Positions 1 to 64,000 of a stretch of 64,000 bases of DNA are shown here, one piece after another (the stretch's first letter is position 1; every line of letters begins with the position of its first letter). The notes beneath the pieces are model-generated. The model was not told where the DNA came from, searched no databases, and saw nothing but the letters and a program-made list of their open reading frames with translations. The stretch is from Candidatus Aerophobetes bacterium Ae_b3b (lineage in GTDB: Bacteria > Aerophobota > Aerophobia > Aerophobales > AE-B3A): the NCBI GenBank assembly GCA_005223085.1, contig NJBP01000005.1, positions 4,364-68,363 of the forward strand, read 5' to 3'. A program made the position numbers and the translations under genes.

Positions 1-902
1 ACTTCATCTTTAGCGGAGAGTCGATTTTTGATTTTTTGCACTCCTATTCCTGGAGTTTTAGACATTTATTTAGGCGGCTATTTTCGTTGGTTACCGGAAC
101 ACCGGCTTTGGCCAGTGGTTTTCGTCTTCGTCCTCTGACACCATATTTTCTTCTTCCCTGGAAGATTACCGTGTATCCCGGTAAATTCCATGGTCTTGGT
201 GCCATTGGATTCTCCTTCCTCGTCTTTTTGCCATTTCTCGTTTTCACCCGAATCTGGGAAGATAGGCCGCTAAGGTTCATCCTATACTATTCCGCGGTGT
301 ATTTTGTCTTCTGGGCCGTTTGTGCATCTGACAAGCACTACCTGGTACCACTCCTGCCTTTTTTTAGCATCCTGGCAGCCTATGTAGTAGGGGAGTTCTC
401 GCGTTCCGGTAGGGTGCTTAAGGGTGGTCTTTTTACTTTTCTTATCCTCACCTTTGTCTTTCAGATGGTTTATCAGGCCCCTGAGGGCCTGGATAAAGTG
501 CATCAGCGATTCTTGGTTTTTGCTGGTTTGAAATCCCAGGAAGATTACATTTTGGAGAATGAGGAGACTTACCCTGTCTATAATTGGATCAATGAGAACC
601 TGCCCTCTCAGGCCAAAATCTTTGTGGTAAATGACCTTCGTGCTTTTTACTGTGATCGTTCTTATGTTACAGCTATCATTGAGGGAAAGAAGCCCCTTAA
701 TTACTCCTCACTTCAAAATGGCCTGGAACTTCTGGCAAAATTCAAGCAGGCCCAAATTACTCACGTGGTAATTAATCAATATCGCTGGGATGTTCGTTTT
801 GGTAAAGATAGGTGGCCTAAGCTTATGGAAGAGCTTAGAAAAGAGCACCTCCAGATTCTTTACCATCGATATCCTTTTCGAGTCCTCAAAGTAATCTACT
901 AA
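1..902 (+). CDS. GT-C membrane glycosyltransferase, C-terminal part (5' end outside window)
   Basis: The reading frame is already open at the window edge (first full codon at base 3), so this is the last ~300 residues of a longer protein. It shows about five hydrophobic segments (e.g. LGAIGFSFLVFLPFLVF and HYLVPLLPFFSILAAYVVG) followed by a soluble tail of ~110 residues (YPVYNWINENLPSQAKIF onward). That layout is typical of ArnT/PMT-like GT39/GT83 glycosyltransferases, which move a sugar from a polyprenyl-phosphate donor on the outer face of the inner membrane. The catalytic first loop lies outside the window, so donor and acceptor are unknown. It opens a run of surface-glycan genes on the same strand. 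Confidence 0.65.
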   Translation, partial: FIFSGESIFDFLHSYSWSFRHLFRRLFSLVTGTPALASGFRLRPLTPYFLLPWKITVYPGKFHGLGAIGFSFLVFLPFLVFTRIWEDRPLRFILYYSAVYFVFWAVCASDKHYLVPLLPFFSILAAYVVGEFSRSGRVLKGGLFTFLILTFVFQMVYQAPEGLDKVHQRFLVFAGLKSQEDYILENEETYPVYNWINENLPSQAKIFVVNDLRAFYCDRSYVTAIIEGKKPLNYSSLQNGLELLAKFKQAQITHVVINQYRWDVRFGKDRWPKLMEELRKEHLQILYHRYPFRVLKVIY

Positions 903-920
903 GTGATTATGAATACAGTG

Positions 921-1060
921 GTAAATGCTTAGTAAACGCCGTGTCACATTGAATTTTCAGGGTAGCCGCACCCTTTAGGGTGCGCATAAACGCAGGCTAA
1001 GATTTTGCGCAGGCTGAAGCCTGCGACTACCAAAAATGACGGGGTTCACTGAATACTTAC
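921..1060 (+). mobile_element. MITE-like element, copy 1, with imperfect terminal inverted repeats and two internal REP palindromes
   Basis: The left end (GTAAATGCTTAGTAAACGCC...) and the reverse complement of the right end (GTAAGTATTCAGTGAACCCC...) match at 16 of 22 positions. The flanking octamers ATACAGTG (913-920) and GTACAGGG (1061-1068) match at 6 of 8, consistent with a decayed 8-bp target duplication. Inside are two REP-like palindromes in opposite orientation, at 961-984 and about 1008-1031. A nearly identical but shorter copy lies at 35216-35332. There is no coding capacity. The GTAA terminus and 8-bp duplication resemble the IS66 family, but that assignment is inference. Confidence 0.75.
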
Positions 1061-1102
1061 GTACAGGGAAAGCAACTTGTAATCATTTAAGGAAAGAAAG
1101 GT

Positions 1103-2431
1103 ATGAGTAAGATAAAGAGAATCGCCGGATTTTTTAAAGGCTCCTATTTGAACTTAATTCCCTCTACATATCGCCAGGATGCATCGGAGCTAACTACCCT
1201 ATATAAGTGGCTCTTGATTGGGCTTTTAATTAGATTAGCCTTTATGCCTTTCACCGTCTATTATCCTGATCTTTTGGCGCTTTACTGGCGTTCTTCCTGG
1301 ATAGCCTACCAAGGACGAGTTCACACCATAGGTGGAGGTGATCTAATTATTCATTTTTTCCATGCCTTTTTTTTATGGATCTTCAAGCCGTTAATGCCTT
1401 ATTTTGACACAATTCTTAACGACCCAAAAATGGGTCCCGCCGCCACCTACCGAATGTTTCAGACTTTCGGTATGCATCCGTATGTGTTCCGAACGCTCTT
1501 CCTTTTTAAGGTACCCTACTTGATTTTTGATTTAGGATGCGCATTTTTGTTTTTGCACCTTTTTAAGGACCGTAAAAAAGGATCAGCAGCCTTTAAGTTT
1601 TGGATGGTCAATCCCATTGTTATATTTGCCACCTATATTGCAGCAAGATATGAATCAGTGGTTATATTCTTTGTTCTATTAAGTTTATACTTTGCTAAAA
1701 ATAACCAATGGCGAAAATCAGCCCTCTGTCTGGGCGGAGGTATCATTATCAAATTCTATCCCCTTTTTTTCTTGCCTTTGTTCATAATTCTTCGGGGAAA
1801 GAAGTGGCTAAAATCTCTAGAGTTTGCCTTCCTGGCTTTCATTCCTTACGCATTCCTACTTTTTTTAGCTCACTCATTTCAGCGGGCCGGAGAAGTAGTA
1901 GGAGTGGTCAGAATTTATAATGTGGATCATCTCTTAAGAATGAATTTTTCTCTTGTAGGATTGGATGTCATATTTGTTTTTGTGGCAGCATACATGGTCA
2001 TACTGTTGTCCCTTGCCACTTATTCAGAGTACTCATACGAGAAACTATGGAAATCTATGTTTGTGGTAATGTTGCTCCTTTTTGCCACCTGTCATTTCCA
2101 TGTCCATTATTTTATGTGGCTAATTCCATTGTTAACGCTTCAAGTTGCAGAAGATAAAAGATTCACCAGACTCTTTATTGTTCAGGTTCTATGTTTTGTG
2201 GTTTATAGCTGGCAGTGGAACAGACATTTTTTTGGTTACCTCTTTACCCCGCTTAACTTCCCTTATTTTGCCTGGGGGGTACCAAATCCACTGGATATTG
2301 TAGCTCGATTTTATTCATATACCAGAACTCTGGGTATTGCTCGTAGTATATTTTCGGCAGTTTGTATCTGGATGATATATTTGGTGGTGAGAGACGCTTT
2401 CATAAAAAAGGCAAAGCTTGGTGAATTATAA
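1103..2431 (+). CDS. GT-C superfamily multi-pass glycosyltransferase
   Basis: 442 residues, mostly hydrophobic, with about 10-12 predicted membrane segments. The shared core KVPYLIFDL, then NPIVIFATYIAARYES, then KFYPLFFLPLF is the pattern of GT87/PIG-M-like polyprenyl-phosphate-dependent mannosyltransferases, which act on the extracytoplasmic face. It has a clear paralogue two genes downstream (4492-5805), with the same opening LLIGLLIRLAFMPF and the same order of segments. It starts at ATG behind AAGGAAAG. Between the two paralogues sits a polyprenyl-phosphate-sugar-synthase-like GT2, the probable donor maker. Substrate is not deducible. Confidence 0.65.
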   Translation: MSKIKRIAGFFKGSYLNLIPSTYRQDASELTTLYKWLLIGLLIRLAFMPFTVYYPDLLALYWRSSWIAYQGRVHTIGGGDLIIHFFHAFFLWIFKPLMPYFDTILNDPKMGPAATYRMFQTFGMHPYVFRTLFLFKVPYLIFDLGCAFLFLHLFKDRKKGSAAFKFWMVNPIVIFATYIAARYESVVIFFVLLSLYFAKNNQWRKSALCLGGGIIIKFYPLFFLPLFIILRGKKWLKSLEFAFLAFIPYAFLLFLAHSFQRAGEVVGVVRIYNVDHLLRMNFSLVGLDVIFVFVAAYMVILLSLATYSEYSYEKLWKSMFVVMLLLFATCHFHVHYFMWLIPLLTLQVAEDKRFTRLFIVQVLCFVVYSWQWNRHFFGYLFTPLNFPYFAWGVPNPLDIVARFYSYTRTLGIARSIFSAVCIWMIYLVVRDAFIKKAKLGEL

Positions 2432-2554
2432 AAATTCCCGGATTGTATGGTGGTAGGTCTCCTTCAACAGATGGTGTGTTGCAGGATTATGGGAATCTGG
2501 TAAATTAGGGGTATTGAGGAAAGACGGCAGAAAAATCGGAGGCTACGTATTCTC

Positions 2555-3286
2555 ATGGCCAAAATTTCAGTGATTTTACCAACCTACAACGAAAAAGGAA
2601 ACATAGTGAAGCTCATAGAGAAGATCTTCAGCAACTTACCTGAAGATATCGAGATAATTGTGGTTGATGACGATTCTCCGGATGGGACCTGGAAGGTGGT
2701 AGAAAACATCAGCAAAAGAGATGGCAGAGTAAAATTAGTCAGAAGAATTAACCAACGGGGTTTAACGAGTGCTATTACCCAGGGAATTTCCTCATCTAAA
2801 GGACAAATAGTTGTTTGGATGGATGGTGATTTCTCTATGCCTCCAGACGTTCTTCCTCGACTGGTGGGAGAAATAGGTGCTTTTGATATTGTAGTTGGCT
2901 CACGCTATGTTAAGGGTGGAAAGGATATGAGATCTTCGCGTTTTAGAGTCCTGATCAGTAAGGTATTTGATACACTTGCTCAGGTATTTCTCCAGGTGCC
3001 GGTCAGGGATCTTACTACCGGTTTTGTATCGGCCAAAAAAGAAGTCTTTAATACAGTTAGTATATCGGGAGAGTATGGGGAGTATTGTGTAGATTTTCTG
3101 TACCGGGCTGTAAAACAAGGATTCAAAGTAAAGGAGATCCCATACGTATGTCTACCCAGATTGACAGGGCAAACCAAGACCAACCCCAATATTTTTAAAC
3201 TCATCCGACACGGATGCATATATATATGGACAGTCCTGAAATTAAGGTTCTCTAGACATAGTTTATCTACTAAAAGGAGAGGTTAG
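2555..3286 (+). CDS. GT2 glycosyltransferase, polyprenyl-phosphate mannose synthase-like
   Basis: 243 residues. GT-A fold signatures are ISVILPTYNEKGNI at the N-terminus, VVDDDSPDGTW (nucleotide binding) and WMDGDFSMPP (the acidic D-x-D-type metal site), followed by VVGSRYVKGG. This is the DPM1-like pattern: transfer of a sugar from a nucleotide donor to polyprenyl phosphate on the cytoplasmic side. The short length means there is no C-terminal membrane or GtrA domain, so it is the soluble single-domain form. GGAGG lies about 14 bases upstream of the ATG. Lying between two GT-C paralogues, it plausibly supplies their lipid-linked donor. Confidence 0.8.
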   Translation: MAKISVILPTYNEKGNIVKLIEKIFSNLPEDIEIIVVDDDSPDGTWKVVENISKRDGRVKLVRRINQRGLTSAITQGISSSKGQIVVWMDGDFSMPPDVLPRLVGEIGAFDIVVGSRYVKGGKDMRSSRFRVLISKVFDTLAQVFLQVPVRDLTTGFVSAKKEVFNTVSISGEYGEYCVDFLYRAVKQGFKVKEIPYVCLPRLTGQTKTNPNIFKLIRHGCIYIWTVLKLRFSRHSLSTKRRG

Positions 3287-3290
3287 TCGA

Positions 3291-4487
3291 ATGATCAAAA
3301 AGATCGAGCTAAATTTGAAAGAGTTAGGAGATTTGGCGAAGATAATTCCCGGTCCAGAGCCAAGATTAAGAGTCTCACCAACTCTGGGCAGGATCATCCC
3401 CGTTTGCGAGCCAAAATTGGATGGCAACGAATCTACATACGTGGCCAGATGTCTGGAGACAAACTGGATTTCCTCTACCGGAAATAATATTGAGCAATTT
3501 GAAAAAAAATTCGCCAGATGTTGTGGGACCAGATATGGAATATCCTGCACTAGTGGAACTACCGCTTTACACTTAGCTTTAGTCACCCTGGGTATTGGAA
3601 AAGGAGATGAGGTCATCATACCAACATTTACTATGATCGCTACGGCTAACGCGGTTACCTATACAGGCGCAACACCTGTTCTCGTCGACGCAGAGCCTGA
3701 TACCTGGAATATAGATACAGAACAAATTGAAGAGAAGATAACCGAAAGAACCAGGGCCGTAATAGTGGTTCATACCTATGGTCATCCGGCAGATATGGAT
3801 AAGATCCTGAGTATAGCAAAAAAATATCATTTATATGTGGTAGAAGATGCGGCTGAAGCTCACGGAGCTGAGTACAAGGGAAAAAAAATAGGAAGCATCG
3901 GGAATATTGCCTGCTTCAGTTTCTATGCTAACAAGATTATCACCACCGGGGAAGGTGGTATGCTTACCACTAATGATAAGAAGATAGCTGAAGTAGCAAA
4001 AGAACTCAGAAGTCATGCATTTTCAAAAGAGAGACATTTCTGGCACCAGTATATTGGTTACAACTACCGCATGACCAATCTCCAGGCAGCTATCGGTCTT
4101 GCACAGGTGGAAAGATTTGATGAATTTGTCCAGTTGAGAATAGAACACGCCAGGTTATATAATTCTATGTTGAAAGGGATAAAAGGGATAACCCTTCCTC
4201 CTGAAACCAAGGATGTAAAGAACGTTTATTGGATGTATTCAATTCTGGTAGAAGATGAGCTTGGCATTAGTAGAGATGAGCTCAGAGGGAGGCTGGCAGA
4301 AAGAGGGGTAGAGACCCGGACATTTTTCATCCCCATGCACCTGCAGCCGATTTATTTCCGCAGATACCCTCAAAGGTTTCCCATAGCTGAGGAACTATGC
4401 CGAAAGGGAATGTATCTTCCCTCCGCTTCCAGTCTAACAGAGAAAGAGATTAATTACGTTGTGAAATCGATAATATCTGTGATCTAA
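3291..4487 (+). CDS. DegT/DnrJ/EryC1 sugar aminotransferase, perosamine-synthase-like
   Basis: 398 residues, PLP-dependent. Motifs in order are SGTTALHLALVTLG, then VVEDAAEAHGAEYKGKKIGS, then SFYANKIITTGEGGM containing the Schiff-base lysine, then YNYRMTNLQAAIG. The combination, especially WNIDTEQIEEKI and VVHTYGHPADMD, is closest to GDP-perosamine synthases, which aminate GDP-4-keto-6-deoxymannose. About 30 residues precede the usual start region (IIPVCEPKL). The start ATG follows AGGAGAGG, which supports the longer N-terminus. It begins 4 bases after the preceding GT2 and ends 4 bases before the next GT, so it is part of one operon. No GDP-mannose dehydratase is visible here. Confidence 0.78.
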   Translation: MIKKIELNLKELGDLAKIIPGPEPRLRVSPTLGRIIPVCEPKLDGNESTYVARCLETNWISSTGNNIEQFEKKFARCCGTRYGISCTSGTTALHLALVTLGIGKGDEVIIPTFTMIATANAVTYTGATPVLVDAEPDTWNIDTEQIEEKITERTRAVIVVHTYGHPADMDKILSIAKKYHLYVVEDAAEAHGAEYKGKKIGSIGNIACFSFYANKIITTGEGGMLTTNDKKIAEVAKELRSHAFSKERHFWHQYIGYNYRMTNLQAAIGLAQVERFDEFVQLRIEHARLYNSMLKGIKGITLPPETKDVKNVYWMYSILVEDELGISRDELRGRLAERGVETRTFFIPMHLQPIYFRRYPQRFPIAEELCRKGMYLPSASSLTEKEINYVVKSIISVI

Positions 4488-4491
4488 GGTT

Positions 4492-5805
4492 ATGGCTAGC
4501 ACAAAGGGAATTTCTTTCAGAAAGCTGGTGGTCTTTGTAACGTGGATCTATCGAATGTTCATAATGAGAGTGTTTCCTGAGGAAGATCGACTCATTTTTC
4601 TAAAATGGACTCTCATCGGTCTTCTTATCCGCCTGGCATTCATGCCTTTTGCCCTGCATGGAGACCTGGTGGGTATAAATAAGTTCGCCTTCCTTTTGAT
4701 TCATCGAGGCTATATTCCTTCTGCTCGAATGGACTATCCCCCTCTAGCTTATTTTAGTATAGCTTTTTTCCAGTTTTTGTTTAAACCACTCATGCCGGAC
4801 TTCGGATATGCTCTAGATTCGGGAAATCCTCTTTGGGGTGAGAGTCCCCATCTTTTCAGGTATCTTTTCCTTTTAAAGTTCCCTTATCTCATTTTTGATT
4901 TCGGAATCGCATTTTTACTGCTTCGGTTGGTAGACAATAGAGAAAAAAGACTGACGGTTTTCAAATTGTGGATGCTAAATCCCCTCATAATTTTTGCCTG
5001 TTACCTTCATGGACAGTTTGACATTATGCCCACTTTCCTGGTAGCATTGAGCCTTTATTATGTTTGGAAGGGAAAGTTAACCGTCTCCCTTATTTTATTG
5101 GGACTGGGGGCCTCCTTGAAGCAGTTTCCCCTCTTGTTTTTGATTCCAGCTCTTATCCTTCTCGGAAGGACTAAGCTGCAGAAATTCAGGCTCTTGCTTT
5201 GGGCGGTAGTTCCTTACCTGCTTCTGACCTTTCCCTATTGGGGAGCTGGCGGCTTTAGACAAATTTTTACCACCGGGGGTGGCTACGATGAGAGAGTTTT
5301 AGAGTTATATGTAAACATAGGTTCTCACAGGGTATATGTCTTTGTAATAGGATACGCAATAATCTTGGCCTTTATCTATTTTCACAGCCTTGCTAGGAGT
5401 TCTAAACAAGCATTTCAAAAATTATTACTAGCTGAACTGGTAATCTGTTTGTGGTTCTATGCTACAGTTTATTTTCACCCCCAGTGGGTTGTCTGGATAA
5501 TGCCTATGCTAACTCTTTTTGTGGTAGGACACAGGAAGCTAACTACTCTTTACTGGATGCTAATTATTTGCGTTTTCGTTTATTTTACCCTGGAGTGGGG
5601 TGGGTTGTTAACAACCTGGCTCTTTAGTCCCATCGACCGAGTCTTTTTTCATTCCCTCATAGGTCCGGGTGAAATTGTTTCTTATTTTTATCCCTCTCGT
5701 AAGTTTCTCTATATTTTTCATAGTATTTTCATCGGAATATCGTTTTGGCTAATATATCAAGCTTTCAGGAGTTTTCTCCAGGAGAGGAGCGAAAATGAAG
5801 AATAA
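4492..5805 (+). CDS. GT-C superfamily multi-pass glycosyltransferase (paralogue of 1103-2431)
   Basis: 437 residues with about 10 or more membrane segments. It shares with the upstream paralogue TLIGLLIRLAFMPF, KFPYLIFDFGIAF and NPLIIFACYLHGQFDIMP; here the family's usual Gln-x-Asp before the hydrophobic stretch is intact (GQFD). LGASLKQFPLLFLIPALI follows, carrying the conserved lysine of GT87/PIG-M-like enzymes. The expected role is sugar transfer from a polyprenyl-phosphate donor outside the cytoplasmic membrane. Its 3' end overlaps the next gene by 11 bases, implying translational coupling. The paralogue reads ARYES where this one reads GQFD, so the two copies may differ in specificity or activity. 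Confidence 0.68.
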   Translation: MASTKGISFRKLVVFVTWIYRMFIMRVFPEEDRLIFLKWTLIGLLIRLAFMPFALHGDLVGINKFAFLLIHRGYIPSARMDYPPLAYFSIAFFQFLFKPLMPDFGYALDSGNPLWGESPHLFRYLFLLKFPYLIFDFGIAFLLLRLVDNREKRLTVFKLWMLNPLIIFACYLHGQFDIMPTFLVALSLYYVWKGKLTVSLILLGLGASLKQFPLLFLIPALILLGRTKLQKFRLLLWAVVPYLLLTFPYWGAGGFRQIFTTGGGYDERVLELYVNIGSHRVYVFVIGYAIILAFIYFHSLARSSKQAFQKLLLAELVICLWFYATVYFHPQWVVWIMPMLTLFVVGHRKLTTLYWMLIICVFVYFTLEWGGLLTTWLFSPIDRVFFHSLIGPGEIVSYFYPSRKFLYIFHSIFIGISFWLIYQAFRSFLQERSENEE

Positions 5806-7363
5806 GAAAATTATTTTAGCGGCTGTAACATTACTACTGCCAGTGGCTTTTGGCTATTTTTGGGGCACAGGATCAAGAGGTTCTCAGATTGGTTCAGATA
5901 ATCTCGTTCTCAACGGCGGTTTTGAGACTCTAAGCAGGGGCCGACCTGTTTCCTGGAAAGAGAGTAGGAAGAGGGGCTGGAAGATTGAGACAGAGCAACC
6001 TTATGAGGGAGATAGGACCATGCAGGCCACCATAGCCTGGAGTTGGCTCCAGCAAGAAATTAAGGCCAAAGCTAACAGAAATTACATCCTGAAAGCTTAT
6101 ATAAGATCGGATATCGCTATACCTGAGAAGGAAGATTATGCCAATACTTTTCTAACTCTGGAGTGTCTGAATTGGAGAAAAAAGATTATCAAAAGGGATT
6201 ATGGCATCGTTAATGCTGCCTCTTCCTGGCAATTAAAAATAAAAGAGATTCATGCTCCTTCAGGGACCAGGAAAATCAGAATAAAGCTAGCCAAAAGGCA
6301 GGGAGAGGGAAGTGTTTGGTTTGATGAGGTTAAGTTATTTGAAGTGCCACCAAGCTTGGTACTTAATCCCAGTTTTGAAGTTCTAAAGAAGGACAGGCCT
6401 GTTTCCTGGAAAGAAGATCCTCTGGGTGGCTGGAAGATTGAGACAGAGCAGCCTTATGAGGGAGATAGGGCCATGCAGGCCACCATAGCCTGGAGTTGGC
6501 TCCAGCAAAAAGTTCAGGTTAAACCAGGCAAGTACTATCTCCTGCAAGCTTATGTAAGATCGAATATAGCTATACCTGAAAAAAAAGATTATGACAACAC
6601 TTTCCTTGGCCTGCAGTGCCTGGATGAGAAGGGCCAGCTTATCAAAGAAAACTACGGTATTACTAATGCTACTTCTTCCTGGCAGCCAAAGATGCAGCAA
6701 ATCTATACTTCTCTTAAGACAAAGAAGATCAGAATAAAGCTAGCCAAAAGATTGGGAGAGGGTTCTGTTTGGTTTGATAATGTCAAATTGTTTGAGATTC
6801 CTTTCTGTGTAGTCTTTAACCCCGGATTTGAAATTCTATCCGGGGATAAACCGGATTCCTGGAGGGAAGATCCTAAGGGAGGATGGAAGGTTACCACAGA
6901 GGAGCCTCACGCAGGGAAAAACTGCATGCAAGCTACCACAGCCTGGAGTTGGTTATGGCAGGATATTTCGATCAGACCTAGAAAATACTATATTTTGAGA
7001 GCCTACGTGAGGTCAAATATTATTGTGGTTGGGAAAGAAGACCGTGACAATGCTTTTTTCTCTCTTGAGTGCTTAGACAAAAAGAGTAAGGTCATTACAC
7101 AGACATACCAGACTTTTAATGCTAATTCTTCCTGGGAGCAAAAGGAAGGGGCTATCTGGACCGCGGAAGACACCGATAAGATCAGAATAAAGCTAGCTAA
7201 AAGGCAGGGAGAGGGAAGTGTTTGGTTTGATGATGTCGAGCTGGTAAAACATCCAGTCGTGGCCAACATTTTCAAGGATAAAGGATTCTTTATCTTCTAC
7301 ATTTCTCTATATCTGATCCTGGGAATATCTCTCCTGAGGCTGGTTCTGAAGAAAGGTGGTTGA
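5795..7363 (+). CDS. Membrane-anchored surface protein with three tandem jelly-roll (carbohydrate-binding-like) domains
   Basis: 522 residues: an N-terminal hydrophobic segment (IILAAVTLLLPVAFGYF), three tandem domains of ~151 residues (from about residues 36, 187 and 338), and a C-terminal membrane segment (FFIFYISLYLILGISLL) with basic end LKKGG. Each domain has N-x-G/S-FE near its start, GWK(I/V)xTE(Q/E)P, AWSWL, and ends RIKLAKRxGEGSVWFD. This is the look of CBM4/9-like galactose-binding beta-sandwich domains. Stretches of domains 1 and 2 are almost identical at DNA level. It overlaps the upstream GT by 11 bases. A role in glycan binding or display is inferred from context; no catalytic site is seen. 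Confidence 0.6.
   Translation: MKNKKIILAAVTLLLPVAFGYFWGTGSRGSQIGSDNLVLNGGFETLSRGRPVSWKESRKRGWKIETEQPYEGDRTMQATIAWSWLQQEIKAKANRNYILKAYIRSDIAIPEKEDYANTFLTLECLNWRKKIIKRDYGIVNAASSWQLKIKEIHAPSGTRKIRIKLAKRQGEGSVWFDEVKLFEVPPSLVLNPSFEVLKKDRPVSWKEDPLGGWKIETEQPYEGDRAMQATIAWSWLQQKVQVKPGKYYLLQAYVRSNIAIPEKKDYDNTFLGLQCLDEKGQLIKENYGITNATSSWQPKMQQIYTSLKTKKIRIKLAKRLGEGSVWFDNVKLFEIPFCVVFNPGFEILSGDKPDSWREDPKGGWKVTTEEPHAGKNCMQATTAWSWLWQDISIRPRKYYILRAYVRSNIIVVGKEDRDNAFFSLECLDKKSKVITQTYQTFNANSSWEQKEGAIWTAEDTDKIRIKLAKRQGEGSVWFDDVELVKHPVVANIFKDKGFFIFYISLYLILGISLLRLVLKKGG
5900..7258 (+). repeat. Three tandem 453-bp repeats inside the surface-protein gene
   Basis: The unit boundaries are about 5900, 6353 and 6806, giving two exact spacings of 453 bases (151 codons). 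The blocks at about 5980-6057 and 6430-6507 are nearly base-identical, including synonymous sites, which indicates recent duplication or gene conversion. The third unit is more diverged but keeps the end block (AGAATAAAGCTAGC...) almost unchanged. Confidence 0.85.
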
Positions 7364-7468
7364 GAATTAGAAAAAGCTAGTCGGTGGTTTTAATATAGGC
7401 CCGGATACAGAAGGCTGAATTTTCTCATAAAAACAAGGGAGTATCCAATTACAGAAGAAACTAGGGGA

Positions 7469-9013
7469 GTGTATCGAAAACAGATAGCCAGAGCTACAAT
7501 GGTGGTGGCATTAGTGGTGGTTACCAATAAATTATTAGTTTTTGTACTAGAGATTCTACTGGCGGCCTGGTTTGGCACTACCTTCATCAAGGATGCTTAT
7601 CTGGTAGCTCTAGTGATACCAAATCTTATTTTTATAGTTGGAGTTGAGGCAATCACTGTCACTTTGGTTCCCTTGTTTATGAGGTTGTTGTCCAGAGAAA
7701 ACTCCGAGGAGACCTGGTCCATTGTCAGCTCAATAGTCAACATTACCTTAATTTCTTTAGGTGGAATCTGTGTAGTCTACGTTCTTTTAGCTCCCTGGAT
7801 AATTTCTCTGATCGCCCCCGGGTTTAGCCAGCAAAATCTGGTCTTGGCCACTAAATTGACCCGTATCATCTCTCCTATCATAATCTGGGGAGGACTCATA
7901 GGACTTTTGGTTGGCATACTAAACTCCTTTAAGCGATTTACACTCGCTGCCTTTAGACTAACTTTCTACAATCTAATAGTCATTGGTTTTGTTTACCTTT
8001 TTCATTCTCGATGGGGTATAATTTCATTGGCCCTGGCAGTTACTGGAGCCTCATTCTTTCAGGTGGTGGTACTTTTATTAGGTCTGTGGGAGAAAAGGAG
8101 GAACTATAGACTGAGTATAGATATTAGTCATCCTCCCCTTAAGGGAATGGCAATGGCAATGACTCTCGTCATATTAGGAGTTACTCTAACCCAGTTGAAT
8201 TTCCTCATCGAGCGGGCCATGGCCTCGGGATTGGCAGAGGGGAGCATTTCCTCTCTTGATTTTGCCTATAAGCTAATGAGGATGCCGTTTGAGATCTTCG
8301 CCGTAGCCATAGCTACGGTAGTTTTCCCCAATATTACCGGCTTGGTCATTACTGAGGATGCTTCTAAACTAAGAGAACTTTTTGCTTCAGCGTTAAGAAT
8401 GACCGCTTTTATTACTATACCGGCGACGGTTATTCTGATAGCACTCAGGACCCCGCTCATTCGAATATTGTTTGAACGAGGAGAATTTAGCGCCGGTTCC
8501 ACCCGGATGACAGCCACGGCATTGTTCTATTATTCTTTTGGTTTGCTCTTCCACGGACTGAATTATGTCATTATTCGAACCTACTATGCTTTCAAAGATT
8601 ACAAGACACCTCTCAAGATGGGTTTAATAGCCATAGGGTTATATATTCTTTTTAATTTAGTTCTGGTTCGTCGTCTGGCTCATGGGGGACTCGCACTCGG
8701 TTGTTCTCTGGCTGCTATGTCTTACACGGTGATGCTGCTGAAGAATATCAAGATAAAGATGAAGGATTTACAAGCCATTATTTTTTTAAAACCGCTGGCT
8801 AAAATAGTAGTTAGTTCAGCTCTTATGGGTGGGGTATTTATTTTTATGAGTAGAGCGCCCATTTATTCTCCCATCCTGAGATTTGTGCTGATTCTAGGAG
8901 CAGGTGGGCTGACCTATTTTACCGTCTGCTTTTTCTTAAAGGTCCAGGAAGCATCACAGATTCTCAAGACATCAATTGAATTTATAAGGGGAACTAATAT
9001 CCGAAGTCTGTGA
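7469..9013 (+). CDS. MurJ/MviN (Wzx-like) lipid-linked oligosaccharide flippase
   Basis: 514 residues with about 14 hydrophobic segments, the MOP-superfamily size and layout. The N-terminal region (LAAWFGTTFIKDAYLVALVIPNL) and RILFERGEFSAGSTRMTATALFYYSFGLL are characteristic of MurJ/MviN. These proteins flip undecaprenyl-diphosphate-linked precursors across the inner membrane. It lies within a glycan cluster rather than beside peptidoglycan genes, so an O-unit flippase role is as likely as lipid II transport. The start is GTG at 7469 behind TAGGGGA, a modest ribosome site. The 105 bases before it hold no clear feature. Confidence 0.78.
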   Translation: MYRKQIARATMVVALVVVTNKLLVFVLEILLAAWFGTTFIKDAYLVALVIPNLIFIVGVEAITVTLVPLFMRLLSRENSEETWSIVSSIVNITLISLGGICVVYVLLAPWIISLIAPGFSQQNLVLATKLTRIISPIIIWGGLIGLLVGILNSFKRFTLAAFRLTFYNLIVIGFVYLFHSRWGIISLALAVTGASFFQVVVLLLGLWEKRRNYRLSIDISHPPLKGMAMAMTLVILGVTLTQLNFLIERAMASGLAEGSISSLDFAYKLMRMPFEIFAVAIATVVFPNITGLVITEDASKLRELFASALRMTAFITIPATVILIALRTPLIRILFERGEFSAGSTRMTATALFYYSFGLLFHGLNYVIIRTYYAFKDYKTPLKMGLIAIGLYILFNLVLVRRLAHGGLALGCSLAAMSYTVMLLKNIKIKMKDLQAIIFLKPLAKIVVSSALMGGVFIFMSRAPIYSPILRFVLILGAGGLTYFTVCFFLKVQEASQILKTSIEFIRGTNIRSL

Positions 9014-9121
9014 GATGAATCAAAGCAATTGTTAGATACATTTTCCCAAATTCCCATTGCAGTAAGGAATTTTCTCCCTGAATATCTTGAAGAAATATAA
9101 GAAGAATTAAGAAAGACTCTC

Positions 9122-10567
9122 ATGAATGAGGCCATAATCAAAAAGTTAGGTTTGTCTTTATATAAGGATAAGCGATTGCTGATACTGGCGGTAATAGTTT
9201 TCTGCCTTACTCTTAGCATTCTTTACTCCCTGGAAATTTTATCACTAGAATTGGTGTTTGCCATGTCAATTCTACCTTTTCTTCCGTGCTTGTTTCTCCT
9301 TCGTCAAGAGGCGCTACTCCTTGCATTAGTGGCTACTTATTTTGGTGCCACATATTTTTCTAGCAGTCTAGTAATAGAAGGTTTGATAAGAGGGCTATTT
9401 TTATTGTTCATAGGACTAGTATTATTACTAAAGTCAGGAGCAAAAAAAGTTATCACCCGAATTTCAACCCCTCTGGATAAGATAATTGTTATCTGGTTCA
9501 TTATTATTTTGTTTTCCTTCATCTATGGTTTCTTTTTCAAACATAATAATGGCAGGTATCTCATGGGGGATCTATATAAATTTGTGGAAATATTCTTGGT
9601 ATTCTGGCTGACCACTTTAATCGTTAAAAATGATAGACAGACCAGGTTCCTCATCTGGGGGTTTTTGATGCTTGCCCTTATGTTCGGAGCTGTTGATTCG
9701 ATAATTTTTTTAAAGAGATGGTCTCTAGTGGGTAGCGCTCTCCTGGCAAGAGTGAGGGCGGCAGCTCAATTCTCTTCAATTTTCGCCTTGATATTAGGGA
9801 TCTGTTTAATTTTGCATGAAAGAAGAATAATAGTTAGAGCTGTTTTAATGTTTTTGAGCTTTGGTCTTCTAGTTAGCTTTCTTTTGACTTTCCTTAGAAC
9901 AGGCTATATCGTTCTTCCTGCCACTGTTTCCTTTGTTATCTTTTTGTATCTATATAAAAACAGGAGATATCCTTGGGCAGGCATTATGAAGTTCATCATT
10001 TTTGGAGTGTTTTTATTGATATTCGTGGGTTTGTTTAATCTGATTGTCGCCAGTATTTATCCCGGCATGGACATAATCAAAAGTACCTCAGCTCGTTTTG
10101 GTTCCCTTGTTGATCCTGTAGGAGCTGATCCCATGGGGGTTAGAATGCTGGAAATTAATTCTATAATCTCTGGAGTGATAGCTCTCAGTCCTTTCCTCGG
10201 AAATGGATTGGGGGGAGAATATTATAGTGCTACTTTGGTCGATGGAGAGCTACAATGGGGTATGAAACATTTTGTCCACAACAATTATTTTGACTTTCTG
10301 GTAAGAACAGGGATGCTTGGACTGATTGTATTTTTAGTTTTTGTCTTTATCTATTTAAGAAATTCCATAAAGTTCTACCTGAGATCAAGTAGTGGTTTTC
10401 ACCAGGGAGTGTTATTAGGTACTATAGGAATTTTTGTTTCTTCTTGTCTGATCGCTTTGTCTACCAGTCCCATTTATTCTCCCTTCCTGTTTATGATGGT
10501 GGCCTTAACTTACTGTGTGACACACTTAGAAGAGAAAAGGACTCCAGGGGAGCCGAAGGTTGAATGA
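9122..10567 (+). CDS. O-antigen ligase/polymerase-like membrane protein (Wzy_C family)
   Basis: 481 residues with about 11-12 hydrophobic segments and a large periplasmic loop before the last helices. That loop has the family signature: LGNGLGGEYY, then HNNYFDFLVRTGMLGLIVFLVFVF, where the conserved histidine and the R-x-G-x-x-G region lie. O-antigen ligases and Wzy polymerases join lipid-linked oligosaccharides outside the cytoplasmic membrane. The two activities cannot be told apart by sequence here. Its last 8 bases overlap the next GT2 gene. The gene is noticeably A+T-rich, like the flanking glycosyltransferases. Confidence 0.7.
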   Translation: MNEAIIKKLGLSLYKDKRLLILAVIVFCLTLSILYSLEILSLELVFAMSILPFLPCLFLLRQEALLLALVATYFGATYFSSSLVIEGLIRGLFLLFIGLVLLLKSGAKKVITRISTPLDKIIVIWFIIILFSFIYGFFFKHNNGRYLMGDLYKFVEIFLVFWLTTLIVKNDRQTRFLIWGFLMLALMFGAVDSIIFLKRWSLVGSALLARVRAAAQFSSIFALILGICLILHERRIIVRAVLMFLSFGLLVSFLLTFLRTGYIVLPATVSFVIFLYLYKNRRYPWAGIMKFIIFGVFLLIFVGLFNLIVASIYPGMDIIKSTSARFGSLVDPVGADPMGVRMLEINSIISGVIALSPFLGNGLGGEYYSATLVDGELQWGMKHFVHNNYFDFLVRTGMLGLIVFLVFVFIYLRNSIKFYLRSSSGFHQGVLLGTIGIFVSSCLIALSTSPIYSPFLFMMVALTYCVTHLEEKRTPGEPKVE

Positions 10568-11537
10568 GATAGATCTTGCGGTAGTTATGGTAAGTTATAA
10601 TACGAAGGAGTTGCTCAAGAGGAGTCTGAAATCAATTTATCAGAATGTTAAAGGAATTAGTTTTGAGATTATAGTGGTGGATAATGGCTCCAGCGATAAT
10701 AGTGTGAAGATGATTAGAAATAAGTTTCCTCAAGTCAGGTTAATTGAAAACCGAGAAAATCTCGGATTTGCCAGGGCTAATAACCAGGCAATTGAGCAAA
10801 GTAGAGCCAGGTATTTTCTTTTGTTTAATCCTGATAGTAGCTTCAAGGCCAGTTCACCTCATAAAATGATTAAATTTATGGATAATCATCCTGAAATAGG
10901 TATCCTTGGATGCAGGATCTTGAACACTGATGGAACGATTCAACCATCCAATAGTAGTTTTCCTAATCTGTTTACTGAATTTTTGCGAGCCTTTCAGTTA
11001 AAGAAGTTAATTTCCGGGGTAAGATTAAGGGAAAAAATTGGAGAAAAATGGAGCGGGATATTAGGCTCGACGTTGAGAGAATACTTTCGAGTTTACTGGG
11101 ATTCCGAAAGAATCAGAGAGGTTGATTGGGTAACCGGTGCCTGTTTACTGGTCAGAAGAAAGGCTATAGAGGAGGTGGGGCTGCTGGATGAGAATTTCTT
11201 TATGTACTATGAAGATGCTGATTGGTGCTACCGAATGAGAGAAAAAGATTGGAAGACCCATTATTTTCCTTTCTTTGAGGTGGTTCATTATGTTGGCAAA
11301 AGCAATAGTAGATTTAGTCCCAGGACTTTCATTGAACGACACAAAAGTATGTATCATTATTTCAGGAAACATAAGGGTAAGAAAGCAGTTTTTTTGCTGA
11401 GACTCTTTATCTTTGGTGGTTTAGCTCTGAGGTGGGTAGGATTATTGGTGATTTATCCATTTACTAAGAAAAAACAAGCGGAATTAAGAAACAGGCTTTA
11501 CGCTTATTTAAAGGTCATTGAGGTAAAAGGCTTCTAA
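10560..11537 (+). CDS. GT2 family glycosyltransferase, rhamnosyltransferase-like
   Basis: 325 residues. GT-A motifs are VMVSYNTKELLKRSL, VDNGSSDNS, NLGFARANNQAI and LLFNPDSSF, followed by VDWVTGACLLVRRKAI and the ED(A)DW acidic pair in MYYEDADWCYRM. This arrangement is that of WsaE/WbbL-like transferases that add rhamnose or a related sugar to a lipid-linked glycan in the cytoplasm. A short hydrophobic segment near the C-terminus (FGGLALRWVGLLVIYPF) could attach it to the membrane. Translation is coupled to the upstream ligase by an 8-base overlap. Sugar specificity is unknown. Confidence 0.8.
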   Translation: MNEIDLAVVMVSYNTKELLKRSLKSIYQNVKGISFEIIVVDNGSSDNSVKMIRNKFPQVRLIENRENLGFARANNQAIEQSRARYFLLFNPDSSFKASSPHKMIKFMDNHPEIGILGCRILNTDGTIQPSNSSFPNLFTEFLRAFQLKKLISGVRLREKIGEKWSGILGSTLREYFRVYWDSERIREVDWVTGACLLVRRKAIEEVGLLDENFFMYYEDADWCYRMREKDWKTHYFPFFEVVHYVGKSNSRFSPRTFIERHKSMYHYFRKHKGKKAVFLLRLFIFGGLALRWVGLLVIYPFTKKKQAELRNRLYAYLKVIEVKGF

Positions 11538-11553
11538 AGTTTTAAAAAAAAAT

Positions 11554-12264
11554 ATGAAGGCTGTGATATTGGTCGGAGGTTTAGGCAAGCGGTTAAGAAA
11601 GGTAGTAAGGGATAAACCTAAATCGATGGCTCCTGTGCTGGGAAAACCTTTCCTGCAGTATCAGATTGAACAGTTGAAAAAATATAATATAATCGAGATA
11701 GTGCTCTGCGTTGGCTATTTGGCAAATCAGATTAAGAATTATTTCAAGGATGGAGCAAAATTTGGTGTGAATATTAGATATGCAGAGGAAGAGAGACCTC
11801 TGGGAACGGCCGGGGCTCTTAAAAATTCTCGAGATTATCTAGAGGATGAGGCATTTCTGGCTTTGAATGGTGACTCTTATTCAGAGGTTGACTTTCTTAA
11901 ATTCATTCAATTTCATAGAGAAAAAAAGGGGATGGGAGCGATTCTTTTAACCAGAGTTTCTCGCCCGGAAGATTATGGGTTGGTGAAGATGGATGAGGAT
12001 AACCGGATCACCGGGTTCTTTGAAAAGCCTGGAAAGACCCCCTCCAGCAGCATAATTAATGCTGGAGTTTATTTTCTGGAACCCCGGGTTTTGAACTATA
12101 TCCCTGAGGGAAGGCAAATCTCTTTAGAAAGAGAAATCTTTCCCCATCTTTTGGAAAAGAAGGTACCTTTATTTGGCTATCTAACTTCTGATTACTTTAT
12201 TGATATTGGATCACCCCAAAAATATGCTCAAATTCAAAAGGACATGAAGGAAATGATAAGATGA
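11554..12264 (+). CDS. hddC: Heptose-1-phosphate guanylyltransferase-type nucleotidyltransferase
   Basis: 236 residues. The nucleotidyltransferase signature VGGLGKRLRKVVRDKPKSM is at the N-terminus (G-x-G-x-R-L then D-x-P-K-x-x) and LNGDSYSEVDF carries the metal-binding aspartate. In the HddC family this makes GDP-D-glycero-alpha-D-manno-heptose from the 1-phosphate. It overlaps the downstream HddA-type kinase by 4 bases (ATGA), and gmhA follows; the three-gene context is what makes HddC more likely than a generic hexose-1-phosphate nucleotidyltransferase. Confidence 0.8.
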   Translation: MKAVILVGGLGKRLRKVVRDKPKSMAPVLGKPFLQYQIEQLKKYNIIEIVLCVGYLANQIKNYFKDGAKFGVNIRYAEEERPLGTAGALKNSRDYLEDEAFLALNGDSYSEVDFLKFIQFHREKKGMGAILLTRVSRPEDYGLVKMDEDNRITGFFEKPGKTPSSSIINAGVYFLEPRVLNYIPEGRQISLEREIFPHLLEKKVPLFGYLTSDYFIDIGSPQKYAQIQKDMKEMIR

Positions 12265-13274
12265 TGGTGAGAAGTAAAGCACCCTTAAGAATTAGTTTTG
12301 CTGGGGGAGGAACCGACGTTCCGCCATATCCTCAGGAGCGAGGGGGGATGGTACTTAGCGCTACCATAAACAAATATGTCTATTCTTCCCTGATTCCTCT
12401 TAAAGGTAAAAATCGGGTAGAGGTTAATTCTCTGGATTACAATATGACAGTAAAGTATGAAAATGAAGAGGATTTAAAATACAACGGACAGTTGGATCTG
12501 GTAAAATCGGTACTCAAGAAAATGAAAGTTATGGGGAAAGGAATTAGGATTTATCTTCACAGTGATGCTCCGCCTGGGTCAGGATTGGGTGCTTCATCCA
12601 CCATGGTCGTCTGTTTAATTGGCCTTTTCAAGCACTGGCTGAATAAACCCTTAACTAACTATGATATTGCTGATTTGGCCTATGAGATTGAAAGAGTCGA
12701 TTTAGGAATAAAAGGAGGGCTGCAGGACCAATATGCAGCAACATTTGGGGGATTTAATTTTATCGAGTTCCTCAAGGATGCTATTATTGTCAATCCTTTA
12801 AAAATCCCTCCGGATACCGTTAATGAACTCAATTATAATTTGCTCCTTTGTTACACTGGTAGAAGAAGGCTATCCGCCCACATTATTGAAGAGCAGGTCG
12901 AAAGATTTGTAAAAAAGAAAAAAGGGGTAGTCAAAGCCATGGATGAGCTAAAGAAAGTTACTATTGAAATGAAAAATGCTCTTCTTCAGGTAAGACTGGA
13001 TGACTTTGGGAAGCTTCTGCGCTGTGCCTGGGAAAATAAGAAGAAGATGGCCAGCAAGATCACGGCACCTTTTATAGATGAGATGTATGAGACTGCCCTC
13101 AAGAGAGGAGCCCTGGGTGGTAAGATCTTAGGAGCCGGTGGGGGAGGTTACCTTTTACTCTATGTCCCTTTTAACAAAAAACAGGCAGTTGCTGAGGGTC
13201 TGGAACTACTGGGAGGCCGAATGGTTGACTTCAATTTTGAGTTTGAGGGACTTCGAACCTGGGAGGTTAAATAA
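12261..13274 (+). CDS. hddA: D-glycero-D-manno-heptose 7-phosphate kinase (GHMP family)
   Basis: 337 residues. GHMP kinase motifs: RSKAPLRISFAGGGTDVPPY at the N-terminus, the ATP loop PPGSGLGASSTMVV around residues 105-118, and the C-terminal GALGGKILGAGGGGYLLLYV. The family phosphorylates heptose-7-phosphate at C1 on the way to the GDP-heptose used in S-layer or surface glycans. It is translationally coupled to the guanylyltransferase before it and followed within 20 bases by gmhA. No gmhB phosphatase is seen in the window, so either it lies elsewhere or another HAD phosphatase serves. Confidence 0.88.
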   Translation: MMVRSKAPLRISFAGGGTDVPPYPQERGGMVLSATINKYVYSSLIPLKGKNRVEVNSLDYNMTVKYENEEDLKYNGQLDLVKSVLKKMKVMGKGIRIYLHSDAPPGSGLGASSTMVVCLIGLFKHWLNKPLTNYDIADLAYEIERVDLGIKGGLQDQYAATFGGFNFIEFLKDAIIVNPLKIPPDTVNELNYNLLLCYTGRRRLSAHIIEEQVERFVKKKKGVVKAMDELKKVTIEMKNALLQVRLDDFGKLLRCAWENKKKMASKITAPFIDEMYETALKRGALGGKILGAGGGGYLLLYVPFNKKQAVAEGLELLGGRMVDFNFEFEGLRTWEVK

Positions 13275-13294
13275 GCTCGGAAGGAGAGCGAGAA

Positions 13295-13885
13295 GTGGAT
13301 AAAATCATCAAACAAATCTTAAGCGAGAGTATCAAAGTCAAAAACAAAATACTTGATGATCCATCTTTGCTGGATCAAATCGGGAAGATATCCTCAGTAA
13401 TTATAGAGGCTTACAAAAGGAAGAATAAAGTGATTTTGTTTGGGAACGGAGGTAGTGCTGCCGATGCTCAGCATGTAGCAGGAGAACTGGTGAATAAGTT
13501 CCAATTGGAACGAGAGGCTCTACCGGCAATTGCCCTTACTACAGATAGCTCGGTATTAACTTCCATCGCCAATGACTATGATTACTCCAGAATTTTCGCC
13601 CGTCAAGTAGAGGCTTGGGCTAAAGAAGGTGACGTGGTGATCGGCATAAGTACCAGTGGAAATTCGGCCAATGTAATGGAGGCAGTAAAGGTAGCCAAAG
13701 AAAAAGGGGCAAAAACAATAGGTTTTACGGGAAGAAGTGGAGGAAAACTGGCTAAACTAGTGGATCTTGCGGTAAGAGTGCCTTCTGATGAGACCCCGAG
13801 AATTCAGGAAAGTCATATTACCATTTTGCATATCATTTGTTATCTGGTAGAAAGAGGACTGTTTGGTTCTCAGTCTAGGGCTTAA
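13295..13885 (+). CDS. gmhA: Phosphoheptose isomerase (SIS domain)
   Basis: 196 residues, the normal GmhA length. The SIS-domain signature FGNGGSAADAQHVAGELVNKF includes the conserved histidine and glutamate, with TDSSVLTSIANDY and GISTSGNSANV following; the late ETPRIQESHITILH motif holds the second catalytic region. It converts sedoheptulose-7-phosphate to D-glycero-D-manno-heptose-7-phosphate, the substrate of the kinase encoded just upstream. The start is GTG behind GGAGAG. It completes three of the four steps to GDP-D,D-heptose. Confidence 0.92.
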   Translation: MDKIIKQILSESIKVKNKILDDPSLLDQIGKISSVIIEAYKRKNKVILFGNGGSAADAQHVAGELVNKFQLEREALPAIALTTDSSVLTSIANDYDYSRIFARQVEAWAKEGDVVIGISTSGNSANVMEAVKVAKEKGAKTIGFTGRSGGKLAKLVDLAVRVPSDETPRIQESHITILHIICYLVERGLFGSQSRA

Positions 13886-13886
13886 T

Positions 13887-15062
13887 ATGAAGAAAATTTT
13901 AATTTTATGCTCCCGGATTCCCTATCCCTTGATTGGGGGAGATAGAATAAGAATTTACAACACTGGCAAAGTCCTTTCCAGCCAATATAAGGTTGATTTG
14001 GCCTGTATAAGCGAGGGAGAAGTGAGAAAGGAGTATGTTGAGGAGCTAAAAGAGATATTCCATAAAGTCATTCTCTTTTCATATCCTCGCTCAAAATTCA
14101 GATGGAATACTTTTAAAGGAATTTTTTCCAACGAGCCCTTGCAAGCTCATTATTATTACTTTCCTGAGGTTCAAAACTGGATAGATAAAAACTTTGGAAG
14201 TTATGACTTGATATTTGCCCATCACATTCGTACAGCAAAATACATAGAGCATATTGATCGTCCCAAAGTAGTCGATTTACATGATGCCATCTCAATGAAT
14301 TACCTCAAAGCGGTAAAGAAGGTGAATGGTTTGTGGAAGCTTATTTATGGGATTGAAAATAGGAGAGTTTTGCCCTATGAAATAAAGACCATTAACTGCT
14401 TTAATAGATCGTTCATTGTATCAGATGTGGACAGAAATTACTTCATTGAGCACGGAGCCGATCAAGAAAAGATTATCACTATACCGGTAGCGGTGAAGGA
14501 TGAAGTGATTAATAGATCCCCCCAGGTAAAAGAAAAAAACCAGATTGTCTTTTTAGCAAAAATGGATACTCTCGCTAATAGGGATGCCGCTATTTATTTT
14601 GCCAAAAAGGTATTGCCGTTGTTAAAGAAGGAAAACAAAAAGATAAGTTTTTTCATCGTAGGGGCTAGACCTCCTGAGGAGGTTCTTAATTTGGGGAAAA
14701 TAGAAGGGATTAAAGTGACCGGGTTTGTAAAGGATCCTTATGAATATCTTGAGGCATCGAAGGTAGTTGTAGCACCCATACGATTTGGTGCCGGGATACA
14801 AAACAAGGTCCTGGAGGCTATGGCATTAAGAAAACCGGTAGTGACCAGCTCCCTGGGAGCACAAGGAATTAAGGGAAAAGATGGCGAACATTTCTTAGTT
14901 GCCGACAGGGCGGAGGAGATGACCGAGAAGATATTAAGTCTATTAGAAGATAGGGAGAAGAGAAAATCTATGGGAAAGAAAGCCAGGGCTTTAATAGAAA
15001 AAGAGTATACCTGGGACACTATCGGAGAAAAATTTTTAACGGAAATTGAACAGATTATTTAA
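13887..15062 (+). CDS. GT4-type glycosyltransferase (GT-B fold)
   Basis: 391 residues from the ATG at 13887, one base after the gmhA stop. An in-frame start 24 bases upstream, inside gmhA, is less likely. MKKILILCSRIPYPLIGGDRIR is the GT-B N-terminal loop, and the C-terminal half has VTGFVKDPYEYLEASKVVVAP and GAGIQNKVLEAMALRKPVV with the conserved E-x-x-x-x-G/K nucleotide-sugar site. It resembles the Stp1/exosortase-associated glycosyltransferase group. It is expected to act in the cytoplasm and to use a nucleotide sugar, perhaps GDP-heptose given the neighbours. That donor choice is inference. Confidence 0.8.
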   Translation: MKKILILCSRIPYPLIGGDRIRIYNTGKVLSSQYKVDLACISEGEVRKEYVEELKEIFHKVILFSYPRSKFRWNTFKGIFSNEPLQAHYYYFPEVQNWIDKNFGSYDLIFAHHIRTAKYIEHIDRPKVVDLHDAISMNYLKAVKKVNGLWKLIYGIENRRVLPYEIKTINCFNRSFIVSDVDRNYFIEHGADQEKIITIPVAVKDEVINRSPQVKEKNQIVFLAKMDTLANRDAAIYFAKKVLPLLKKENKKISFFIVGARPPEEVLNLGKIEGIKVTGFVKDPYEYLEASKVVVAPIRFGAGIQNKVLEAMALRKPVVTSSLGAQGIKGKDGEHFLVADRAEEMTEKILSLLEDREKRKSMGKKARALIEKEYTWDTIGEKFLTEIEQII

Positions 15063-15065
15063 AAG

Positions 15066-15121
15066 TCACTCGTGATTTATAAGTAAATCCCAACTTAGTA
15101 AGCTAATTGGGAAGAGAGTGA
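15066..15121 (+). terminator. Nested inverted repeat after the glycosyltransferase gene
   Basis: TCCCAACTTAG (15088-15098) pairs with CTAATTGGGA (15103-15112) across a 4-base loop with one bulged C. An outer TCACTC/GAGTGA pair (15066-15071 with 15116-15121) encloses it. No T-run follows directly, so this is a weak terminator candidate. It separates the glycosyltransferase gene from the promoter of the next gene. Confidence 0.4.
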
Positions 15122-15128
15122 TTGCATT

Positions 15129-15157
15129 TTGACTTTTTTAGCAAAGGTTGCTATATT
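15129..15157 (+). promoter_or_regulatory. Sigma-70-type promoter for the WecA/TagO-like gene
   Basis: TTGACT, a 17-base spacer, then TATATT. It lies 36 bases upstream of the ATG at 15194, directly after a nested inverted repeat. This separates the initiating transferase from the upstream glycan genes. Confidence 0.65.
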
Positions 15158-15193
15158 GTAACATCGATTATCCTGCTTCGAGCGAGATTGTAA

Positions 15194-16252
15194 ATGTGGC
15201 CCAAATTCCTGACAGTGTTTGCTATTGCCCTTATTTCCACTATGTCCTTAACTCCTCTAGTGAGAAAGCTTGCCTTAAAATTTGGTATTGTAGATAAATC
15301 TAACCCGCGCAAATCACACAAGAGGGTTATCACCTGTCTGGGGGGAGTGGCTATATATGCTGGTTTTATCATAAGTTTGGTCTGCGCCTCCTTTCTCTTC
15401 CTTGGAAATCTTAACTCCTCTTTTCTTCGCAATCTGGTTGGTCTACTTAGCGGAGCTACCGTTATTTTGATTTTAGGATTAATTGATGATACGTACGGTA
15501 CCACTGCTCCGGTGAAAGTTGGATTACAGGTAGCGGCGGCTCTGGTGACATCCGCTATCTTCGGTATTAAGATAACCTACTTGATTCTTCCTACTTTAGG
15601 AAAGATCGATTTTGGAATATTAAGCGTACCTATCACTCTTATCTGGGTGGTAGGTTTAACCAATGCTCTCAATTGGGCAGATGGTTTGGACGGTTTGGCA
15701 GCAGGGATTACCTCCATTGCTTGCGTTTCTCTACTCATAATTGGCTGGCGTGGAGGAGAATTAGTTAGCGTCGTAATAATAATTGCTCTTCTGGGAGCCA
15801 CCTTAGGTTTTTTAAAGTATAACTTTTATCCAGCTAAGGTGTTTATGGGAGACACGGGAAGTAATTTTTTAGGCTTTGTTCTGGCCAATGTGGCTATCAT
15901 GGGAAGCCTTAAGTCGGCAGCCGTCCTTTCTTTAATGATTCCGATTCTAATTCTGGGTGTTCCCATTTTTGATAGCCTATTTTCGGTGTGGCGAAGATTG
16001 CGTTTAAAAAGAAGTCCTATCGAGCCAGATAGAGATCATTTTCATTATCGCTTGCTTAAGTTAGGACTCACTCATCGACAGGCCGTTTTGGTAATTTATG
16101 CCATATGTGGTGTTTTAAGTCTATGTGCTATCTTTCTGCATCGAAGTCCTACCCTTACTTCCGTGGCCGGTGTTGTCTTAATTGTGGGTCTGCTGGTGGT
16201 GGCCGCCTGGAGACTGAATCTGCTCTCCGTAGCTTTTAAAAACGATAGATAG
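15194..16252 (+). CDS. Undecaprenyl-phosphate sugar-1-phosphate transferase (WecA/TagO/MraY family)
   Basis: 352 residues with about 10-11 membrane segments. Diagnostic loops are DKSNPRKSHKRVITCLGG, the metal site ILGLIDDTYG, NALNWADGLDGLAAG, FMGDTGSNFLGF and the basic PDRDHFHYRLL near the C-terminus. These define polyprenyl-phosphate N-acetylhexosamine-1-phosphate transferases that start glycan assembly on undecaprenyl phosphate. The short H-x-x-H loop DRDHFHYRLL favours WecA/TagO over MraY. It has its own promoter (15129-15157). It is the probable initiating enzyme for the glycan built by the upstream genes. Confidence 0.88.
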   Translation: MWPKFLTVFAIALISTMSLTPLVRKLALKFGIVDKSNPRKSHKRVITCLGGVAIYAGFIISLVCASFLFLGNLNSSFLRNLVGLLSGATVILILGLIDDTYGTTAPVKVGLQVAAALVTSAIFGIKITYLILPTLGKIDFGILSVPITLIWVVGLTNALNWADGLDGLAAGITSIACVSLLIIGWRGGELVSVVIIIALLGATLGFLKYNFYPAKVFMGDTGSNFLGFVLANVAIMGSLKSAAVLSLMIPILILGVPIFDSLFSVWRRLRLKRSPIEPDRDHFHYRLLKLGLTHRQAVLVIYAICGVLSLCAIFLHRSPTLTSVAGVVLIVGLLVVAAWRLNLLSVAFKNDR

Positions 16253-16292
16253 AGTTATCGAGCATAAGATTGGTTTTACGGGATAGACAAGA

Positions 16293-17432
16293 ATGTACGA
16301 TGTTGTAGTCGTGGGAGGTGGACCCATTGGTGGCTATACGGCGTGCCAACTTGCCGACCAGGGATTTGAGGTATGTCTCTTTGAGGAAGATGATGAAGTT
16401 GGTAAGGATGTTATCTGTACCGGAGTGATAGGGACTGAGGCCTTCAGGCATTTTAACCTTCCGCAAACCGCTATAATCCGCGGGATAAAGTCTATTATTT
16501 TTTTCTCACCCTCTTTTCTTACCTTTGATTATACTCCATCTGATACTTTTGCCTACGTGGTGGATAGAGGTATATTCGACAGCAAAATCTTAGAATGGGC
16601 CAGGGAAAAGGGAGTAGAGGTTCATTTGGGCAGGCAAGTCCGCCGGATCAAAATAAATGAGAATTTGGCTGAGGTAGAGATTGGGAATGAGGATTCTTCT
16701 CAAACTGTCCAGGCGAGGGTCATAGTGCTGGCCACAGGGATCAAGTACCAGCTTCATAAAAGCTTGGGACTAAGGGGGCCTCCGGCTTTTCTCCAGGGAG
16801 TTCAGGTGGAGACAGAGGTAAAGGATCTTTCCTGTACCGAGATCTATGTGGGTAGTGAAGTTTCCCCAGGATCTTTTGCCTGGGCCGTGCCTCTTGATCA
16901 TCAAAGGGCACGCATAGGCCTTTTAACCGGAAAAAGAGGGACTTTTTATCTTAATAATTTCCTTAAAAGTAGGTTTAAAGGCAGGATTAATGAGCCGAAT
17001 CCGAAAATTTTACAGAAAAGCATAGCCCATGGTCCAGTCCAGGGAAGTGTCGGTGATCGTATCTTAGCGGTGGGTGAAGCGGCGGGGCAGGTAAAGACCA
17101 CTACCGGGGGTGGTATCTACTACGGCCTTTTATGCTCTGAAATAGCTGTCGAGGTTCTTAAACAATCCCTCCATAAAGGAGATTTGAGCCTCAAGCAGTT
17201 GGTTAAATATGAAAATCTATGGAAGTCGAAACTGGGAGGAGAATTCAGAGCTGGACTCTGGGCCAGAAAAATTATGGGTAAACTCAGCGACCAACAGATA
17301 GATATGATCTTTAAGTTTGTTCAAAAAAAGCCAAAGGTAAAAGAGCTTATGGAAAGGAAGGTTAAGTTCGATTATCACTCAGACCTGATTTCCTTCGGAC
17401 TAAAACTTCTCAAGGGATTCATTCTGGGTTAA
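16293..17432 (+). CDS. Geranylgeranyl-reductase-family FAD-dependent oxidoreductase
   Basis: 379 residues. The N-terminal dinucleotide fold YDVVVVGGGPIGGYTAC (G-x-G-x-x-G) and EVCLFEED bind FAD. GDRILAVGEAAGQVKTTTGGGIYYGL is the second FAD motif of the GGR/FixC group, and PGSFAWAVPLDHQRARIGLL matches the family's substrate-site strand. Family members saturate polyprenyl chains of lipids or quinones at the membrane. It follows a polyprenyl-phosphate transferase by 40 bases, so a role in saturating a polyprenyl carrier is possible but not shown. No dedicated ferredoxin partner is adjacent. Confidence 0.72.
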   Translation: MYDVVVVGGGPIGGYTACQLADQGFEVCLFEEDDEVGKDVICTGVIGTEAFRHFNLPQTAIIRGIKSIIFFSPSFLTFDYTPSDTFAYVVDRGIFDSKILEWAREKGVEVHLGRQVRRIKINENLAEVEIGNEDSSQTVQARVIVLATGIKYQLHKSLGLRGPPAFLQGVQVETEVKDLSCTEIYVGSEVSPGSFAWAVPLDHQRARIGLLTGKRGTFYLNNFLKSRFKGRINEPNPKILQKSIAHGPVQGSVGDRILAVGEAAGQVKTTTGGGIYYGLLCSEIAVEVLKQSLHKGDLSLKQLVKYENLWKSKLGGEFRAGLWARKIMGKLSDQQIDMIFKFVQKKPKVKELMERKVKFDYHSDLISFGLKLLKGFILG

Positions 17433-17551
17433 GGAAAGGCGAGGGAGCAAATTATTTGATATTAATACCAGTTTTTTGAAAATTCTGCCTCGCTAAGAAC
17501 TCTCTCACCAGAAGCTTTTTGAGATTCTCGAGGAACTCCCAGGTATAGATA

Positions 17552-17579
17552 TTGACATTTGATGTTGAATCCATATGCT
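17552..17579 (+). promoter_or_regulatory. Promoter for the vapBC pair
   Basis: TTGACA, 16-base spacer, TATGCT. The stretch just after it (17580-17600) is rich in short palindromic words such as TGATCA and may be where the antitoxin binds for autoregulation, which is usual for VapBC but not demonstrated here. Confidence 0.5.
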
Positions 17580-17615
17580 GATATTGATCATCATACTGAT
17601 AAGGAGGTTCTTATT

Positions 17616-17867
17616 ATGGCTACTCTAACTAAAAAGACTCAGATCCTTTTTTCTGAGGAGCAACTGGAACTGTTGAAAAAGATAGCTGAGGAAAAGGGTA
17701 CCTCCATGGGGGCTCTAATTCGGGAAGCGGTGGAGAAGGTATATCTGAAAGAAATTAAATACCAGCGTCTGGAAATAGCAAAACGCCTTATAAATATGCA
17801 GCTTCCGGTGGATGAGTGGGAAAAAATGGAGAAAGAAATAACCGATGGAGCCAGGGAGGAGCGATGA
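17616..17867 (+). CDS. Ribbon-helix-helix antitoxin (VapB-like)
   Basis: 83 residues from the ATG at 17616, which follows AAGGAGG at good spacing; an earlier in-frame start at 17559 has no ribosome site. The N-terminal KKTQILFSEEQLELLKKIAEE plus GTSMGALIREAVEKVYL is a CopG/RHH fold: one beta strand and two helices. The C-terminal half would wrap the toxin. Its stop overlaps the toxin start (ATGA), the standard type II arrangement. It should neutralise the PIN protein and repress the shared promoter. Confidence 0.82.
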   Translation: MATLTKKTQILFSEEQLELLKKIAEEKGTSMGALIREAVEKVYLKEIKYQRLEIAKRLINMQLPVDEWEKMEKEITDGAREER

Positions 17868-18286
17868 TATTTATTGACGCTAATATTGTGATGTACGCAG
17901 TAGGTAGGCCTCATAGGTACAAGGAGGCATGTGCCAGGATCATAGTGGATATTTCAGAGGGCAAAATTCCTACAGTTACTGATTGCGAAATTCTGCAAGA
18001 AATTCTTTATCGGTACTGGTATATCCGTGAACTGGAAAAAGGCCTTCAGGTGTTTGAAGATTTTCAAAACTTGGTACCTAAAATCTTTCCCATCGGGAGG
18101 GAGGATTTAATTGAGAGTGCTCAGATTTTAAGAGAAAATTTCCCCGTTTCTCCAAGAGATGCCTTGCATGTGGCGGTAATGAGAAATAATGGTGTGAACA
18201 GCATCTTGAGTACTGATACACATTTTGACCTTATCCCTAGAATTCAGCGTAAAGACCCCCTGACCATGAGTGATGAATCTGTATGA
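17864..18286 (+). CDS. PIN-domain toxin (VapC-like ribonuclease)
   Basis: 140 residues from the ATG that overlaps the antitoxin stop by 4 bases. PIN-domain acidic residues are visible: FIDANIVMYAV (first Asp), TDCEILQEILYRY (Glu), SPRDALHVAVMRNNG (Asp) and ILSTDTHFDLI (last Asp). Members are Mg-dependent ribonucleases that cut tRNA or rRNA when freed from the antitoxin. The pair is complete and looks functional. A 23-codon frame overlaps its stop codon. Confidence 0.88.
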   Translation: MIFIDANIVMYAVGRPHRYKEACARIIVDISEGKIPTVTDCEILQEILYRYWYIRELEKGLQVFEDFQNLVPKIFPIGREDLIESAQILRENFPVSPRDALHVAVMRNNGVNSILSTDTHFDLIPRIQRKDPLTMSDESV

Positions 18287-18354
18287 TTGCTCCTTTGGTG
18301 GCCGAAGAAGAAAGCTTCAGTACTGAAGAGGATAAAAAATTCTGGGACAATTAA
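18283..18354 (+). CDS. Possible 23-residue mini-gene coupled to vapC
   Basis: An ATG overlaps the vapC stop in the ATGA configuration and opens a 23-codon frame that ends EEDKKFWDN. Its acidic, hydrophilic composition resembles the tail of an antitoxin-like protein. There is no separate ribosome site, so translation would depend on coupling. It may be a remnant of a third gene or chance. Confidence 0.25.
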   Translation: MIAPLVAEEESFSTEEDKKFWDN

Positions 18355-18398
18355 CCTTTTGAGCCATCAGGTGTGAGCTGGAAAAGGAGGTGTAAGCG

Positions 18399-18953
18399 AT
18401 GACCAGATTAAACATGAAGATTAAGTTCACCTATAAGGACTACAAGAGCCTACCAGAGTCCGAAACCAAGCGCTACGAACTTATAGAGGGAGAGTTAATT
18501 ATGGTTCCATCGCCAAATGAATATCACCAGCGTATCTCAGGAAGACTTGAGTTTATTCTGCGAGCATTTGTGGAGGGTAAGAACCTGGGAAGAGTTTATG
18601 ATGCGCCTTTCGATGTTGTCTTTTCCAAGGAGGATGTTGTTCAGCCAGATATTCTCTTTATCTCTAAAGCTCGTTCTAAGATTATCACGAAGGAGGAAAT
18701 TCTGGGAGCACCTGATTTAGTGATAGAAATTCTTTCCCCAGCTACAGCTGAGAGAGATCGCACTTATAAGAAGACGCTTTATGCCCGACACGGCGTCCGG
18801 GAGTACTGGATTATAGATCCAGAAGAGAAAACCGTCGAAGTAATGACTCTGGGCAAGGCAGGATTTGAGTCCTCCGGGGTCTACGGGAAAATGGACACCT
18901 TGAAGTCCACCATCTTTCTTGGCTTAACCATCAACCTTTCTGATGTTTTTTGA
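18399..18953 (+). CDS. Uma2 family (DUF820) putative restriction-endonuclease-like protein
   Basis: 184 residues. Uma2 pattern: YELIEGELIMVPSPN near the N-terminus, VQPDILFIS (catalytic Asp of the PD-(D/E)xK fold), DLVIEILSPAT (the E-x-L region) and KKTLYARHGVREYWIIDPE. The family has a nuclease fold, but its biological role is unsettled; it expands in cyanobacteria and many uncultured lineages. A strong AAAAGGAGGTG ribosome site lies 8 bases upstream. It lies next to a VapBC pair, an accessory-gene patch between housekeeping genes. Confidence 0.82.
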   Translation: MTRLNMKIKFTYKDYKSLPESETKRYELIEGELIMVPSPNEYHQRISGRLEFILRAFVEGKNLGRVYDAPFDVVFSKEDVVQPDILFISKARSKIITKEEILGAPDLVIEILSPATAERDRTYKKTLYARHGVREYWIIDPEEKTVEVMTLGKAGFESSGVYGKMDTLKSTIFLGLTINLSDVF

Positions 18954-19010
18954 CCCCGGACATAGGACTTCGGACCTCGGACTTGAGGCAGTTTTTCATG
19001 GAGATAGAAG

Positions 19011-19700
19011 ATGAAAAAAGGCATCCTTTATCCGGTAGGAACTCCTATCGGAAATTTGAAGGATATTAGTTTAAGAGCCTTGGAGCTCTTAAAGGAGGTG
19101 AGCCTCATTGCCGCCGAAGACACCAGACACACCCGTAAGCTTTTGTCCCATTATGATATTCACACTTCTTTAACCAGCTTCTATGAGCATAACCAGCTAC
19201 GAAAAATTCCCTATTTAATCAAAAAGTTAACCACAGGAAAAGACATTGCATTAGTGAGTAAAGCAGGAATGCCAGGAATCTCAGATCCTGGTTATCATCT
19301 GATAAAAGAAGCAGTAAAGGAGGGAATTGAGGTTGTTCCTATTCCTGGTCCCACTGCCTTGGCTCTTGGCCTGGTTGCCTCAGGTCTTCCCACTCAGAGT
19401 TTTGTCTTTGAGGGATTTCTGGGAAGAAAGAAGGTTGAATGGTTAAAGAAGCTAAACCGATTGAAAGAAGAGGAAAGAACCATTGTCATCTATGAAGCAC
19501 CTCACAGGATAAGAAAGATTTTGCCGGAAATTCGAAAGATTCTGGGAGATCGTCAGATAGCGGTAGCCAGGGAACTCACCAAAAAATTTGAGGAGATAAT
19601 AAGAGGGAAGGTAAGTGAAGTAGAGGCTGTCTTTGAGGAGAAAAAACCCAGGGGGGAATTCACCCTAATCATTGAAGGTAAATCTCTTACAATGACCTGA
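19011..19700 (+). CDS. rsmI: 16S rRNA (cytidine1402-2'-O)-methyltransferase
   Basis: 229 residues. Tetrapyrrole-methylase fold with RsmI-specific motifs: YPVGTPIGNLKDISLRAL, LIAAEDTRHTRKLL, SFYEHNQ, DIALVSKAGMPGISDPGY, VVPIPGPTA, LPTQSFVFEGFL and YEAPHRI. It uses SAM to methylate the ribose of C1402 in the 16S P-site. Family members usually read VSDAGTP where this protein reads VSKAGMP, an atypical substitution in the glycine loop. It is somewhat shorter than E. coli RsmI, lacking the C-terminal extension. It starts at an ATG following GGAGATAGAAG. Confidence 0.9.
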   Translation: MKKGILYPVGTPIGNLKDISLRALELLKEVSLIAAEDTRHTRKLLSHYDIHTSLTSFYEHNQLRKIPYLIKKLTTGKDIALVSKAGMPGISDPGYHLIKEAVKEGIEVVPIPGPTALALGLVASGLPTQSFVFEGFLGRKKVEWLKKLNRLKEEERTIVIYEAPHRIRKILPEIRKILGDRQIAVARELTKKFEEIIRGKVSEVEAVFEEKKPRGEFTLIIEGKSLTMT

Positions 19701-19737
19701 TTACATTTGTCAGTTCTTGCTGGACAAGTGAAGGACC

Positions 19738-20451
19738 ATGGATTCTTTTAAGGATATGAAAAGATTCTTTTCTCTAGTTATAGCAGAAACGGTGCTTTCC
19801 CTTCTTTTCCTTATTCCGGCCTCTGGTGAAGCTGGTTTAAATCTAGGAATATCCACTGGTTACTACCTTCCCAGTTTTGGGAGAATCAATCAACAATTGG
19901 TACGGTATTACAACAATGTCTACGGAACAAATTTGAAACTCAGAGATGGCTTGGTCTCAGGAGTGCAGGTTGAACTTGAATTTCCCTCGGGATTTAAGAT
20001 CCGAGTGGAAAACTTCTCTTTCAAAGCAATTACCCAGGACTCTTACAGTGTTGATTCTGCTCCCTATCGTCAACAAGTTGACCACGACATAAAAGTAACT
20101 ACTAATCCCTTTTTCATAAGTGGCATCTGGGATGTTTCCTTGGAAGAGAGTTTCTCTCTTTACCTGGGATGTGGGATTGGGATCTTTCCTACTGACGTGA
20201 GACTTTTTGGAACTACTAAATACTACTCTGGTTCTACTCTGGTCAGCCAAGAATCGTGGGCAGATTGGCAGCGTAGCGACCCTATAGGATTTCAGTATCT
20301 AGGCGGATTTCGACATACCTTTAAGGGCGGCTTAACCATATCCGGAGAAATGAAGATTTTTGCTGTGGCAATGGCGGAGTTAGATAATCTGTCTACTAGC
20401 GTAGACTGGAACGGCCCCCTTTTTTCTCTGGTTGCTAGTTATCGATTCTAG
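19738..20451 (+). CDS. Predicted outer-membrane beta-barrel protein
   Basis: 237 residues with an N-terminal signal peptide (FFSLVIAETVLSLLFLIPASGEA). The mature part alternates polar and hydrophobic residues, has many aromatic and glycine residues and regularly spaced strands such as LGISTGYYLPSFG, and ends on an aromatic residue (LVASYRF). A terminal Phe preceded by alternating residues is the C-terminal beta signal recognised by BamA in diderm bacteria. No specific family was recognised. It suggests that the host has an outer membrane. Confidence 0.6.
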   Translation: MDSFKDMKRFFSLVIAETVLSLLFLIPASGEAGLNLGISTGYYLPSFGRINQQLVRYYNNVYGTNLKLRDGLVSGVQVELEFPSGFKIRVENFSFKAITQDSYSVDSAPYRQQVDHDIKVTTNPFFISGIWDVSLEESFSLYLGCGIGIFPTDVRLFGTTKYYSGSTLVSQESWADWQRSDPIGFQYLGGFRHTFKGGLTISGEMKIFAVAMAELDNLSTSVDWNGPLFSLVASYRF

Positions 20452-20559
20452 GGGTCTTCCGAACTGTCTCTTACTGCTCCCATTGAATACGATATTGAAT
20501 TGAGCTCCACTTGACATGTTATGAGGATAAGATAGGGTGATAACGACAATAAGAGAAAG

Positions 20560-21123
20560 ATGAGGGTATTTATAGCGGTAGAGATTTCTGACTCCATCAG
20601 GAGCACGATAGCTCAGATTCAAGGTAAGCTTAGAGGAACAGAAGATAAAATTAAATGGGTGGATCCATCTTTAATTCATCTTACCCTAAAGTTTTTAGGG
20701 GAAGTAAGAAAAGAGAGACTGGGAGCGGTAATTGAGGTGGCACAAAAAATAGCTCCCAAGTTTTCTCCTTTCTTTATGGAAGTTAAAAGAGTGGGTGCTT
20801 TTCCTACTTCCTCTTCTCCCAGAGTTATATGGCTGGGAGTGGATAGGGGGAGCACTAATCTGCAAAGACTAGCTAGCGAGCTGGAAAACCATCTAGCAAA
20901 GGATGGGTTTTCTAAAGAAAAGAAGAAGTGGACTCCCCACCTAACTCTCGGCAGGGTGAAATCGTTAGTAGAACCACAGAAATTAAGTGGTCTTATCTTA
21001 GGAGAAAAAGAGGTTGTGGCAGGAGAGATGGAGGTAAAGGAGATCAGCGTAATTGAGAGTCGCCTCACTCCCAGTGGACCAATTTATACTGTTTTAGAGC
21101 GAATCAGGCTAAAGGGAATGTAG
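20560..21123 (+). CDS. thpR: RNA 2',3'-cyclic phosphodiesterase (LigT/ThpR)
   Basis: 187 residues, the usual length. Two H-x-T/S-x motifs, HLTLKFLGEV near residue 47 and HLTLGRVKSL near residue 127, form the 2H phosphoesterase active site; RVFIAVEI opens the protein as is typical. It opens 2',3'-cyclic phosphate RNA ends. A TTGACA at 20511 with a poor TAGGGT 16 bases on may be its promoter. It lies two bases-worth of operon logic upstream of recA, a common neighbour in many bacteria, but the structured element separates them here. Confidence 0.9.
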   Translation: MRVFIAVEISDSIRSTIAQIQGKLRGTEDKIKWVDPSLIHLTLKFLGEVRKERLGAVIEVAQKIAPKFSPFFMEVKRVGAFPTSSSPRVIWLGVDRGSTNLQRLASELENHLAKDGFSKEKKKWTPHLTLGRVKSLVEPQKLSGLILGEKEVVAGEMEVKEISVIESRLTPSGPIYTVLERIRLKGM

Positions 21124-21213
21124 GATATAAAAAGTACAAAGTTGAGAGATCGGACCATTTGCTAAGATTCTGAGACCCTTGAGAGTAGCAGGAAAATATT
21201 AGCATTCAGGAGA

Positions 21214-21427
21214 TTTATACGCGTATCGAGGGACTTTGCCCGAAGGAGCCTTATATCAGCCACCTTAACGAGTCTTCGAGTTAAGGAAGAAGAAAGACGT
21301 GATGTCTGAGGAGCGGAGCGAGGAGTTTCACGTCTTTCCCGAGACGAGAAGACGAGCAGAAACAATCGAAAGTCGATATACAGCGACGAAGGGGAACAGT
21401 CCCGAGATATCCTTGAGGAGGATAGAT
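21214..21427 (+). ncRNA. Structured 5' leader element, copy 1, upstream of recA
   Basis: Shared with 30424-30674. Conserved parts in order: TTTATAC (21214-21220); TCGAGGGAC (21226-21234), which can pair with the tail GTCCCGAGA (21399-21407) around tandem G-A mismatches; hairpin CCTTAAC/GTTAAGG (21263-21269 with 21280-21286); 10-bp hairpin AAAGACGTGA/TCACGTCTTT (21293-21302 with 21328-21337) whose loop is almost unchanged between copies; and TATACAGCGACG (21377-21388). The tail runs directly into the recA ribosome site GAGGAGG (21415-21421). An open frame crosses part of it, but its codons are not conserved between copies. A cis-regulatory RNA is the best reading; I match it to no riboswitch class that I know. 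Confidence 0.6.
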
Positions 21428-22462
21428 ATGAGAGAAGAGAAGATGAAAGCTCTGGATATAGCCAGGCAGCAGATAGAGCGCCAATTTGGCAAAGGATCAC
21501 TTATGCGCCTGGGGGAAAGAGCGGCCAGGATGGATGTGGATGTAATTCCCACAGGGAATATTGCCGTGGACGCGGCTCTGGGTATAGGAGGGCTTCCCCG
21601 GGGAAGAGTAGTGGAGATATTCGGTCCTGAAGGGGGTGGTAAAACTACTCTGGCTTTGCATGCTGCTGCTGAAGCTCAAAAAATGGATGGAGTAGTTGCT
21701 TTTATTGATGCGGAGCACGCCTTAGATCCTACCTATGCAAAAAATTTGGGGGTGGATATGGAAAACCTTCTCATCTCCCAGCCTGACTCTGGAGAGGAGG
21801 CTCTGGAGATAGCTGAACTTTTAGTACGCAGTAATGCCATAGATTTGATTATCATAGACTCAGTGGCTGCTCTGGTTCCCCGGGCCGAGCTGGAAGGGGA
21901 TATGGGTGATTCCCACGTTGGGCTTCAGGCAAGGCTTATGTCTCAAGCACTTCGTAAGTTAACCGGAGCGATAAGCAATTCTAAGACCTGTACCATCTTT
22001 GTCAATCAATTGAGAATGAAGATTGGAGTAATGTTTGGCAATCCAGAGGTAACTCCAGGAGGTCGGGCTCTCAAGTTTTATGCCAGCATAAGAATAGATA
22101 TTCGAAGGAAAGCATCTTTGACCAAGGGGGATGTGCAGATAGGCAACAGAACCAAAATCACTGTGGTTAAGAACAAGCTCGCTCCACCTTTCAGGAAAGC
22201 TGAATTTGACCTACTTTTTGGAGAGGGGATGTCTCAGGAGGGAAGCATTTTGGATCTGGGAGAAGATCTTGGCATTCTTAAAAAATCGGGAAGCTGGTAT
22301 TCTTACGGAGATACCCAATTGGGGCAGGGAAAGGAAAGTGCCCGAGAGTTTCTTAAGGATGTAAAAAATGCTACTCTGAGGAACGAAATTGAGCAAAAAA
22401 TTGGGGGAAAATTGGGTTTTATAAGAAAAAAGAAGGAGACGGTTAAGGCTAAGGTTGAGTAA
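21428..22462 (+). CDS. recA: Recombinase RecA
   Basis: 344 residues from the ATG at 21428, which follows GAGGAGG. The frame extends upstream into the leader element, but that extension is not RecA-like. Walker A is GPEGGGKTT where most RecA proteins have GPESSGKTT; Walker B is [10 protein letters not shown]; loop L1 is [16 protein letters not shown], and [17 protein letters not shown] precedes loop L2. It binds single-stranded DNA, promotes strand exchange and activates the SOS response. No LexA box was recognised. The structured leader is the notable regulatory feature. Confidence 0.97.
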
Positions 22463-22505
22463 AACAGCACCAGATTCAAGTAAGACACATAGAAGTTGAA
22501 GCAGA

Positions 22506-23660
22506 ATGAATAAGATCAGCAAAATATTAATCCTTCTTGCTTCTTTACTCTTGTTCGCTTCTTCCGCAAAGGCCTATCAAGATTATGGAGTTGAGAAAGT
22601 AGGTTTTCACTCCTATCTCACCTATACCCGGATAGTTCTGGAGATATCTGGCGAAGTTGGTTACATTGTCAGGGATCTAACCAGTCCACCTCGATTGCTG
22701 ATTAACCTTTATCCGGCTAAACTTACTTCTTTGGAGCGAAAAATTGATGTAAAAGATAGATTTATTAGGGGGCTTCGTCTCTCGCAGGATAGCAAACATG
22801 TGACCAGGGTCGTCCTGGATTTAACGAATTTTGAGTCTACCTATAATATCTTTTCCTTGAAGGGGCCTCATCGTCTAGTTATCGAGGTAAAAAGTCCGAA
22901 GAAAGATCCAATAGCGGATCTATTGAAACCACAAGGATTTCCTTACTATTTGCGTGAATCGGTTTCGGAGGAATACAGGAGAGTTTATAAAGTAATATTA
23001 GATCCTGGACATGGGGGGGAAGATCCGGGAGCAATTGGCCCCACTGGTTTAAAAGAGAAAGATGTTGCCCTTGCCGTGACCCTGGAGGTAGCTAATCTCT
23101 TAAAAGAGGAAGCAGGGATTGACATTTATCTAACCAGGACGGATGATTCTTTTATTCATCTGGATCTGAGGACAGAGTTGGCTAACCAATGGGGAGGGGA
23201 TCTTTTTGTATCCATACATGCCAATGCAGCTTTTAACCAAAAGGCAAGCGGTATAGAGACTTTTTTTAATTCCCGGTACCCATATGGAGAAGGGGCAGCA
23301 GCAGTGGCGGCCAGAGAAAATACTTCTCTGGGAGCTGACGACGTTTCAGGGGAAATTAAGGCCATTCTCTGGGATTTAGTGCAGAATCGATATCGAGACG
23401 AAAGCAACGAATTATCCCATTTTGTGCAGAGGCAATTATGCCAGGCTATAGACGTCGAGGATAGAGGGGTAAAATCAGCCGGATTTTATGTCCTAAGGGG
23501 AGCAGCCATGCCTGCTATTTTGGTAGAGATAGGATTTATCTCCAATCCCTGGGAGGAGCAAAAACTAAGAAAAGGTGAATTTAGAAAAAAAATTGCTCGG
23601 GGCATCTTTAGAGGAATAAAAGATTATCTTGAAAGTTATGATGAGAGATCAAGTAGGTAA
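22506..23660 (+). CDS. N-acetylmuramoyl-L-alanine amidase, AMIN plus Amidase_3
   Basis: 384 residues: signal peptide (ILILLASLLLFASSAKA), an AMIN domain at about residues 25-130 (septal peptidoglycan targeting), then Amidase_3. Zinc-site motifs are VILDPGHGGEDPGAIG, the glutamate in GLKEKDVALAVTLEVA, VSIHANAAFN and the catalytic VEIGFISNPWEE. It cleaves the lactyl-amide bond between MurNAc and L-Ala in the periplasm, in the manner of AmiC during cell separation. The next genes (GerMN protein and a broken murI) form a small envelope group. Confidence 0.92.
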   Translation: MNKISKILILLASLLLFASSAKAYQDYGVEKVGFHSYLTYTRIVLEISGEVGYIVRDLTSPPRLLINLYPAKLTSLERKIDVKDRFIRGLRLSQDSKHVTRVVLDLTNFESTYNIFSLKGPHRLVIEVKSPKKDPIADLLKPQGFPYYLRESVSEEYRRVYKVILDPGHGGEDPGAIGPTGLKEKDVALAVTLEVANLLKEEAGIDIYLTRTDDSFIHLDLRTELANQWGGDLFVSIHANAAFNQKASGIETFFNSRYPYGEGAAAVAARENTSLGADDVSGEIKAILWDLVQNRYRDESNELSHFVQRQLCQAIDVEDRGVKSAGFYVLRGAAMPAILVEIGFISNPWEEQKLRKGEFRKKIARGIFRGIKDYLESYDERSSR

Positions 23661-23691
23661 ACCCTGTTAGATGATCACTACCTAACAGGGT
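23661..23691 (+). terminator. Perfect 10-bp inverted repeat between amidase and GerMN genes
   Basis: ACCCTGTTAG (23661-23670) and CTAACAGGGT (23682-23691) pair perfectly over an 11-base loop, directly after the amidase stop. No T-run follows, so it may be an attenuator or mRNA-stabilising hairpin rather than a classical terminator. Confidence 0.45.
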
Positions 23692-23706
23692 AAATGAGAG
23701 GCTAAG

Positions 23707-24285
23707 TTGGCTTCACGCAAAAAGAGGCGAAAATATCTGTTAGTTTATATCCTCGTTGTAGTAGGGGTCTTTGTGGTGGGAGTATTGGTAGGTCCATTGC
23801 TCAGAGAAAAGGGATATCAGATTAAAGATTGGGTTATTCAGCCCCGTCCTCCTCGAGAGATGAAGGTGGTGAAACTGTACTTTTCTGATCCCCAAGCAGA
23901 ACATCTCATCCTTGAGGAAAGAAAAGTGGTAGCCTTACCTGATATGAGTGAGGAGGCTAAAGAAATATTGAAAGAATTAATTAAAGGCCCTCTTGATAGC
24001 TCCCTTAAGCCAACCATTCCTCTTCAAACAGAGGTGGAAGATGTTTATTTGAAGGATGACTGTTTTTATGTAAATTTTTCTTTGGCTTTAAAAGAGAAGC
24101 ATCCTGGAGGATCTAGCGGGGAACTACTTACTGTATACTCCATAGTTAATACCCTCCTTATTAACTTTCCCTCCCAATCGCGGGTACAAATCTTAATCCA
24201 GGATAAACCTGTGGAAACTCTCGCCGGACACATTGATATTAGAAACCCTTTGCGCCAGAGACTCGATATTGCAAAGGAACCCTGA
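23707..24285 (+). CDS. GerMN (sporulation/germination-type) domain protein
   Basis: 192 residues, TTG start behind GAGG. One N-terminal membrane segment (LLVYILVVVGVFVVGVLVGPLL) is followed by an extracytoplasmic GerMN domain: VKLYFSDPQAEHLILEERKV, ILKELIKGPLDSSLKPTIP, and DCFYVNFSLALKEKHPGGSSGELLTVYSIVNTLL. Such domains occur with AMIN amidases and are thought to bind envelope material; an enzymatic role is not established. Its position right after the AMIN amidase and before murI is common in Gram-positive and deep-branching bacteria. Confidence 0.82.
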   Translation: MASRKKRRKYLLVYILVVVGVFVVGVLVGPLLREKGYQIKDWVIQPRPPREMKVVKLYFSDPQAEHLILEERKVVALPDMSEEAKEILKELIKGPLDSSLKPTIPLQTEVEDVYLKDDCFYVNFSLALKEKHPGGSSGELLTVYSIVNTLLINFPSQSRVQILIQDKPVETLAGHIDIRNPLRQRLDIAKEP

Positions 24286-24289
24286 GAAG

Positions 24290-24433
24290 ATGAACTCCCG
24301 TTCAGAATCAGAAAGTGCAAGAATAGCTGTCTTTGACTCAGGTGTAGGAGGACTTACTGTTGTTTCGGAAATAATGAAGCTTCTTCCTGGGGAGGGGAAG
24401 AGTCCCGAGATATTTCTTGATTTGGAAGGATAA
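24290..24433 (+). pseudogene. murI: Truncated glutamate racemase, N-terminal fragment only
   Basis: The 47-codon frame starts ATG at 24290. Its residues 10-35 (ARIAVFDSGVGGLTVV then SEIMKLLPGE) are an unmistakable MurI N-terminus with the catalytic-loop aspartate and serine. After GE the normal sequence stops, and the frame continues through the 19-bp repeat (24402-24420) to a stop at 24433. About 80% of the enzyme, including both catalytic cysteines, is missing. A full-length murI would have to exist elsewhere, since D-glutamate is needed for peptidoglycan. The breakpoint coincides with the repeat. Confidence 0.85.
24402..24420 (+). repeat. Dispersed 19-bp repeat at the murI breakpoint
   Basis: An exact copy of GTCCCGAGATATTTCTTGA. 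It is preceded by GGGGAAGA, similar to the bases before the copies at 21399 and 33500, so the conserved unit is slightly longer than 19 bases. The similarity to MurI ends just before it. Confidence 0.85.
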
Positions 24434-24452
24434 GGATAACTAAAGGATCACC

Positions 24453-25130
24453 ATGTTTCAGGAGAAAAACTCAGTGATTTTCCAGGGAAAAGAATTTGCT
24501 TTTACCATTTTATGCAGCATCTTCATCGGGTCACTGGTGATTTCCGAGGTATTGGCCAGTAAAATTGTTGCTCTAGGGGAGATCTACGTCCCGGCGGGAG
24601 TAGTTGCCTACGCGGTAACTTTTGCCATGACCGATACCATTGAAGAAATCTGGGGGAAGAGGTATGCCAGAGCCGTAGTGATTGGCGGACTTCTAACACT
24701 GGGTGTGGTTCTTTTTCTAATGTGGCTTGCCGTAATCTTGCCTTCTGCTCCATTCTGGAAAGAAGAAAAAGCATTTACGCGTATTTTAGGAATAAAGGCA
24801 GGAGCAATCAGAATAACTATGGCTAGCATAGTTGCTTATTTTGTCAGCCAGTACCACGATGTCTGGGCCTTTAATTTTTGGAGACGGATCACCAGAGGAC
24901 GATGGCTCTGGCTGCGTAATAACGCTTCCACCCTTGTTTCTCAGGCTATAGATACTTCTCTGTTTATATCTTTAGCCTTCTATGGAGTTGTTCCCGTTGT
25001 GCCTTTAATTCTAGGACAGTATTTCGTTAAATTGTGTATTGCTCTCCTTGACACTCCCCTGGTCTATCTCCTCGTCTACTGTGTGAGAGGGAAAACCACA
25101 GTGACCGAAGAGTCCCGCGGTGTTTCTTGA
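24453..25130 (+). CDS. Queuosine-precursor transporter family (YhhQ/Vut_1)
   Basis: 225 residues with about six membrane segments. The DUF165/YhhQ signature is clear: VISEVLASKIVALGEIYVPAG, then AVTFAMTDTIEEIWGKRYAR near the second helix, and SQYHDVWAFNFWRR with LRNNASTLVSQAIDTSLF. The family imports queuosine precursors (preQ0/preQ1). It is flanked by direct copies of the 19-bp repeat, exact upstream at 24402 and 16/19 downstream at 25112, the latter forming its last codons and stop. No queuosine synthesis gene or preQ1 riboswitch was seen beside it. Confidence 0.85.
   Translation: MFQEKNSVIFQGKEFAFTILCSIFIGSLVISEVLASKIVALGEIYVPAGVVAYAVTFAMTDTIEEIWGKRYARAVVIGGLLTLGVVLFLMWLAVILPSAPFWKEEKAFTRILGIKAGAIRITMASIVAYFVSQYHDVWAFNFWRRITRGRWLWLRNNASTLVSQAIDTSLFISLAFYGVVPVVPLILGQYFVKLCIALLDTPLVYLLVYCVRGKTTVTEESRGVS
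25112..25130 (+). repeat. Degenerate copy of the 19-bp repeat forming the 3' end of the YhhQ gene
   Basis: GTCCCGCGGTGTTTCTTGA matches the consensus at 16 of 19 positions. Its terminal TGA is the YhhQ stop codon, and its TTGA plus the next two bases form the -35 box of the promoter at 25127. Confidence 0.65.
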
Positions 25131-25155
25131 CAACTCTCCTTTTTTGTCTTAGAAT
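25127..25155 (+). promoter_or_regulatory. Strong sigma-70 promoter for the E2 gene
   Basis: TTGACA, 17-base spacer, TAGAAT. The -35 box overlaps the stop codon of the YhhQ gene and the end of a repeat copy. The start codon of the E2 gene lies 41 bases downstream. Confidence 0.75.
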
Positions 25156-25196
25156 TTATTTACCAATTCCGTCAAGCAGTTGCTAGGAGGCAGATT

Positions 25197-26369
25197 ATGA
25201 TCAGTAAGGTGATAATGCCCAAGTTGGGAGAAACTATGGAGGAGGGAGAGATTATCCAGTGGTTAAAACACCAGGGAGACAGAGTCAAGGAAGGAGAACC
25301 GCTCTTGGAAATTGCCACTGATAAGGCCAATATGGAGGTAGAGGCACTTTCTTCTGGATTCTTGAGAGAAATTGTTGCTCCGGCAGGTGAGATTGTACCA
25401 GTAACCAAAACCATTGCTTATATTGCCGATACTATGCAGGAAGAGATTTCTCAGGAGGCAGAGGCACCCGAGAAACCGGCTCAGAAAAAAGTCCCAGAAG
25501 AACCGCTCATCCAGTCACCTATTAAGGCCTCCCCCCTGGCCAAAAAGCTAGCCAGAGACTATGGGATTGACCTTTCTACTGTAAAGGGAAGTGGTCCAGG
25601 AGGAAGAGTGCTTAAGGAGGATGTAATTAAATTAGCCGAGGAAAAAGAAACTGTCGCGGAAAAGGCAGTTTCTCTTTCGCGGATAGAAAAAGTCATGGTC
25701 CAGCGAATGGAGAAGAGCAAAAGGGAAATTCCCCATTTCTATCTTACTGTAGAAGTTGACTTCTCGAAATCCCAAGCCCTGCGAGATGATTTACTAAAAG
25801 AATTTGAGCAGAGAGAAAAAGTTCGACTTTCCTACACGGATCTATTAATTAAGTCTTGTGGCCGTGCTTTGAGTAAATTTCCCCGGGTAAATTCAACTTT
25901 CGAGGCCGGCAGAATCACTTCACACTCAGAGTTTAATGTAGGACGAGCTGTGGCTACACCCAAAGGGCTCATCGTCCCGGTGATTAAGGATGTAGATAAA
26001 AAAAATCTTTTCCAAATAGCTAGGAAAAGAAAAGAGTTGGTTAAAAAGGCAAATGAAGACCGTCTTTCTCTAGAGGAATTAGAGGGAGCCGCCTTCACTC
26101 TTTCTAACCTGGGAATGTTTGGAATTAAGACATTCGTTGCCATAATCAACCCTCCACAGGCATCTCTTCTAGCTACTGGAGAAATTAAAGAAAGGCCAGT
26201 GGCCATAGATAATAGAATAGAGATAAGGCCTATGATGGAGATGACTCTATCTTGCGATCATCGAGTGATGGATGGATACCTAGGAGCAAAATTCCTGCAG
26301 GAGATAAAGCGGGGATTGGAAAGGCCTTCTCTTTTATTAATTGAGATTGCTTCACTCCGTTCGCAATGA
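25197..26369 (+). CDS. 2-oxoacid dehydrogenase E2 component (dihydrolipoyl acyltransferase)
   Basis: 390 residues. The lipoyl domain is at about residues 1-80, with the modified lysine in EIATDKANMEVEA. An E3-binding domain follows at about 113-148 (ASPLAKKLARDYGIDLSTV). The catalytic domain has VNSTFEAGRI, GLIVPVIKDVDKKN, TLSNLGMFGIKTFVAIINPP and the active-site LSCDHRVMDGYLGAKFL. It transfers acyl groups to CoA in pyruvate, branched-chain or acetoin dehydrogenase complexes. No E1 or E3 gene is adjacent, so the substrate is open. Its last codons fall within a dispersed repeat that begins at about 26343. Confidence 0.9.
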   Translation: MISKVIMPKLGETMEEGEIIQWLKHQGDRVKEGEPLLEIATDKANMEVEALSSGFLREIVAPAGEIVPVTKTIAYIADTMQEEISQEAEAPEKPAQKKVPEEPLIQSPIKASPLAKKLARDYGIDLSTVKGSGPGGRVLKEDVIKLAEEKETVAEKAVSLSRIEKVMVQRMEKSKREIPHFYLTVEVDFSKSQALRDDLLKEFEQREKVRLSYTDLLIKSCGRALSKFPRVNSTFEAGRITSHSEFNVGRAVATPKGLIVPVIKDVDKKNLFQIARKRKELVKKANEDRLSLEELEGAAFTLSNLGMFGIKTFVAIINPPQASLLATGEIKERPVAIDNRIEIRPMMEMTLSCDHRVMDGYLGAKFLQEIKRGLERPSLLLIEIASLRSQ

Positions 26370-26416
26370 CCAGCGAGTGATCTCGCTCGTAATGACGTGG
26401 TTGAGTGAATACTTAG
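26343..26416 (+). repeat. REP-like palindromic repeat joined to a truncated MITE right end
   Basis: Bases 26343-26370 read, on the minus strand, GTCATTGCGAACGGAGTG..., a widespread palindromic-repeat type, and they encode the last residues and stop of the E2 gene. After a second short inverted block (GCGAGTGATCTCGCTC), 26390-26416 closely matches the right end of the MITE copies (AATGACG-GGTT-A-TGAATACTTA). The left end of the MITE is absent. Confidence 0.55.
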
Positions 26417-26428
26417 ATGGAGAGGGCC

Positions 26429-27067
26429 ATGTTTACCGGAATAATAGAGGAGATGGGGACAGTAGAAAAATTATGGATTGGCTCTTCTTATAGGTTGAGA
26501 ATAAGAGCAAAGAAAGTATTGCCGGGAACCAAACCTTCCCACAGTATAGCGGTAGACGGGGTTTGTTTAACGGCGACTGAGGTAGACCGGGAAAGTTTCT
26601 CGGTCGAAATAATGGCTCAAACCCTGAATAAAACTAATTTATCTCTGATGAAAGAAGGAGATAAAGTCAACCTAGAAAGAGCGACATCTCTATCATCTCT
26701 CTTAGGGGGACATATAGTAACTGGGGATGTGGATGGAGTGGGCAGGATATCGAGAATAGATAAAAGGGTGGGGGAGACCGTAATGCAGATTGAATTTCTC
26801 CCACGTCTGGCAAAATATATAGTCAATCAAGGTCGTGTGTCTTTGGATGGGGTTAGTTTAACCGTAGCTGATTGTCGAGCTTCGAATTTTACCGTCCACC
26901 TTATTCCTTTTACCTTAAACAACACCACCCTGGGTCTAAAAAAAAGAGGGAATTTGCTTAACCTGGAGGTAGATATAATTTCTAAATATATAGAGAAAAT
27001 GATCCATAATCAAAGTGGTTCTGGCTCGAGAATAGATAGAGGATTTTTAAAAGCTATGGGGTATTGA
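26429..27067 (+). CDS. ribE: Riboflavin synthase, alpha chain
   Basis: 212 residues from the ATG at 26429 (MFTGIIEEMGTV); an ATG 12 bases earlier is in frame, but GGAGAGG lies inside that extension and serves as the ribosome site of 26429. Two lumazine-binding half domains: SIAVDGVCLTATEV and GHIVTGDVDGVG in the first, VSLDGVSLTVADCRASNF in the second. It dismutates 6,7-dimethyl-8-ribityllumazine to riboflavin. It is the first of the rib genes here. No FMN riboswitch is recognised upstream; that stretch is occupied by repeat sequence instead. Confidence 0.95.
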   Translation: MFTGIIEEMGTVEKLWIGSSYRLRIRAKKVLPGTKPSHSIAVDGVCLTATEVDRESFSVEIMAQTLNKTNLSLMKEGDKVNLERATSLSSLLGGHIVTGDVDGVGRISRIDKRVGETVMQIEFLPRLAKYIVNQGRVSLDGVSLTVADCRASNFTVHLIPFTLNNTTLGLKKRGNLLNLEVDIISKYIEKMIHNQSGSGSRIDRGFLKAMGY

Positions 27068-27134
27068 ACTGAAAACCAGAAAAGTGCCAATAAGAATTTG
27101 TAAGGTTCCCAAGTAATTTACAAGAGGTGAGATA

Positions 27135-28343
27135 ATGAAGTTTAATCCCATAGATGAAATTATGAAGGACTTCAAAAAAGGTAAGATGGTGATCGTGGTG
27201 GACGACAAGGATAGAGAAAATGAGGGTGATCTTATAGTCCCCGCTTCCCAAGCCACTCCTGAGGTGATAAACTTTATGGCTAAATATGGAAGAGGGTTGA
27301 TTTGTCTGGCTATCACTTCTGAGAGGGCCCGGGAGTTGGGGCTTAGTCCCATGGTAAATGAAAACACCTCTCTCAAAGGGACTCCCTTTACTGTCTCCGT
27401 GGATGCCAAGCATAATACTACTACTGGAATATCTGCCTATGACCGAGCCCGGACTGTAGGAGTTCTCATTCACCCTCAGACTAAAGAGGAAGATCTGGCA
27501 AAGCCTGGTCATGTGTTCCCATTAATTAGTAAGAATGGAGGAGTTCTCGTAAGAGCCGGTCATACCGAGGCAGCGGTAGATTTAGCCAGATTAGCGGGAT
27601 TTTACCCGGCAGGGGTTCTCTGTGAGATGATGGGAGAAGATGGCAGGATGGCCAGACTTCCTGAGCTTTTATCTTTCGCTGCTCACCATGGTTTGAAGAT
27701 ATGTAGCCTGGCCGACATCATATCATATCGTTGGAAGAAGGAAAAACTGGTTAAAAGAGAAGTTGTTACCGATCTTCCTACTCACTACGGGAATTTTAAA
27801 CTCATCGCCTACAGGACTCTCCTCGAGGATAGGATTCATCTTGCTCTGATAAAAGGAAAAGTAAGAAATAAAGAGGATGTTCTGGTGAGGGTGCATTCTC
27901 AATGCCTTACGGGAGATGTTTTCAGATCCCTTCGCTGTGACTGCGGGGATCAGCTTGAGATTGCCTTATACATGATAGGAAAGGCAAGCCATGGCGTGGT
28001 ACTTTACTTAAACCAGGAGGGGCGTGGAATCGGATTATTAAATAAGCTCAAAACATATGTGCTTCAGGACAGAGGGATGGATACGGTGGAGGCAAATCAG
28101 AAGCTTGGTTTTGAGCCAGATTTACGTAGTTATGGAATTGGAGCTCAGATCCTTGCCGATTTAGGACTTCACCGGATCAGACTTTTAACCAATAACCCTC
28201 GCAAAATAGTGGGTTTAGAGGGGTATGGGTTGGAGATTAGCGAACGCACTCCTTTAGAGATAAAGCCTAACCGCGTAAACAGGGAGTATTTGAAGACCAA
28301 GCAGAAGAAACTCGGTCACCTGCTGAGTTTCGATAAGGAATAG
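27135..28343 (+). CDS. ribBA: Bifunctional DHBP synthase / GTP cyclohydrolase II
   Basis: 402 residues. RibB half: [33 protein letters not shown] and [16 protein letters not shown], with the metal-binding glutamates. RibA half from about residue 205: [25 protein letters not shown] with the three zinc cysteines, [13 protein letters not shown] and LLTNNPRK. It supplies both branches of riboflavin synthesis, from ribulose-5-phosphate and from GTP. It lies 67 bases downstream of ribE. Confidence 0.96.
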
Positions 28344-28372
28344 TATTAAGTACTAAGCATTAAGTACTAAGT

Positions 28373-28915
28373 GGTAGCCGCAGGCTTCAGCCTGCGTAGA
28401 GAAATGATAAACAGAAATGTTAGAGAAAAGAAACACCGGTTACCTCTGCACTGCTACCTGGGGCAGGTAAGGGTAACCTTCACTCTTTGTATTGAAGACA
28501 AAAGACCCTTTTTTGTGGAAAAGGCAATAGTGGATAAGTTCATAGAAATCCTAAGAGAAGCGAAGGAAAAGTATAATTGTAAAAATTGGGTATATATGTT
28601 CATGCCAGATCATTTGCACGTCGTTAATGAAGGTATTTCAGACAGTTCTGATTTATGGAAAATGATGAATTTTTTCAAACAAAAGACTGGTTTTTGGCTA
28701 TCGCGGAATAAAAAAGGAACGAAATGGCAAAAAGATTTTTATGACCATGTTCATCGGAAAGAAGATGATTTAAAGAAGCACATAATCTACATTCTGGATA
28801 ATCCAGTAAGAAAAGGGTTAGTCTCTGATTGGAAAGATTATCCTTCCAAAGGGTCACTGGATTTTAGCTTGGAAGATATTATTTCATGAAACGCAGGATA
28901 AATCCTGCGGCTACC
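28373..28915 (+). mobile_element. REP-flanked RAYT unit inserted between ribBA and ribH
   Basis: The left palindrome, starting GGTAGCCGCAGGCTTC at 28373-28396, and the right palindrome, ending CCTGCGGCTACC at 28892-28915, are inverted relative to each other and enclose a Y1-transposase gene. The same GGTAG(C/T)CGC palindromes occur inside the MITEs at 921 and 35216 and alone at 62252. Two direct copies of ATTAAGTACTAAG lie just upstream of the left REP. Confidence 0.8.
28404..28889 (+). CDS. REP-associated tyrosine transposase (RAYT, Y1 HUH family)
   Basis: 161 residues from the ATG at 28404. The HUH motif is MPDHLHVV (histidines 70 and 72). [20 protein letters not shown] with candidate catalytic Tyr113, and [12 protein letters not shown], are signatures of RAYT proteins of the IS200/IS605 Y1 superfamily. 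These are usually single-copy, domesticated-looking genes that process REP hairpins. The frame is intact. Matching REPs lie immediately on both sides. It lies between ribBA and ribH on the same strand, so it may be co-transcribed with the riboflavin genes. Confidence 0.88.
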
Positions 28916-28966
28916 AATTCAAAAAAGGCAAATATTTTTGACAATACCGCCGAATGGGAGGAAGTT

Positions 28967-29434
28967 ATGAAAAATTATAAAGGGAAGATAAGGGGTAAAG
29001 GACTAAGATTTGGAATAATAGTTTCACGTTTTAATGAGTTTGTCACTGAGAAACTTTTGGAAGGAGCCCTGGACGCACTCGAGAGGCATGAGGTGGAGGA
29101 AGAAAATATTGAGATTATTTGGGTTCCTGGTTCTTTTGAAATCTCGGCTCTAGCCTCAAAGCTAGCCAAAAAGGAAAGATTTAATGCTCTGATCTGCTTG
29201 GGGGCTATTATTCGGGGTGAGACACCTCATTTTGAGCTGATATCATCTCAAGTAGCTCGAGGAATCGCCACCTTAGCTTTAAAGGAAGAAATCCCCGTTA
29301 TTTTTGGAGTCATTACTGCCGATACTTTGGAGCAGGCAATCGAGAGAGCAGGTACTAAAGCAGGAAACCGAGGTTGGAACGCAGCCGTGTCTGCTATGGA
29401 AATGGTGGATCTTTATCAACAGGTGCAGAAATAG
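28967..29434 (+). CDS. ribH: 6,7-dimethyl-8-ribityllumazine synthase
   Basis: 155 residues from the ATG at 28967, which follows GGGAGGAAG; the frame is open farther upstream to 28886, but that part crosses the right REP. Motifs: [46 protein letters not shown] with the catalytic His, and [13 protein letters not shown]. It condenses the RibA/RibD-derived pyrimidine with DHBP; the product feeds RibE. A RAYT unit now separates it from ribBA. No ribD is present in the window. Confidence 0.95.
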
Positions 29435-30339
29435 CTAGAGGAAATACAAAGAGGGCCAACACCAAGATCTGGACAGTTAAGAAGAGCCTCAAGTGGGCTA
29501 CCCGGTATTTGGAAGAAAGAGGAATCGAGAATCCCTGCCTGACCTCGGAACTTCTACTGAGTCAACTTTTACAGAAGAAACGTTTCCATCTTTATCTTGA
29601 CGGGGATCGAGATCTTCCTGGTTCAGTTCGTACCCTTTTCCTAAATTTGGTCAAAAAGCGTGGTCAATATGTCCCCCTATCTTATCTTACCGGCAGCCAA
29701 GATTTCATGGGTTACAGTTTCAAGGTGAATCCGAGGGTCTACATACCCCGTCCTGAGACCGAGATATTAGTAGAAAAGGTTCTTGAAGTAACTAGTTTGC
29801 CAAGAGGAAGAGAATTTATTGCCGTTGATCTGGGAACGGGCTGTGGAAATATTGCCATAACTTTAGCCAAGCAATTAGAAAGATCAAGGATCTGGGCGGT
29901 CGATATTTCACCCGAGTCTTTGGAAGTCGCCAGATGCAATGCCCAATTGCATTATGTGGATAAAAAGGTTGAGTTTTTAAGGGGAGATTTATTTACTCCT
30001 CTTATCAGGCTAGGCTTAGAGAGAAGAGTTGATTTAGTAATTTCCAATCCTCCCTATGTAGCCTCCACTCAGATGAAGAATTTGCCACCTGAGGTAAGAA
30101 AAGAACCGAAGGTGGCTCTGGAAGGCGGGGAAGAAGGATTGAGTGTGCATAGAAGAATTATCTGGCAAGCTCCTCGTTTTTTGAATAGAGGAGGTCTTCT
30201 TGCTCTAGAGATTGGATGCGGTCAGGTCAAGATTATAAAGGATTTAATTTCGGCCCAACCTCAGCTTTTACCTCCTAAGATTGTCTCGGATTACCAAGGA
30301 AAGGAACGGGTAGTGCTTACAAGGAAAAGAAGTGATTAG
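29374..30339 (+). CDS. prmC: Release-factor glutamine methyltransferase
   Basis: The conserved protein begins around [18 protein letters not shown]; the NPPY motif is [12 protein letters not shown], with [16 protein letters not shown] as the SAM site and [12 protein letters not shown] before it. It N5-methylates the GGQ glutamine of RF1/RF2. The start is uncertain: the only standard start in frame is a TTG at 29374, inside ribH (61-base overlap), giving 321 residues, about 30 more than usual. A rarer ATA or ATC start after the ribH stop is possible. It is likely co-transcribed with ribH. prfA is not adjacent, unlike in many genomes. Confidence 0.85.
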
Positions 30340-30423
30340 TGGTCAGGGTTTAATGAAAAACCAAGAGAGTTACCTAAGGCCTTGATTTCTTGATCAATAG
30401 TTTCTTTTCTTGAGATTTAGGAA

Positions 30424-30674
30424 TTTATACACTTGTCGAAAGACATTTTCTGGTCCGAAGGAGGCGCAGCCGGAGCCTTATAGGAGCTACCTTAACGAAG
30501 CTTCGAGTTGAGGAAAAAGAAAGACGTGATGTCTGAGGAGCAGAGCGACGAGTTTCACGTCTTTCCCGGCCGTTAAGGTGCCGCAGGCAACGAGAAGCTG
30601 AGCAGAAATAATAAAAGGCTACTATACAGCGACGGAAGAAAATTGTCCTGAGACATTTTTTTGAGGAGTAAATT
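30424..30674 (+). ncRNA. Structured 5' leader element, copy 2, upstream of mrdA
   Basis: It follows the same order as the recA copy: TTTATAC (30424-30430), TCGAAAGAC (30436-30444), hairpin CCTTAAC/GTTGAGG (30490-30496 with 30507-30513), hairpin AAAGACGTGA/TCACGTCTTT (30520-30529 with 30555-30564), TATACAGCGACG (30623-30634) and tail GTCCTGAGA (30645-30653), then the ribosome site GAGGAG (30663-30668). Relative to copy 1 one helix base changes from A-T to G-T, and one position of the closing helix changes from G-C to A-T. Two extra blocks, at about 30461-30475 and 30566-30590, could pair with each other as an added helix. Confidence 0.6.
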
Positions 30675-32441
30675 TTGGTTCCAGTAAGAGGCAAAAGAAA
30701 GAGATTTGAGACAAGGATTAAGATTTTATGGGTTGTCATAGTCTGTAGTTTTCTCATTCTTCTGGCAAGGATAGCCTGGCTGCAATTAATAGAAGGAGAA
30801 AGATATCTTCGTATTTCTAAGAATTCTCGCCTTCAACTCCTTCCTCTTCCTTGTACCCGAGGTCTCATTTTGGATAGAAATGGTAAGAAGTTAACTCACA
30901 ATGAGGCCTCATTTTCAGTAGGGGTAATTCCATCCAATGTAAGCAATCCAGACCATCTTCTTGATCGTCTAGCTATTATCTTAAAGCTAGATAAAAAGGC
31001 TATTCTGGAAAGAATTCGCCGGGCCCCCAATCCTTTTAAACCTGTGGTGTTGAAAAAAAATGTGGGTATGTCTACCGTGACTTTTCTCCTGGAGAGAGAG
31101 GAAGAGTTTCCCGGAGTTGTCATTATTGCCCAACCAGTACGTACTTATCTTTACGGCGGACTCGCCTCTCATCTTCTTGGTCACCTGGGAGAGGTGAACC
31201 AAGCCGAGCTTGCCCTTAGTTCTGGCTATGGCATCGAGTTGGGAGATCTGGTGGGGAAGATGGGAGTAGAAAAGGTATGCAATAGATATCTACAAGGAGA
31301 AAAGGGAGGTAAACAAATAGAAGTAGATGCTCATGGCCGCGCCTTAAGAACAATTTCCGAGAAAGATCCTGTCCCAGGTCATAGTCTCTATTTAACCATA
31401 GATCTTCGAATGCAGGAGATTGCTGAAAAAGAGTTGGGAGAAAGGAAAGGGGTGGTATTGATTGGTGATCCATATACCGGAGGGATCTTTGCTTTGGTGA
31501 GTTACCCTGGCTTTGATCCAAATCTTTTTTCCTGGGGTATATCAGAAAGTGAGTGGAATAGATTAAGAGATGAACCTTTGCATCCCCTGGAGAATCGAGC
31601 TACCAGGGGAGAATATCCTCTTGGTTCCGCTATTAAAGTCATAACTGCTTCAGCGGCTCTGGAGGAGGGAATTATTAGCAAGGAGGATACTTTCTTTTGT
31701 GGAGGGAATTTTACCATTGGTAACCGGGTGTTTAAGGGATGGAAAGAAGAAGGTCATGGGGAAATAAATCTGGAAGAGGCTATTATTCATTCCTGCAATG
31801 TCTACTTTTATCAACTGGGCTTGCGCCTGGGAGTAAAACGAATAATCCGATACGCTAGTCTCTTTGGTTTAGGGAAGCCCACCGGTATAGATCTTGGGTC
31901 TGAGAAGCCAGGGTTTTTACCCACTCGCGATTGGAAGAAGAAACACAAAGGGGAGGCCTGGTATGGAGGGGACACGGTCAATCTCTCCATTGGACAGGGG
32001 TATATCTTAGTTACCCCGGTTCAAATGCTTAAAGTCATCAGCGTTATAGCCAATGGAGGATATCTGATTAGGCCCTATTTGATAAAGAAAATAGTAAGTC
32101 CGAGAGGTGATCTTATTAAGGAATTTCAACCCCCAAAGATGGAAAGAGTTCCTCTTTCTTCAGCTACACTCAATTTTCTAAGAAGATCCTTAAGGGGCGT
32201 AGTGCGGGAAGGGACAGGGTGGCGGGCAGAAAGTAAAACAGTGGAAATTTCCGGGAAAACCGGTACGGCAGAGCTATCCGAAGGCGAGAAACCCCATAAT
32301 TGGTTCATAGGCTATGCTTCATCTACTCATCTCCGTCTGGCTATCGTGGTTTTGGTAGAAAATCGAGAAGAAGATATACAGATTGCTCCCCAGATTGCCG
32401 GAAAAATTTTTTCCCAGATCTTCGAAAAAAATGTACCCTGA
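30675..32441 (+). CDS. mrdA: Penicillin-binding protein 2 (elongation transpeptidase)
   Basis: 588 residues, TTG start 6 bases after GAGGAG. One N-terminal membrane segment (ILWVVIVCSFLILLARIAWL), a PBP dimer domain, then the transpeptidase: active-site S-x-x-K in YPLGSAIKVITAS, S-x-N in HSCNVYFYQLG and K-T-G in SGKTGTAELSE. It cross-links peptidoglycan during elongation with RodA, whose gene overlaps its end. The usual mreBCD genes are not upstream; the structured leader lies there instead. The YPLGSAIK variant of YPPGSTFK is atypical but keeps the catalytic Ser and Lys. Confidence 0.94.
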   Translation: MVPVRGKRKRFETRIKILWVVIVCSFLILLARIAWLQLIEGERYLRISKNSRLQLLPLPCTRGLILDRNGKKLTHNEASFSVGVIPSNVSNPDHLLDRLAIILKLDKKAILERIRRAPNPFKPVVLKKNVGMSTVTFLLEREEEFPGVVIIAQPVRTYLYGGLASHLLGHLGEVNQAELALSSGYGIELGDLVGKMGVEKVCNRYLQGEKGGKQIEVDAHGRALRTISEKDPVPGHSLYLTIDLRMQEIAEKELGERKGVVLIGDPYTGGIFALVSYPGFDPNLFSWGISESEWNRLRDEPLHPLENRATRGEYPLGSAIKVITASAALEEGIISKEDTFFCGGNFTIGNRVFKGWKEEGHGEINLEEAIIHSCNVYFYQLGLRLGVKRIIRYASLFGLGKPTGIDLGSEKPGFLPTRDWKKKHKGEAWYGGDTVNLSIGQGYILVTPVQMLKVISVIANGGYLIRPYLIKKIVSPRGDLIKEFQPPKMERVPLSSATLNFLRRSLRGVVREGTGWRAESKTVEISGKTGTAELSEGEKPHNWFIGYASSTHLRLAIVVLVENREEDIQIAPQIAGKIFSQIFEKNVP

Positions 32442-33498
32442 TTCTCGACCATACGATTGGCTACTTCTATTGGCGGTCTTAGGTCTTTCTCTGGGTGGAC
32501 TTTTCCACCTTTATACGATTTCTTTTGTTCATCAGTCTTATTATTTTTTTCGCCAGATAGCCTGGGTGGGGATAGGATTGGGACTGCTAGTTCTATTTTC
32601 TTATCTTCGGATCAGTCTATGGGAGAAGGTAGCTCATCTTTTTTATTTGGCAATTTTTATTACCCTCCTTTTGGTATTATTTAGAGGAGAAGGTGCACAT
32701 GGTGCACAGAGGTGGTTCAGGCTGGGGACATTTAGTTTCCAGCCCTCTGAGTTTGCTAAACTCAGCCTCATCATTGTTTTAGCTAAGTTGCTGGCTGCCA
32801 AGGATAATATAGGATGGAGACAAATAGGTCTATCTTTTTGTTTTACTTTCCCTTTCCTTATCTTAGTCGCCCTGCAACCTGATCTGGGAAGTGCTCTCAT
32901 TTTGCTTCCACTTTGGCTGGGGATGCTCTTTTTGGCCGGTGTCTCTCCGAGAAAGCTTCTTACCATTCTGGGAATAGGGGCATCTTCCTTTCCATTTTTT
33001 TATTTATTGTTACGTCCCTATCAAAAGATGCGTATTCTGACCTTTTTGAATCCCGGTCGAGATCCTCTTGGCACAGGGTGGGCCGTCCTACAGTCTAAGG
33101 TTGCTCTAGGTTCAGGAAAATTAGTAGGCAAAGGTATTGGAGGAGCTCTTCATACCCAACTCAGTTTTCTTCCTCAACCCTTTACGGATTTTGTATTCGC
33201 CAGCATTGGTGAAGAGTGGGGATTTGTTGGAACAGGGATTTTTATAGGACTGTATTTTGTCATTATAACTAGAGGCATGAAGATAGCTAGACAATCTACC
33301 AATGGTTTTACCAGGCTGGTAAGTGGTGGTCTGATCATTCTATTATTTTTCCAGGTTTTTATTACCGTGGGAATGACGATAGGGATCATGCCTGTTACCG
33401 GTATGCCTTTACCTCTGGTGAGCTATGGGGGAAGTTCTATTATAATGTTTTTTCTGGGGATGGGATTATTGCTCAGTATGAAGAGATTCGGGGAATAG
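32431..33498 (+). CDS. rodA: Rod-shape-determining peptidoglycan polymerase (SEDS)
   Basis: 355 residues from the ATG at 32431, overlapping the mrdA end by 11 bases. About ten membrane segments. SEDS motifs: GAQRWFRLGTFSFQPSEFAKLSLI, LVALQPDLGSALI, PQPFTDFVFASIGEEWGF, and GMPLPLVSYGGSSIIM near the C-terminus. It polymerises lipid II with PBP2 in the elongasome. RodA rather than FtsW is indicated by pairing with mrdA. The 19-bp repeat begins two bases after its stop codon. Confidence 0.93.
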   Translation: MYPDSRPYDWLLLLAVLGLSLGGLFHLYTISFVHQSYYFFRQIAWVGIGLGLLVLFSYLRISLWEKVAHLFYLAIFITLLLVLFRGEGAHGAQRWFRLGTFSFQPSEFAKLSLIIVLAKLLAAKDNIGWRQIGLSFCFTFPFLILVALQPDLGSALILLPLWLGMLFLAGVSPRKLLTILGIGASSFPFFYLLLRPYQKMRILTFLNPGRDPLGTGWAVLQSKVALGSGKLVGKGIGGALHTQLSFLPQPFTDFVFASIGEEWGFVGTGIFIGLYFVIITRGMKIARQSTNGFTRLVSGGLIILLFFQVFITVGMTIGIMPVTGMPLPLVSYGGSSIIMFFLGMGLLLSMKRFGE

Positions 33499-33499
33499 A

Positions 33500-33518
33500 G
33501 TCCCGAGATATTTCTTGA
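33500..33518 (+). repeat. Dispersed 19-bp repeat after rodA
   Basis: An exact GTCCCGAGATATTTCTTGA, two bases after the rodA stop. Its last four bases plus CA form the -35 box of the promoter at 33515. Confidence 0.85.
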
Positions 33519-33542
33519 CAGTTTTATATCCTTCTGTATATT
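33515..33542 (+). promoter_or_regulatory. Promoter for the leuC leader
   Basis: TTGACA, 16-base spacer, TATATT. Transcription from here would give a leader of about 180 bases containing the multi-hairpin cassette before leuC. Confidence 0.65.
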
Positions 33543-33636
33543 GAATGCACCTGAGGTATAGAATTTCAATAATTTCTCTGAATTGTTATCAAGTAAACCT
33601 TGGCAATCGAGATATCAGAAAAAAAAGAGGGGAGCA

Positions 33637-33711
33637 GGCTCGACTTGCTCGAGCGAAGCGAGAGTCGGCTTTGCCGATCGAGCCGTCGAGGGGGGATATT
33701 TCCCCCCTCGA
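33637..33711 (+). promoter_or_regulatory. Multi-hairpin cassette in the leuC leader
   Basis: GGCTCGA (33637-33643) pairs with TCGAGCC (33678-33684) and encloses two hairpins: CTTGC/GCGAAG, and TCGGC-TTT-GCCGA (33665-33677). One base later TCGAGGGGGGA (33686-33696) pairs perfectly with TCCCCCCTCGA (33701-33711) over a TATT loop. The last stem ends 21 bases before the likely leuC start. There is no T-run, and no T-box sequence was recognised. It could be a translation-control structure or a mobile palindromic repeat. Confidence 0.6.
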
Positions 33712-33732
33712 GTATCTTGGTGGGGGATGGGA

Positions 33733-35013
33733 ATGACTTCTGGTTTCACCATGCCAATGACCATTACTGAGAAAATCCTAGCTTCTCATTCTGGAACCAC
33801 CGAGGTGAAAGAAGGAGAATTTGTCGAGGCTCAAGTCGATCTTGCATTTGCTAATGACATTACTGCTCCCTTGGCCATAAAGAAGTTTGAGGAGTGGGAT
33901 GGACAGCGAGTTTTTGATTCAGAAAAAGTGGCTTTTGTACTCGATCATTTCACACCCAATAAGGATGTAATCACGGCAGACCAATGCAGATTGGTCCGGG
34001 AATTTGCGCAGTGCCAAAATATCACCCATTATTTTGAGGCAGGAGCCTGCGGCATAGAGCATGTTTTGCTCCCGGAAAAGGGACTGGTTCTCCCGGGAGA
34101 TCTGGTAATTGGAGCTGACTCTCATACCTGTACTGCTGGAGCTTTGGCTGCCTTTGCCAGTGGAGTAGGCAGTACAGATCTAGCTGCTGTCATGATCACC
34201 GGTAAGATCTGGCTTAGGGTCCCCTCAACCATTAGGTTGACATATCATGGTGAACTTCAGCCATGGACTAGTGCCAAGGATCTGATCCTTTATACAATTG
34301 GGGATATAGGCGTTGATGGAGCATCTTATCGGAGTATGGAATTCACCGGCAGGGTTCTCTCCAGGCTACGCATGGCGGGGCGATTTACCATGTGTAACAT
34401 GGCTGTAGAAGCCGGAGCCAAGAATGCCATTGTCGAGCCAGACGAGGTTACCTTAAATTATATTAAGGGGAGAGGAGAAAGGGATTTCAGCCTTTATTAC
34501 AGTGATCCTGAGGCTGAATATCTGGAGACGAGGGATTACAATGTTAGGAAAATTGAGCCTCAGGTGGCCTTACCGTCTCTACCCGCCAATGTTAGGGGAA
34601 TATCAGAAGTGGAATCAGTAGCCATCGATCAGACGGTTATAGGTAGTTGTACTAATGGTCATCTGGAAGACCTAAGAGTTGCTGCAGGAATATTGAAAGG
34701 AAAGAAGGTTCATTCAGAGGTTAGGCTGATAATTGTTCCAGCTACTCCTTTGGTTTACCTCGAGGCTCTAAAAGAAGGATTACTTCAGATTTTCTCAGAG
34801 GCAGGTGCACTGATTAGTCCTCCCACCTGTGGACCTTGCATTGGAGGACATATGGGCGTACTGGGGAAAGGGGAGGTGGCAATTGCCACCACCAATCGTA
34901 ATTTTAGAGGAAGAATGGGTCATCCTGAAAGTGAAGTTTATCTAGCTGGTCCAGCAATAGCCGCTGCTTCATCAATTAAGGGCAGGATTGCAGGTCCTGA
35001 TGAGATAAAATAA
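33733..35013 (+). CDS. leuC: 3-isopropylmalate dehydratase large subunit (aconitase family)
   Basis: 426 residues from the ATG at 33733; family alignment begins near MTITEKILASHSG, so the ATG at 33751 is also possible, but only 33733 has a G-rich site in front. Fe-S cluster cysteines: GSCTNG and PPTCGPCIGG. VIGADSHTCTAG and RNFRGRMGHPESEVYLAGP are the substrate motifs of type-2 LeuC/homoaconitase. It isomerises 2- to 3-isopropylmalate with LeuD. No leuD or other leucine gene follows; instead a 28-codon frame and a MITE are found. Homoaconitase or a related dehydratase is the alternative. Confidence 0.88.
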   Translation: MTSGFTMPMTITEKILASHSGTTEVKEGEFVEAQVDLAFANDITAPLAIKKFEEWDGQRVFDSEKVAFVLDHFTPNKDVITADQCRLVREFAQCQNITHYFEAGACGIEHVLLPEKGLVLPGDLVIGADSHTCTAGALAAFASGVGSTDLAAVMITGKIWLRVPSTIRLTYHGELQPWTSAKDLILYTIGDIGVDGASYRSMEFTGRVLSRLRMAGRFTMCNMAVEAGAKNAIVEPDEVTLNYIKGRGERDFSLYYSDPEAEYLETRDYNVRKIEPQVALPSLPANVRGISEVESVAIDQTVIGSCTNGHLEDLRVAAGILKGKKVHSEVRLIIVPATPLVYLEALKEGLLQIFSEAGALISPPTCGPCIGGHMGVLGKGEVAIATTNRNFRGRMGHPESEVYLAGPAIAAASSIKGRIAGPDEIK

Positions 35014-35026
35014 AAGAGTGAAGAGA

Positions 35027-35113
35027 ATGATGCCGGTAGCAGAAAGAATCAGAAGAATTCCTCCTTTGAGAAAAGAATGCAAGAAGCGGTGGAACGAATT
35101 GGGTCAGTATTAA
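35027..35113 (+). CDS. 28-codon frame after leuC, possible gene remnant
   Basis: ATG at 35027 opens a basic 28-residue frame starting MMPVAERIRRIPPLRKE. The first half loosely recalls the N-terminus of class I aminotransferases (compare AKRLTKLPP in the DapL protein of this window), but it then diverges and stops. It occupies the place where leuD would be expected. It is either a remnant or chance. Confidence 0.25.
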   Translation: MMPVAERIRRIPPLRKECKKRWNELGQY

Positions 35114-35139
35114 CCTGATACCCACAGGAAAAATTCGTC

Positions 35140-35168
35140 TTGACAGTTGGGAGAGGTTTTGTTAAAAT
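35140..35168 (+). promoter_or_regulatory. Promoter upstream of the MITE and the coiled-coil protein gene
   Basis: TTGACA, 17-base spacer, TAAAAT. The MITE copy 2 begins 48 bases downstream, so the transcript to the gene at 35428 would carry the whole element in its 5' leader. Confidence 0.7.
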
Positions 35169-35215
35169 AACTTTAAAATCGAAGATATTCGACATACACA
35201 TAAATAGGTGGGCGT

Positions 35216-35332
35216 GTAAATGCTCAGTAAACGCCGTGTCACATTGAATTTTCAGGGTAGCCGCACCCTTTAGGGTGCGCAGGCTCTGAGCCTTGCGACT
35301 ACCAAAAATGACGGGGTTCACTGAATACTTAC
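35216..35332 (+). mobile_element. MITE-like element, copy 2, with perfect 8-bp target duplication
   Basis: 117 bp, nearly identical at both ends to 921-1060 but 23 bp shorter in the middle. The octamer GTGGGCGT occurs exactly on both sides (35208-35215 and 35333-35340). It holds one REP palindrome near 35255 and an inverted, slightly altered partner near 35278-35303. The exact target duplication indicates a recent insertion. Confidence 0.88.
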
Positions 35333-35427
35333 GTGGGCGTTAGGTAAAAAGCTGATGATTTGTTGGGAAAGGAGGTGAAAGTAAGGTTTTTTCAAAAATA
35401 CTTGACGAACGGAGGAGGTTCTGAGAA

Positions 35428-36300
35428 ATGTTAACCAAGACTTTTTTGAAAAGATGTGGGATGGTAGGATTATTAGCATTCGGTATTCTCTGGACTCAGA
35501 TGCCGGTTAAGGCCCAAGAAAAGTCGGTGAGAGAACAACTCGCAGAAGCTAAAGCGGCAATTGCTGATCAGGTATGGGTAATCGAGCAGATGAAGGATAA
35601 TTTCTTCAAAGTAACCGGCCAACTAGAGACAGAGATCAAAAAGCTAAGAGCAATCAATATCGAACAAGCCAGAAAGATTGAAGAGGTCACCAATGTCTAT
35701 TCGAGAAAAATTCAAGAGTTGGGAGGTGAACTGGATCGTCTTAAGGCAGCGTACACTAATCTCGAGGCTGTCAATGTTGAGCAGGCTCAAACCATCAAGC
35801 AGATCACCGATAACTACTTTGAGGTAACCGGGAAGCTTGGTGAGGAGCTTGCTATACTCGAGGCTGCCAATGCTGAGCAGGCTCAAACCATCAAGCAGAT
35901 CACCGATAATTTCTTTAAGGTAACTGGAGAACTCAACAGCAAACTGGGTTCACTCGAGGCTGCCAATGCTTCACTCGAGGCTGCCAATGCTGAGCAGGCT
36001 CAAACCATCAAGCAGATCACCGATAATTTCTTTAAGGTAACTGGAGAACTCAACAGCAAACTGGATTCACTCGAGGCTGCCAATGCTTCACTCGAGGCTG
36101 CCAATACCGAGCAGGCTCAAACCATCGAACAGATGAGGGATAATTTCTTGAAGGTAACAGGTAAGCTAAACGAAGAGGCAAATATGCTCAAGGTGACCAT
36201 AGACGAGCAAGCTGCCACCATCAAAAAACTTAAAGGTCAGAGAATGCTTCTCGGTCTTGGATTCCTAATAGCCACAGCTGTATTAATAAGTTGTGACTAA
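35428..36300 (+). CDS. Exported coiled-coil repeat protein
   Basis: 290 residues; signal-like N-terminus (CGMVGLLAFGILWTQMPVKA) and a C-terminal hydrophobic end (LLGLGFLIATAVLISCD). Between them are about six heptad-rich units of 32 or 39 residues built on EQAQTIKQITDNFFKVTG. The 39-residue form adds one heptad (SLEAANA), which keeps the coiled coil in register. Units at 35872 and 35989 (117 bp each) are almost base-identical. A GGAGGAGG ribosome site precedes the ATG. The family is unknown; a periplasmic or cell-surface rod or spacer is a reasonable guess. The terminal Cys-Asp is unusual. Confidence 0.6.
   Translation: MLTKTFLKRCGMVGLLAFGILWTQMPVKAQEKSVREQLAEAKAAIADQVWVIEQMKDNFFKVTGQLETEIKKLRAINIEQARKIEEVTNVYSRKIQELGGELDRLKAAYTNLEAVNVEQAQTIKQITDNYFEVTGKLGEELAILEAANAEQAQTIKQITDNFFKVTGELNSKLGSLEAANASLEAANAEQAQTIKQITDNFFKVTGELNSKLDSLEAANASLEAANTEQAQTIEQMRDNFLKVTGKLNEEANMLKVTIDEQAATIKKLKGQRMLLGLGFLIATAVLISCD
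35872..36105 (+). repeat. Two near-identical 117-bp tandem units in the coiled-coil gene
   Basis: Units 35872-35988 and 35989-36105 differ at only a base or two (for example the codon giving Gly in one and Asp in the other). This is the youngest duplication in the array; outer units are more diverged and mostly 96 bp. Confidence 0.85.
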
Positions 36301-36532
36301 GATCATTTGAGAATGACGTGGAAAGAGCCGATTTAATGAAACGTATTTCCTCTGTTGTAAGACCATTGGAGTTTCAATAAAATTCCTATGGCTAAAAAAA
36401 ACAACATTTAGAGGACAAGACGTTTGAGGTTAGGCTCATATAAAGAATGAGTAGTGTTTCAATAAAAATGATAGGTTGTTATTATGGATGTGGGAATCAT
36501 TTGGTAAATAAGTCTTCAAGGGGGTGAAGAAG

Positions 36533-37393
36533 ATGCTTAGGAATGCTGGAATAGGAATCTTAGTTTTGGGAACCGGATTGTTTTTGATGAGCGGCATTGG
36601 ATTAGCCGGGCAGTCTTCCATGGTAAACCTAGAGGAAGCCTTGGCCCAATGGGAGGGACTTCAGAAGGAAGTCGTTCAGACCGGAAAAATTGCAGCAGAA
36701 GCAAAAGAACTTTCTGTAGATACGGTATTGAGAGCTGCTGAGTTTAAGGAAATTGTACTGGCCAAGCTGGGGCTGTGGCGAGCAAAAATGGCGGAAGGAC
36801 TCATGACGACCATAGAAGCAAGAGAAATAGCCCGTAGAGCAGAAGAACAGATGAAAATTAATAAGAAACTACAGGGAGATATGGCTACTCTACAAGGAGA
36901 TGTGACTACTCTACAGGGAGATATGACTACTGTGCAGGAAAAAGTAAAAGGTCATGAAAAGATCCATCAGGTTCTGAAGAAAGATGTGAAGGATCTTCAG
37001 ACCAGTGTTTCCGTGGCTAAAGAAATGGCCGCCACTGCAAAAATGGAGGCTGATCAGGCTAGAAAGGAAATCAAACAATTAGCAAGAGATACACAGGAGA
37101 AGACAGATCTATTATTTGCCAAGCTAAACAGTCTGGAAAAGAGGGTAAGAGCCCTAGAACAGCGAGTGGGAAAAAAACCTCTTAAACTTAAGCCTAAAAA
37201 ACTCTACCCGGTGAAAAAAATCGGGAAGCTTTATGAAGTGAAGAAAGGTGAGAGTCTCTGGCGTATCTCAGGACACAAAGATGTTTACAACGACCCTTCC
37301 AAATGGAAAAAGATATACGAGGCTAACAAGAATAAGATTGCTAATCCGAATGTTGTCTATCCAGGTCAGCGATTGGTAATACCTCCGGAATAA
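36533..37393 (+). CDS. Exported coiled-coil protein with C-terminal LysM domain
   Basis: 286 residues from the ATG at 36533, six bases after GGGGGTG; a GTG nine bases earlier is in frame but would lack a ribosome site. Signal segment IGILVLGTGLFLMSGIGLAG; a long helical region with heptads, including a short tandem LQGDMATLQGDVTTLQ near residues 119-137; then LysM (YEVKKGESLWRISG to YPGQRLVIPPE) at the C-terminus. LysM binds peptidoglycan glycan strands. It follows the coiled-coil repeat gene, and together they may tether envelope layers. The 230 bases between the two genes show no clear feature. Confidence 0.75.
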   Translation: MLRNAGIGILVLGTGLFLMSGIGLAGQSSMVNLEEALAQWEGLQKEVVQTGKIAAEAKELSVDTVLRAAEFKEIVLAKLGLWRAKMAEGLMTTIEAREIARRAEEQMKINKKLQGDMATLQGDVTTLQGDMTTVQEKVKGHEKIHQVLKKDVKDLQTSVSVAKEMAATAKMEADQARKEIKQLARDTQEKTDLLFAKLNSLEKRVRALEQRVGKKPLKLKPKKLYPVKKIGKLYEVKKGESLWRISGHKDVYNDPSKWKKIYEANKNKIANPNVVYPGQRLVIPPE

Positions 37394-37439
37394 ATAAGGA
37401 GGTGTAGCAGACAGAAAAGATAAGGTATTTCCCCGGCCT

Positions 37440-37655
37440 TCAGGTTTGTTTGGAGGGTGGTTGTTGATACTTTTGTTGGAACTTTTTTATTCTTCCTCCG
37501 CTGTCAAGAAATTTCTGTTTACCAGTAAAGAAAGGATGGCAACGGGAGCATATTTCTACCCGCAAGTTCTGCTTGGTAGACCTTGTCTTATATTCTGCAC
37601 CACAGGCACATCTAATAATTGTCTCCTGGTAAGGGGGGTGTATTTCTTTCTTCAT
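37440..37655 (-). CDS. rpmE: 50S ribosomal protein L31
   Basis: 71 residues. [22 protein letters not shown] is the L31 N-terminus, with C-x-C and C-x-x-C ([17 protein letters not shown]) making the zinc-binding C+ form. It binds at the 30S-50S bridge. It starts 9 bases after the rho stop, the classic rho-rpmE order, and is convergent with the LysM gene. The intact cysteines mean it is the zinc-replete paralogue. Confidence 0.96.
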
Positions 37656-37664
37656 GTTATTCTC

Positions 37665-38924
37665 CTAGCTTTTGGAGTTTTTCCCTAGATGAGAAATGAC
37701 CTCCAGAAATCGTTCATTGTTCTCGGTTTTTTTCATTACTTCTATTAACGCCTCAATGGGCTCTTTAAGGTTCTGTCGATTAAGATAATCTCGGAGGGTC
37801 CATATCATCTTAAGTTCCCTTTCACTCAGCAATAGTTCTTCCTTTCTCGTACCCGAGCGGTTAATATCAATGCAAGGGAAGATTCTTCGCTCAGCTAATT
37901 CCCTGGTTAGTCGTAGTTCCATGTTGCCTGTCCCCTTAAATTCTTCAAAGATAACCTCGTCCATTTTACTTCCTGTTTCTACCAGAGCAGTAGCTAAAAT
38001 AGTTAAACTTCCGCCTTCTTCTATGTTCCGAGCCGCCCCGAAGAATCTTTTGGGATAGTGTAAAGTATTAGCATCTATTCCCCCTGAAAGAATTTTACCA
38101 GAAGTGGGGACAACCAAGTTATAGGCTCGAGCTAATCTGGTAATGCTGTCTAAGAGAATTACTACATCGTATTTTTGCTCTACTAATCTTTTAACCTTTT
38201 GGATAACTAATTCTGCTACTCGGATATGACGTTTTGGAGGCTCGTCAAAGGTGGAAAAGGCGATTTCCCCAACCACGGATCGTTGCATATCGGTGACCTC
38301 TTCCGGTCGTTCATCAATCAAAAGGACTATAAGTTCTATCTCTGGAAAATTGGCGGTAATGCTGTTAGCGATTTTTTGCAGTAACATAGTTTTTCCCGTC
38401 TTGGGAGGTGCAACAATGAGACCTCTCTGTCCCTTCCCTAAGGGTGCAATAAGATCAATCAAACGAGGAGAAATGTCACCAGAAGCATCTTCCAGGGTGA
38501 TGCGTTCTTGAGGATAAAGAGGAGTTAGGTTTTCAAAGATAGTTCTTTTTCTTGCTTCTTCGGGATCCTTTCCGTTTACCGACTCTACCTTTAACAAGGC
38601 AAAGTAATTTTCACCCTCCTTGGGTGGTCTAATCTGGCCACTTACCGTGTCTCCTTCACGTAGGTCAAATCTTTTAATTTGTGAGGGGGAAACATATATA
38701 TCATCCGGCCCAGAGACATAGTTTGATCTCAAGAATCCGTATCCCTCAGCAAGAATATCTAAGACCCCGCATCCGTAAGCTACTTTTTCGCGATCAATCT
38801 CATTCTGTATTATCTTAAATATGAGATCCTGTTTTTTCAGATAGCGATAATTCTCAATCTTCCTCTCTTCTGCCATCTGATGCAGCTCAGCAATATTTTT
38901 CTTTTGTAGCTCAGCAATATTCAC
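37665..38924 (-). CDS. rho: Transcription termination factor Rho
   Basis: 419 residues. N-terminal Rho_N helix region ([21 protein letters not shown]), RNA-binding cold-shock fold ([28 protein letters not shown]), Walker [17 protein letters not shown] and Walker [17 protein letters not shown], and the Q/R loops toward [21 protein letters not shown]. The hexameric RNA helicase ends transcription. There is no N-terminal insertion, so it is the compact form. Its start overlaps the end of nnr by 14 bases. Confidence 0.97.
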
Positions 38925-40470
38925 TTTTCACCCTCCTTATGGCGTCAGGGAGATTCTCTAAGACATCCCCAGCTATGAGGCTTGTTTCTCCCCTTTTTTG
39001 AGCAGCAAGGTCTCCGGCGAGTCCATGAAGATATACCCCAATCTGGGCTGCTAACAAAGGTGAGAACCCCTGTACTAATAGACCAGCAATGGTACCGGTG
39101 AGAACATCTCCGGTTCCTCCACTAGCCATTCCTGGATTGCCAGTGGAGTTGATCCAGCTGTTACCTTCTTTGTCAGCTATTATTGTTCCAGCCCCTTTTA
39201 GTACAGCAATGGCTCCCGTTTCTCTAGCCAGAGCGACAGTAGATTCAATTCTATCCTTTTGAACCTCTTCTACCTCAATTTCTAAAAGTCTGCTCGTTTC
39301 CCCTGGATGAGGGGTAATGATTAAAGGGGCTCTATATTTTTGGAGTAGAGAAATTTCACCCACAAGGTTGTTTATCCCATCTGCATCAAGGACCAGAGGA
39401 ATGTTTAACCCTCTCATAATCATTTTCACCAGTTTTTTAGTTTCCTCGTCTACCGAGATACCCGGACCTAAAGCTATTGCCCTACATCTACCACTAAATT
39501 CTTCAATTTTTCCGAATGCCCCGGAAGATAAAGTCTTTTGTGAGGTCTCGGGAAGAGGTAGAGTCATCACTTCAGTCAGTTTGATTTCTAAGATTGGATT
39601 TAAACTTTCTGGAATTCCTAATGTTACCAGCCCTGCCCCTACCCTCAGAGCAGAAAGAGCTGTTAAGGTAGCTGCTCCTGTCATGCCGGGCGATCCAGCA
39701 ATTATCAAAAGGTGCCCAAAATTTCCCTTGTGAGAAGAGGGTTTTCTGTAAAATAAATCTTTTTGGATATCAGAGGAGGTAAGAAGATTACATTTGATCC
39801 TTTCCTCGCCTAGAAACGAAGGAATTCCTATATCCGCGACTTCTATTTTTCCCGTATAGTTTATGCCTGGATAAAGATATAGCCCCCTTTTGGGATAGGC
39901 AAAGGTCACCGTAACATTTGCCTTAATAGCCTCTCCCGGTACCTCACCCGTGTCAGCGTGTAAGCCGGTAGGAAGATCTACGGCCATAGTATAGCTTGAG
40001 CACTGGTTGATTAAGTCAACGGCTTCTCTCATTAATCCTCTAAGGGGAAGAGTGGAACCGGTTCCCAGAAGGGCGTCTACAATTATATCAGCATGGGGGA
40101 GTTCCTGGCGTAAGAGCTTTAGATCCTGAGCAGAGTTAATTTCCTTTATCTCTATCCCCAATTTCTCAGCTATGGATAGATTTGTAGCCGCATCTCCTTT
40201 GACTCTGTTTTTCTTGGCCAAAAGGAACACTTTTACTCTCACTCTCCGGTTAAAAAGGTGCCTGGCTATTACCATTCCGTCTCCTCCGTTGCTACCCGGT
40301 CCACAGAGGATATAGACTGACTTTTCAGGAAGTGGCGAGTATTCTTTTTCTATCACTTCTACTACCTTGATACCAGCATTTTCCATAAGCACTATACTGG
40401 GTATTCCTATCGTCTTTATGGTAAGTTCGTCTAACCTTTTCATTTCTTGTGAGGTAACCACCTTCATCAT
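38911..40470 (-). CDS. nnr: Bifunctional NAD(P)HX epimerase / ADP-dependent dehydratase
   Basis: 519 residues: N-terminal YjeF epimerase ([32 protein letters not shown]) at about 1-210 and C-terminal ribokinase-like dehydratase ([28 protein letters not shown], and the catalytic [21 protein letters not shown]). It repairs hydrated NADH/NADPH. Overlaps with acpS on one side (4 bases) and rho on the other imply a tightly coupled operon. The acpS-nnr order is common in bacteria. Confidence 0.95.
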
Positions 40471-40844
40471 TGATCCTTTTCCTCTCCAATTGCTATAGCT
40501 TGAGCTATAGCATAATCATTATCATGCGATAGACTAATCAAGATCTTTTTTACTCCTTTTTGGTCAGCAATTATTTTCATCTTCTTCTGGAGCACAATGT
40601 AGGGCTTGTTGTTTTTCTCTGCTAAAACCTCAATATCTTGCCAATATCCACCAGTTCCCAGAGATTTGAACACAGCTTCTTTGGCAGCAAATCTTCCTGC
40701 TAGATAAGTGAGTCTTGTTCTCCCTTGACTGGCATTAATCTCTTCAGGGGTAAAAACCTTTCGCTCGAGTCGAGTTCCCCATCTCTGCAAAGCTTTTTTT
40801 AATCTCTCTATTTTAATAATGTCTATTCCTATTGCTCTAATCAT
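40467..40844 (-). CDS. acpS: Holo-[acyl-carrier-protein] synthase
   Basis: 125 residues from the ATG complementary to 40842-40844; the frame continues upstream into pdxJ, but the AcpS family begins at MIRAIGIDIIKIERLKKAL. The Mg-binding Asp lies in GIDIIKIERL and the second motif is AGRFAAKEAVFKSLG. It transfers 4'-phosphopantetheine from CoA to acyl carrier protein. It overlaps nnr by 4 bases and starts 8 bases after pdxJ. Confidence 0.94.
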   Translation of the reverse strand: MIRAIGIDIIKIERLKKALQRWGTRLERKVFTPEEINASQGRTRLTYLAGRFAAKEAVFKSLGTGGYWQDIEVLAEKNNKPYIVLQKKMKIIADQKGVKKILISLSHDNDYAIAQAIAIGEEKDQ

Positions 40845-40852
40845 AAGGGCCC

Positions 40853-41569
40853 TTACCGGCCAACTAATCTTACCATCTCCCTTACCGCTTCCTTCATTCC
40901 GACCAGACATGCCCGGGCAACGATAGAGTGGCCTATACTAACTTCCTCTATCTCTTCTATAAGGCAAATTTTTCTTGCGTTCTGGTAGTTTAAACCATGT
41001 CCGGCATGCACTTCCAGATCGAGCTTTTTGGCCAGGGCGGCGGCCCCGGCAATTCTCTCCAGTTCGGTGGCTGAATCGAGGAAACTAGTTGCTTCGGCAT
41101 AAGGTCCGGTATGGAGCTCCACTACATTTGCTCCCAATTTGTGTGCTTTTCTTACACTGTTTGGAGTTGGATTTATGAAGAGAGAAACCGGGATTTCCAT
41201 TTGGTGAAGGAGGGAGATCACTTCTTTTAACCTGGGGTCTTCTTGGGAAAGATCGAGCCCCCCCTCGGTAGTTATCTCGGTCTCTTTTTCTGGAACCAAG
41301 GTAGCCAGATCGGGCTTTGTTTTTAAGGCAATTTTCACTATCTCCTCGCTAGTTCCCATCTCAAGATTCAATTTAGTGTGTATCATCATCCGCAAAAGAT
41401 CCAAGTCACGCGGCTGGATATGCCTTCTATCTCGTCTTAGATGAATGGTTATTCCTTCTGCTCCGCCTAGTTCTGCTAAAAGTGCGGCAGCTGCTGGATC
41501 TGGCTCCTTAACTTTTCTAGCCTCACGCAAAGTAGCTACATGGTCAACATTTACACTTAATCTTGGCAT
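40853..41569 (-). CDS. pdxJ: Pyridoxine 5'-phosphate synthase
   Basis: 238 residues, normal length. LSVNVDHVATLREARKVKEPDP at the N-terminus, GITIHLRRDRRHIQPRDL (phosphate and catalytic His/Arg), TLVPEKETEITTEGGLDL, and HAGHGLNYQNA with SIGHSIVARACLVGM at the C-terminus. It condenses 1-deoxyxylulose-5-phosphate with aminoacetone phosphate. pdxJ-acpS adjacency is widely conserved. The start lies inside the 3' end of dapL (26-base overlap). Confidence 0.96.
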   Translation of the reverse strand: MPRLSVNVDHVATLREARKVKEPDPAAAALLAELGGAEGITIHLRRDRRHIQPRDLDLLRMMIHTKLNLEMGTSEEIVKIALKTKPDLATLVPEKETEITTEGGLDLSQEDPRLKEVISLLHQMEIPVSLFINPTPNSVRKAHKLGANVVELHTGPYAEATSFLDSATELERIAGAAALAKKLDLEVHAGHGLNYQNARKICLIEEIEEVSIGHSIVARACLVGMKEAVREMVRLVGR

Positions 41570-42752
41570 TTAGAAACTCCCTGCTTATCAAATTATCAGC
41601 TCTAATTCTTTTTACTGCCTCCTCTAGTCTCTCTTCACTTACTGTCAAGGCTATTCTAATATAACCCTCTCCGCAGGAGCCAAAGCCAATGCCGGGAGTG
41701 ACTATCACTCCACACCTCTCCATGAGGAGCTCAGCAAATTCTAAGGAAGAAAATCTTGAGGGGATCTTTAGCCAGAGATAAAAGGTAGCTTTGGGTAGTT
41801 GAATCTGCCAATTTATTCTGGCCAGCCCTTCAGTCAAGATATTTCTTCTTCTCTGGTAAATCTCTTGTGTCTTTTTCAGGGCGTGTTCGTTCATCCTCAA
41901 AGCCTCTATTCCTGCTTCCTGGACAGCCTGAAAAACACCTGAATCTATATTGGTTTTTACCTCATTCAGAGTCTCAATTATGGCTTTGTTTCCCACGGCA
42001 AACCCGATGCGCCAGCCGGTCATGTTAAAAGTTTTTGATAAAGAATGAAACTCTATGGCTACTTCCTTAGCCCTTTTTATTTCCATAATGCTGGGGGGTG
42101 AGTATCCGTCAAAAGAGATTTCTGAATAAGCAAGATCATGGCAGACAACTATATTAAACTCTTTAGCAAAATCTACTATACTCTGAAAGAAATCCTTTGT
42201 TGTTACCGCTCCCGTGGGATTGTTAGGATAGTTGATGAATAAAATCTTTGCTCTCTGGGCTACTTTTTTGTCTATTTTTTCTAGACAGGGTAAAAAGTGA
42301 TTTTCCTTCCGGAGAGGCAGGAGGTAGGATTTTCCTCCAGCAAATATAACACCTGCCCCGTAGACAGGATAAGCTGGATCAGGTACCAAAGCAATATCTC
42401 CGGGATTAATCAAGGCTAAAGATATATGAGCTATCCCTTCTTTAGAGCCGATAAGGGTAAGGACTTCTTTCTCTGGATCAAGTCCAACCCCAAACCTCCT
42501 CTGGTACCATTGAGAGACCGCCCGGCGAAAGGAAAGAAGACCTTGGTAAGAAGGATAACGATGATTCCGGGGATTCTCAGCCGCCTGGGATAATCTCTTG
42601 ATAATAGGAGAAGGAGTAGGAAGGTCAGGATCTCCTACTCCCAGGTCGATAAGATCCTTTCTTTCTTCCCTTAGGCGAGATTTCATTTTGTTTAACTTGG
42701 CAAATAAATAGGGTGGAAGTTTGGTTAGCCTTTTCGCTTTATCTATTTTCAT
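41544..42752 (-). CDS. dapL: LL-diaminopimelate aminotransferase
   Basis: 402 residues, fold-type I PLP enzyme. DLGVGDPDLPTP, YPNNPTGAVTTKDF, HDLAYSEISFDGYSPPS, PLP-lysine in HSLSKTFNMTGWRIGFAVG, and the DapL-typical KTNIDSGVFQAVQ. It converts tetrahydrodipicolinate directly to LL-DAP, bypassing the succinylase steps. Its position directly after dapB supports the assignment. The route is typical of chlamydiae, cyanobacteria and several deep-branching anaerobes, which helps place the host. Confidence 0.92.
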   Translation of the reverse strand: MKIDKAKRLTKLPPYLFAKLNKMKSRLREERKDLIDLGVGDPDLPTPSPIIKRLSQAAENPRNHRYPSYQGLLSFRRAVSQWYQRRFGVGLDPEKEVLTLIGSKEGIAHISLALINPGDIALVPDPAYPVYGAGVIFAGGKSYLLPLRKENHFLPCLEKIDKKVAQRAKILFINYPNNPTGAVTTKDFFQSIVDFAKEFNIVVCHDLAYSEISFDGYSPPSIMEIKRAKEVAIEFHSLSKTFNMTGWRIGFAVGNKAIIETLNEVKTNIDSGVFQAVQEAGIEALRMNEHALKKTQEIYQRRRNILTEGLARINWQIQLPKATFYLWLKIPSRFSSLEFAELLMERCGVIVTPGIGFGSCGEGYIRIALTVSEERLEEAVKRIRADNLISREFLNAKIKCKC

Positions 42753-43542
42753 AATTTCCCTTTTTTAATCCTAATACATCCTGAAGGTCATAGAGCCCCT
42801 TTTCTTTGTCTATGATAAACTTTGCTGCTAGAATAGCTCCCCGGGCAAAGATACCTCTAGATTCGGCTCGGTGAATGATTTCCAGTCGTTCTCCAGGTCC
42901 GGCAAAGAGAACCATGTGGTCCCCGACTACACTTCCTCCTCTTACAGCATGGATACCAATCTCATCCGGCCTTCTTATTTCTTTTACTCCCTTTCTTCCA
43001 TACACCCCTACCTTAGCCAGATCTGCGTCTTTCATTCTAGCTATGATTTGAGCAATTTTTCTTGCTGTGCCGCTGGGTGCATCGGCCTTATTTCGGTGGT
43101 GAATTTCTATAATTTCTGCATCAAAATCTTCTCCCAGAACGCTGGCTGTCTGTTCTACTATTTTGTAAAAGAGGTTAATACCCACACTCATGTTTGGGGA
43201 AAGAACCAGAGGGATACTGTGGGAAGCTTCTTTTATTTTCCCATATTGTTCTCCTTTGAACCCGGTAGTGCCTATGACCATGGGAACCCTTTTGCTTTTA
43301 GCGACTTCAAGATGTTCAAGTGTTGCCTGGGGAGTAGTAAAGTCGATTATTACAGTATCTGGTCTTATTGCTTCTTCTAGGTCAGGAATAACTTTGATTC
43401 CCTTTTCGATTTCTTTGCCTAAAGAAGCATGATTACGAGCCTCTATTGCTCCAATTAATTTCATCCCCTTTGCCCGATGGACTTTAAAGGTAATCTCCTT
43501 ACCCATTCTTCCCCGAGCACCACAAACAATAATATTTAGCAT
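42739..43542 (-). CDS. dapB: 4-hydroxy-tetrahydrodipicolinate reductase
   Basis: 267 residues. NAD(P) fold IIVCGARGRMGKEI, DFTTPQATLEHL, GTTGF, SPNMSVGINLFYKIVE, and the catalytic EIIEIHHRNKADAPSGTARKIA. It feeds DapL in the lysine/diaminopimelate pathway. First gene of the minus-strand operon dapB-dapL-pdxJ-acpS-nnr-rho-rpmE, all linked by overlaps or short gaps. The 98 bases upstream show no convincing promoter. Confidence 0.95.
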   Translation of the reverse strand: MLNIIVCGARGRMGKEITFKVHRAKGMKLIGAIEARNHASLGKEIEKGIKVIPDLEEAIRPDTVIIDFTTPQATLEHLEVAKSKRVPMVIGTTGFKGEQYGKIKEASHSIPLVLSPNMSVGINLFYKIVEQTASVLGEDFDAEIIEIHHRNKADAPSGTARKIAQIIARMKDADLAKVGVYGRKGVKEIRRPDEIGIHAVRGGSVVGDHMVLFAGPGERLEIIHRAESRGIFARGAILAAKFIIDKEKGLYDLQDVLGLKKGNYENR

Positions 43543-43739
43543 CTTATGAATCCTCGATTAAAAACCTGTGGGAAATAGCCGATAAGGTCGGGGGTTTAGA
43601 TTTTGAACAGCAAACTAGATAAGTTCTGGTGGACTAAACTTTGGCCTGCCATCTTAAAAACCATGATGCTATCTTTATTTTACGCATTCTAAGGCGCATT
43701 TTTTCCCCAACGGAAAAGAGAGTAGTAAGCAGAATTTGG

Positions 43740-43759
43740 AAAAACGGTACCCACTTTTT
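43740..43759 (-). terminator. Terminator-like hairpin after the tmRNA
   Basis: On the minus strand AAAAAGTGG, a GTA loop, then CCGTTTTT. The stem has one bulge and ends in five T residues. It lies 17-37 bases downstream of the tmRNA 3' end. Confidence 0.55.
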
Positions 43760-43776
43760 GATTAGAGGAAGGTATC

Positions 43777-44135
43777 TGGTGGAGGCGGAGGGAATCGAAC
43801 CCTCGTCCAGAGACAAAACCATCGGAACATCTACATATTTAGTCTACATTTTGAATTCATCTTTCCTCCCTCCTGTAGACGAGATGAAGGAAAGACTAGC
43901 AGCTCTCGAGTATTCGCTTTGTTTCCCATCTGCCTGGAAACAAAGCTAGCTCTACTTTCTCACGCCTCTTTTACTCCGTAGAGCAAAAGTAAGGAGACGT
44001 AGCTACTTAGTTGTAGCTAAAAGCTAACGTTGGATTAGCGTTTAAGTTTAGTTGCCGGATGGATTTACAAGGTGTCCGGCGACCCTTGCTATGCCATTCC
44101 GATTTTTCTATCCCTGTCGAAACCGTTTCGCCCCC
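43777..44135 (-). ncRNA. ssrA: tmRNA
   Basis: 359 nt. The 5' end GGGGGCG, followed by AAACGGTTTCGACAGGG, pairs with the 3' end CGCCTCC before ACCA, giving the tRNA-like acceptor with one G-U; GAGGGTTCGATTCCCTC is the T arm. The tag frame most likely resumes at GCT (44037-44039) and runs to TAA at 44007-44009, which lies in the 6-base loop of a hairpin (TAGCTAC/GTAGCTA), as in helix 5 of other tmRNAs. The predicted tag ANPTLAFSYN lacks the usual terminal Ala-Ala. It starts 11 bases after smpB. Confidence 0.93.
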
Positions 44136-44146
44136 TTTCTTCATTT

Positions 44147-44599
44147 CTAATGAGGATAGTATCTTTTTCGTTCCTTTAATGTGCGTTTTATTTCCCGGTC
44201 TATGGAGATTTCTCGAAGCTTTCTTCTTTTATCATACAATCGTTTTCCTTTTGCCAAACCTATCCCTACTTTAACTTTCCCTTTTTTAAAGTATATACTT
44301 AATGGAATTAATGTCAAGCCCTTCTGAGATAAAGTTCCTATTAGCTTTCTTATTTCACCGTGGTGCAGAAGGAGTTTTCGGGGTCTTTTGGGATCAAGAT
44401 TTGGCTGGCTGGTACGAGCATAGAGAGCTATATGAAGGTTATGTAAAAATAGCTCTCCGGAGATTACTCGGACAAAAGAATCAATGAAGTTTACTTTCCC
44501 CTCCCGGATGGATTTAACTTCTGATCCTTTAAGCACAACTCCTGCCTCCCATCTTTCTAATATATGGTAATCATGAGTTGCCTTCTTGTTGGTAATCAT
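44147..44599 (-). CDS. smpB: SsrA-binding protein SmpB
   Basis: 150 residues, normal length. Motifs NKKATHDYHILERWEAGVVL, GSEVKSIREGKVNF, ELFLHNLHI, and RKLLLHHGEIRKL with the basic C-terminal tail KGKRLYDKRRKLREISIDREIK. It brings tmRNA to stalled ribosomes. It ends 12 bases before the tmRNA 5' end, so both trans-translation components are made from one locus. Start ATG follows the rnfE stop by 5 bases. Confidence 0.96.
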   Translation of the reverse strand: MITNKKATHDYHILERWEAGVVLKGSEVKSIREGKVNFIDSFVRVISGELFLHNLHIALYARTSQPNLDPKRPRKLLLHHGEIRKLIGTLSQKGLTLIPLSIYFKKGKVKVGIGLAKGKRLYDKRRKLREISIDREIKRTLKERKRYYPH

Positions 44600-44604
44600 T
44601 TTTT

Positions 44605-45207
44605 TTAACTTCTTCTTTTGGTGAGTACATTTATCAAACCTATTAGTATTCCCAGGGTGAGAAAGGCACCGGGGGGAAGAATCATAATTACCCAGGGCCG
44701 AAAAGAACCACCAAGAATCTGCAAGCCAAATATGGAACCTGAACCCAACAGTTCCCTTATAGATCCCAGAATAACCAAAGCGCCGGTAAAACCTGCTCCC
44801 ATGCCAAGAGCATCAACTAAAGATGAAAGAGGGGGATTCTTGGAGGTAAAGGCCTCTTGTCTTCCTAAGATTATACAATTTACCACAATCAAGGGAAGGT
44901 AGGGACCTAATGCCTTGCTTATGGAGGGGTGGTTGGCCTTGAAAAAGTAGTCAATTATAGTGACGAAACTGGCAATAATTATGGTAAAGGTAGCAATCCT
45001 CACTTCGCGAGGAATGAATTTTCTGAATGAGGAGATGATCAGACCTGAGCACACCAAGACAAAAATCACCGCAGTCCCCATAGAAAATCCATTTATAGCG
45101 GAGTTAGTTACTGCTAAGGTTGGACACATCCCCAGAAGCTGAACAAAGACAGGATTCTGTTTCCATAATCCCTTAGCGAATTCACCGTAAAGCTGATAAG
45201 ATTTCAC
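44605..45207 (-). CDS. rnfE: Electron transport complex subunit RnfE (NqrD/RnfE family)
   Basis: 200 residues with six membrane segments, GTG start. NPVFVQLLGMCPTLAVTNSAING holds the conserved Cys; VVNCIILGRQEAFTSKN and ALGMGAGFTGALVILGSIRELLGSG are family landmarks. With RnfABCDG it couples ferredoxin:NAD oxidoreduction to ion transport. No other rnf gene follows; smpB-ssrA do instead. Immediately upstream another frame of ~55 codons overlaps its start and ends at 45182, perhaps the truncated tail of the preceding operon gene. The rest of the complex must lie elsewhere. Confidence 0.9.
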   Translation of the reverse strand: MKSYQLYGEFAKGLWKQNPVFVQLLGMCPTLAVTNSAINGFSMGTAVIFVLVCSGLIISSFRKFIPREVRIATFTIIIASFVTIIDYFFKANHPSISKALGPYLPLIVVNCIILGRQEAFTSKNPPLSSLVDALGMGAGFTGALVILGSIRELLGSGSIFGLQILGGSFRPWVIMILPPGAFLTLGILIGLINVLTKRRS

Positions 45208-45314
45208 TTATTTCTGTCTCCCTGGCTCCTTTTTTAGAAATCCTTCCCTTAAGAATATTAATTTTTTCTCCCATAAAGTCAAGGGGTACCTCGAAGCCCG
45301 AGAAATCGAGGGGG

Positions 45315-45342
45315 TTGACAAAGCATAAATAGGCCGTATAAT
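45315..45342 (+). promoter_or_regulatory. Near-consensus sigma-70 promoter
   Basis: TTGACA, 16-base spacer, TATAAT. It is preceded at 45290-45301 by GCCCGAGAAATC, resembling the start of the 19-bp repeat that precedes the promoters at 25127 and 33515. The expected start site falls on or next to the GTG at 45350. Confidence 0.75.
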
Positions 45343-45349
45343 AGTACAC

Positions 45350-45691
45350 GTGCACGAAAGCTTAGGAAAAGGATATTGTATAAATACCTTATTAATAAAT
45401 CATTATCCTCCGGAGGAGTATGCTTTTACCAACCTCACCGTTGCATGTCGGGGGAACATTGAAGTGTTAGCAAGACAGCATGCCAAGAACCTGCGTATGG
45501 TAGATAGTCACCTTCTAGAGAAAGTATCGTATTCTGAAAGAAGGAAAACTCCCACTGTTAGCGGCCAACCACAAAAATATTCAGAGGACTATATTGAAAT
45601 TCCTGACTCTATTAAAAGACGAGATAAAAGGAGAGTTCGGGAAAATCACGATCACTCAGCCGGTATTAAAGAAGACCTGCTAGCTGGGTGA
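45350..45691 (+). CDS. Hypothetical 113-residue protein
   Basis: A GTG-started frame of 113 residues, hydrophilic and basic toward the end (RRDKRRVRENHDHSAG). I recognise no family, and the composition is not clearly protein-like. It begins at about the predicted transcription start of the promoter at 45315, so the message would be leaderless or the true start would be internal. A GGAGGAG at 45412 precedes a different, 16-codon frame at 45420. It may be a decayed gene or an untranslated leader. Confidence 0.3.
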   Translation: MHESLGKGYCINTLLINHYPPEEYAFTNLTVACRGNIEVLARQHAKNLRMVDSHLLEKVSYSERRKTPTVSGQPQKYSEDYIEIPDSIKRRDKRRVRENHDHSAGIKEDLLAG

Positions 45692-45799
45692 ATAAGTGAC
45701 AGGACAAAAATTCTCTGAAAAAATTTCTGACCATTAAAGATCGAACCAAAATCTAACTATTGAGTAATTTTGTTTGGAATTTCTCTTAAGAGAGCCAGA

Positions 45800-45925
45800 C
45801 CAGCTAAAAATAGGGCCAGGAGGAGGTAAGAGATAAGAAAGTAAATAGGCCATCAGCTGGGACAAAAGGAAAGCTTTCTAAAAAGGAGGAAAACGTTAAA
45901 TAACTAAATTTCTTTTTGGAAGCCT
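45800..45925 (+). promoter_or_regulatory. Conserved leader, copy A, upstream of the sugar ABC operon
   Basis: Aligns with 56804-56920. Shared order: AGCT-8 nt-GGCC (45802-45817), which can pair with GGCC-3 nt-AGCT (45848-45858); then AAGGAAAGCTTTC; then AGGAAAACGTTAAATAA and CTAAATTTC. In this copy the first helix extends to CCAGCT/AGCTGG. The leader ends about 65 bases before the binding-protein ATG. It could be an RNA structure or DNA operators; GGAAAGCTTTC is nearly palindromic. The 108 bases between the stop at 45691 and this leader show nothing I can name. Confidence 0.5.
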
Positions 45926-45989
45926 TCACGGAAAAATGAATTATGTGGGTAAAAGAATTATCTAGAAACCAACAAAAGGAGGCAGTAGT

Positions 45990-46973
45990 ATGAAAACTTG
46001 GTTAAGGATGTTGGTGGTTTCAATCCTGGTAGCAGGATTGGTAATTGGTATTGGAGGAAGTTCCCTAGCGCAGGCACGAAAGTACACGGTTTATGTGATA
46101 GTGCACGGCGGTATTGCGGATCCGTTCTGGAAGGTTTGTGAAAAAGGCGCAAAGGATGCAGCTGCCCTATATCCCGATCTAGATGTAACCTATGTTGGAC
46201 CAGCAGTATATAAGTTTGAAGAGTTCATGACCTATGTAGAGTCAGCCATAGCATATAATCCTGATGCCCTGGTTGTTACCTTGACTGACCCTCCAGCTAT
46301 GGATGAGTCCCTTCGCGCGGCCATTGCCGCGGGATTACCGGTAGTGGCGATCAATGCTCCGGACCTAAGGGAGCCTGTTGAAGCGAGGATACCTGTAATA
46401 ACTTATGTCGGCGAAGACAGCTATGTGATCGGGGTGACTGCAGCAAAAGAAACGTTAGAGCGATTCACCCCCAAACGGGCAGTGTTCGCTAACCACCACC
46501 CAGGAGCCGTTAATATTGAGGCAAGAGGAAGAGGCTGGGTAGATACCATGAAGGAAAAAGGTATACCCGCAGAGCAGCTAGATATCACTGAGGACGCAGT
46601 TAAGGGAGCTGAGATAACAGCAGCCTATCTGAGGACACATCCTGACACTGATGCCATCTTTGTTTCAAATACACTTCGCACAGAAACGATCGTACCGCGT
46701 CTAGAATCAGATGGCATTAAGGTAGGGGTTGAGGTAAAGATTGCTCAAATGGATATATCCCCGAAGATCCTCGAATACATCGGAGCTGGCAAGGTAATGT
46801 TCACAATGGACCAGCAGCAGTATCTGCAAGGTTACCTGGGGGTACTGTTCGCGTACTTGCACGTGAAATATGGGTTTACACCTCCACCAGCACCAGTCTC
46901 GACAGGACCGGGAGTCGTAACCAAAGCGGAGATTCCTGTGCTGGCAACATTATCCGAGCAAGGGTATAGATAA
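45990..46973 (+). CDS. Sugar ABC transporter substrate-binding protein (ribose/galactose type, Peripla_BP_4)
   Basis: 327 residues; signal peptide MLVVSILVAGLVIGIGGSSLAQA, then a type I periplasmic fold: VYVIVHGGIADPFWKVCEKGAKDAA, ALVVTLTDPPAMDESL, GLPVVAINAPD, and TDAIFVSNTLRTETIV. It captures a sugar or polyol and delivers it to the RbsC-type permease encoded next. AGGAGG precedes the ATG. A perfect 15-bp hairpin follows the gene, probably keeping its expression above that of the membrane subunits. The ligand is unknown. Confidence 0.85.
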   Translation: MKTWLRMLVVSILVAGLVIGIGGSSLAQARKYTVYVIVHGGIADPFWKVCEKGAKDAAALYPDLDVTYVGPAVYKFEEFMTYVESAIAYNPDALVVTLTDPPAMDESLRAAIAAGLPVVAINAPDLREPVEARIPVITYVGEDSYVIGVTAAKETLERFTPKRAVFANHHPGAVNIEARGRGWVDTMKEKGIPAEQLDITEDAVKGAEITAAYLRTHPDTDAIFVSNTLRTETIVPRLESDGIKVGVEVKIAQMDISPKILEYIGAGKVMFTMDQQQYLQGYLGVLFAYLHVKYGFTPPPAPVSTGPGVVTKAEIPVLATLSEQGYR

Positions 46974-47011
46974 GGCAGCAACGTTAGGTGCGGAAGTGCT
47001 CGGTAGTTCAG

Positions 47012-47044
47012 GTTAGACGGCGTCCGTACCGGACGCCGTCTAAC
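47012..47044 (+). terminator. 15-bp perfect hairpin after the first binding-protein gene
   Basis: GTTAGACGGCGTCCG (47012-47026) and CGGACGCCGTCTAAC (47030-47044) pair perfectly over a TAC loop. No T-run follows. Likely function: partial termination or 3'-end protection between the binding-protein and permease genes. Confidence 0.75.
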
Positions 47045-47088
47045 ACACTGATACCTCGGTTACATTTAATCACAGACAAGGATTGATG

Positions 47089-48081
47089 ATGGACAACGTA
47101 GATACGGGTATAGGAAGGGTAAAGGAAAATTTGTCTTTATCTCTTTCTCGGATACGCCGGTGGCCCGAATTTGGCGTGATACTTGCTTTCTCAACCATAT
47201 TTATGGTCTTCTCTCTTCTTGCCCCTAAGTTTGTTACTTTGCGTAACCTTACCGGGGTATTCACCATAGTATCGGAGTTAGGGATCATAACCATCGGTGT
47301 GGCTTTCCTCATGATCGCCGGAGAGTTCGATCTTTCAGTAAGCAGCGTCTACGCATTATCAGGTTTCCTCTTTGTGACACTAGCGAACAGCTTTAATTCG
47401 CTTTTAGCCCTTATCATCACCCTGGTGGCTGCTGCCTGCATTGGTTTCCTCAATGGAACGATAACTCTACGAGCCGGCATCCCTTCATTCATAACGACCT
47501 TGGGCACGATGATGTTTTTAAGGGGGATCATGCTGGCAGTAACCGGGGGACGTTCCGTTGTCTATAATGGTGACCTCATTGTTCCAACCATGCTAACCCG
47601 ATTTATAGGCCGTGGGTTTCGCCCTTCGCATATTTGGTTCCTCGCCCTGGCCCTGTTCTTCTCGCTCATACTTACCCGAACACGTTACGGGAATTGGGTA
47701 TTTGCCACCGGGGGAAAGAAGGAAGTGGCAAGGGCAATGGGGGTAAATGTAAACAGGGTGAAGGTAGTAAACTTTATGATATCATCGGTGATGGCAGGAC
47801 TTGCAGGTTGTATTGTCATCAATAGATTTGGGGTAGCAAACGCATCATTTGGAATGGGGATGGAGTTAGAGGCCATCGCCTCGGCCGTTATCGGGGGAAC
47901 CTTCTTGATGGGAGGCTATGGCACCATCATTGGGGCATTCTTTGGGGCATTCCTCATGGGCATGATGAGGACTGGGCTGGTAATGGTTGGAGCACCCGCC
48001 TATTGGTACCAGGCATTCGTGGGAGCAATCTTAGTCATAGCAGCAACGATCAATATTAAGCTGAGGCGCCTGGAGATGTAG
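47089..48081 (+). CDS. Sugar ABC transporter permease (RbsC/FrcC family)
   Basis: 330 residues from the ATG at 47089, six bases after AAGGA; TTG and ATG starts 3-6 bases earlier are in frame. About ten membrane segments of the BPD_transp_2 type: MIAGEFDLSVSSVYALSGFL, AGIPSFITTLGTMMFLRGI, ATGGKKEVARAMGVNVNRVK (the EAA-like coupling loop), and AIASAVIGGTFLMGGYGTIIGAF. It forms the homodimeric channel for the CUT2 importer with the ATPase downstream. Confidence 0.9.
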   Translation: MDNVDTGIGRVKENLSLSLSRIRRWPEFGVILAFSTIFMVFSLLAPKFVTLRNLTGVFTIVSELGIITIGVAFLMIAGEFDLSVSSVYALSGFLFVTLANSFNSLLALIITLVAAACIGFLNGTITLRAGIPSFITTLGTMMFLRGIMLAVTGGRSVVYNGDLIVPTMLTRFIGRGFRPSHIWFLALALFFSLILTRTRYGNWVFATGGKKEVARAMGVNVNRVKVVNFMISSVMAGLAGCIVINRFGVANASFGMGMELEAIASAVIGGTFLMGGYGTIIGAFFGAFLMGMMRTGLVMVGAPAYWYQAFVGAILVIAATINIKLRRLEM

Positions 48082-48098
48082 AAGGAGGTTATAGGGCG

Positions 48099-48848
48099 AT
48101 GCAGCAGGATTTACCGTTAGTAAGAATGGTAAACATAAATAAGAGATTTGGCGCGGTCGAGGCATTGAACAATGTGAGTATCGAAGTCCGGCAGAAGGAG
48201 GTTTTGGGACTTCTAGGAGATAACGGGGCGGGTAAATCCACTCTGATAAAGATCCTGGCAGGTGTGTTTCCTCCGGACGGGGGCGAGATCTATTTCAATG
48301 AAGAGCCGTTAAAATTTTCATGCCCAAAAGAGGCCAGGGCAAGGGGGATTGAGACGGTCCACCAGGAGTTATCATTAGTAGATATGATGACTATCTCGCG
48401 GAATTTCTTCCTGGGAAGGGAGCCAACCAAAGGGATAGGCTCAATCGCCCTGCTTGATAAGAAGAAGATGGACAAAGAGTGCAGGAGGGTTATAGCAGAG
48501 ATTGGCATAAGGGTAAGGTCACCGAACGAATATGTATCGATCCTATCGGGAGGGGAGAGACAAGCGATATCAATAGGAAGAGCGATGTATTTTGGGGCCA
48601 AGCTCCTCATCCTGGATGAGCCTATGAACGCCCTGTCGGTGAAGGAGACAAGGATAGTGATAGGGCATATAGAAAAGGCGAGAAAGTTAGGAACTTCGAT
48701 CATATTCATAACGCACAACGTATACCACGTGTATCCAGTCGCTGACAGATTCGTGATATTGGACAAAGGGCTCAAGATAGGAGAGTTTGACAAAAAAGAG
48801 GTTGAAACTAAGGATATCATAGAAATGATAGCTAGGGGCAAGGTATAA
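48099..48848 (+). CDS. Sugar ABC transporter ATP-binding protein, single-domain CUT2 type
   Basis: 249 residues, one ATPase domain: Walker A GDNGAGKST, Q-loop VHQELSLVDMMTISRN, signature LSGGERQAI, Walker B LLILDEPMNALSVKE, H-loop FITHNVYH. Most CUT2 systems (RbsA, MglA) have two fused domains; this FrcA-like protein has one and must dimerise. It follows the permease by 17 bases with a strong AAGGAGG. DEPMNALSVKE replaces the common DEPTAALSVKE. Confidence 0.9.
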   Translation: MQQDLPLVRMVNINKRFGAVEALNNVSIEVRQKEVLGLLGDNGAGKSTLIKILAGVFPPDGGEIYFNEEPLKFSCPKEARARGIETVHQELSLVDMMTISRNFFLGREPTKGIGSIALLDKKKMDKECRRVIAEIGIRVRSPNEYVSILSGGERQAISIGRAMYFGAKLLILDEPMNALSVKETRIVIGHIEKARKLGTSIIFITHNVYHVYPVADRFVILDKGLKIGEFDKKEVETKDIIEMIARGKV

Positions 48849-48866
48849 GACTATGACTTCGTTAGA

Positions 48867-48885
48867 GTCCCGAGATACTTCTTGA
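48867..48885 (+). repeat. Dispersed 19-bp repeat between two ABC operons
   Basis: GTCCCGAGATACTTCTTGA, one mismatch to the consensus, 18 bases after the ATPase stop. No convincing -10 box follows its TTGA at 15-18 bases. Confidence 0.75.
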
Positions 48886-48982
48886 AGAAATTTTGTCCAT
48901 TAAAAGGAGGTGGTGAATGGGAGAGAGATCAAGATGAGAGGAGATGAGAGTAGTAGAGATCGTCTAAAAAAGGAGTGTTAAA

Positions 48983-50362
48983 ATGAAGAAATTAAGAGCA
49001 AAAAGCGGGATAATGGTAGTTGCCTTGGCGGTAGGTTTGCTTCTGGTGGGAGGAGCAGTCTCGTATACTCAGGAGACTGAGACTATTACCGTTACTGTCC
49101 GTTGCCGGGCGAAACCGCCCATGGAAAACTGGCGCGGTGATAACTTCCTTCTAGCGACTGAGGAGCTCAATGCTGATCTGAAGGCCGCAGGTGACCCCCG
49201 ACGGGTTGAGATCGAACTTATACAGGACAACATGGACTGGGGTCCTTACCTAAGCGAGTTCGTGCTCGGCTTTGGGGCTGGTGAGGCGCCGGACATCTGG
49301 CTTACCGGACACGAGTACATCGGTGCTCAGGCCGAGGCGGGCCGGATCATTGCCCTGGACGAGATGTTGAAGGAGTTCCCCACATTCAACCTTATCATTG
49401 ACGGCCTCTGGGATTCCACCACGTACAAGGGCAAGATCTGGGGGATCCCCCAGGATGCTGAGGCTCGACCCCTCTACTTCAACAAGGCTTTGTTGAAGAA
49501 GCTCGGTTGGTCCGATGCAGAGATCGCGGCCCTGCCGGGGAAGATCGAGAAGGGTGAATTCACCCTCTACGACATGCTGGAGACGGCCAAGGAGGCCGTG
49601 GCCAGGGGTATCGTCGAGCTGGGCAATGGTTTCTGGACTCGCCCCAAGAACGGCCCCGACTTCACTGCCTTCTACTATGCCTTCGGCGGGGAGACCATCG
49701 ATCCTGCGACCGGCAAGCTGGTCTTTGATACGGCGGCGGGGCTGAAGTACTACCAGTTCTTCTACGACGCCGCGCAGACCTACGGGTCAATGGGCTGCCT
49801 TGGCTTAGGTTGGGGCGAGGCCTGGCATCCTGGGGTCTCCGGGAGTAAGGTTCTGTTCTGGATCGGCGGGACGTGGCAGTGGGCCGAGTGGGCAGAGATT
49901 TACCTCAAGGACCTCGGCGGTGAGGCCTACATGTGGGAGAACTTCGGCTTCGGATTGATCCCGGCTGCGGAGAAGGGTGACAAGCCGAACTCCCTCACGC
50001 ACCCGCTGGCCTATCTTATCAGCTCCCAGTGTAAATACCCGGACCTGGCGCTGGCCCTAATTGCCAAGGTTAGTAACTATGGACCCAACACCCGTCATGC
50101 GATCGCCAGCACCCATCTGGGTATCCTCAAGGGCCAGACAGAGTACAAGTTCTACAAGGTATCCCGCCTGCTGAGCGAGACTCTCTACATGCTCGATTAC
50201 ACTACTTTTCTGCCCAACAACCCCTACTGGGGCCCCTATTCCACCATTACCTACGAGGCCCTGGCAGCGGCGGTGGGGGGCGAGTTCACCCCCGAGGAGG
50301 CGGTAGACTTCGTGGTAGATGGGCTCCAGCGTGAGCTGGGCGACAAGGTGATCATTCGGTGA
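48983..50362 (+). CDS. Carbohydrate ABC transporter substrate-binding protein (CUT1, MalE/UgpB-like)
   Basis: 459 residues; signal peptide (IMVVALAVGLLLVGGAVSYTQ), then a cluster-B/D type II fold with GAGEAPDIWLTGHEYIGAQAEAG and TYKGKIWGIPQDAEARPLYFNKALLKK. CUT1 binding proteins carry oligosaccharides, glycerol-phosphate or polyols. The gene is conspicuously richer in G+C and in C/G-ending codons than everything around it, particularly 49.1-50.35 kb. The permease, permease and ATPase genes follow in order. A role in inositol uptake, as for Thermotoga InoE, is only a contextual guess. Confidence 0.85.
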   Translation: MKKLRAKSGIMVVALAVGLLLVGGAVSYTQETETITVTVRCRAKPPMENWRGDNFLLATEELNADLKAAGDPRRVEIELIQDNMDWGPYLSEFVLGFGAGEAPDIWLTGHEYIGAQAEAGRIIALDEMLKEFPTFNLIIDGLWDSTTYKGKIWGIPQDAEARPLYFNKALLKKLGWSDAEIAALPGKIEKGEFTLYDMLETAKEAVARGIVELGNGFWTRPKNGPDFTAFYYAFGGETIDPATGKLVFDTAAGLKYYQFFYDAAQTYGSMGCLGLGWGEAWHPGVSGSKVLFWIGGTWQWAEWAEIYLKDLGGEAYMWENFGFGLIPAAEKGDKPNSLTHPLAYLISSQCKYPDLALALIAKVSNYGPNTRHAIASTHLGILKGQTEYKFYKVSRLLSETLYMLDYTTFLPNNPYWGPYSTITYEALAAAVGGEFTPEEAVDFVVDGLQRELGDKVIIR

Positions 50363-51366
50363 AGAAAAAGGGACAAACCGGGGAGGGGGAGCTCCCCCTC
50401 CCCATTTCTTCCAAGGCAAAAAACCGGACCTTCTCCCGGTTACAAGGACGATTGGCACCGTACGCTTTTCTCGCCCCCGCACTTATAGTAGTAACTCTGT
50501 TTTTCTTCATTCCCCTAGTTATGGTTTTTATCTTGAGCTTTACTAACTTGGACATGACTAACTTCGGAATCCTTGAGTGGTGGAGACCGGCAAATTGGAG
50601 TTTGGATAATTATGTAAAGATCTTCACCAACAGGTTCTTTCCCAAGATTCTGGGCAATACTCTCATCTATGTAGCCCTGACCCTGGCCTTCTTTAACGTG
50701 GGAATGGCCCTGGTTATCGCCCTGATAACCACTCACATCAACCGCCAGGCTGGCTTTGCTTTCCGAGCACTGTGGCTCCTGCCACGTATTACCCCGGTGG
50801 TTGTCTATATAATGATGTGGAAGGCCCTGTCTGGGCCCGCCCCCATGGGCATTATAAATAACTTTCTTGGTGTTTTAGGCATCGGTAGGGGAGAATATTT
50901 GCTCAACACCCATCCGTGGGTCTTTGTCATCCTGGTCAATGGGTTCATCGGCGCCTCATTTGGCATGATTCTCTTCTCCTCAGCCATTGAAGCCATTCCC
51001 AAGGACTACACCACGGCCTCCAAAGTGGATGGGGCTACAACCTGGCAGACTATTCGTTACGTCATTCTTCCCATGATCAAATGGCCACTCCTTTTCGTGA
51101 CCACCTATCAGACTCTGTCCCTTTTGACTTCTTTCGAGCAAATCATGCTCCTTACTGATGGAGGTCCCAGACTTTACCAGACTGAAGTTTGGGCTTTGAC
51201 CGCTTATCACCGGGCTCTAACCAGCTATTTCGGGAATACCCAGTGGGGTTATGGCTCGGCCTGGGCGGTGGCGTTGGTAGTCATCGGCATAATAATGGCC
51301 ATTATATACCTGCGGGTTTTCAAGTTCGGCGAGTTGGTGGAGGAACCGAAGATAGATCGGCTATAA
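50359..51366 (+). CDS. Carbohydrate ABC transporter permease (MalF-like)
   Basis: 335 residues if the GTG at 50359 (GTGA overlap with the previous stop) is used. The first ~30 codons run through a perfect palindrome and are not membrane-like, so a TTG at 50452 (MAPYAFLAPALIVV) may be the real start. Six membrane segments, and the EAA loop IEAIPKDYTTASKVDGATTWQTIRY. It pairs with the MalG-like protein next door to form the channel of a CUT1 importer. Confidence 0.88.
   Translation: MKKKGQTGEGELPLPISSKAKNRTFSRLQGRLAPYAFLAPALIVVTLFFFIPLVMVFILSFTNLDMTNFGILEWWRPANWSLDNYVKIFTNRFFPKILGNTLIYVALTLAFFNVGMALVIALITTHINRQAGFAFRALWLLPRITPVVVYIMMWKALSGPAPMGIINNFLGVLGIGRGEYLLNTHPWVFVILVNGFIGASFGMILFSSAIEAIPKDYTTASKVDGATTWQTIRYVILPMIKWPLLFVTTYQTLSLLTSFEQIMLLTDGGPRLYQTEVWALTAYHRALTSYFGNTQWGYGSAWAVALVVIGIIMAIIYLRVFKFGELVEEPKIDRL
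50380..50403 (+). terminator. Perfect 24-base palindrome after the second binding-protein gene
   Basis: GGGGAGGGGGAG followed by CTCCCCCTCCCC; 10 bp can pair around a 4-base loop. It begins 18 bases after the binding-protein stop codon and overlaps the annotated 5' end of the permease frame. Confidence 0.75.
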
Positions 51367-51394
51367 TGATGTATACAAGCAAAGGTGCCATAAG

Positions 51395-52285
51395 ATGACC
51401 TTACGACAAAAGCTGAGGCCTGCGCTTGCTTACCTGGCTTTAATCGTGCCTAGCGCCCTCATCCTCCTCGGTTTTCTCTGGCTGTTTATCACCAGCTTCT
51501 CGACCAGGACCGAAGGGTTGAGGTCACTGGGATGGACCTGGCGCAACTGGAGTTTCCTGTGGGAGTCACCTTTCGGTCCCCACTATCCCAGTATCTGGTG
51601 GGTAACTTTAAATACATTGGTAATGTCTTTGATCATGACCCTTATCGTGGTGGCAGTTTCGTCCATGACCGCCTATGCCCTCTCGCGGATGAAATTTGCT
51701 GGACGGAAGAGTTTCCTTTCCTTGACCTTGATCCTTCACGCTTTCCCCAGTGTAACACTGCTGATCCCCATCTATTTTGTGCTCCTTTGGGTCTCGAAAA
51801 TCCCGGTCATCGGGCGAGGTGTCCCGCTTCTCGGAGGTTTGGGGTATAATACCATAGGCGGTGTAGCTTTGGTTATGGTTGCTTTCCAACTCCCATTTGG
51901 CATCTGGGTGATGAAGGGCTTTTTTGACAACATATCCTGGGATATGGAGCGTTCAGCTCTGATCGATGGTGCTTCCCGGTTTAAGGTGTGGTGGCAAATT
52001 ATGATGCCTAATATCAAGCCGGGTATTGCTGCATTGTCTATCTTTTCTTTCATCACTGCCTGGAATGCCTACTTAATCCCACTTACTTTCACCGCAGGTC
52101 GTGCTGGAAAGTCCGCGGTTTTATCTCTTTACCTACAGAATTTTATAAGTGAATCTGTAATGACCGAATGGAACGCGGTAGCAGCGGTAGGGTTATTCCA
52201 GCTCATCCCGGTGGTGATCTTTTTCCTCTTCACCCAGCAGGCACTACTCAACATCTACGGCGGAGGGAAGAAGGGAGGAGTATAA
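51395..52285 (+). CDS. Carbohydrate ABC transporter permease (MalG-like)
   Basis: 296 residues, six membrane segments. SSMTAYALSRMKFAGRKSFL is the typical segment before helix 3, FGIWVMKGFFDNISWDMERSALIDGASRFKVWWQIMMPNIKPG the EAA loop that docks on the ATPase, and AWNAYLIPLTF the late motif. It follows the MalF-like gene by 28 bases, with no strong ribosome site. It completes the membrane part of the importer whose ATPase is encoded next. Confidence 0.92.
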   Translation: MTLRQKLRPALAYLALIVPSALILLGFLWLFITSFSTRTEGLRSLGWTWRNWSFLWESPFGPHYPSIWWVTLNTLVMSLIMTLIVVAVSSMTAYALSRMKFAGRKSFLSLTLILHAFPSVTLLIPIYFVLLWVSKIPVIGRGVPLLGGLGYNTIGGVALVMVAFQLPFGIWVMKGFFDNISWDMERSALIDGASRFKVWWQIMMPNIKPGIAALSIFSFITAWNAYLIPLTFTAGRAGKSAVLSLYLQNFISESVMTEWNAVAAVGLFQLIPVVIFFLFTQQALLNIYGGGKKGGV

Positions 52286-52320
52286 TTTAAATAGGAACGA
52301 TGCATCGAGGAAAACAATAA

Positions 52321-53412
52321 ATGAAGATAGCTTTCAAACATTTGTCTAAGTATTTTGGCAAAGTGAAGGCGGTTGACAACCTCAATCTGGAGGTGGGGGA
52401 CGGGGAGTTTGTGGCCTTACTAGGGCCCTCGGGCTGCGGGAAGACCACCATCCTTTTGATGATTGCGGGAATATATAAACCCACCAAGGGTTTAATTTAT
52501 TTTGACCAGAGAGTGGTCAACAATGTCTTACCTAAGGATAGAAAAATAGGCATGGTATTTCAGAGTTATGCCCTTTATCCTCATATGGCCGTCTTTGATA
52601 ACATTGCTTATCCTCTGAAGTTAAAGAAGGTGCATAGGAAGGAAACGAAGGAAAGAGTTCAGAGGGTTGCTGATATGATGGGGATCGGAGAACTCCTGGA
52701 TCGTAAGCCAGCCCAGCTCTCTGGTGGCCAGCAGCAGCGGGTGGCTCTGGCGCGAGCCCTGATTAAAGAGCCAGAGATACTTCTTCTGGATGAGCCTCTT
52801 TCTAATCTGGATGCCAGGCTGAGAATAATGATGAGATCGGAGCTCAAGAGGTTGCAAAAGGATTTGGGTATTACCACCGTTTTTGTGACCCATGATCAAC
52901 TGGAGGCTCTGACCATGGCTGACAGGGTAGCGGTAGTGAATTTAGGATGCTTTCAGCAATTCAGCACCCCTGATGAGCTTTACAACCATCCCAAAAACTT
53001 ATTTGTGGCCGGTTTTATCGGCAGTCCTCCCATTAATTTCATCAATGTCTCTTTAGAGAAATCCGATGGCAGGTTTCTTTTGAAAAGCAGGGATTTGGAG
53101 ATACCGCTTCCTAAAGAATTAGGTTCAAAGGCAGGAAATAACTCTACCAGCTCTGAGGTAGTACTCGGTATCAGACCCGAACATATCCTAATTAATGAAA
53201 AGGAGGGTATAGATACCGAGATCTATGTGGTTGAGCCTCTGGGAAGGGAGATCCTGGTTAGTGCAAAACTGGGGGACTCGATGATTAAAGTTCTTACCTC
53301 ACCACCCTTTAAAGCTAATATGGGAGATAGAGTCAGGTTAAGTTTTAACTTAGACAAAATTATGTTGTTTGATAAGAAAACCGAAAAATCGCTGTTATTA
53401 GATAAAGATTAG
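52321..53412 (+). CDS. Carbohydrate ABC transporter ATP-binding protein (MalK/UgpC/MsmK family)
   Basis: 363 residues. Walker [11 protein letters not shown]-loop [22 protein letters not shown], signature [15 protein letters not shown], Walker [17 protein letters not shown]-loop [10 protein letters not shown]. The C-terminal ~120 residues form the OB-type regulatory domain ([11 protein letters not shown]). It energises the CUT1 importer. Base composition has returned to the A+T-leaning background here, unlike the binding protein. An ATG start is used with no strong ribosome site. Confidence 0.93.
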
Positions 53413-53494
53413 AAGTTGGCCGTGCAGATAACTAATTTTATTATCTTAGATATTAGCTAGCCAGTTCGGTAGAAACTGTGTGGAGTAAACAGAG

Positions 53495-54385
53495 TTGCCG
53501 ATAAAAGGGGTAGGCATAAATGCTCATTCATACAGAATAAAGGGTGACCCTGAGTTCCTTGAGGCCGATTTGGCTTTTTTTGAGGAGGTTGGATTTGAAT
53601 ATGTGGAGATACCTATTCACGGCGTAGATGGAGTAGTAGGTGGTGAGCTTAACCTCAAGAGCATGGAAAAGGTTAAAGAAGCTTTGGAAAAGCATCGTTT
53701 AAAGGCTACTGTCCATTGTCCCGATCCCTTAAATTTAAGAGAGGGAGATTTTGAGCTGAGCCAAAAAGTTTTTAAATCTTGTATCGAGTTTACCTCAAAG
53801 CTAGAAGCGGAAATTCTGGTATACCATGATGGCAATTTTAAAAGAACAAGACAAAGGTCGCAGCATCAAGATTTGGCTAGACGAAAGGAAATTGAGGCAC
53901 TAGAGTCCCTGAGTGATTTTGCGGCTGAGAGAGGAGTCCAGATTTGTGTTGAAAATGTTGCGGGTTCTCTGGAGGAATTAGTGAGGATGGTGGGGGAGGT
54001 AGATAGGGAAAATGTGGGAATAACTTGTGATTTTGGACATGCTTTTCTTTTCTATAGCGCCTGCGGCAGAAAAGGGGGTTTCTTGGAATCTATTGAGAAA
54101 ACTGTTCCTTACCTGAGACATGTCCATATTCACGACAATTTCGGTAGATTCACTTCAGATTTTGTTCTCGATTCCTTAACCACTCCGTACATTGATAGGC
54201 TTCCTTTTGGAGAAGGAGATCTCCATATGCCTCCCGGGATGGGAAAGATACCCTATAACAAGATCATTCCCTTGATAAAGGGTTATCGAGGCGTGGTCAT
54301 AATGGAGATCGATCCAAGATATAAAGATTTTTACCAGGAGGCATTAACCTCGATTAAGAAAATTTTCGAGGAGAAGTCAAAATAG
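53495..54385 (+). CDS. Sugar-phosphate isomerase/epimerase-like TIM-barrel protein
   Basis: 296 residues, TTG start behind GGAG. Xylose-isomerase-like (AP_endonuc_2) barrel: FEYVEIPIHGVD, LKATVHCPDPLNL, ILVYHDGNF, VQICVENVAG (metal Glu), ITCDFGHAFLF (metal Asp-x-x-His), HVHIHDNFGR (metal His) and MEIDPRYKDF (final Glu). It fits sugar or polyol epimerases, isomerases or inosose dehydratases. Its position after the CUT1 importer and 8 bases before the PPi-PFK points to a catabolic step on the imported compound; the reaction is unknown. Confidence 0.78.
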   Translation: MPIKGVGINAHSYRIKGDPEFLEADLAFFEEVGFEYVEIPIHGVDGVVGGELNLKSMEKVKEALEKHRLKATVHCPDPLNLREGDFELSQKVFKSCIEFTSKLEAEILVYHDGNFKRTRQRSQHQDLARRKEIEALESLSDFAAERGVQICVENVAGSLEELVRMVGEVDRENVGITCDFGHAFLFYSACGRKGGFLESIEKTVPYLRHVHIHDNFGRFTSDFVLDSLTTPYIDRLPFGEGDLHMPPGMGKIPYNKIIPLIKGYRGVVIMEIDPRYKDFYQEALTSIKKIFEEKSK

Positions 54386-54393
54386 ACCTAACG

Positions 54394-55689
54394 ATGAGAG
54401 GAGATAAAGATCTAAAAGGTAAAGGAGAAAAGGTAATCTCAGGACTAAAGGGAAATTGTATCGTTGCTCAATCGGGTGGCCCCACCGCAGTCATTAATGA
54501 GAGTCTATGTGGAGTTATCCAGGAAGCTCAAAGACACGAAGAAATAGAGGAAATATACGGGGCCAGAGATGGAATTTTGGGTCTACTTAAGGGAGAATTA
54601 ATCAATTTAAGAAAAGAGAAGAGCTCTACCATTGATGGCTTGAAAACCGCTCCCGGGGCGGCATTAGGAAGCTGTAGATACCGCTTGAAGTCATGGAGCG
54701 AATCCGGTAAGGATTTTGAAAAGATTATCGAGATTTGCAGGAGATACCATCTTCGGTATTTTTTCTACATCGGGGGTAATGATTCTATGGATACTGCCAA
54801 TAAGGTAGATGAGGCAGCTAAGAGAATGAACTACCAGCTGGTGGTCATTGGAATTCCCAAGACAGTAGATAATGATCTTGTCTTTACCGATCACTGCCCG
54901 GGTTTTGGTAGCGCAGCAAAATATTTAGCAATTTCAGTAATGGAAGCGGGACGTCACCTAGAAAGCCTTTACGATTCGGAGTCGGTAATCATACTGGAGA
55001 CGTTAGGAAGAAATACCGGTTGGCTTGCTGGATCCTGTGCGCTGGCTAAGCGGTCCCCAGAGGATGCTCCTCACTTGATTTATTTTCCAGAAATACCCTT
55101 TTCTCTGGATAAGTTTATCAAGGATGCACGCGAGGTTTATCACAAGATTGGCGGGGTCTTTATTGTGGTAAGTGAGGGTCTTCGAGATGAGAAGGGAAAT
55201 TACGTTTGTGCCAGGAAGGACAGGATATCTACCGATGCTTTTGGTCATCCGGAGCTAGAAGGAATTTCCAATTACTTAAAGGAAGTGATAGAATCTCAAC
55301 TCAAACTAAAGACCAGGACTATCAAACCAGATGTCTGTCAGCAGAGCGCCGTGCATTTTGCCTCCAAGGTCGACATGGAAGAAGCATATTTGGTGGGAAG
55401 GCAAGCTGTTAAGTCGGCACTGGAGGGTAAAAGTGGCTACATGATTACCATAAGGAGAGAAAAAGGAAGAGTTTATAAGCGAAGAACTTCTAGAGCTAAG
55501 CTCTCTCTAGTTGCTAACATGGAAAAGAGAGTTCCCCCAGGATGGATAAACAGAAAGGGAAATTTTGTGACTAAGGAATTCATCGACTACGTGCGTCCTC
55601 TTATTCAAGGAGAGGTCGATGTCCCTGTTCAGAAGGGGCTTCCTTACTATCCTAGATTAGAGAAAAGGAAAATTCTGGCTAAGAAATGA
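54394..55689 (+). CDS. pfp: Pyrophosphate-type 6-phosphofructokinase
   Basis: 431 residues. CIVAQSGGPTAVINESLCGV is the N-terminal loop, YIGGNDSMDTANK the phosphoryl-donor region and GIPKTVDNDLVFTDHCPGFGSAAKY the substrate site with the catalytic Asp. The Asp after GGN, in place of the Gly found in ATP enzymes (GGDGS), indicates PPi as donor, although GGDDS is more usual. It phosphorylates fructose-6-phosphate reversibly, or a related ketose phosphate such as sedoheptulose-7-phosphate. Location among polyol genes suggests a dedicated rather than housekeeping copy. Confidence 0.85.
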   Translation: MRGDKDLKGKGEKVISGLKGNCIVAQSGGPTAVINESLCGVIQEAQRHEEIEEIYGARDGILGLLKGELINLRKEKSSTIDGLKTAPGAALGSCRYRLKSWSESGKDFEKIIEICRRYHLRYFFYIGGNDSMDTANKVDEAAKRMNYQLVVIGIPKTVDNDLVFTDHCPGFGSAAKYLAISVMEAGRHLESLYDSESVIILETLGRNTGWLAGSCALAKRSPEDAPHLIYFPEIPFSLDKFIKDAREVYHKIGGVFIVVSEGLRDEKGNYVCARKDRISTDAFGHPELEGISNYLKEVIESQLKLKTRTIKPDVCQQSAVHFASKVDMEEAYLVGRQAVKSALEGKSGYMITIRREKGRVYKRRTSRAKLSLVANMEKRVPPGWINRKGNFVTKEFIDYVRPLIQGEVDVPVQKGLPYYPRLEKRKILAKK

Positions 55690-55760
55690 AGGGATCGTTT
55701 CTCGCGGTACCCAAAGTGTAAGTACTCATCCCTAATTTGTAGTGGTTACCCCAAGGGTTT

Positions 55761-55779
55761 TCAAGAAATATCTCGGGAC
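55761..55779 (-). repeat. Dispersed 19-bp repeat in inverted orientation, just before the PfkB gene
   Basis: An exact consensus copy on the minus strand, ending 7 bases before the ATG at 55786. Reading leftward, TTGAAA, 17 bases, TACAAA could make a weak minus-strand promoter toward pfp. Confidence 0.85.
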
Positions 55780-55785
55780 TTGAAT

Positions 55786-56730
55786 ATGCTGGATTTAATA
55801 GTGGTGGGAAATTTATCCTATGATGCTATATCGACGCCCAACGGCCGTCGAAAAGCGGCTTTTGGTGGTTCGGTTGCCTATGCCAGTCTTTGTGCCAGCT
55901 ACCTTGGTGAGCGAGTGGGTGTGGTAGCTAAGGCTGGCAAAGATTATCACCTTAAAGATTTGGATAGACTTGTGCGTCGGGACATCGATATTGAGGGAGT
56001 AAAGATAGTTTCCCTCGGTCTCACCACTAGATTTGAGAATGTGTATGATGAGAATGAAAGTAGAAAACAGAGATTGTTAGGCAGAGGCGATCCCATATTT
56101 CCTGAGGATGTACCGGATGGGTATCTGAATGTGGATAAGGTATGTTTTTTGCCAATCTTTCAGGAGTTACCTTGCCAAACGGTGGAAAAGCTTACCAAAA
56201 ATGGAAAATGTGTCTGCCTGGATCCCCAAGGTTATATCAGGACAACCGGCAAGGCCGGAGAAATAGTACTGACCGATTGGAAAGAAAAAGAAAAGATTCT
56301 TAGAAAAGTGGATATCCTAAGCACAAGTGCTCCGGAACTAAATGCTGTTGCAGCCACAGCTGATGCTTTAAGTGCCGCTGAAAAACTGAGCAGTCTTGGT
56401 CCAGAAATAGTATTTATTACTAGAGAAGGGGGATCAAAGAGTTCTTTGCTCTATTTTGATGAGAGGTTGGAGGAGGTGCCGATTATCCCTCCCCAGGTTT
56501 TTGTGGATCCCGGAGGGGTAGGGGATGCTTCAGCGGTTGCTTTTCTGGTGGAATATGAAAAAACACACGATCCCTGGTGGTCAGCTTTCTTTGCCTCAGC
56601 AGCCTCCTCTTTTGTTATGGAAGCCTACGGAGCCGATAGTTTTGGGAACAGAGACCAAATTTTAACCAGAATAAAGATTTTTGTCAGTCATAATCGACAG
56701 TACCGGGGTTTATGCCAGGGTTTTCTCTAA
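55786..56730 (+). CDS. PfkB/ribokinase-family sugar or polyol kinase
   Basis: 314 residues from the ATG at 55786; an in-frame TTG lies six bases upstream, and neither has a good ribosome site because the inverted 19-bp repeat occupies it. KAAFGGSVAYASLCASYLG is PfkB signature 1. The catalytic signature reads VDPGGVGDASAVAFL instead of the usual D-T-x-G-A-G-D, keeping the base Asp. FENVYDENESRKQRLL resembles myo-inositol kinases of thermophiles. Given the PPi-PFK next door and the zinc dehydrogenases downstream, an inositol or related polyol kinase is possible; the PfkB family contains both ATP and PPi users. Confidence 0.7.
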   Translation: MLDLIVVGNLSYDAISTPNGRRKAAFGGSVAYASLCASYLGERVGVVAKAGKDYHLKDLDRLVRRDIDIEGVKIVSLGLTTRFENVYDENESRKQRLLGRGDPIFPEDVPDGYLNVDKVCFLPIFQELPCQTVEKLTKNGKCVCLDPQGYIRTTGKAGEIVLTDWKEKEKILRKVDILSTSAPELNAVAATADALSAAEKLSSLGPEIVFITREGGSKSSLLYFDERLEEVPIIPPQVFVDPGGVGDASAVAFLVEYEKTHDPWWSAFFASAASSFVMEAYGADSFGNRDQILTRIKIFVSHNRQYRGLCQGFL

Positions 56731-56803
56731 TCTTATAAAAAGTAGACTCTGCTTGACTTGGTGAACATGAAACAAGATGGCAGGGTAATAATGGCAAGGG
56801 AAG

Positions 56804-56920
56804 AGCTAAAAATAAGGCCAGAGGGAGGTGAAAAGCAGGTAGGTCGTTAGCTGGGCAGAAGGAAAGCTTCCCAGAAAGAGGAAGCCGTTAAATAATTAAA
56901 TTTCCTCAGAGGAAGTTTCA
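56804..56920 (+). promoter_or_regulatory. Conserved leader, copy B, upstream of the Fbp-type ABC operon
   Basis: Aligns with 45800-45925: AGCT-8 nt-GGCC (56804-56819), GGTC-3 nt-AGCT (56842-56852), AAGGAAAGCTTCC (56859-56871), AGGAAGCCGTTAAATAA and TTAAATTTC. GGCC to GGTC turns a G-C pair into a G-U while keeping the helix. The leader ends about 58 bases before the binding-protein start, like copy A. The 70 bases before it show nothing clear. Confidence 0.5.
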
Positions 56921-56977
56921 GAAAATAGCTCAGCTATCTCAGCAAAAAGATGGGAAAACAAAAAGGAGAGAGTTAAT

Positions 56978-58012
56978 ATGTTTAGACGATTGCTGGTATT
57001 CAGTTTAACGGCAGCCCTACTTTTTGGTCTGGCTGCCACAGGATTTACGGCCAAAAAGACTCTCCATGTGTATACAGCTTTTGACGTAGACGAGGCTAAT
57101 ATATATATAGAAGCCTTCAAGAAATCGTATCCCGACATAGACGTTAAATGGGTGCGGATGTCTGCGGGAGAGGTTTTGGCCCGAGTAAGGGCGGAGGCAA
57201 AGAATCCTCAGGCGAGTATCTGGTTTGCCGGTCCCAGCACTTCCCACATAGCTGCCGCGGGACATGACCTACTGGACCCCTATACCGAATCCTTGGCCTG
57301 GCAGTACCTTCCCGCTGACTTCAAGGACCCCGAGGGGCGTTGGACTGGCTTTTACACCGGATTCATCGGCTTCGCTACTAACAAAGAATTTCTCAAAAAG
57401 CATGGTGTGGAAGCTCCTACCTCATGGAATGACCTTCTTAAACCGGTGTTCAAAAAAGAAATCTCCAAAGCCTATCCCTATACTTCAGGTACCGCTTACA
57501 CCACCTTAATTTCACAGCTTCAAGCTATAGGCCCCAAAAAGCTCGGTTGGGACCAGGAAGATGAGGAATATATCAAGAAACTGAGCGCGCAGATACACCA
57601 CTACACCAAGGCGGGCTCAGCCTGTGTAACCGAAGCAGGGTTGGGTGAGGTGGCAGTGGGTATTGCCTTCTCTCATGATATCGTGGCCAAGGGTATCGCC
57701 AAAGGATATCCGGTGGTGATGAGTTTTCCTAAAGAGGGAACAGGTTACGAGATCGGGGCTGTTTCCTTGATCAAAGGCGGGCCTGAACCGCAACTGGCCA
57801 GGGTATTCTTTGATTGGCTCATGAGTGCTGAGGCTCAAAGTCTATTTAAGAAATGGAACAGAGTTCCTTTGAACCCGCAAGCGGAGCTCGCCGAAGGCCT
57901 GGTAACAGCGGCCCAGGTCCCGGTAATCGAAGGCTTCGGGGGACAAATCACCTGGTATGGTCAGCGCAAGGACGAGATTATCGACCGATGGAGACAAATC
58001 ACCGGTCGATAA
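56978..58012 (+). CDS. ABC transporter substrate-binding protein, Fe(3+)/phosphonate/phospho-sugar type (AfuA/PotD-like)
   Basis: 344 residues; signal peptide LLVFSLTAALLFGLAATGFTA, then a type II binding fold: TLHVYTAFDVDEANIYIEAFKKSYPDIDVKWVR, AEAKNPQASIWFAGPS, FYTGFIGFATNKEFLKKHG. The family ranges over iron, thiamine, aminoethylphosphonate and hexose-phosphate binders. Typical ferric-binding tyrosine pairs are not obvious, and the setting among sugar kinases and dehydrogenases favours an organic ligand such as a sugar or polyol phosphate (AfuA-like). That is inference. Confidence 0.78.
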   Translation: MFRRLLVFSLTAALLFGLAATGFTAKKTLHVYTAFDVDEANIYIEAFKKSYPDIDVKWVRMSAGEVLARVRAEAKNPQASIWFAGPSTSHIAAAGHDLLDPYTESLAWQYLPADFKDPEGRWTGFYTGFIGFATNKEFLKKHGVEAPTSWNDLLKPVFKKEISKAYPYTSGTAYTTLISQLQAIGPKKLGWDQEDEEYIKKLSAQIHHYTKAGSACVTEAGLGEVAVGIAFSHDIVAKGIAKGYPVVMSFPKEGTGYEIGAVSLIKGGPEPQLARVFFDWLMSAEAQSLFKKWNRVPLNPQAELAEGLVTAAQVPVIEGFGGQITWYGQRKDEIIDRWRQITGR

Positions 58013-58034
58013 TGGAGACTTGGTTCAAACCCAA

Positions 58035-58064
58035 CCGGAGAGGGGAGGATCTTCTCCTCTCCGG
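58035..58064 (+). terminator. Long hairpin after the third binding-protein gene
   Basis: CCGGAGAGGGGAG (58035-58047), GATC loop, TTCTCCTCTCCGG (58052-58064): 13 pairs, two of them G-U. It begins 23 bases after the stop codon and has no T-run. AACCGG precedes it, as AACCGGGG precedes the palindrome at 50380. Confidence 0.75.
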
Positions 58065-58097
58065 TCCTCTTAATGTCGAGGTCATCGAGGAGATCTA

Positions 58098-59783
58098 TTG
58101 AAAATTACTATCTACTTAAGAGAAAGTAGGAACGAAATCAAGAGGTTAATTAAAGATCCGGTTTTACTTATTAGCATTGTTTTCATCTCCGGACTTCTTT
58201 TCCTTTTCATTGCATTTCCACTAATAAAGGTTTTCCAGTACAGCCTCTGGCCGCGTGGGGAGTTCTCTGCCAAGTATTTTGTGGAATTCTTTCAAAGATC
58301 ATATCGATGGCGGCCCCTGATTAACAGTTTGACCGTGGGAGCCCTGGTGGCTCTTCTGGGAACTGTTATTGGCTTCATCTACGCCTATGGGATCACTCGT
58401 ACAGACATACCATTTAAACGGTTTTTCCGAACCGTAGCCATCTTTCCCATTATCTCCCCTCCCTTTCTTATCGCGCTGGCCGCTATTTTTGTTTTTGGAA
58501 ATCATGGGGTTATAACCGATCTCTTTAACTTAGATTGGGATATATACGGCTTGGACGGGCTGGTTATGACTGAGACTCTGGCCTACTTCCCCCTCGCCTT
58601 TATGGTCCTGGAAGGGGTTCTTTCCAAGGTGGATCCAGCTATGGAAGAGGCTGCCCTTGACCTGGGGGCATCCAAGCTGAGGACTTTTTTTACGGTAACC
58701 CTGCCCCTGGCCACTCCCGGAATAGCCACTGCCCTGCTTTTAGTCTTTATTAGATCCTTAGAAGATTTTGGTAATCCCATTGTAATTCAGGGTGATTTTC
58801 CGGTGCTTACCGTGGAGGCTTTTTTGGCTATTACGGGAATGTACAATATGCCCTTAGGGGCGACTCTGGCCATCTTTTTACTGGTGCCGACAATGATAAT
58901 CTTTGTGGTGCAAAAATATTGGGTTTCCCGAAAGTCGTACGTGACTGTGACCGGCCGACCATCGGGAGCTGGACTTCTAAGCACAGAAAAACACGCCAAA
59001 TACCCTGTGATGGTAGCTATGATATTCCTAAGCTCATGTGTACTTCTTTTTTATGGGGTGGTCTTGTACGGTTCCTTTACCAGACTATGGGGAGTGGACA
59101 ACAGCCTAACCCTGGAAAACTACCGGTATGTCTTTACAGTAGGCGGTCAATACATTAGCGATACTCTCACCATCGCCCTGATAGCAACGCCTATAGGCGG
59201 AATATTAGCCATGATAATAGCCTATTTGGTGGCAAGAAAAAAATTCTTGGGCAAAGGAGTTATGGATTTTGTCTCCATGCTCAATTTTGCCGTACCGGGG
59301 GTGGTGGTGGGCATCGCTTACATATTGGCTTTCAACACCCGCCCTCTACAGCTTACCGGAACCGCCCTGATTATAATATTGGTCTTTATCTTCCGGAGAA
59401 TGCCGGTGGGGATAAGAGATGGAATAGCTCAACTGCAACAGATAGATCCGGGTATTGATGAGGCCTCTACCGACCTGGGAGCTGGTATGTTCAGAACATT
59501 TGGGAGGATCACCTTGCCCCTGATTGCTCCCGCCTTTCTCTCGGGTATGGTTTATATGTTTGTAAGGTGTATGACGGCAATAAGTGCAGTTATCTTTGTT
59601 GTTTCTGCTGATTGGCAGCTTCTTACGGTGGCCCTACTTCACGAAGTGGACAATGCTGATCTTGCCCAGGCTGCCGCTTACGGATATGTAATCATTGTTA
59701 TTGTATTAACTGCAATAATTGGGCTGAGACTGGTAGTTGGGGGTTTGTTAGGCAGAAGAACTACTTTGTTCCAGCCAGAATAA
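58098..59783 (+). CDS. ABC transporter permease, fused two-module type (FbpB/AfuB-like)
   Basis: 561 residues, TTG start. Two BPD_transp_1 modules with ~6 membrane segments each. The EAA-like loops are MEEAALDLGASKLRTFFTVTLPLATPG in the first half and IDEASTDLGAGMFRTFGRITLPLIAP in the second. One polypeptide thus supplies the whole channel, as in FbpB/ThiP-type importers. It lies between the binding-protein gene (with an intervening hairpin) and the ATPase gene. Confidence 0.92.
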   Translation: MKITIYLRESRNEIKRLIKDPVLLISIVFISGLLFLFIAFPLIKVFQYSLWPRGEFSAKYFVEFFQRSYRWRPLINSLTVGALVALLGTVIGFIYAYGITRTDIPFKRFFRTVAIFPIISPPFLIALAAIFVFGNHGVITDLFNLDWDIYGLDGLVMTETLAYFPLAFMVLEGVLSKVDPAMEEAALDLGASKLRTFFTVTLPLATPGIATALLLVFIRSLEDFGNPIVIQGDFPVLTVEAFLAITGMYNMPLGATLAIFLLVPTMIIFVVQKYWVSRKSYVTVTGRPSGAGLLSTEKHAKYPVMVAMIFLSSCVLLFYGVVLYGSFTRLWGVDNSLTLENYRYVFTVGGQYISDTLTIALIATPIGGILAMIIAYLVARKKFLGKGVMDFVSMLNFAVPGVVVGIAYILAFNTRPLQLTGTALIIILVFIFRRMPVGIRDGIAQLQQIDPGIDEASTDLGAGMFRTFGRITLPLIAPAFLSGMVYMFVRCMTAISAVIFVVSADWQLLTVALLHEVDNADLAQAAAYGYVIIVIVLTAIIGLRLVVGGLLGRRTTLFQPE

Positions 59784-59798
59784 ACTTGGGAGATACCA

Positions 59799-60884
59799 AT
59801 GGCAGAGGCCGAACTAATCCTACAGCATGTGAGCAAGATTTTTGCAGAGGGTACAACAAGAGAGGTCAAGGCAGTGGACGATCTTTCTCTAGAGGTGAAG
59901 AAAGGACTTCTAGTTACGCTCCTGGGACCATCTGGATGTGGAAAAACCACCACTTTGAGAATGATTGCCGGATTTGAGTATCCTACCAGAGGAAAAATTT
60001 TTATGGGAGATAAACTCATAAATGACATTCCGCCTCAGCGTCGAGACTCAGCTATGGTTTTCCAGAGTTACGCCCTTTTTCCTCATATGACTGTATTTGA
60101 AAACGTAGCCTATGGTTTAAAGGTGAGGAGATTTTCTCGTCAGGAGATTAAGAGAAAAGTAGTCCAGGCTTTGAAATTGGTCGATCTGGAAGGTCTTGAG
60201 GACCGGCCTCCTGGACAACTTTCCGGCGGCCAACAGCAAAGGGTTGCTCTTTCCAGAGCTCTGGTGACTGAGCCAAAAGTATTATTGTTTGATGAACCCC
60301 TTTCCAATCTCGACGCTAAACTAAGGGTGAGTACCAGAGAAGAACTAAGAAGATTACAGCAGAAACTCTCTATAACCAGTATTTATGTTACCCATGATCA
60401 GGCAGAGGCTATGACCATTTCCGATGAGATAACTGTGATGAAAGATGGCCGGGTCCAGCAAATCGGATTTCCAGAGCAAATTTACCTTCATCCTGAGAAT
60501 AAATTTGTGGCTGATTTCATTGGCGAGGCCAATTTCTACCGGGGGACCATCATCAAATCACAGGATGGCCGCGTTGAGGTCAAGATGTTGGACAGGTTAA
60601 TAACTATTAATCAGGATGGGGATTTTCACCCCGGGGATGAAGTAGAGGTAGTGGTGAGACCAGAGACCGTAGATATAGTTGCCCAAGGAAAAGGCGATTT
60701 CGACGGAGTGGTAAAATTCTCCCATTATACAGGATCGGCGGCCACTTACCACCTAGAATTAAGAGGAGGGCAGAAGATGGAGGTAAAGGTACTAAACCCG
60801 CAAGAAAAAGGGCTGCTCAGAGATGAGGAGGTGGTGGGGGTAAAGCTTCATAGAAATAACATCCATCTTCTAACTGGGAAGTAA
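59799..60884 (+). CDS. ABC transporter ATP-binding protein (FbpC/PotA family)
   Basis: 361 residues. Walker [11 protein letters not shown]-loop [22 protein letters not shown], signature [15 protein letters not shown], Walker [16 protein letters not shown]-loop IYVTHDQAEA; C-terminal TOBE domain (VVVRPETVDIV, FSHYTGSAATYHLEL). It powers the importer formed with the fused permease, starting 15 bases after it. No ferric-specific feature is evident. Confidence 0.93.
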   Translation: MAEAELILQHVSKIFAEGTTREVKAVDDLSLEVKKGLLVTLLGPSGCGKTTTLRMIAGFEYPTRGKIFMGDKLINDIPPQRRDSAMVFQSYALFPHMTVFENVAYGLKVRRFSRQEIKRKVVQALKLVDLEGLEDRPPGQLSGGQQQRVALSRALVTEPKVLLFDEPLSNLDAKLRVSTREELRRLQQKLSITSIYVTHDQAEAMTISDEITVMKDGRVQQIGFPEQIYLHPENKFVADFIGEANFYRGTIIKSQDGRVEVKMLDRLITINQDGDFHPGDEVEVVVRPETVDIVAQGKGDFDGVVKFSHYTGSAATYHLELRGGQKMEVKVLNPQEKGLLRDEEVVGVKLHRNNIHLLTGK

Positions 60885-61004
60885 TTGTTTATAAGCTGAT
60901 GAACTCGACATGAAGATATTCCTCTACATGGAAAACTTTTGGAAATGATCGAGAAGGCGTTGGAAAAGATGAAGAACAAGAAATAAACGAAAGGGAGGCT
61001 ATAA

Positions 61005-62198
61005 ATGGGAAAGATGAAGACCGTTACCTTATTTGCTGACTGGGAACCAAAAAGTGATTTTAAGTTAGGCTTGAAAGATGTGGAAGGAAAGCTCACTTAC
61101 CTCGGAAGTAAGGTCTGGAAAAATCCTATCCTTAAGATAATGGAAAAGGATATCCCTGAAATTGGTCTTACTGAAGTTCTCATTAAGGTAAAAGCATGCG
61201 GTATCTGTGGCAGTGATGTTCATATGGCCCAGTCTGACAATGAGGGATATATCTGGTATCCTGGGCTTACCGCCTTTCCTTGTAGTCTGGGACACGAGTT
61301 TTCCGGAGTAGTAACTAAAGCGGGAAAGGCCGCAATTAACAAAAGAACCGGAAAAAAATATGAAGAGGGTGAACCGGTTACCTCGGAGGAGATGCTCTGG
61401 TGTGGAGCCTGCCGACCATGCGCTGATGGTTACCCTAACCACTGTGAGGCACTGCAGGAGTTGGGTTTTTCCTGTGATGGAGCCTTCGCCGAATATGTGA
61501 AGGTAGATGCGAAGTACACCTGGAGTCTGGAGGAGTTAAAGGGAAAATATTCCGGTGATCAAATATTTTTGGCCGGAAGTCTGGTCGAACCAACGTCGGT
61601 GGCCTTTAATGCCGTCATAGAACGGGGAGGTGGTATTCGTCCTGGAGATAATGTGGTTATTTTGGGTGGAGGTCCTATTGGTCTGGCAGCGGTGGCTGTT
61701 TTAAAAAGGGCAGGAGCGGCTAAGCTAATATTATCGGAACCCTCTGAGTCAAGAGCAAAGCTAGCCAAAAAGATGGGCGCCGACCATATTATTAATCCCT
61801 TAAAAGAGAACTTCACTGAATCTGTATTAAAGTTAACCAATGGTCTGGGGGCAAAATTGTATCTCGAGGCGACCGGTATTCCGGACAGGGTCTTCGGCGA
61901 CATAGAACAAACTATCTGGGAAGGAAAGCAGTTGAATAGTGTAGTGGTGATTGTGGCCAGGTCAGCTCAAAAAATTCCCCTTACCGGTGAGGTGTTTCAG
62001 GTAAGGAGAGCATCCATTGTTGGTTCTCAGGGACACTCCGGTCATGGAACCTTCCCCAGGGTTATCAGCTCTATGGCGTCAGGAATGAATATGCTTCCCT
62101 TAATTACTAAGAGAGTTACTCTAGATGAAGTTCCGGAAAATATAGTTATGCTCCAGAGTAATCGAACAGAATGTAAAATTACGGCAGTTTTGGAGTAA
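61005..62198 (+). CDS. Zinc-dependent medium-chain dehydrogenase, scyllo-inosose dehydrogenase (Thermotoga IolM)-like
   Basis: 397 residues, about 50 longer than ordinary family members because of an N-terminal extension (VTLFADWEPKSDF) and an insertion after GHEFSGVV. Catalytic zinc: CGICGSDVHM and GHE; structural zinc cysteines in WCGACRPCADGYPNHC; NAD site VVILGGGPIGLAAVAVL. The layout recalls the Thermotoga maritima inositol-pathway dehydrogenase, as I remember that protein. It oxidises a secondary alcohol of a polyol or keto-polyol. Good GGGAGG site upstream. The 120 bases before it hold only a short stop-bounded remnant-like frame. Confidence 0.72.
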   Translation: MGKMKTVTLFADWEPKSDFKLGLKDVEGKLTYLGSKVWKNPILKIMEKDIPEIGLTEVLIKVKACGICGSDVHMAQSDNEGYIWYPGLTAFPCSLGHEFSGVVTKAGKAAINKRTGKKYEEGEPVTSEEMLWCGACRPCADGYPNHCEALQELGFSCDGAFAEYVKVDAKYTWSLEELKGKYSGDQIFLAGSLVEPTSVAFNAVIERGGGIRPGDNVVILGGGPIGLAAVAVLKRAGAAKLILSEPSESRAKLAKKMGADHIINPLKENFTESVLKLTNGLGAKLYLEATGIPDRVFGDIEQTIWEGKQLNSVVVIVARSAQKIPLTGEVFQVRRASIVGSQGHSGHGTFPRVISSMASGMNMLPLITKRVTLDEVPENIVMLQSNRTECKITAVLE

Positions 62199-62251
62199 GG
62201 AAAACTGTTTTTCTGAATAGGTGTAGTTCGACGTACGAGAAAATGGGGCAG

Positions 62252-62272
62252 GGTAGCCGCAACCTTAAGGTG
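62252..62272 (+). repeat. Solitary REP-like palindrome supplying a ribosome site
   Basis: GGTAGCCGCAACCTTAAGGTG has the GGTAGCCGC head and a short ACCTTAAGGT palindrome, like the REPs in the MITEs. Its 3' arm AAGGTG lies six bases before the ATG at 62279. Confidence 0.6.
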
Positions 62273-62278
62273 ATTTAA

Positions 62279-63298
62279 ATGAAAAAGATGTTGGCAGCAG
62301 TCTTTGAAGGGGAAGGGAAACTGGCCTTAAAGGAGATTCCGGTTCCCGAGATAAAGACCGAAGATGAGGTCTTGTTAGAAGTGGAAGCAGCAGGTATTTG
62401 TGGGACAGATGTGCACATTTTGGAGGTGCCTCCTGGCCATCCAGCTACGCCGGGAACGATTCTTTCTCATGAATATGTTGGCAGGGTGCTTGATGTTGGA
62501 AAGGGAGTGACCCGGTTCAAGGCCGGTGACAGAGTAGTGGTGGACCCAAATCTTAAATGTGGAGGCTGTAGTTACTGCAAAATGGGTATGCCCAATATGT
62601 GTGAGAATATGACCACTTTGGGGATATTCATTGATGGAGGATTTGCCAGATATAACGCTGCTCCTGCCAAGGCACTTCATCCAATCTCTTCCGAGCTACC
62701 TTCAGAGCTAGCTGTTTTTGCTGAGCCCCTTTCCTGTGTGGTCAACGCTACGCAGAAGCTTCGTCTTCATCCAGGCAAATCAGTGGTAGTTCTGGGAGCA
62801 GGGCCTATCGGTCTTTTATTCACCCAAATGTTTAAGGCATCAGGAGCAGGGAAAATTTTAGTCTCTGAGATATCAGAATACCGAGCAAGATTCGCTCAAG
62901 AGAGTGGTGCAACCCGGGTTATAAACCCATTGAAGGAAGATCTAGAAGGAGTTGTAAAAGACGAGACTCCCCTTGGTGCAGATGTAGTGGTTGATGCAGT
63001 GGGTGTTTTGTTCAAAGTTGCCATGGGAATTGTACGCAGGGGCGGACAGATCCTTCTTTTTGGCCAGAATTATCAGGTAACCACTGAGATTGCCCAGAAC
63101 GACATTACCCGGAACGAGCTTGTCATACGGGGAAGTTTTATTGCTAAGTTTACCTTTCCCCCAACAATAAAGATTATTGAAAGCAGAGTTTTAAATTTAG
63201 AAAAGCTCATAACTCACAGACTTTCCTTGAGTGAGATTCACCGAGGAATAGAGGCGATGAGAAATCAGAAGGCAATTAAGGTAGTCATTACACCGTAA
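62279..63298 (+). CDS. Zinc-dependent alcohol/polyol dehydrogenase (threonine/sorbitol dehydrogenase-like)
   Basis: 339 residues. Catalytic zinc CGTDVHILEVPPGHPA and SHEYVGRV; structural zinc CGGCSYCKMGMPNMC; cofactor site VVVLGAGPIGLLFTQ followed by ISEYRARF. It oxidises or reduces a secondary hydroxyl of a sugar alcohol or sugar acid. It lacks the extra segments of the previous dehydrogenase, so the two probably act on different intermediates. Its only ribosome site comes from the REP just upstream. It is followed after 9 bases by a TIM-barrel epimerase. Confidence 0.82.
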   Translation: MKKMLAAVFEGEGKLALKEIPVPEIKTEDEVLLEVEAAGICGTDVHILEVPPGHPATPGTILSHEYVGRVLDVGKGVTRFKAGDRVVVDPNLKCGGCSYCKMGMPNMCENMTTLGIFIDGGFARYNAAPAKALHPISSELPSELAVFAEPLSCVVNATQKLRLHPGKSVVVLGAGPIGLLFTQMFKASGAGKILVSEISEYRARFAQESGATRVINPLKEDLEGVVKDETPLGADVVVDAVGVLFKVAMGIVRRGGQILLFGQNYQVTTEIAQNDITRNELVIRGSFIAKFTFPPTIKIIESRVLNLEKLITHRLSLSEIHRGIEAMRNQKAIKVVITP

Positions 63299-63307
63299 GG
63301 AAGACAA

Positions 63308-64000
63308 ATGAAAAAAAGCATAGTGGTATCAACTCCAGAGGCAAAGTTCTCTGCCCTAGCTTACAAAGAAGATTTCCGAGACAGCATTAGAAAAGTGGCC
63401 GAATTAGGTTTTGATGGGGTGGAGCTTGCCATCAGGGATCCTAAAAAGGTTGGGGGAGAGAAAATCAAAGAATTGGTGAGGCAGTATAATTTGGAAGTGC
63501 CAGCTATTGGCACCGGACAGGCCTGGGGAGAAGAAGGATTAAGCTTTTCCGATCCCCTCCCTTCGGTGAGGGAGAAAGCTATTGCCAGAATAAAAGATCA
63601 TATTGACTTTGCTGCAGAATTTTCTGCCCAGGTGATAATTGGCTTGATAAGGGGAAGGATAGAAGATCATGTAAGAGGAGAGGATGCGGAAAAATGGAGC
63701 CTGGACTGTGTGCGGGAATGCGCCGGGGTGGCCCAGAGATTGAAAGTAGGTCTTGCTCTGGAGCCCCTAAATCGTTATGAGACCAACTTTATCAACACTG
63801 TTGCCGAAGGTATTGAGTTCATTAAGAAACTCGATCTGCCTAATATGGGGATGTTGATAGACACATTCCATATGAATATTGAAGAGGTTTCCATCTACGA
63901 AAGTATCATCAAAGCTAAGGATTATATCACTCACGTCCATTTAGCCGATAGTAACCGCTGGGCTCCGGGAAGCGGACACCTTAATTTTGCTCAAGTTATC
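63308..64000 (+). CDS. Sugar epimerase/isomerase-like TIM-barrel protein (3' end outside window)
   Basis: ATG at 63308; 231 codons are visible, open to the window edge. Xylose-isomerase-like barrel of the D-tagatose-3-epimerase/IolO kind: LGFDGVELAIRDPK, GLALEPLNRYETNFINT with the metal Glu, MGMLIDTFHMNIEE (Asp, His) and HVHLADSNRWAPGSGHLNF (His, Arg region). The family epimerises keto-sugars; Thermotoga IolO acts on 5-keto-gluconate. Next to an IolM-like dehydrogenase this supports a polyol-to-uronate route. Only a few C-terminal residues (the last metal Glu) are missing. Confidence 0.82.
   Translation, partial: MKKSIVVSTPEAKFSALAYKEDFRDSIRKVAELGFDGVELAIRDPKKVGGEKIKELVRQYNLEVPAIGTGQAWGEEGLSFSDPLPSVREKAIARIKDHIDFAAEFSAQVIIGLIRGRIEDHVRGEDAEKWSLDCVRECAGVAQRLKVGLALEPLNRYETNFINTVAEGIEFIKKLDLPNMGMLIDTFHMNIEEVSIYESIIKAKDYITHVHLADSNRWAPGSGHLNFAQVI

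Follow-up and report, generated by a model that had tools for sequence, protein, structure and literature searches.

Why do recA and mrdA of Candidatus Aerophobetes bacterium Ae_b3b carry the same structured sequence just upstream of their ribosome sites? We took up this question in a 64,000-nt stretch of that genome (GCA_005223085.1, contig NJBP01000005.1, positions 4,364 to 68,363 of the forward strand; hereafter "the window"), in the whole 2.04-Mb, 86-contig assembly from which it comes (G000), and in a set of 17 genomes, G000 included, from the phylum Candidatus Aerophobota. All 17 are draft metagenome assemblies in which contig ends often fall within copies of the element described here; the recA and mrdA copies are themselves far from the ends of their 68-kb contig. 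A preliminary description of the locus had proposed that ordered, paired blocks common to the two upstream regions form a cis-regulatory RNA of recA and mrdA. Every block is present where it was reported, at 21214-21427 and 30424-30674, but the element is longer than those limits. The first copy spans 21178-21416 on the plus strand, between thpR/ligT (20560-21123) and recA (start at 21428), and is bordered by CTTGA at both ends (21178-21182 and 21412-21416). The second spans 30409-30664, also on the plus strand, between prmC (29374-30339) and mrdA (TTG start at 30675), with CTTGA at 30409 as its left border and TTTGA ending at 30664 as its right. Both stop just before the ribosome sites. The mrdA copy has two additional blocks (GGCGCAGCC... 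and GGCCGTTAAGGTGCCGCAGGC), which are optional modules also present elsewhere in the family. The sequence is thus structured, as proposed, but it is not a dedicated regulator of these two genes: they carry two copies of a dispersed element.

How far is the element dispersed? A DNA search of G000 with the recA copy returned 53 matching pieces, many of them full length at 94-95% identity (E down to 6e-90). The covariance-model search of relatives that the preliminary description had suggested bore fruit: with a model built from 32 copies, 29 copies were found in G000 and 14 of the 17 genomes were positive, with 1-52 copies each, while the three genomes of one family (G010-G012) had none. A pattern scan of named genomes matched only Candidatus Aerophobetes CSMAG_2676, and a search of the literature for repeats or transposable elements in Aerophobetes found no report. 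Copies are about 70-390 bp long, a spread that results from inserted modules, deletions, and exchanged interiors, and none contains an open reading frame. Numerous short copies, dispersed and devoid of a transposase gene, are the pattern of miniature inverted-repeat transposable elements (MITEs) and BOX-like repeats.

Is the element a conserved feature of recA and mrdA? We located recA in 16 genomes and mrdA in 17, and outside G000 no genome with readable upstream sequence has a copy before either gene; most of these regions show a short, normal gene junction. The element-free recA sites include that of G003, the second genome of the window's genus (80% complete), whose RecA is 94% identical. 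At the G003 mrdA site, the prmC stop codon is missing, and an element may have been lost there together with the end of prmC. Because the copies are absent from the same sites elsewhere, both are lineage-specific insertions, and a conserved 5' untranslated region (UTR) position before the same genes in relatives was not found. Nor do the downstream genes, as called with a simple ORF picker, share a theme. Besides recA and mrdA, more than 20 unrelated genes follow copies in G000, among them genes for a peptidase, YicC, a pyruvate-type oxidoreductase, a Mur ligase, a LacI regulator, a sugar kinase, DnaB, a Clp ATPase, MiaA, an LptA-like protein, PurH, and a penicillin-binding protein. We therefore rejected a functional regulon; the copies are scattered insertions. 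Scattered copies with terminal repeats were the pattern that the preliminary description had set against its own proposal, and this pattern is found in part: the scatter is there, while the flanks hold only the short CTTGA and no long terminal repeats.

The element nonetheless has a real fold, with compensatory changes far above controls. An alignment of 32 copies from 12 genomes supports 47 pairs, among them those of a pseudoknot; a foot helix with tandem G-A mismatches joins both ends and encloses a second helix, a short hairpin, and a long hairpin. Changes that preserve pairing, noted at the outset between the recA and mrdA copies, are thus seen over 12 genomes. Paired cells make up 89.2% of the 47-pair structure, compared with 36-45% when partners are slid; two-sided changes occur in 157 cells against a shuffled mean of 60, a value reached in 0 of 500 shuffles; and the covariation score is 0.274 against 0.146—figures favored by the fold having been drawn from the sequences on which it is scored, with the slid controls and the copies of G009, unused in drawing it, as counterweight. 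The foot and second helices also emerge from an independent RNAalifold prediction.

In the recA copy, all parts of the fold lie on the plus strand. The foot helix, P1, pairs 21225-21241 (ATC-GA-GGGACT-TTGCCC) with 21391-21408 (GGGGAACAGTCCC-GA-GAT) and was scored for covariation as helices 1 and 2; its strands are inverted (TATCGAGGGACTTTCCCC / GGGGAAGAGTCCCGAGATA), the left one about 45 bp inside the element's left end. P2 (helix 3) joins 21252-21260 (TATATC..GC) to a partner at about 21372-21380 (GTCGATATA). The P3 hairpin CCTTAAC/GTTAAGG (helix 4; 21263-21286) has few changes and covaries weakly on its own, and it presents GTCTTC in its loop at 21272-21277. This loop pairs with GAAGAC at 21348-21353 to form the pseudoknot (helix 5), which is 98.3% paired, with two-sided changes at four of its six pairs (GTCTTC/GAAGAC, AGCTTC/GAAGCT, GGTCTC/GAGACC). 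The G009 copies keep the pseudoknot with other sequence (AGTCTTCC with GGAGACT). G-U pairs outnumber A-C mismatches in the pseudoknot by 12 to 1, which indicates that the plus strand is the one that folds. P4 (helix 6; 21293-21337) is a long hairpin, AAAGACGTGA/TCACGTCTTT, with an inner purine-rich loop; its variants AAAGACGTG, AAAGACTTG, AAAAATATA, and AAAGATTTA all pair.

Where does the element insert? Copies lie immediately 5' of CTTGA(C), most often as CTTGA|C, with a second CTTGA at the left end. Among the loci fetched for these counts, TTGAC occurs in the 14-nt stretch around the right end of 39 of 75 copies, compared with 0.9% of random 14-mers, and TTGA in 51 of 75, compared with 6%; copies of the divergent family f2, in G009, also end at CTTGAC. 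Copy-free sites show insertion at recA, mrdA, and loci L018, L021, L027, and L030. The clearest case is L027, where the empty site (CTTCTTGACTTTG) has a single CTTGA and the filled site (GTCTTGA[element]TTCTTGACTTTG) has one on each side of the element. This clean empty site, with CTTGA(C) on the right, is the fixed, short, one-sided target without long duplication expected of an IS200/IS605 derivative. The left side is messier at several sites: at L021, where G003 has the empty CTGAC-TATCC-TTGACGG and the filled site reads CTGA-CTTGA[element]CTTGA-CGTAA, the left flank differs by 5 nt. Some empty G003 sites hold a few bases like the element's tail (TATCC, TCTC) and could be excision products rather than sites that were never occupied.

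The right-hand TTGAC is a -35 box wherever a -10 box follows. A good TATAAT lies 16-18 nt beyond the right-end motif in 22 of 79 copies, compared with about one at other offsets. Does the element bring this promoter with it? Five element-free sites in G003 already have the right-hand TTGAC (the second element of L013, the first of L021, and L018, L027, and L030); the L013 site reads TCTCTTGACAAG, and TTGACA is present at the empty sites of L013, L018, and L030. The promoter is thus independent of the element, whose insertion leaves the -35 box intact, and we rejected the idea that the element makes promoters through its right end.

The interior is interchangeable. At three G003 loci (L086, L088, L090), unrelated sequence is framed by the element's two ends and its foot helix, and the site L012 has the full interior in G000 and another in G003. 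The ends and foot helix therefore seem sufficient for movement, without the interior. In L038, L086, L088, L090, and L093, other palindromic simple repeats (GTGAATAGTGAATAG..., ACGTGAGACGTAAG...) occupy its place, which suggests that hairpins nested in hairpins are turned over. Short forms of 40-70 bp were considered as ancestral operators, a view rejected in favor of deletion products formed between the TCCC repeats found at the P1 base. One right-end remnant (GGGGAAGAGTCCCGAGATATTTCTTGA) lies in the window at 24391-24418, plus strand, upstream of a gene at 24453; G003 retains a longer right end at the equivalent site and has another hairpin there. An apparent short fragment of the start of murI (glutamate racemase), read by eye at 24305-24418, runs into this remnant.

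We consider it probable, at roughly 0.78, that the sequence is a phylum-specific, nonautonomous mobile element that inserts in an IS200/IS605-like manner and carries a covarying, RNA-like interior. Such an element, about 110-360 bp long, would insert at CTTGA, most often at CTTGA|C, without duplication beyond the motif and with the right-hand TTGA(C) preserved, so that a downstream promoter would stay intact where this TTGAC is the -35 box. Its mobility would require the ends and the P1 foot hairpin, and it would presumably be moved in trans by a single-strand, IS200/IS605-like enzyme or by another target-specific one; we favor the former because the target is short and one-sided, long duplications are absent, and there is a foot hairpin. 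The interior, a pseudoknotted fold apparently read on the plus strand, is most likely transcribed as RNA, either from outside promoters or inside operons: the element would be cotranscribed in thpR-recA and prmC-mrdA, and its fold may act as RNA. A local effect on the recA and mrdA messages is possible and would be a by-product; such an effect has been reported for cotranscribed pneumococcal repeats (PMC3049150). A plain MITE or a passive hairpin repeat would need neither covariation of this depth nor a pseudoknot, and both features hint at a role for the RNA. More speculatively, and less likely than not, the interior could belong to a new class of functional, mobile, pseudoknotted noncoding RNA (such as a ribozyme, an RNA that guides its own insertion, or a protector of host transcripts), confined to the Aerophobota and borne on a promoter-sparing element that targets CTTGA(C), a motif that is often a -35 box.

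Could the RNA instead serve the host? A structured RNA with a real host function, acting in cis or in trans (a riboswitch-like sensor or a small RNA), might have been carried, as a portable regulator, to promoters all over the genome. Its strong covariation and pseudoknot persist over a whole order, conserved purine-rich loops remain unpaired (CGAAGGAGC, GAGCAGAAAYAAT, AGCGACGG), the recA and mrdA copies abut the ribosome site, and the downstream gene runs in the same sense as the element in 67 of 80 copies. However, ordinary intergenic TTGAC away from elements, among the fetched loci, is already followed by a same-sense gene 100 times to 41, and a -10 box is equally frequent there (35/141, compared with 22/79 for the element; P = 0.63). 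This control explains most of the element's apparent link with gene starts and leaves a weak excess in orientation (67:13 against 100:41; P = 0.035). Many copies, moreover, precede the -35 box and so fall outside the transcript instead of within a 5' UTR, which also counts against a leader role in general; one and the same site may have its interior deleted or exchanged (L012 in G000 and G003); and a common theme is missing from the downstream genes. A host function of this kind is therefore unlikely.

HEARO is a mobile, mostly ORF-less structured RNA found at a fixed short motif, and the element resembles both it and the omegaRNA of IscB in these respects. Is it, then, the guide RNA of an IscB- or TnpB-type nuclease, with CTTGA(C) as the target-adjacent motif? 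A mobile structured RNA placed precisely beside a fixed short motif on one side would fit, as would the TTGAT target of ISDra2, a member of the IS200/IS605 family (PMC2806898), and the RNA cargo that Group A IStrons add to IS200/IS605-type elements targeting TTGAT (PMC4227781). The searches, however, speak against it. At the gathering cutoff, Rfam gave no match to the element anywhere in the window, and six copies searched up to E 10 gave nothing relevant, neither HEARO nor an intron; no RRXRR (IscB/IsrB) protein exceeded the cutoff in any of the 17 genomes. With neither the RNA-family match nor the protein, we rejected membership of the HEARO/IscB omegaRNA class. Some genomes of the phylum do have Y1 transposase and TnpB genes, but no copy was found beside one and the ends of those elements differ; the resident TnpB elements have the right end CCCCGACTTTAGTCGTGGGGAGTGTCAA, and we likewise rejected a TnpB omegaRNA. 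A guide-RNA role is accordingly very improbable. Against the favored mobile-element reading, these searches linked no mobilizing enzyme to the copies, and neither Y1_Tnp nor TnpB was detected in G003 (80% complete), which contains copies; the possible excision products and the uneven left flanks described above weigh against it as well. The window has a single Y1 (IS200-like, RAYT-type) transposase gene at 28371-28889, tightly flanked by ribBA and ribH, with first codons that resemble a GTAG-type REP hairpin; the gene's only relative among the 17 genomes, 70% identical, is in G015. With its own REP-like start and its confinement to G000 and G015, this gene was rejected as a likely mobilizer. 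A structured leader devoted to the control of recA and mrdA is scarcely tenable: the shared structure and the position directly before both ribosome sites speak for it, but the element-free sites in every other genome with readable upstream sequence contradict it, and the diversity of downstream genes in G000 counts against it.

How does the element compare with known systems? Like BOX of Streptococcus pneumoniae (and RUP and SPRITE; PMC3049150), it is small, interspersed, modular, and intergenic, with a predicted RNA fold and an optional middle module. It differs in sequence and phylum, has its CTTGA(C) target instead of BOX ends, lies mostly upstream of same-sense genes whereas BOX is enriched between convergent genes, and is distinguished by a pseudoknot with deep compensatory change. 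With the IS200/IS605 family, such as ISDra2, and its short derivatives, it shares oriented insertion by a TTGA-type pentanucleotide, the lack of long target duplications, and a subterminal end hairpin; in contrast to them, its copies neither contain nor adjoin a transposase gene, its ends are unlike those of the TnpB elements in the same genome, and CTTGA stands on both its left and its right. No ends were found in common with a resident Y1 or TnpB element. The Group A IStrons likewise combine insertion after TTGAT-like sites with a cargo of structured RNA, but the present element is about one tenth the length of the described 1.9-kb IStron (PMC4227781), gave no Rfam match to a group I intron core up to E 10 in the copies searched, is closed by a helix joining both ends, and is not inside a gene in the loci examined. 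By analogy, the element would work like the BOX class and insert like an IS200/IS605 derivative, a likeness that falls short of demonstrated membership of either.

Small mobile repeats are common; a covarying, pseudoknotted, RNA-like fold across most sampled families of a phylum is unusual, as is insertion beside CTTGA(C) that leaves the -35 box intact. With this element one can test how a parasite avoids harming its host and whether a folded RNA plays a part in its movement. The case also cautions that a structured "leader" common to two important genes can have been inserted recently.

Several further features adjoin or resemble the element. A second free-standing family of structured repeats (GATATCAGAAAAAAGAGGGGAGCAGG[variable hairpins]CGTCGAGGGGGGATATTTCCCCCCTCGAGTATCTTG), which also ends at CTTG, is found in the window at 33621-33714 and recurs at L021 (8344-8408), L035 (3271-3360), L040, and L022; several copies of the main element enclose a module related to it. 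Classical REP/REPIN-like pairs (GTAGCCGCACCCTTTAGGGTGCG / CGCAGGCTAAAGCCTGCGACTAC) adjoin right-end remnants at L032 (about 3440-3500, minus strand) and L035 (about 3060-3130). One G000 copy (L013, 8411-8655) lies exactly at a break in synteny between G003 contigs C84 and C38, and copies may therefore promote rearrangement. A tmRNA gene at 43777-44135 on the minus strand is the window's sole Rfam match at the gathering cutoff.
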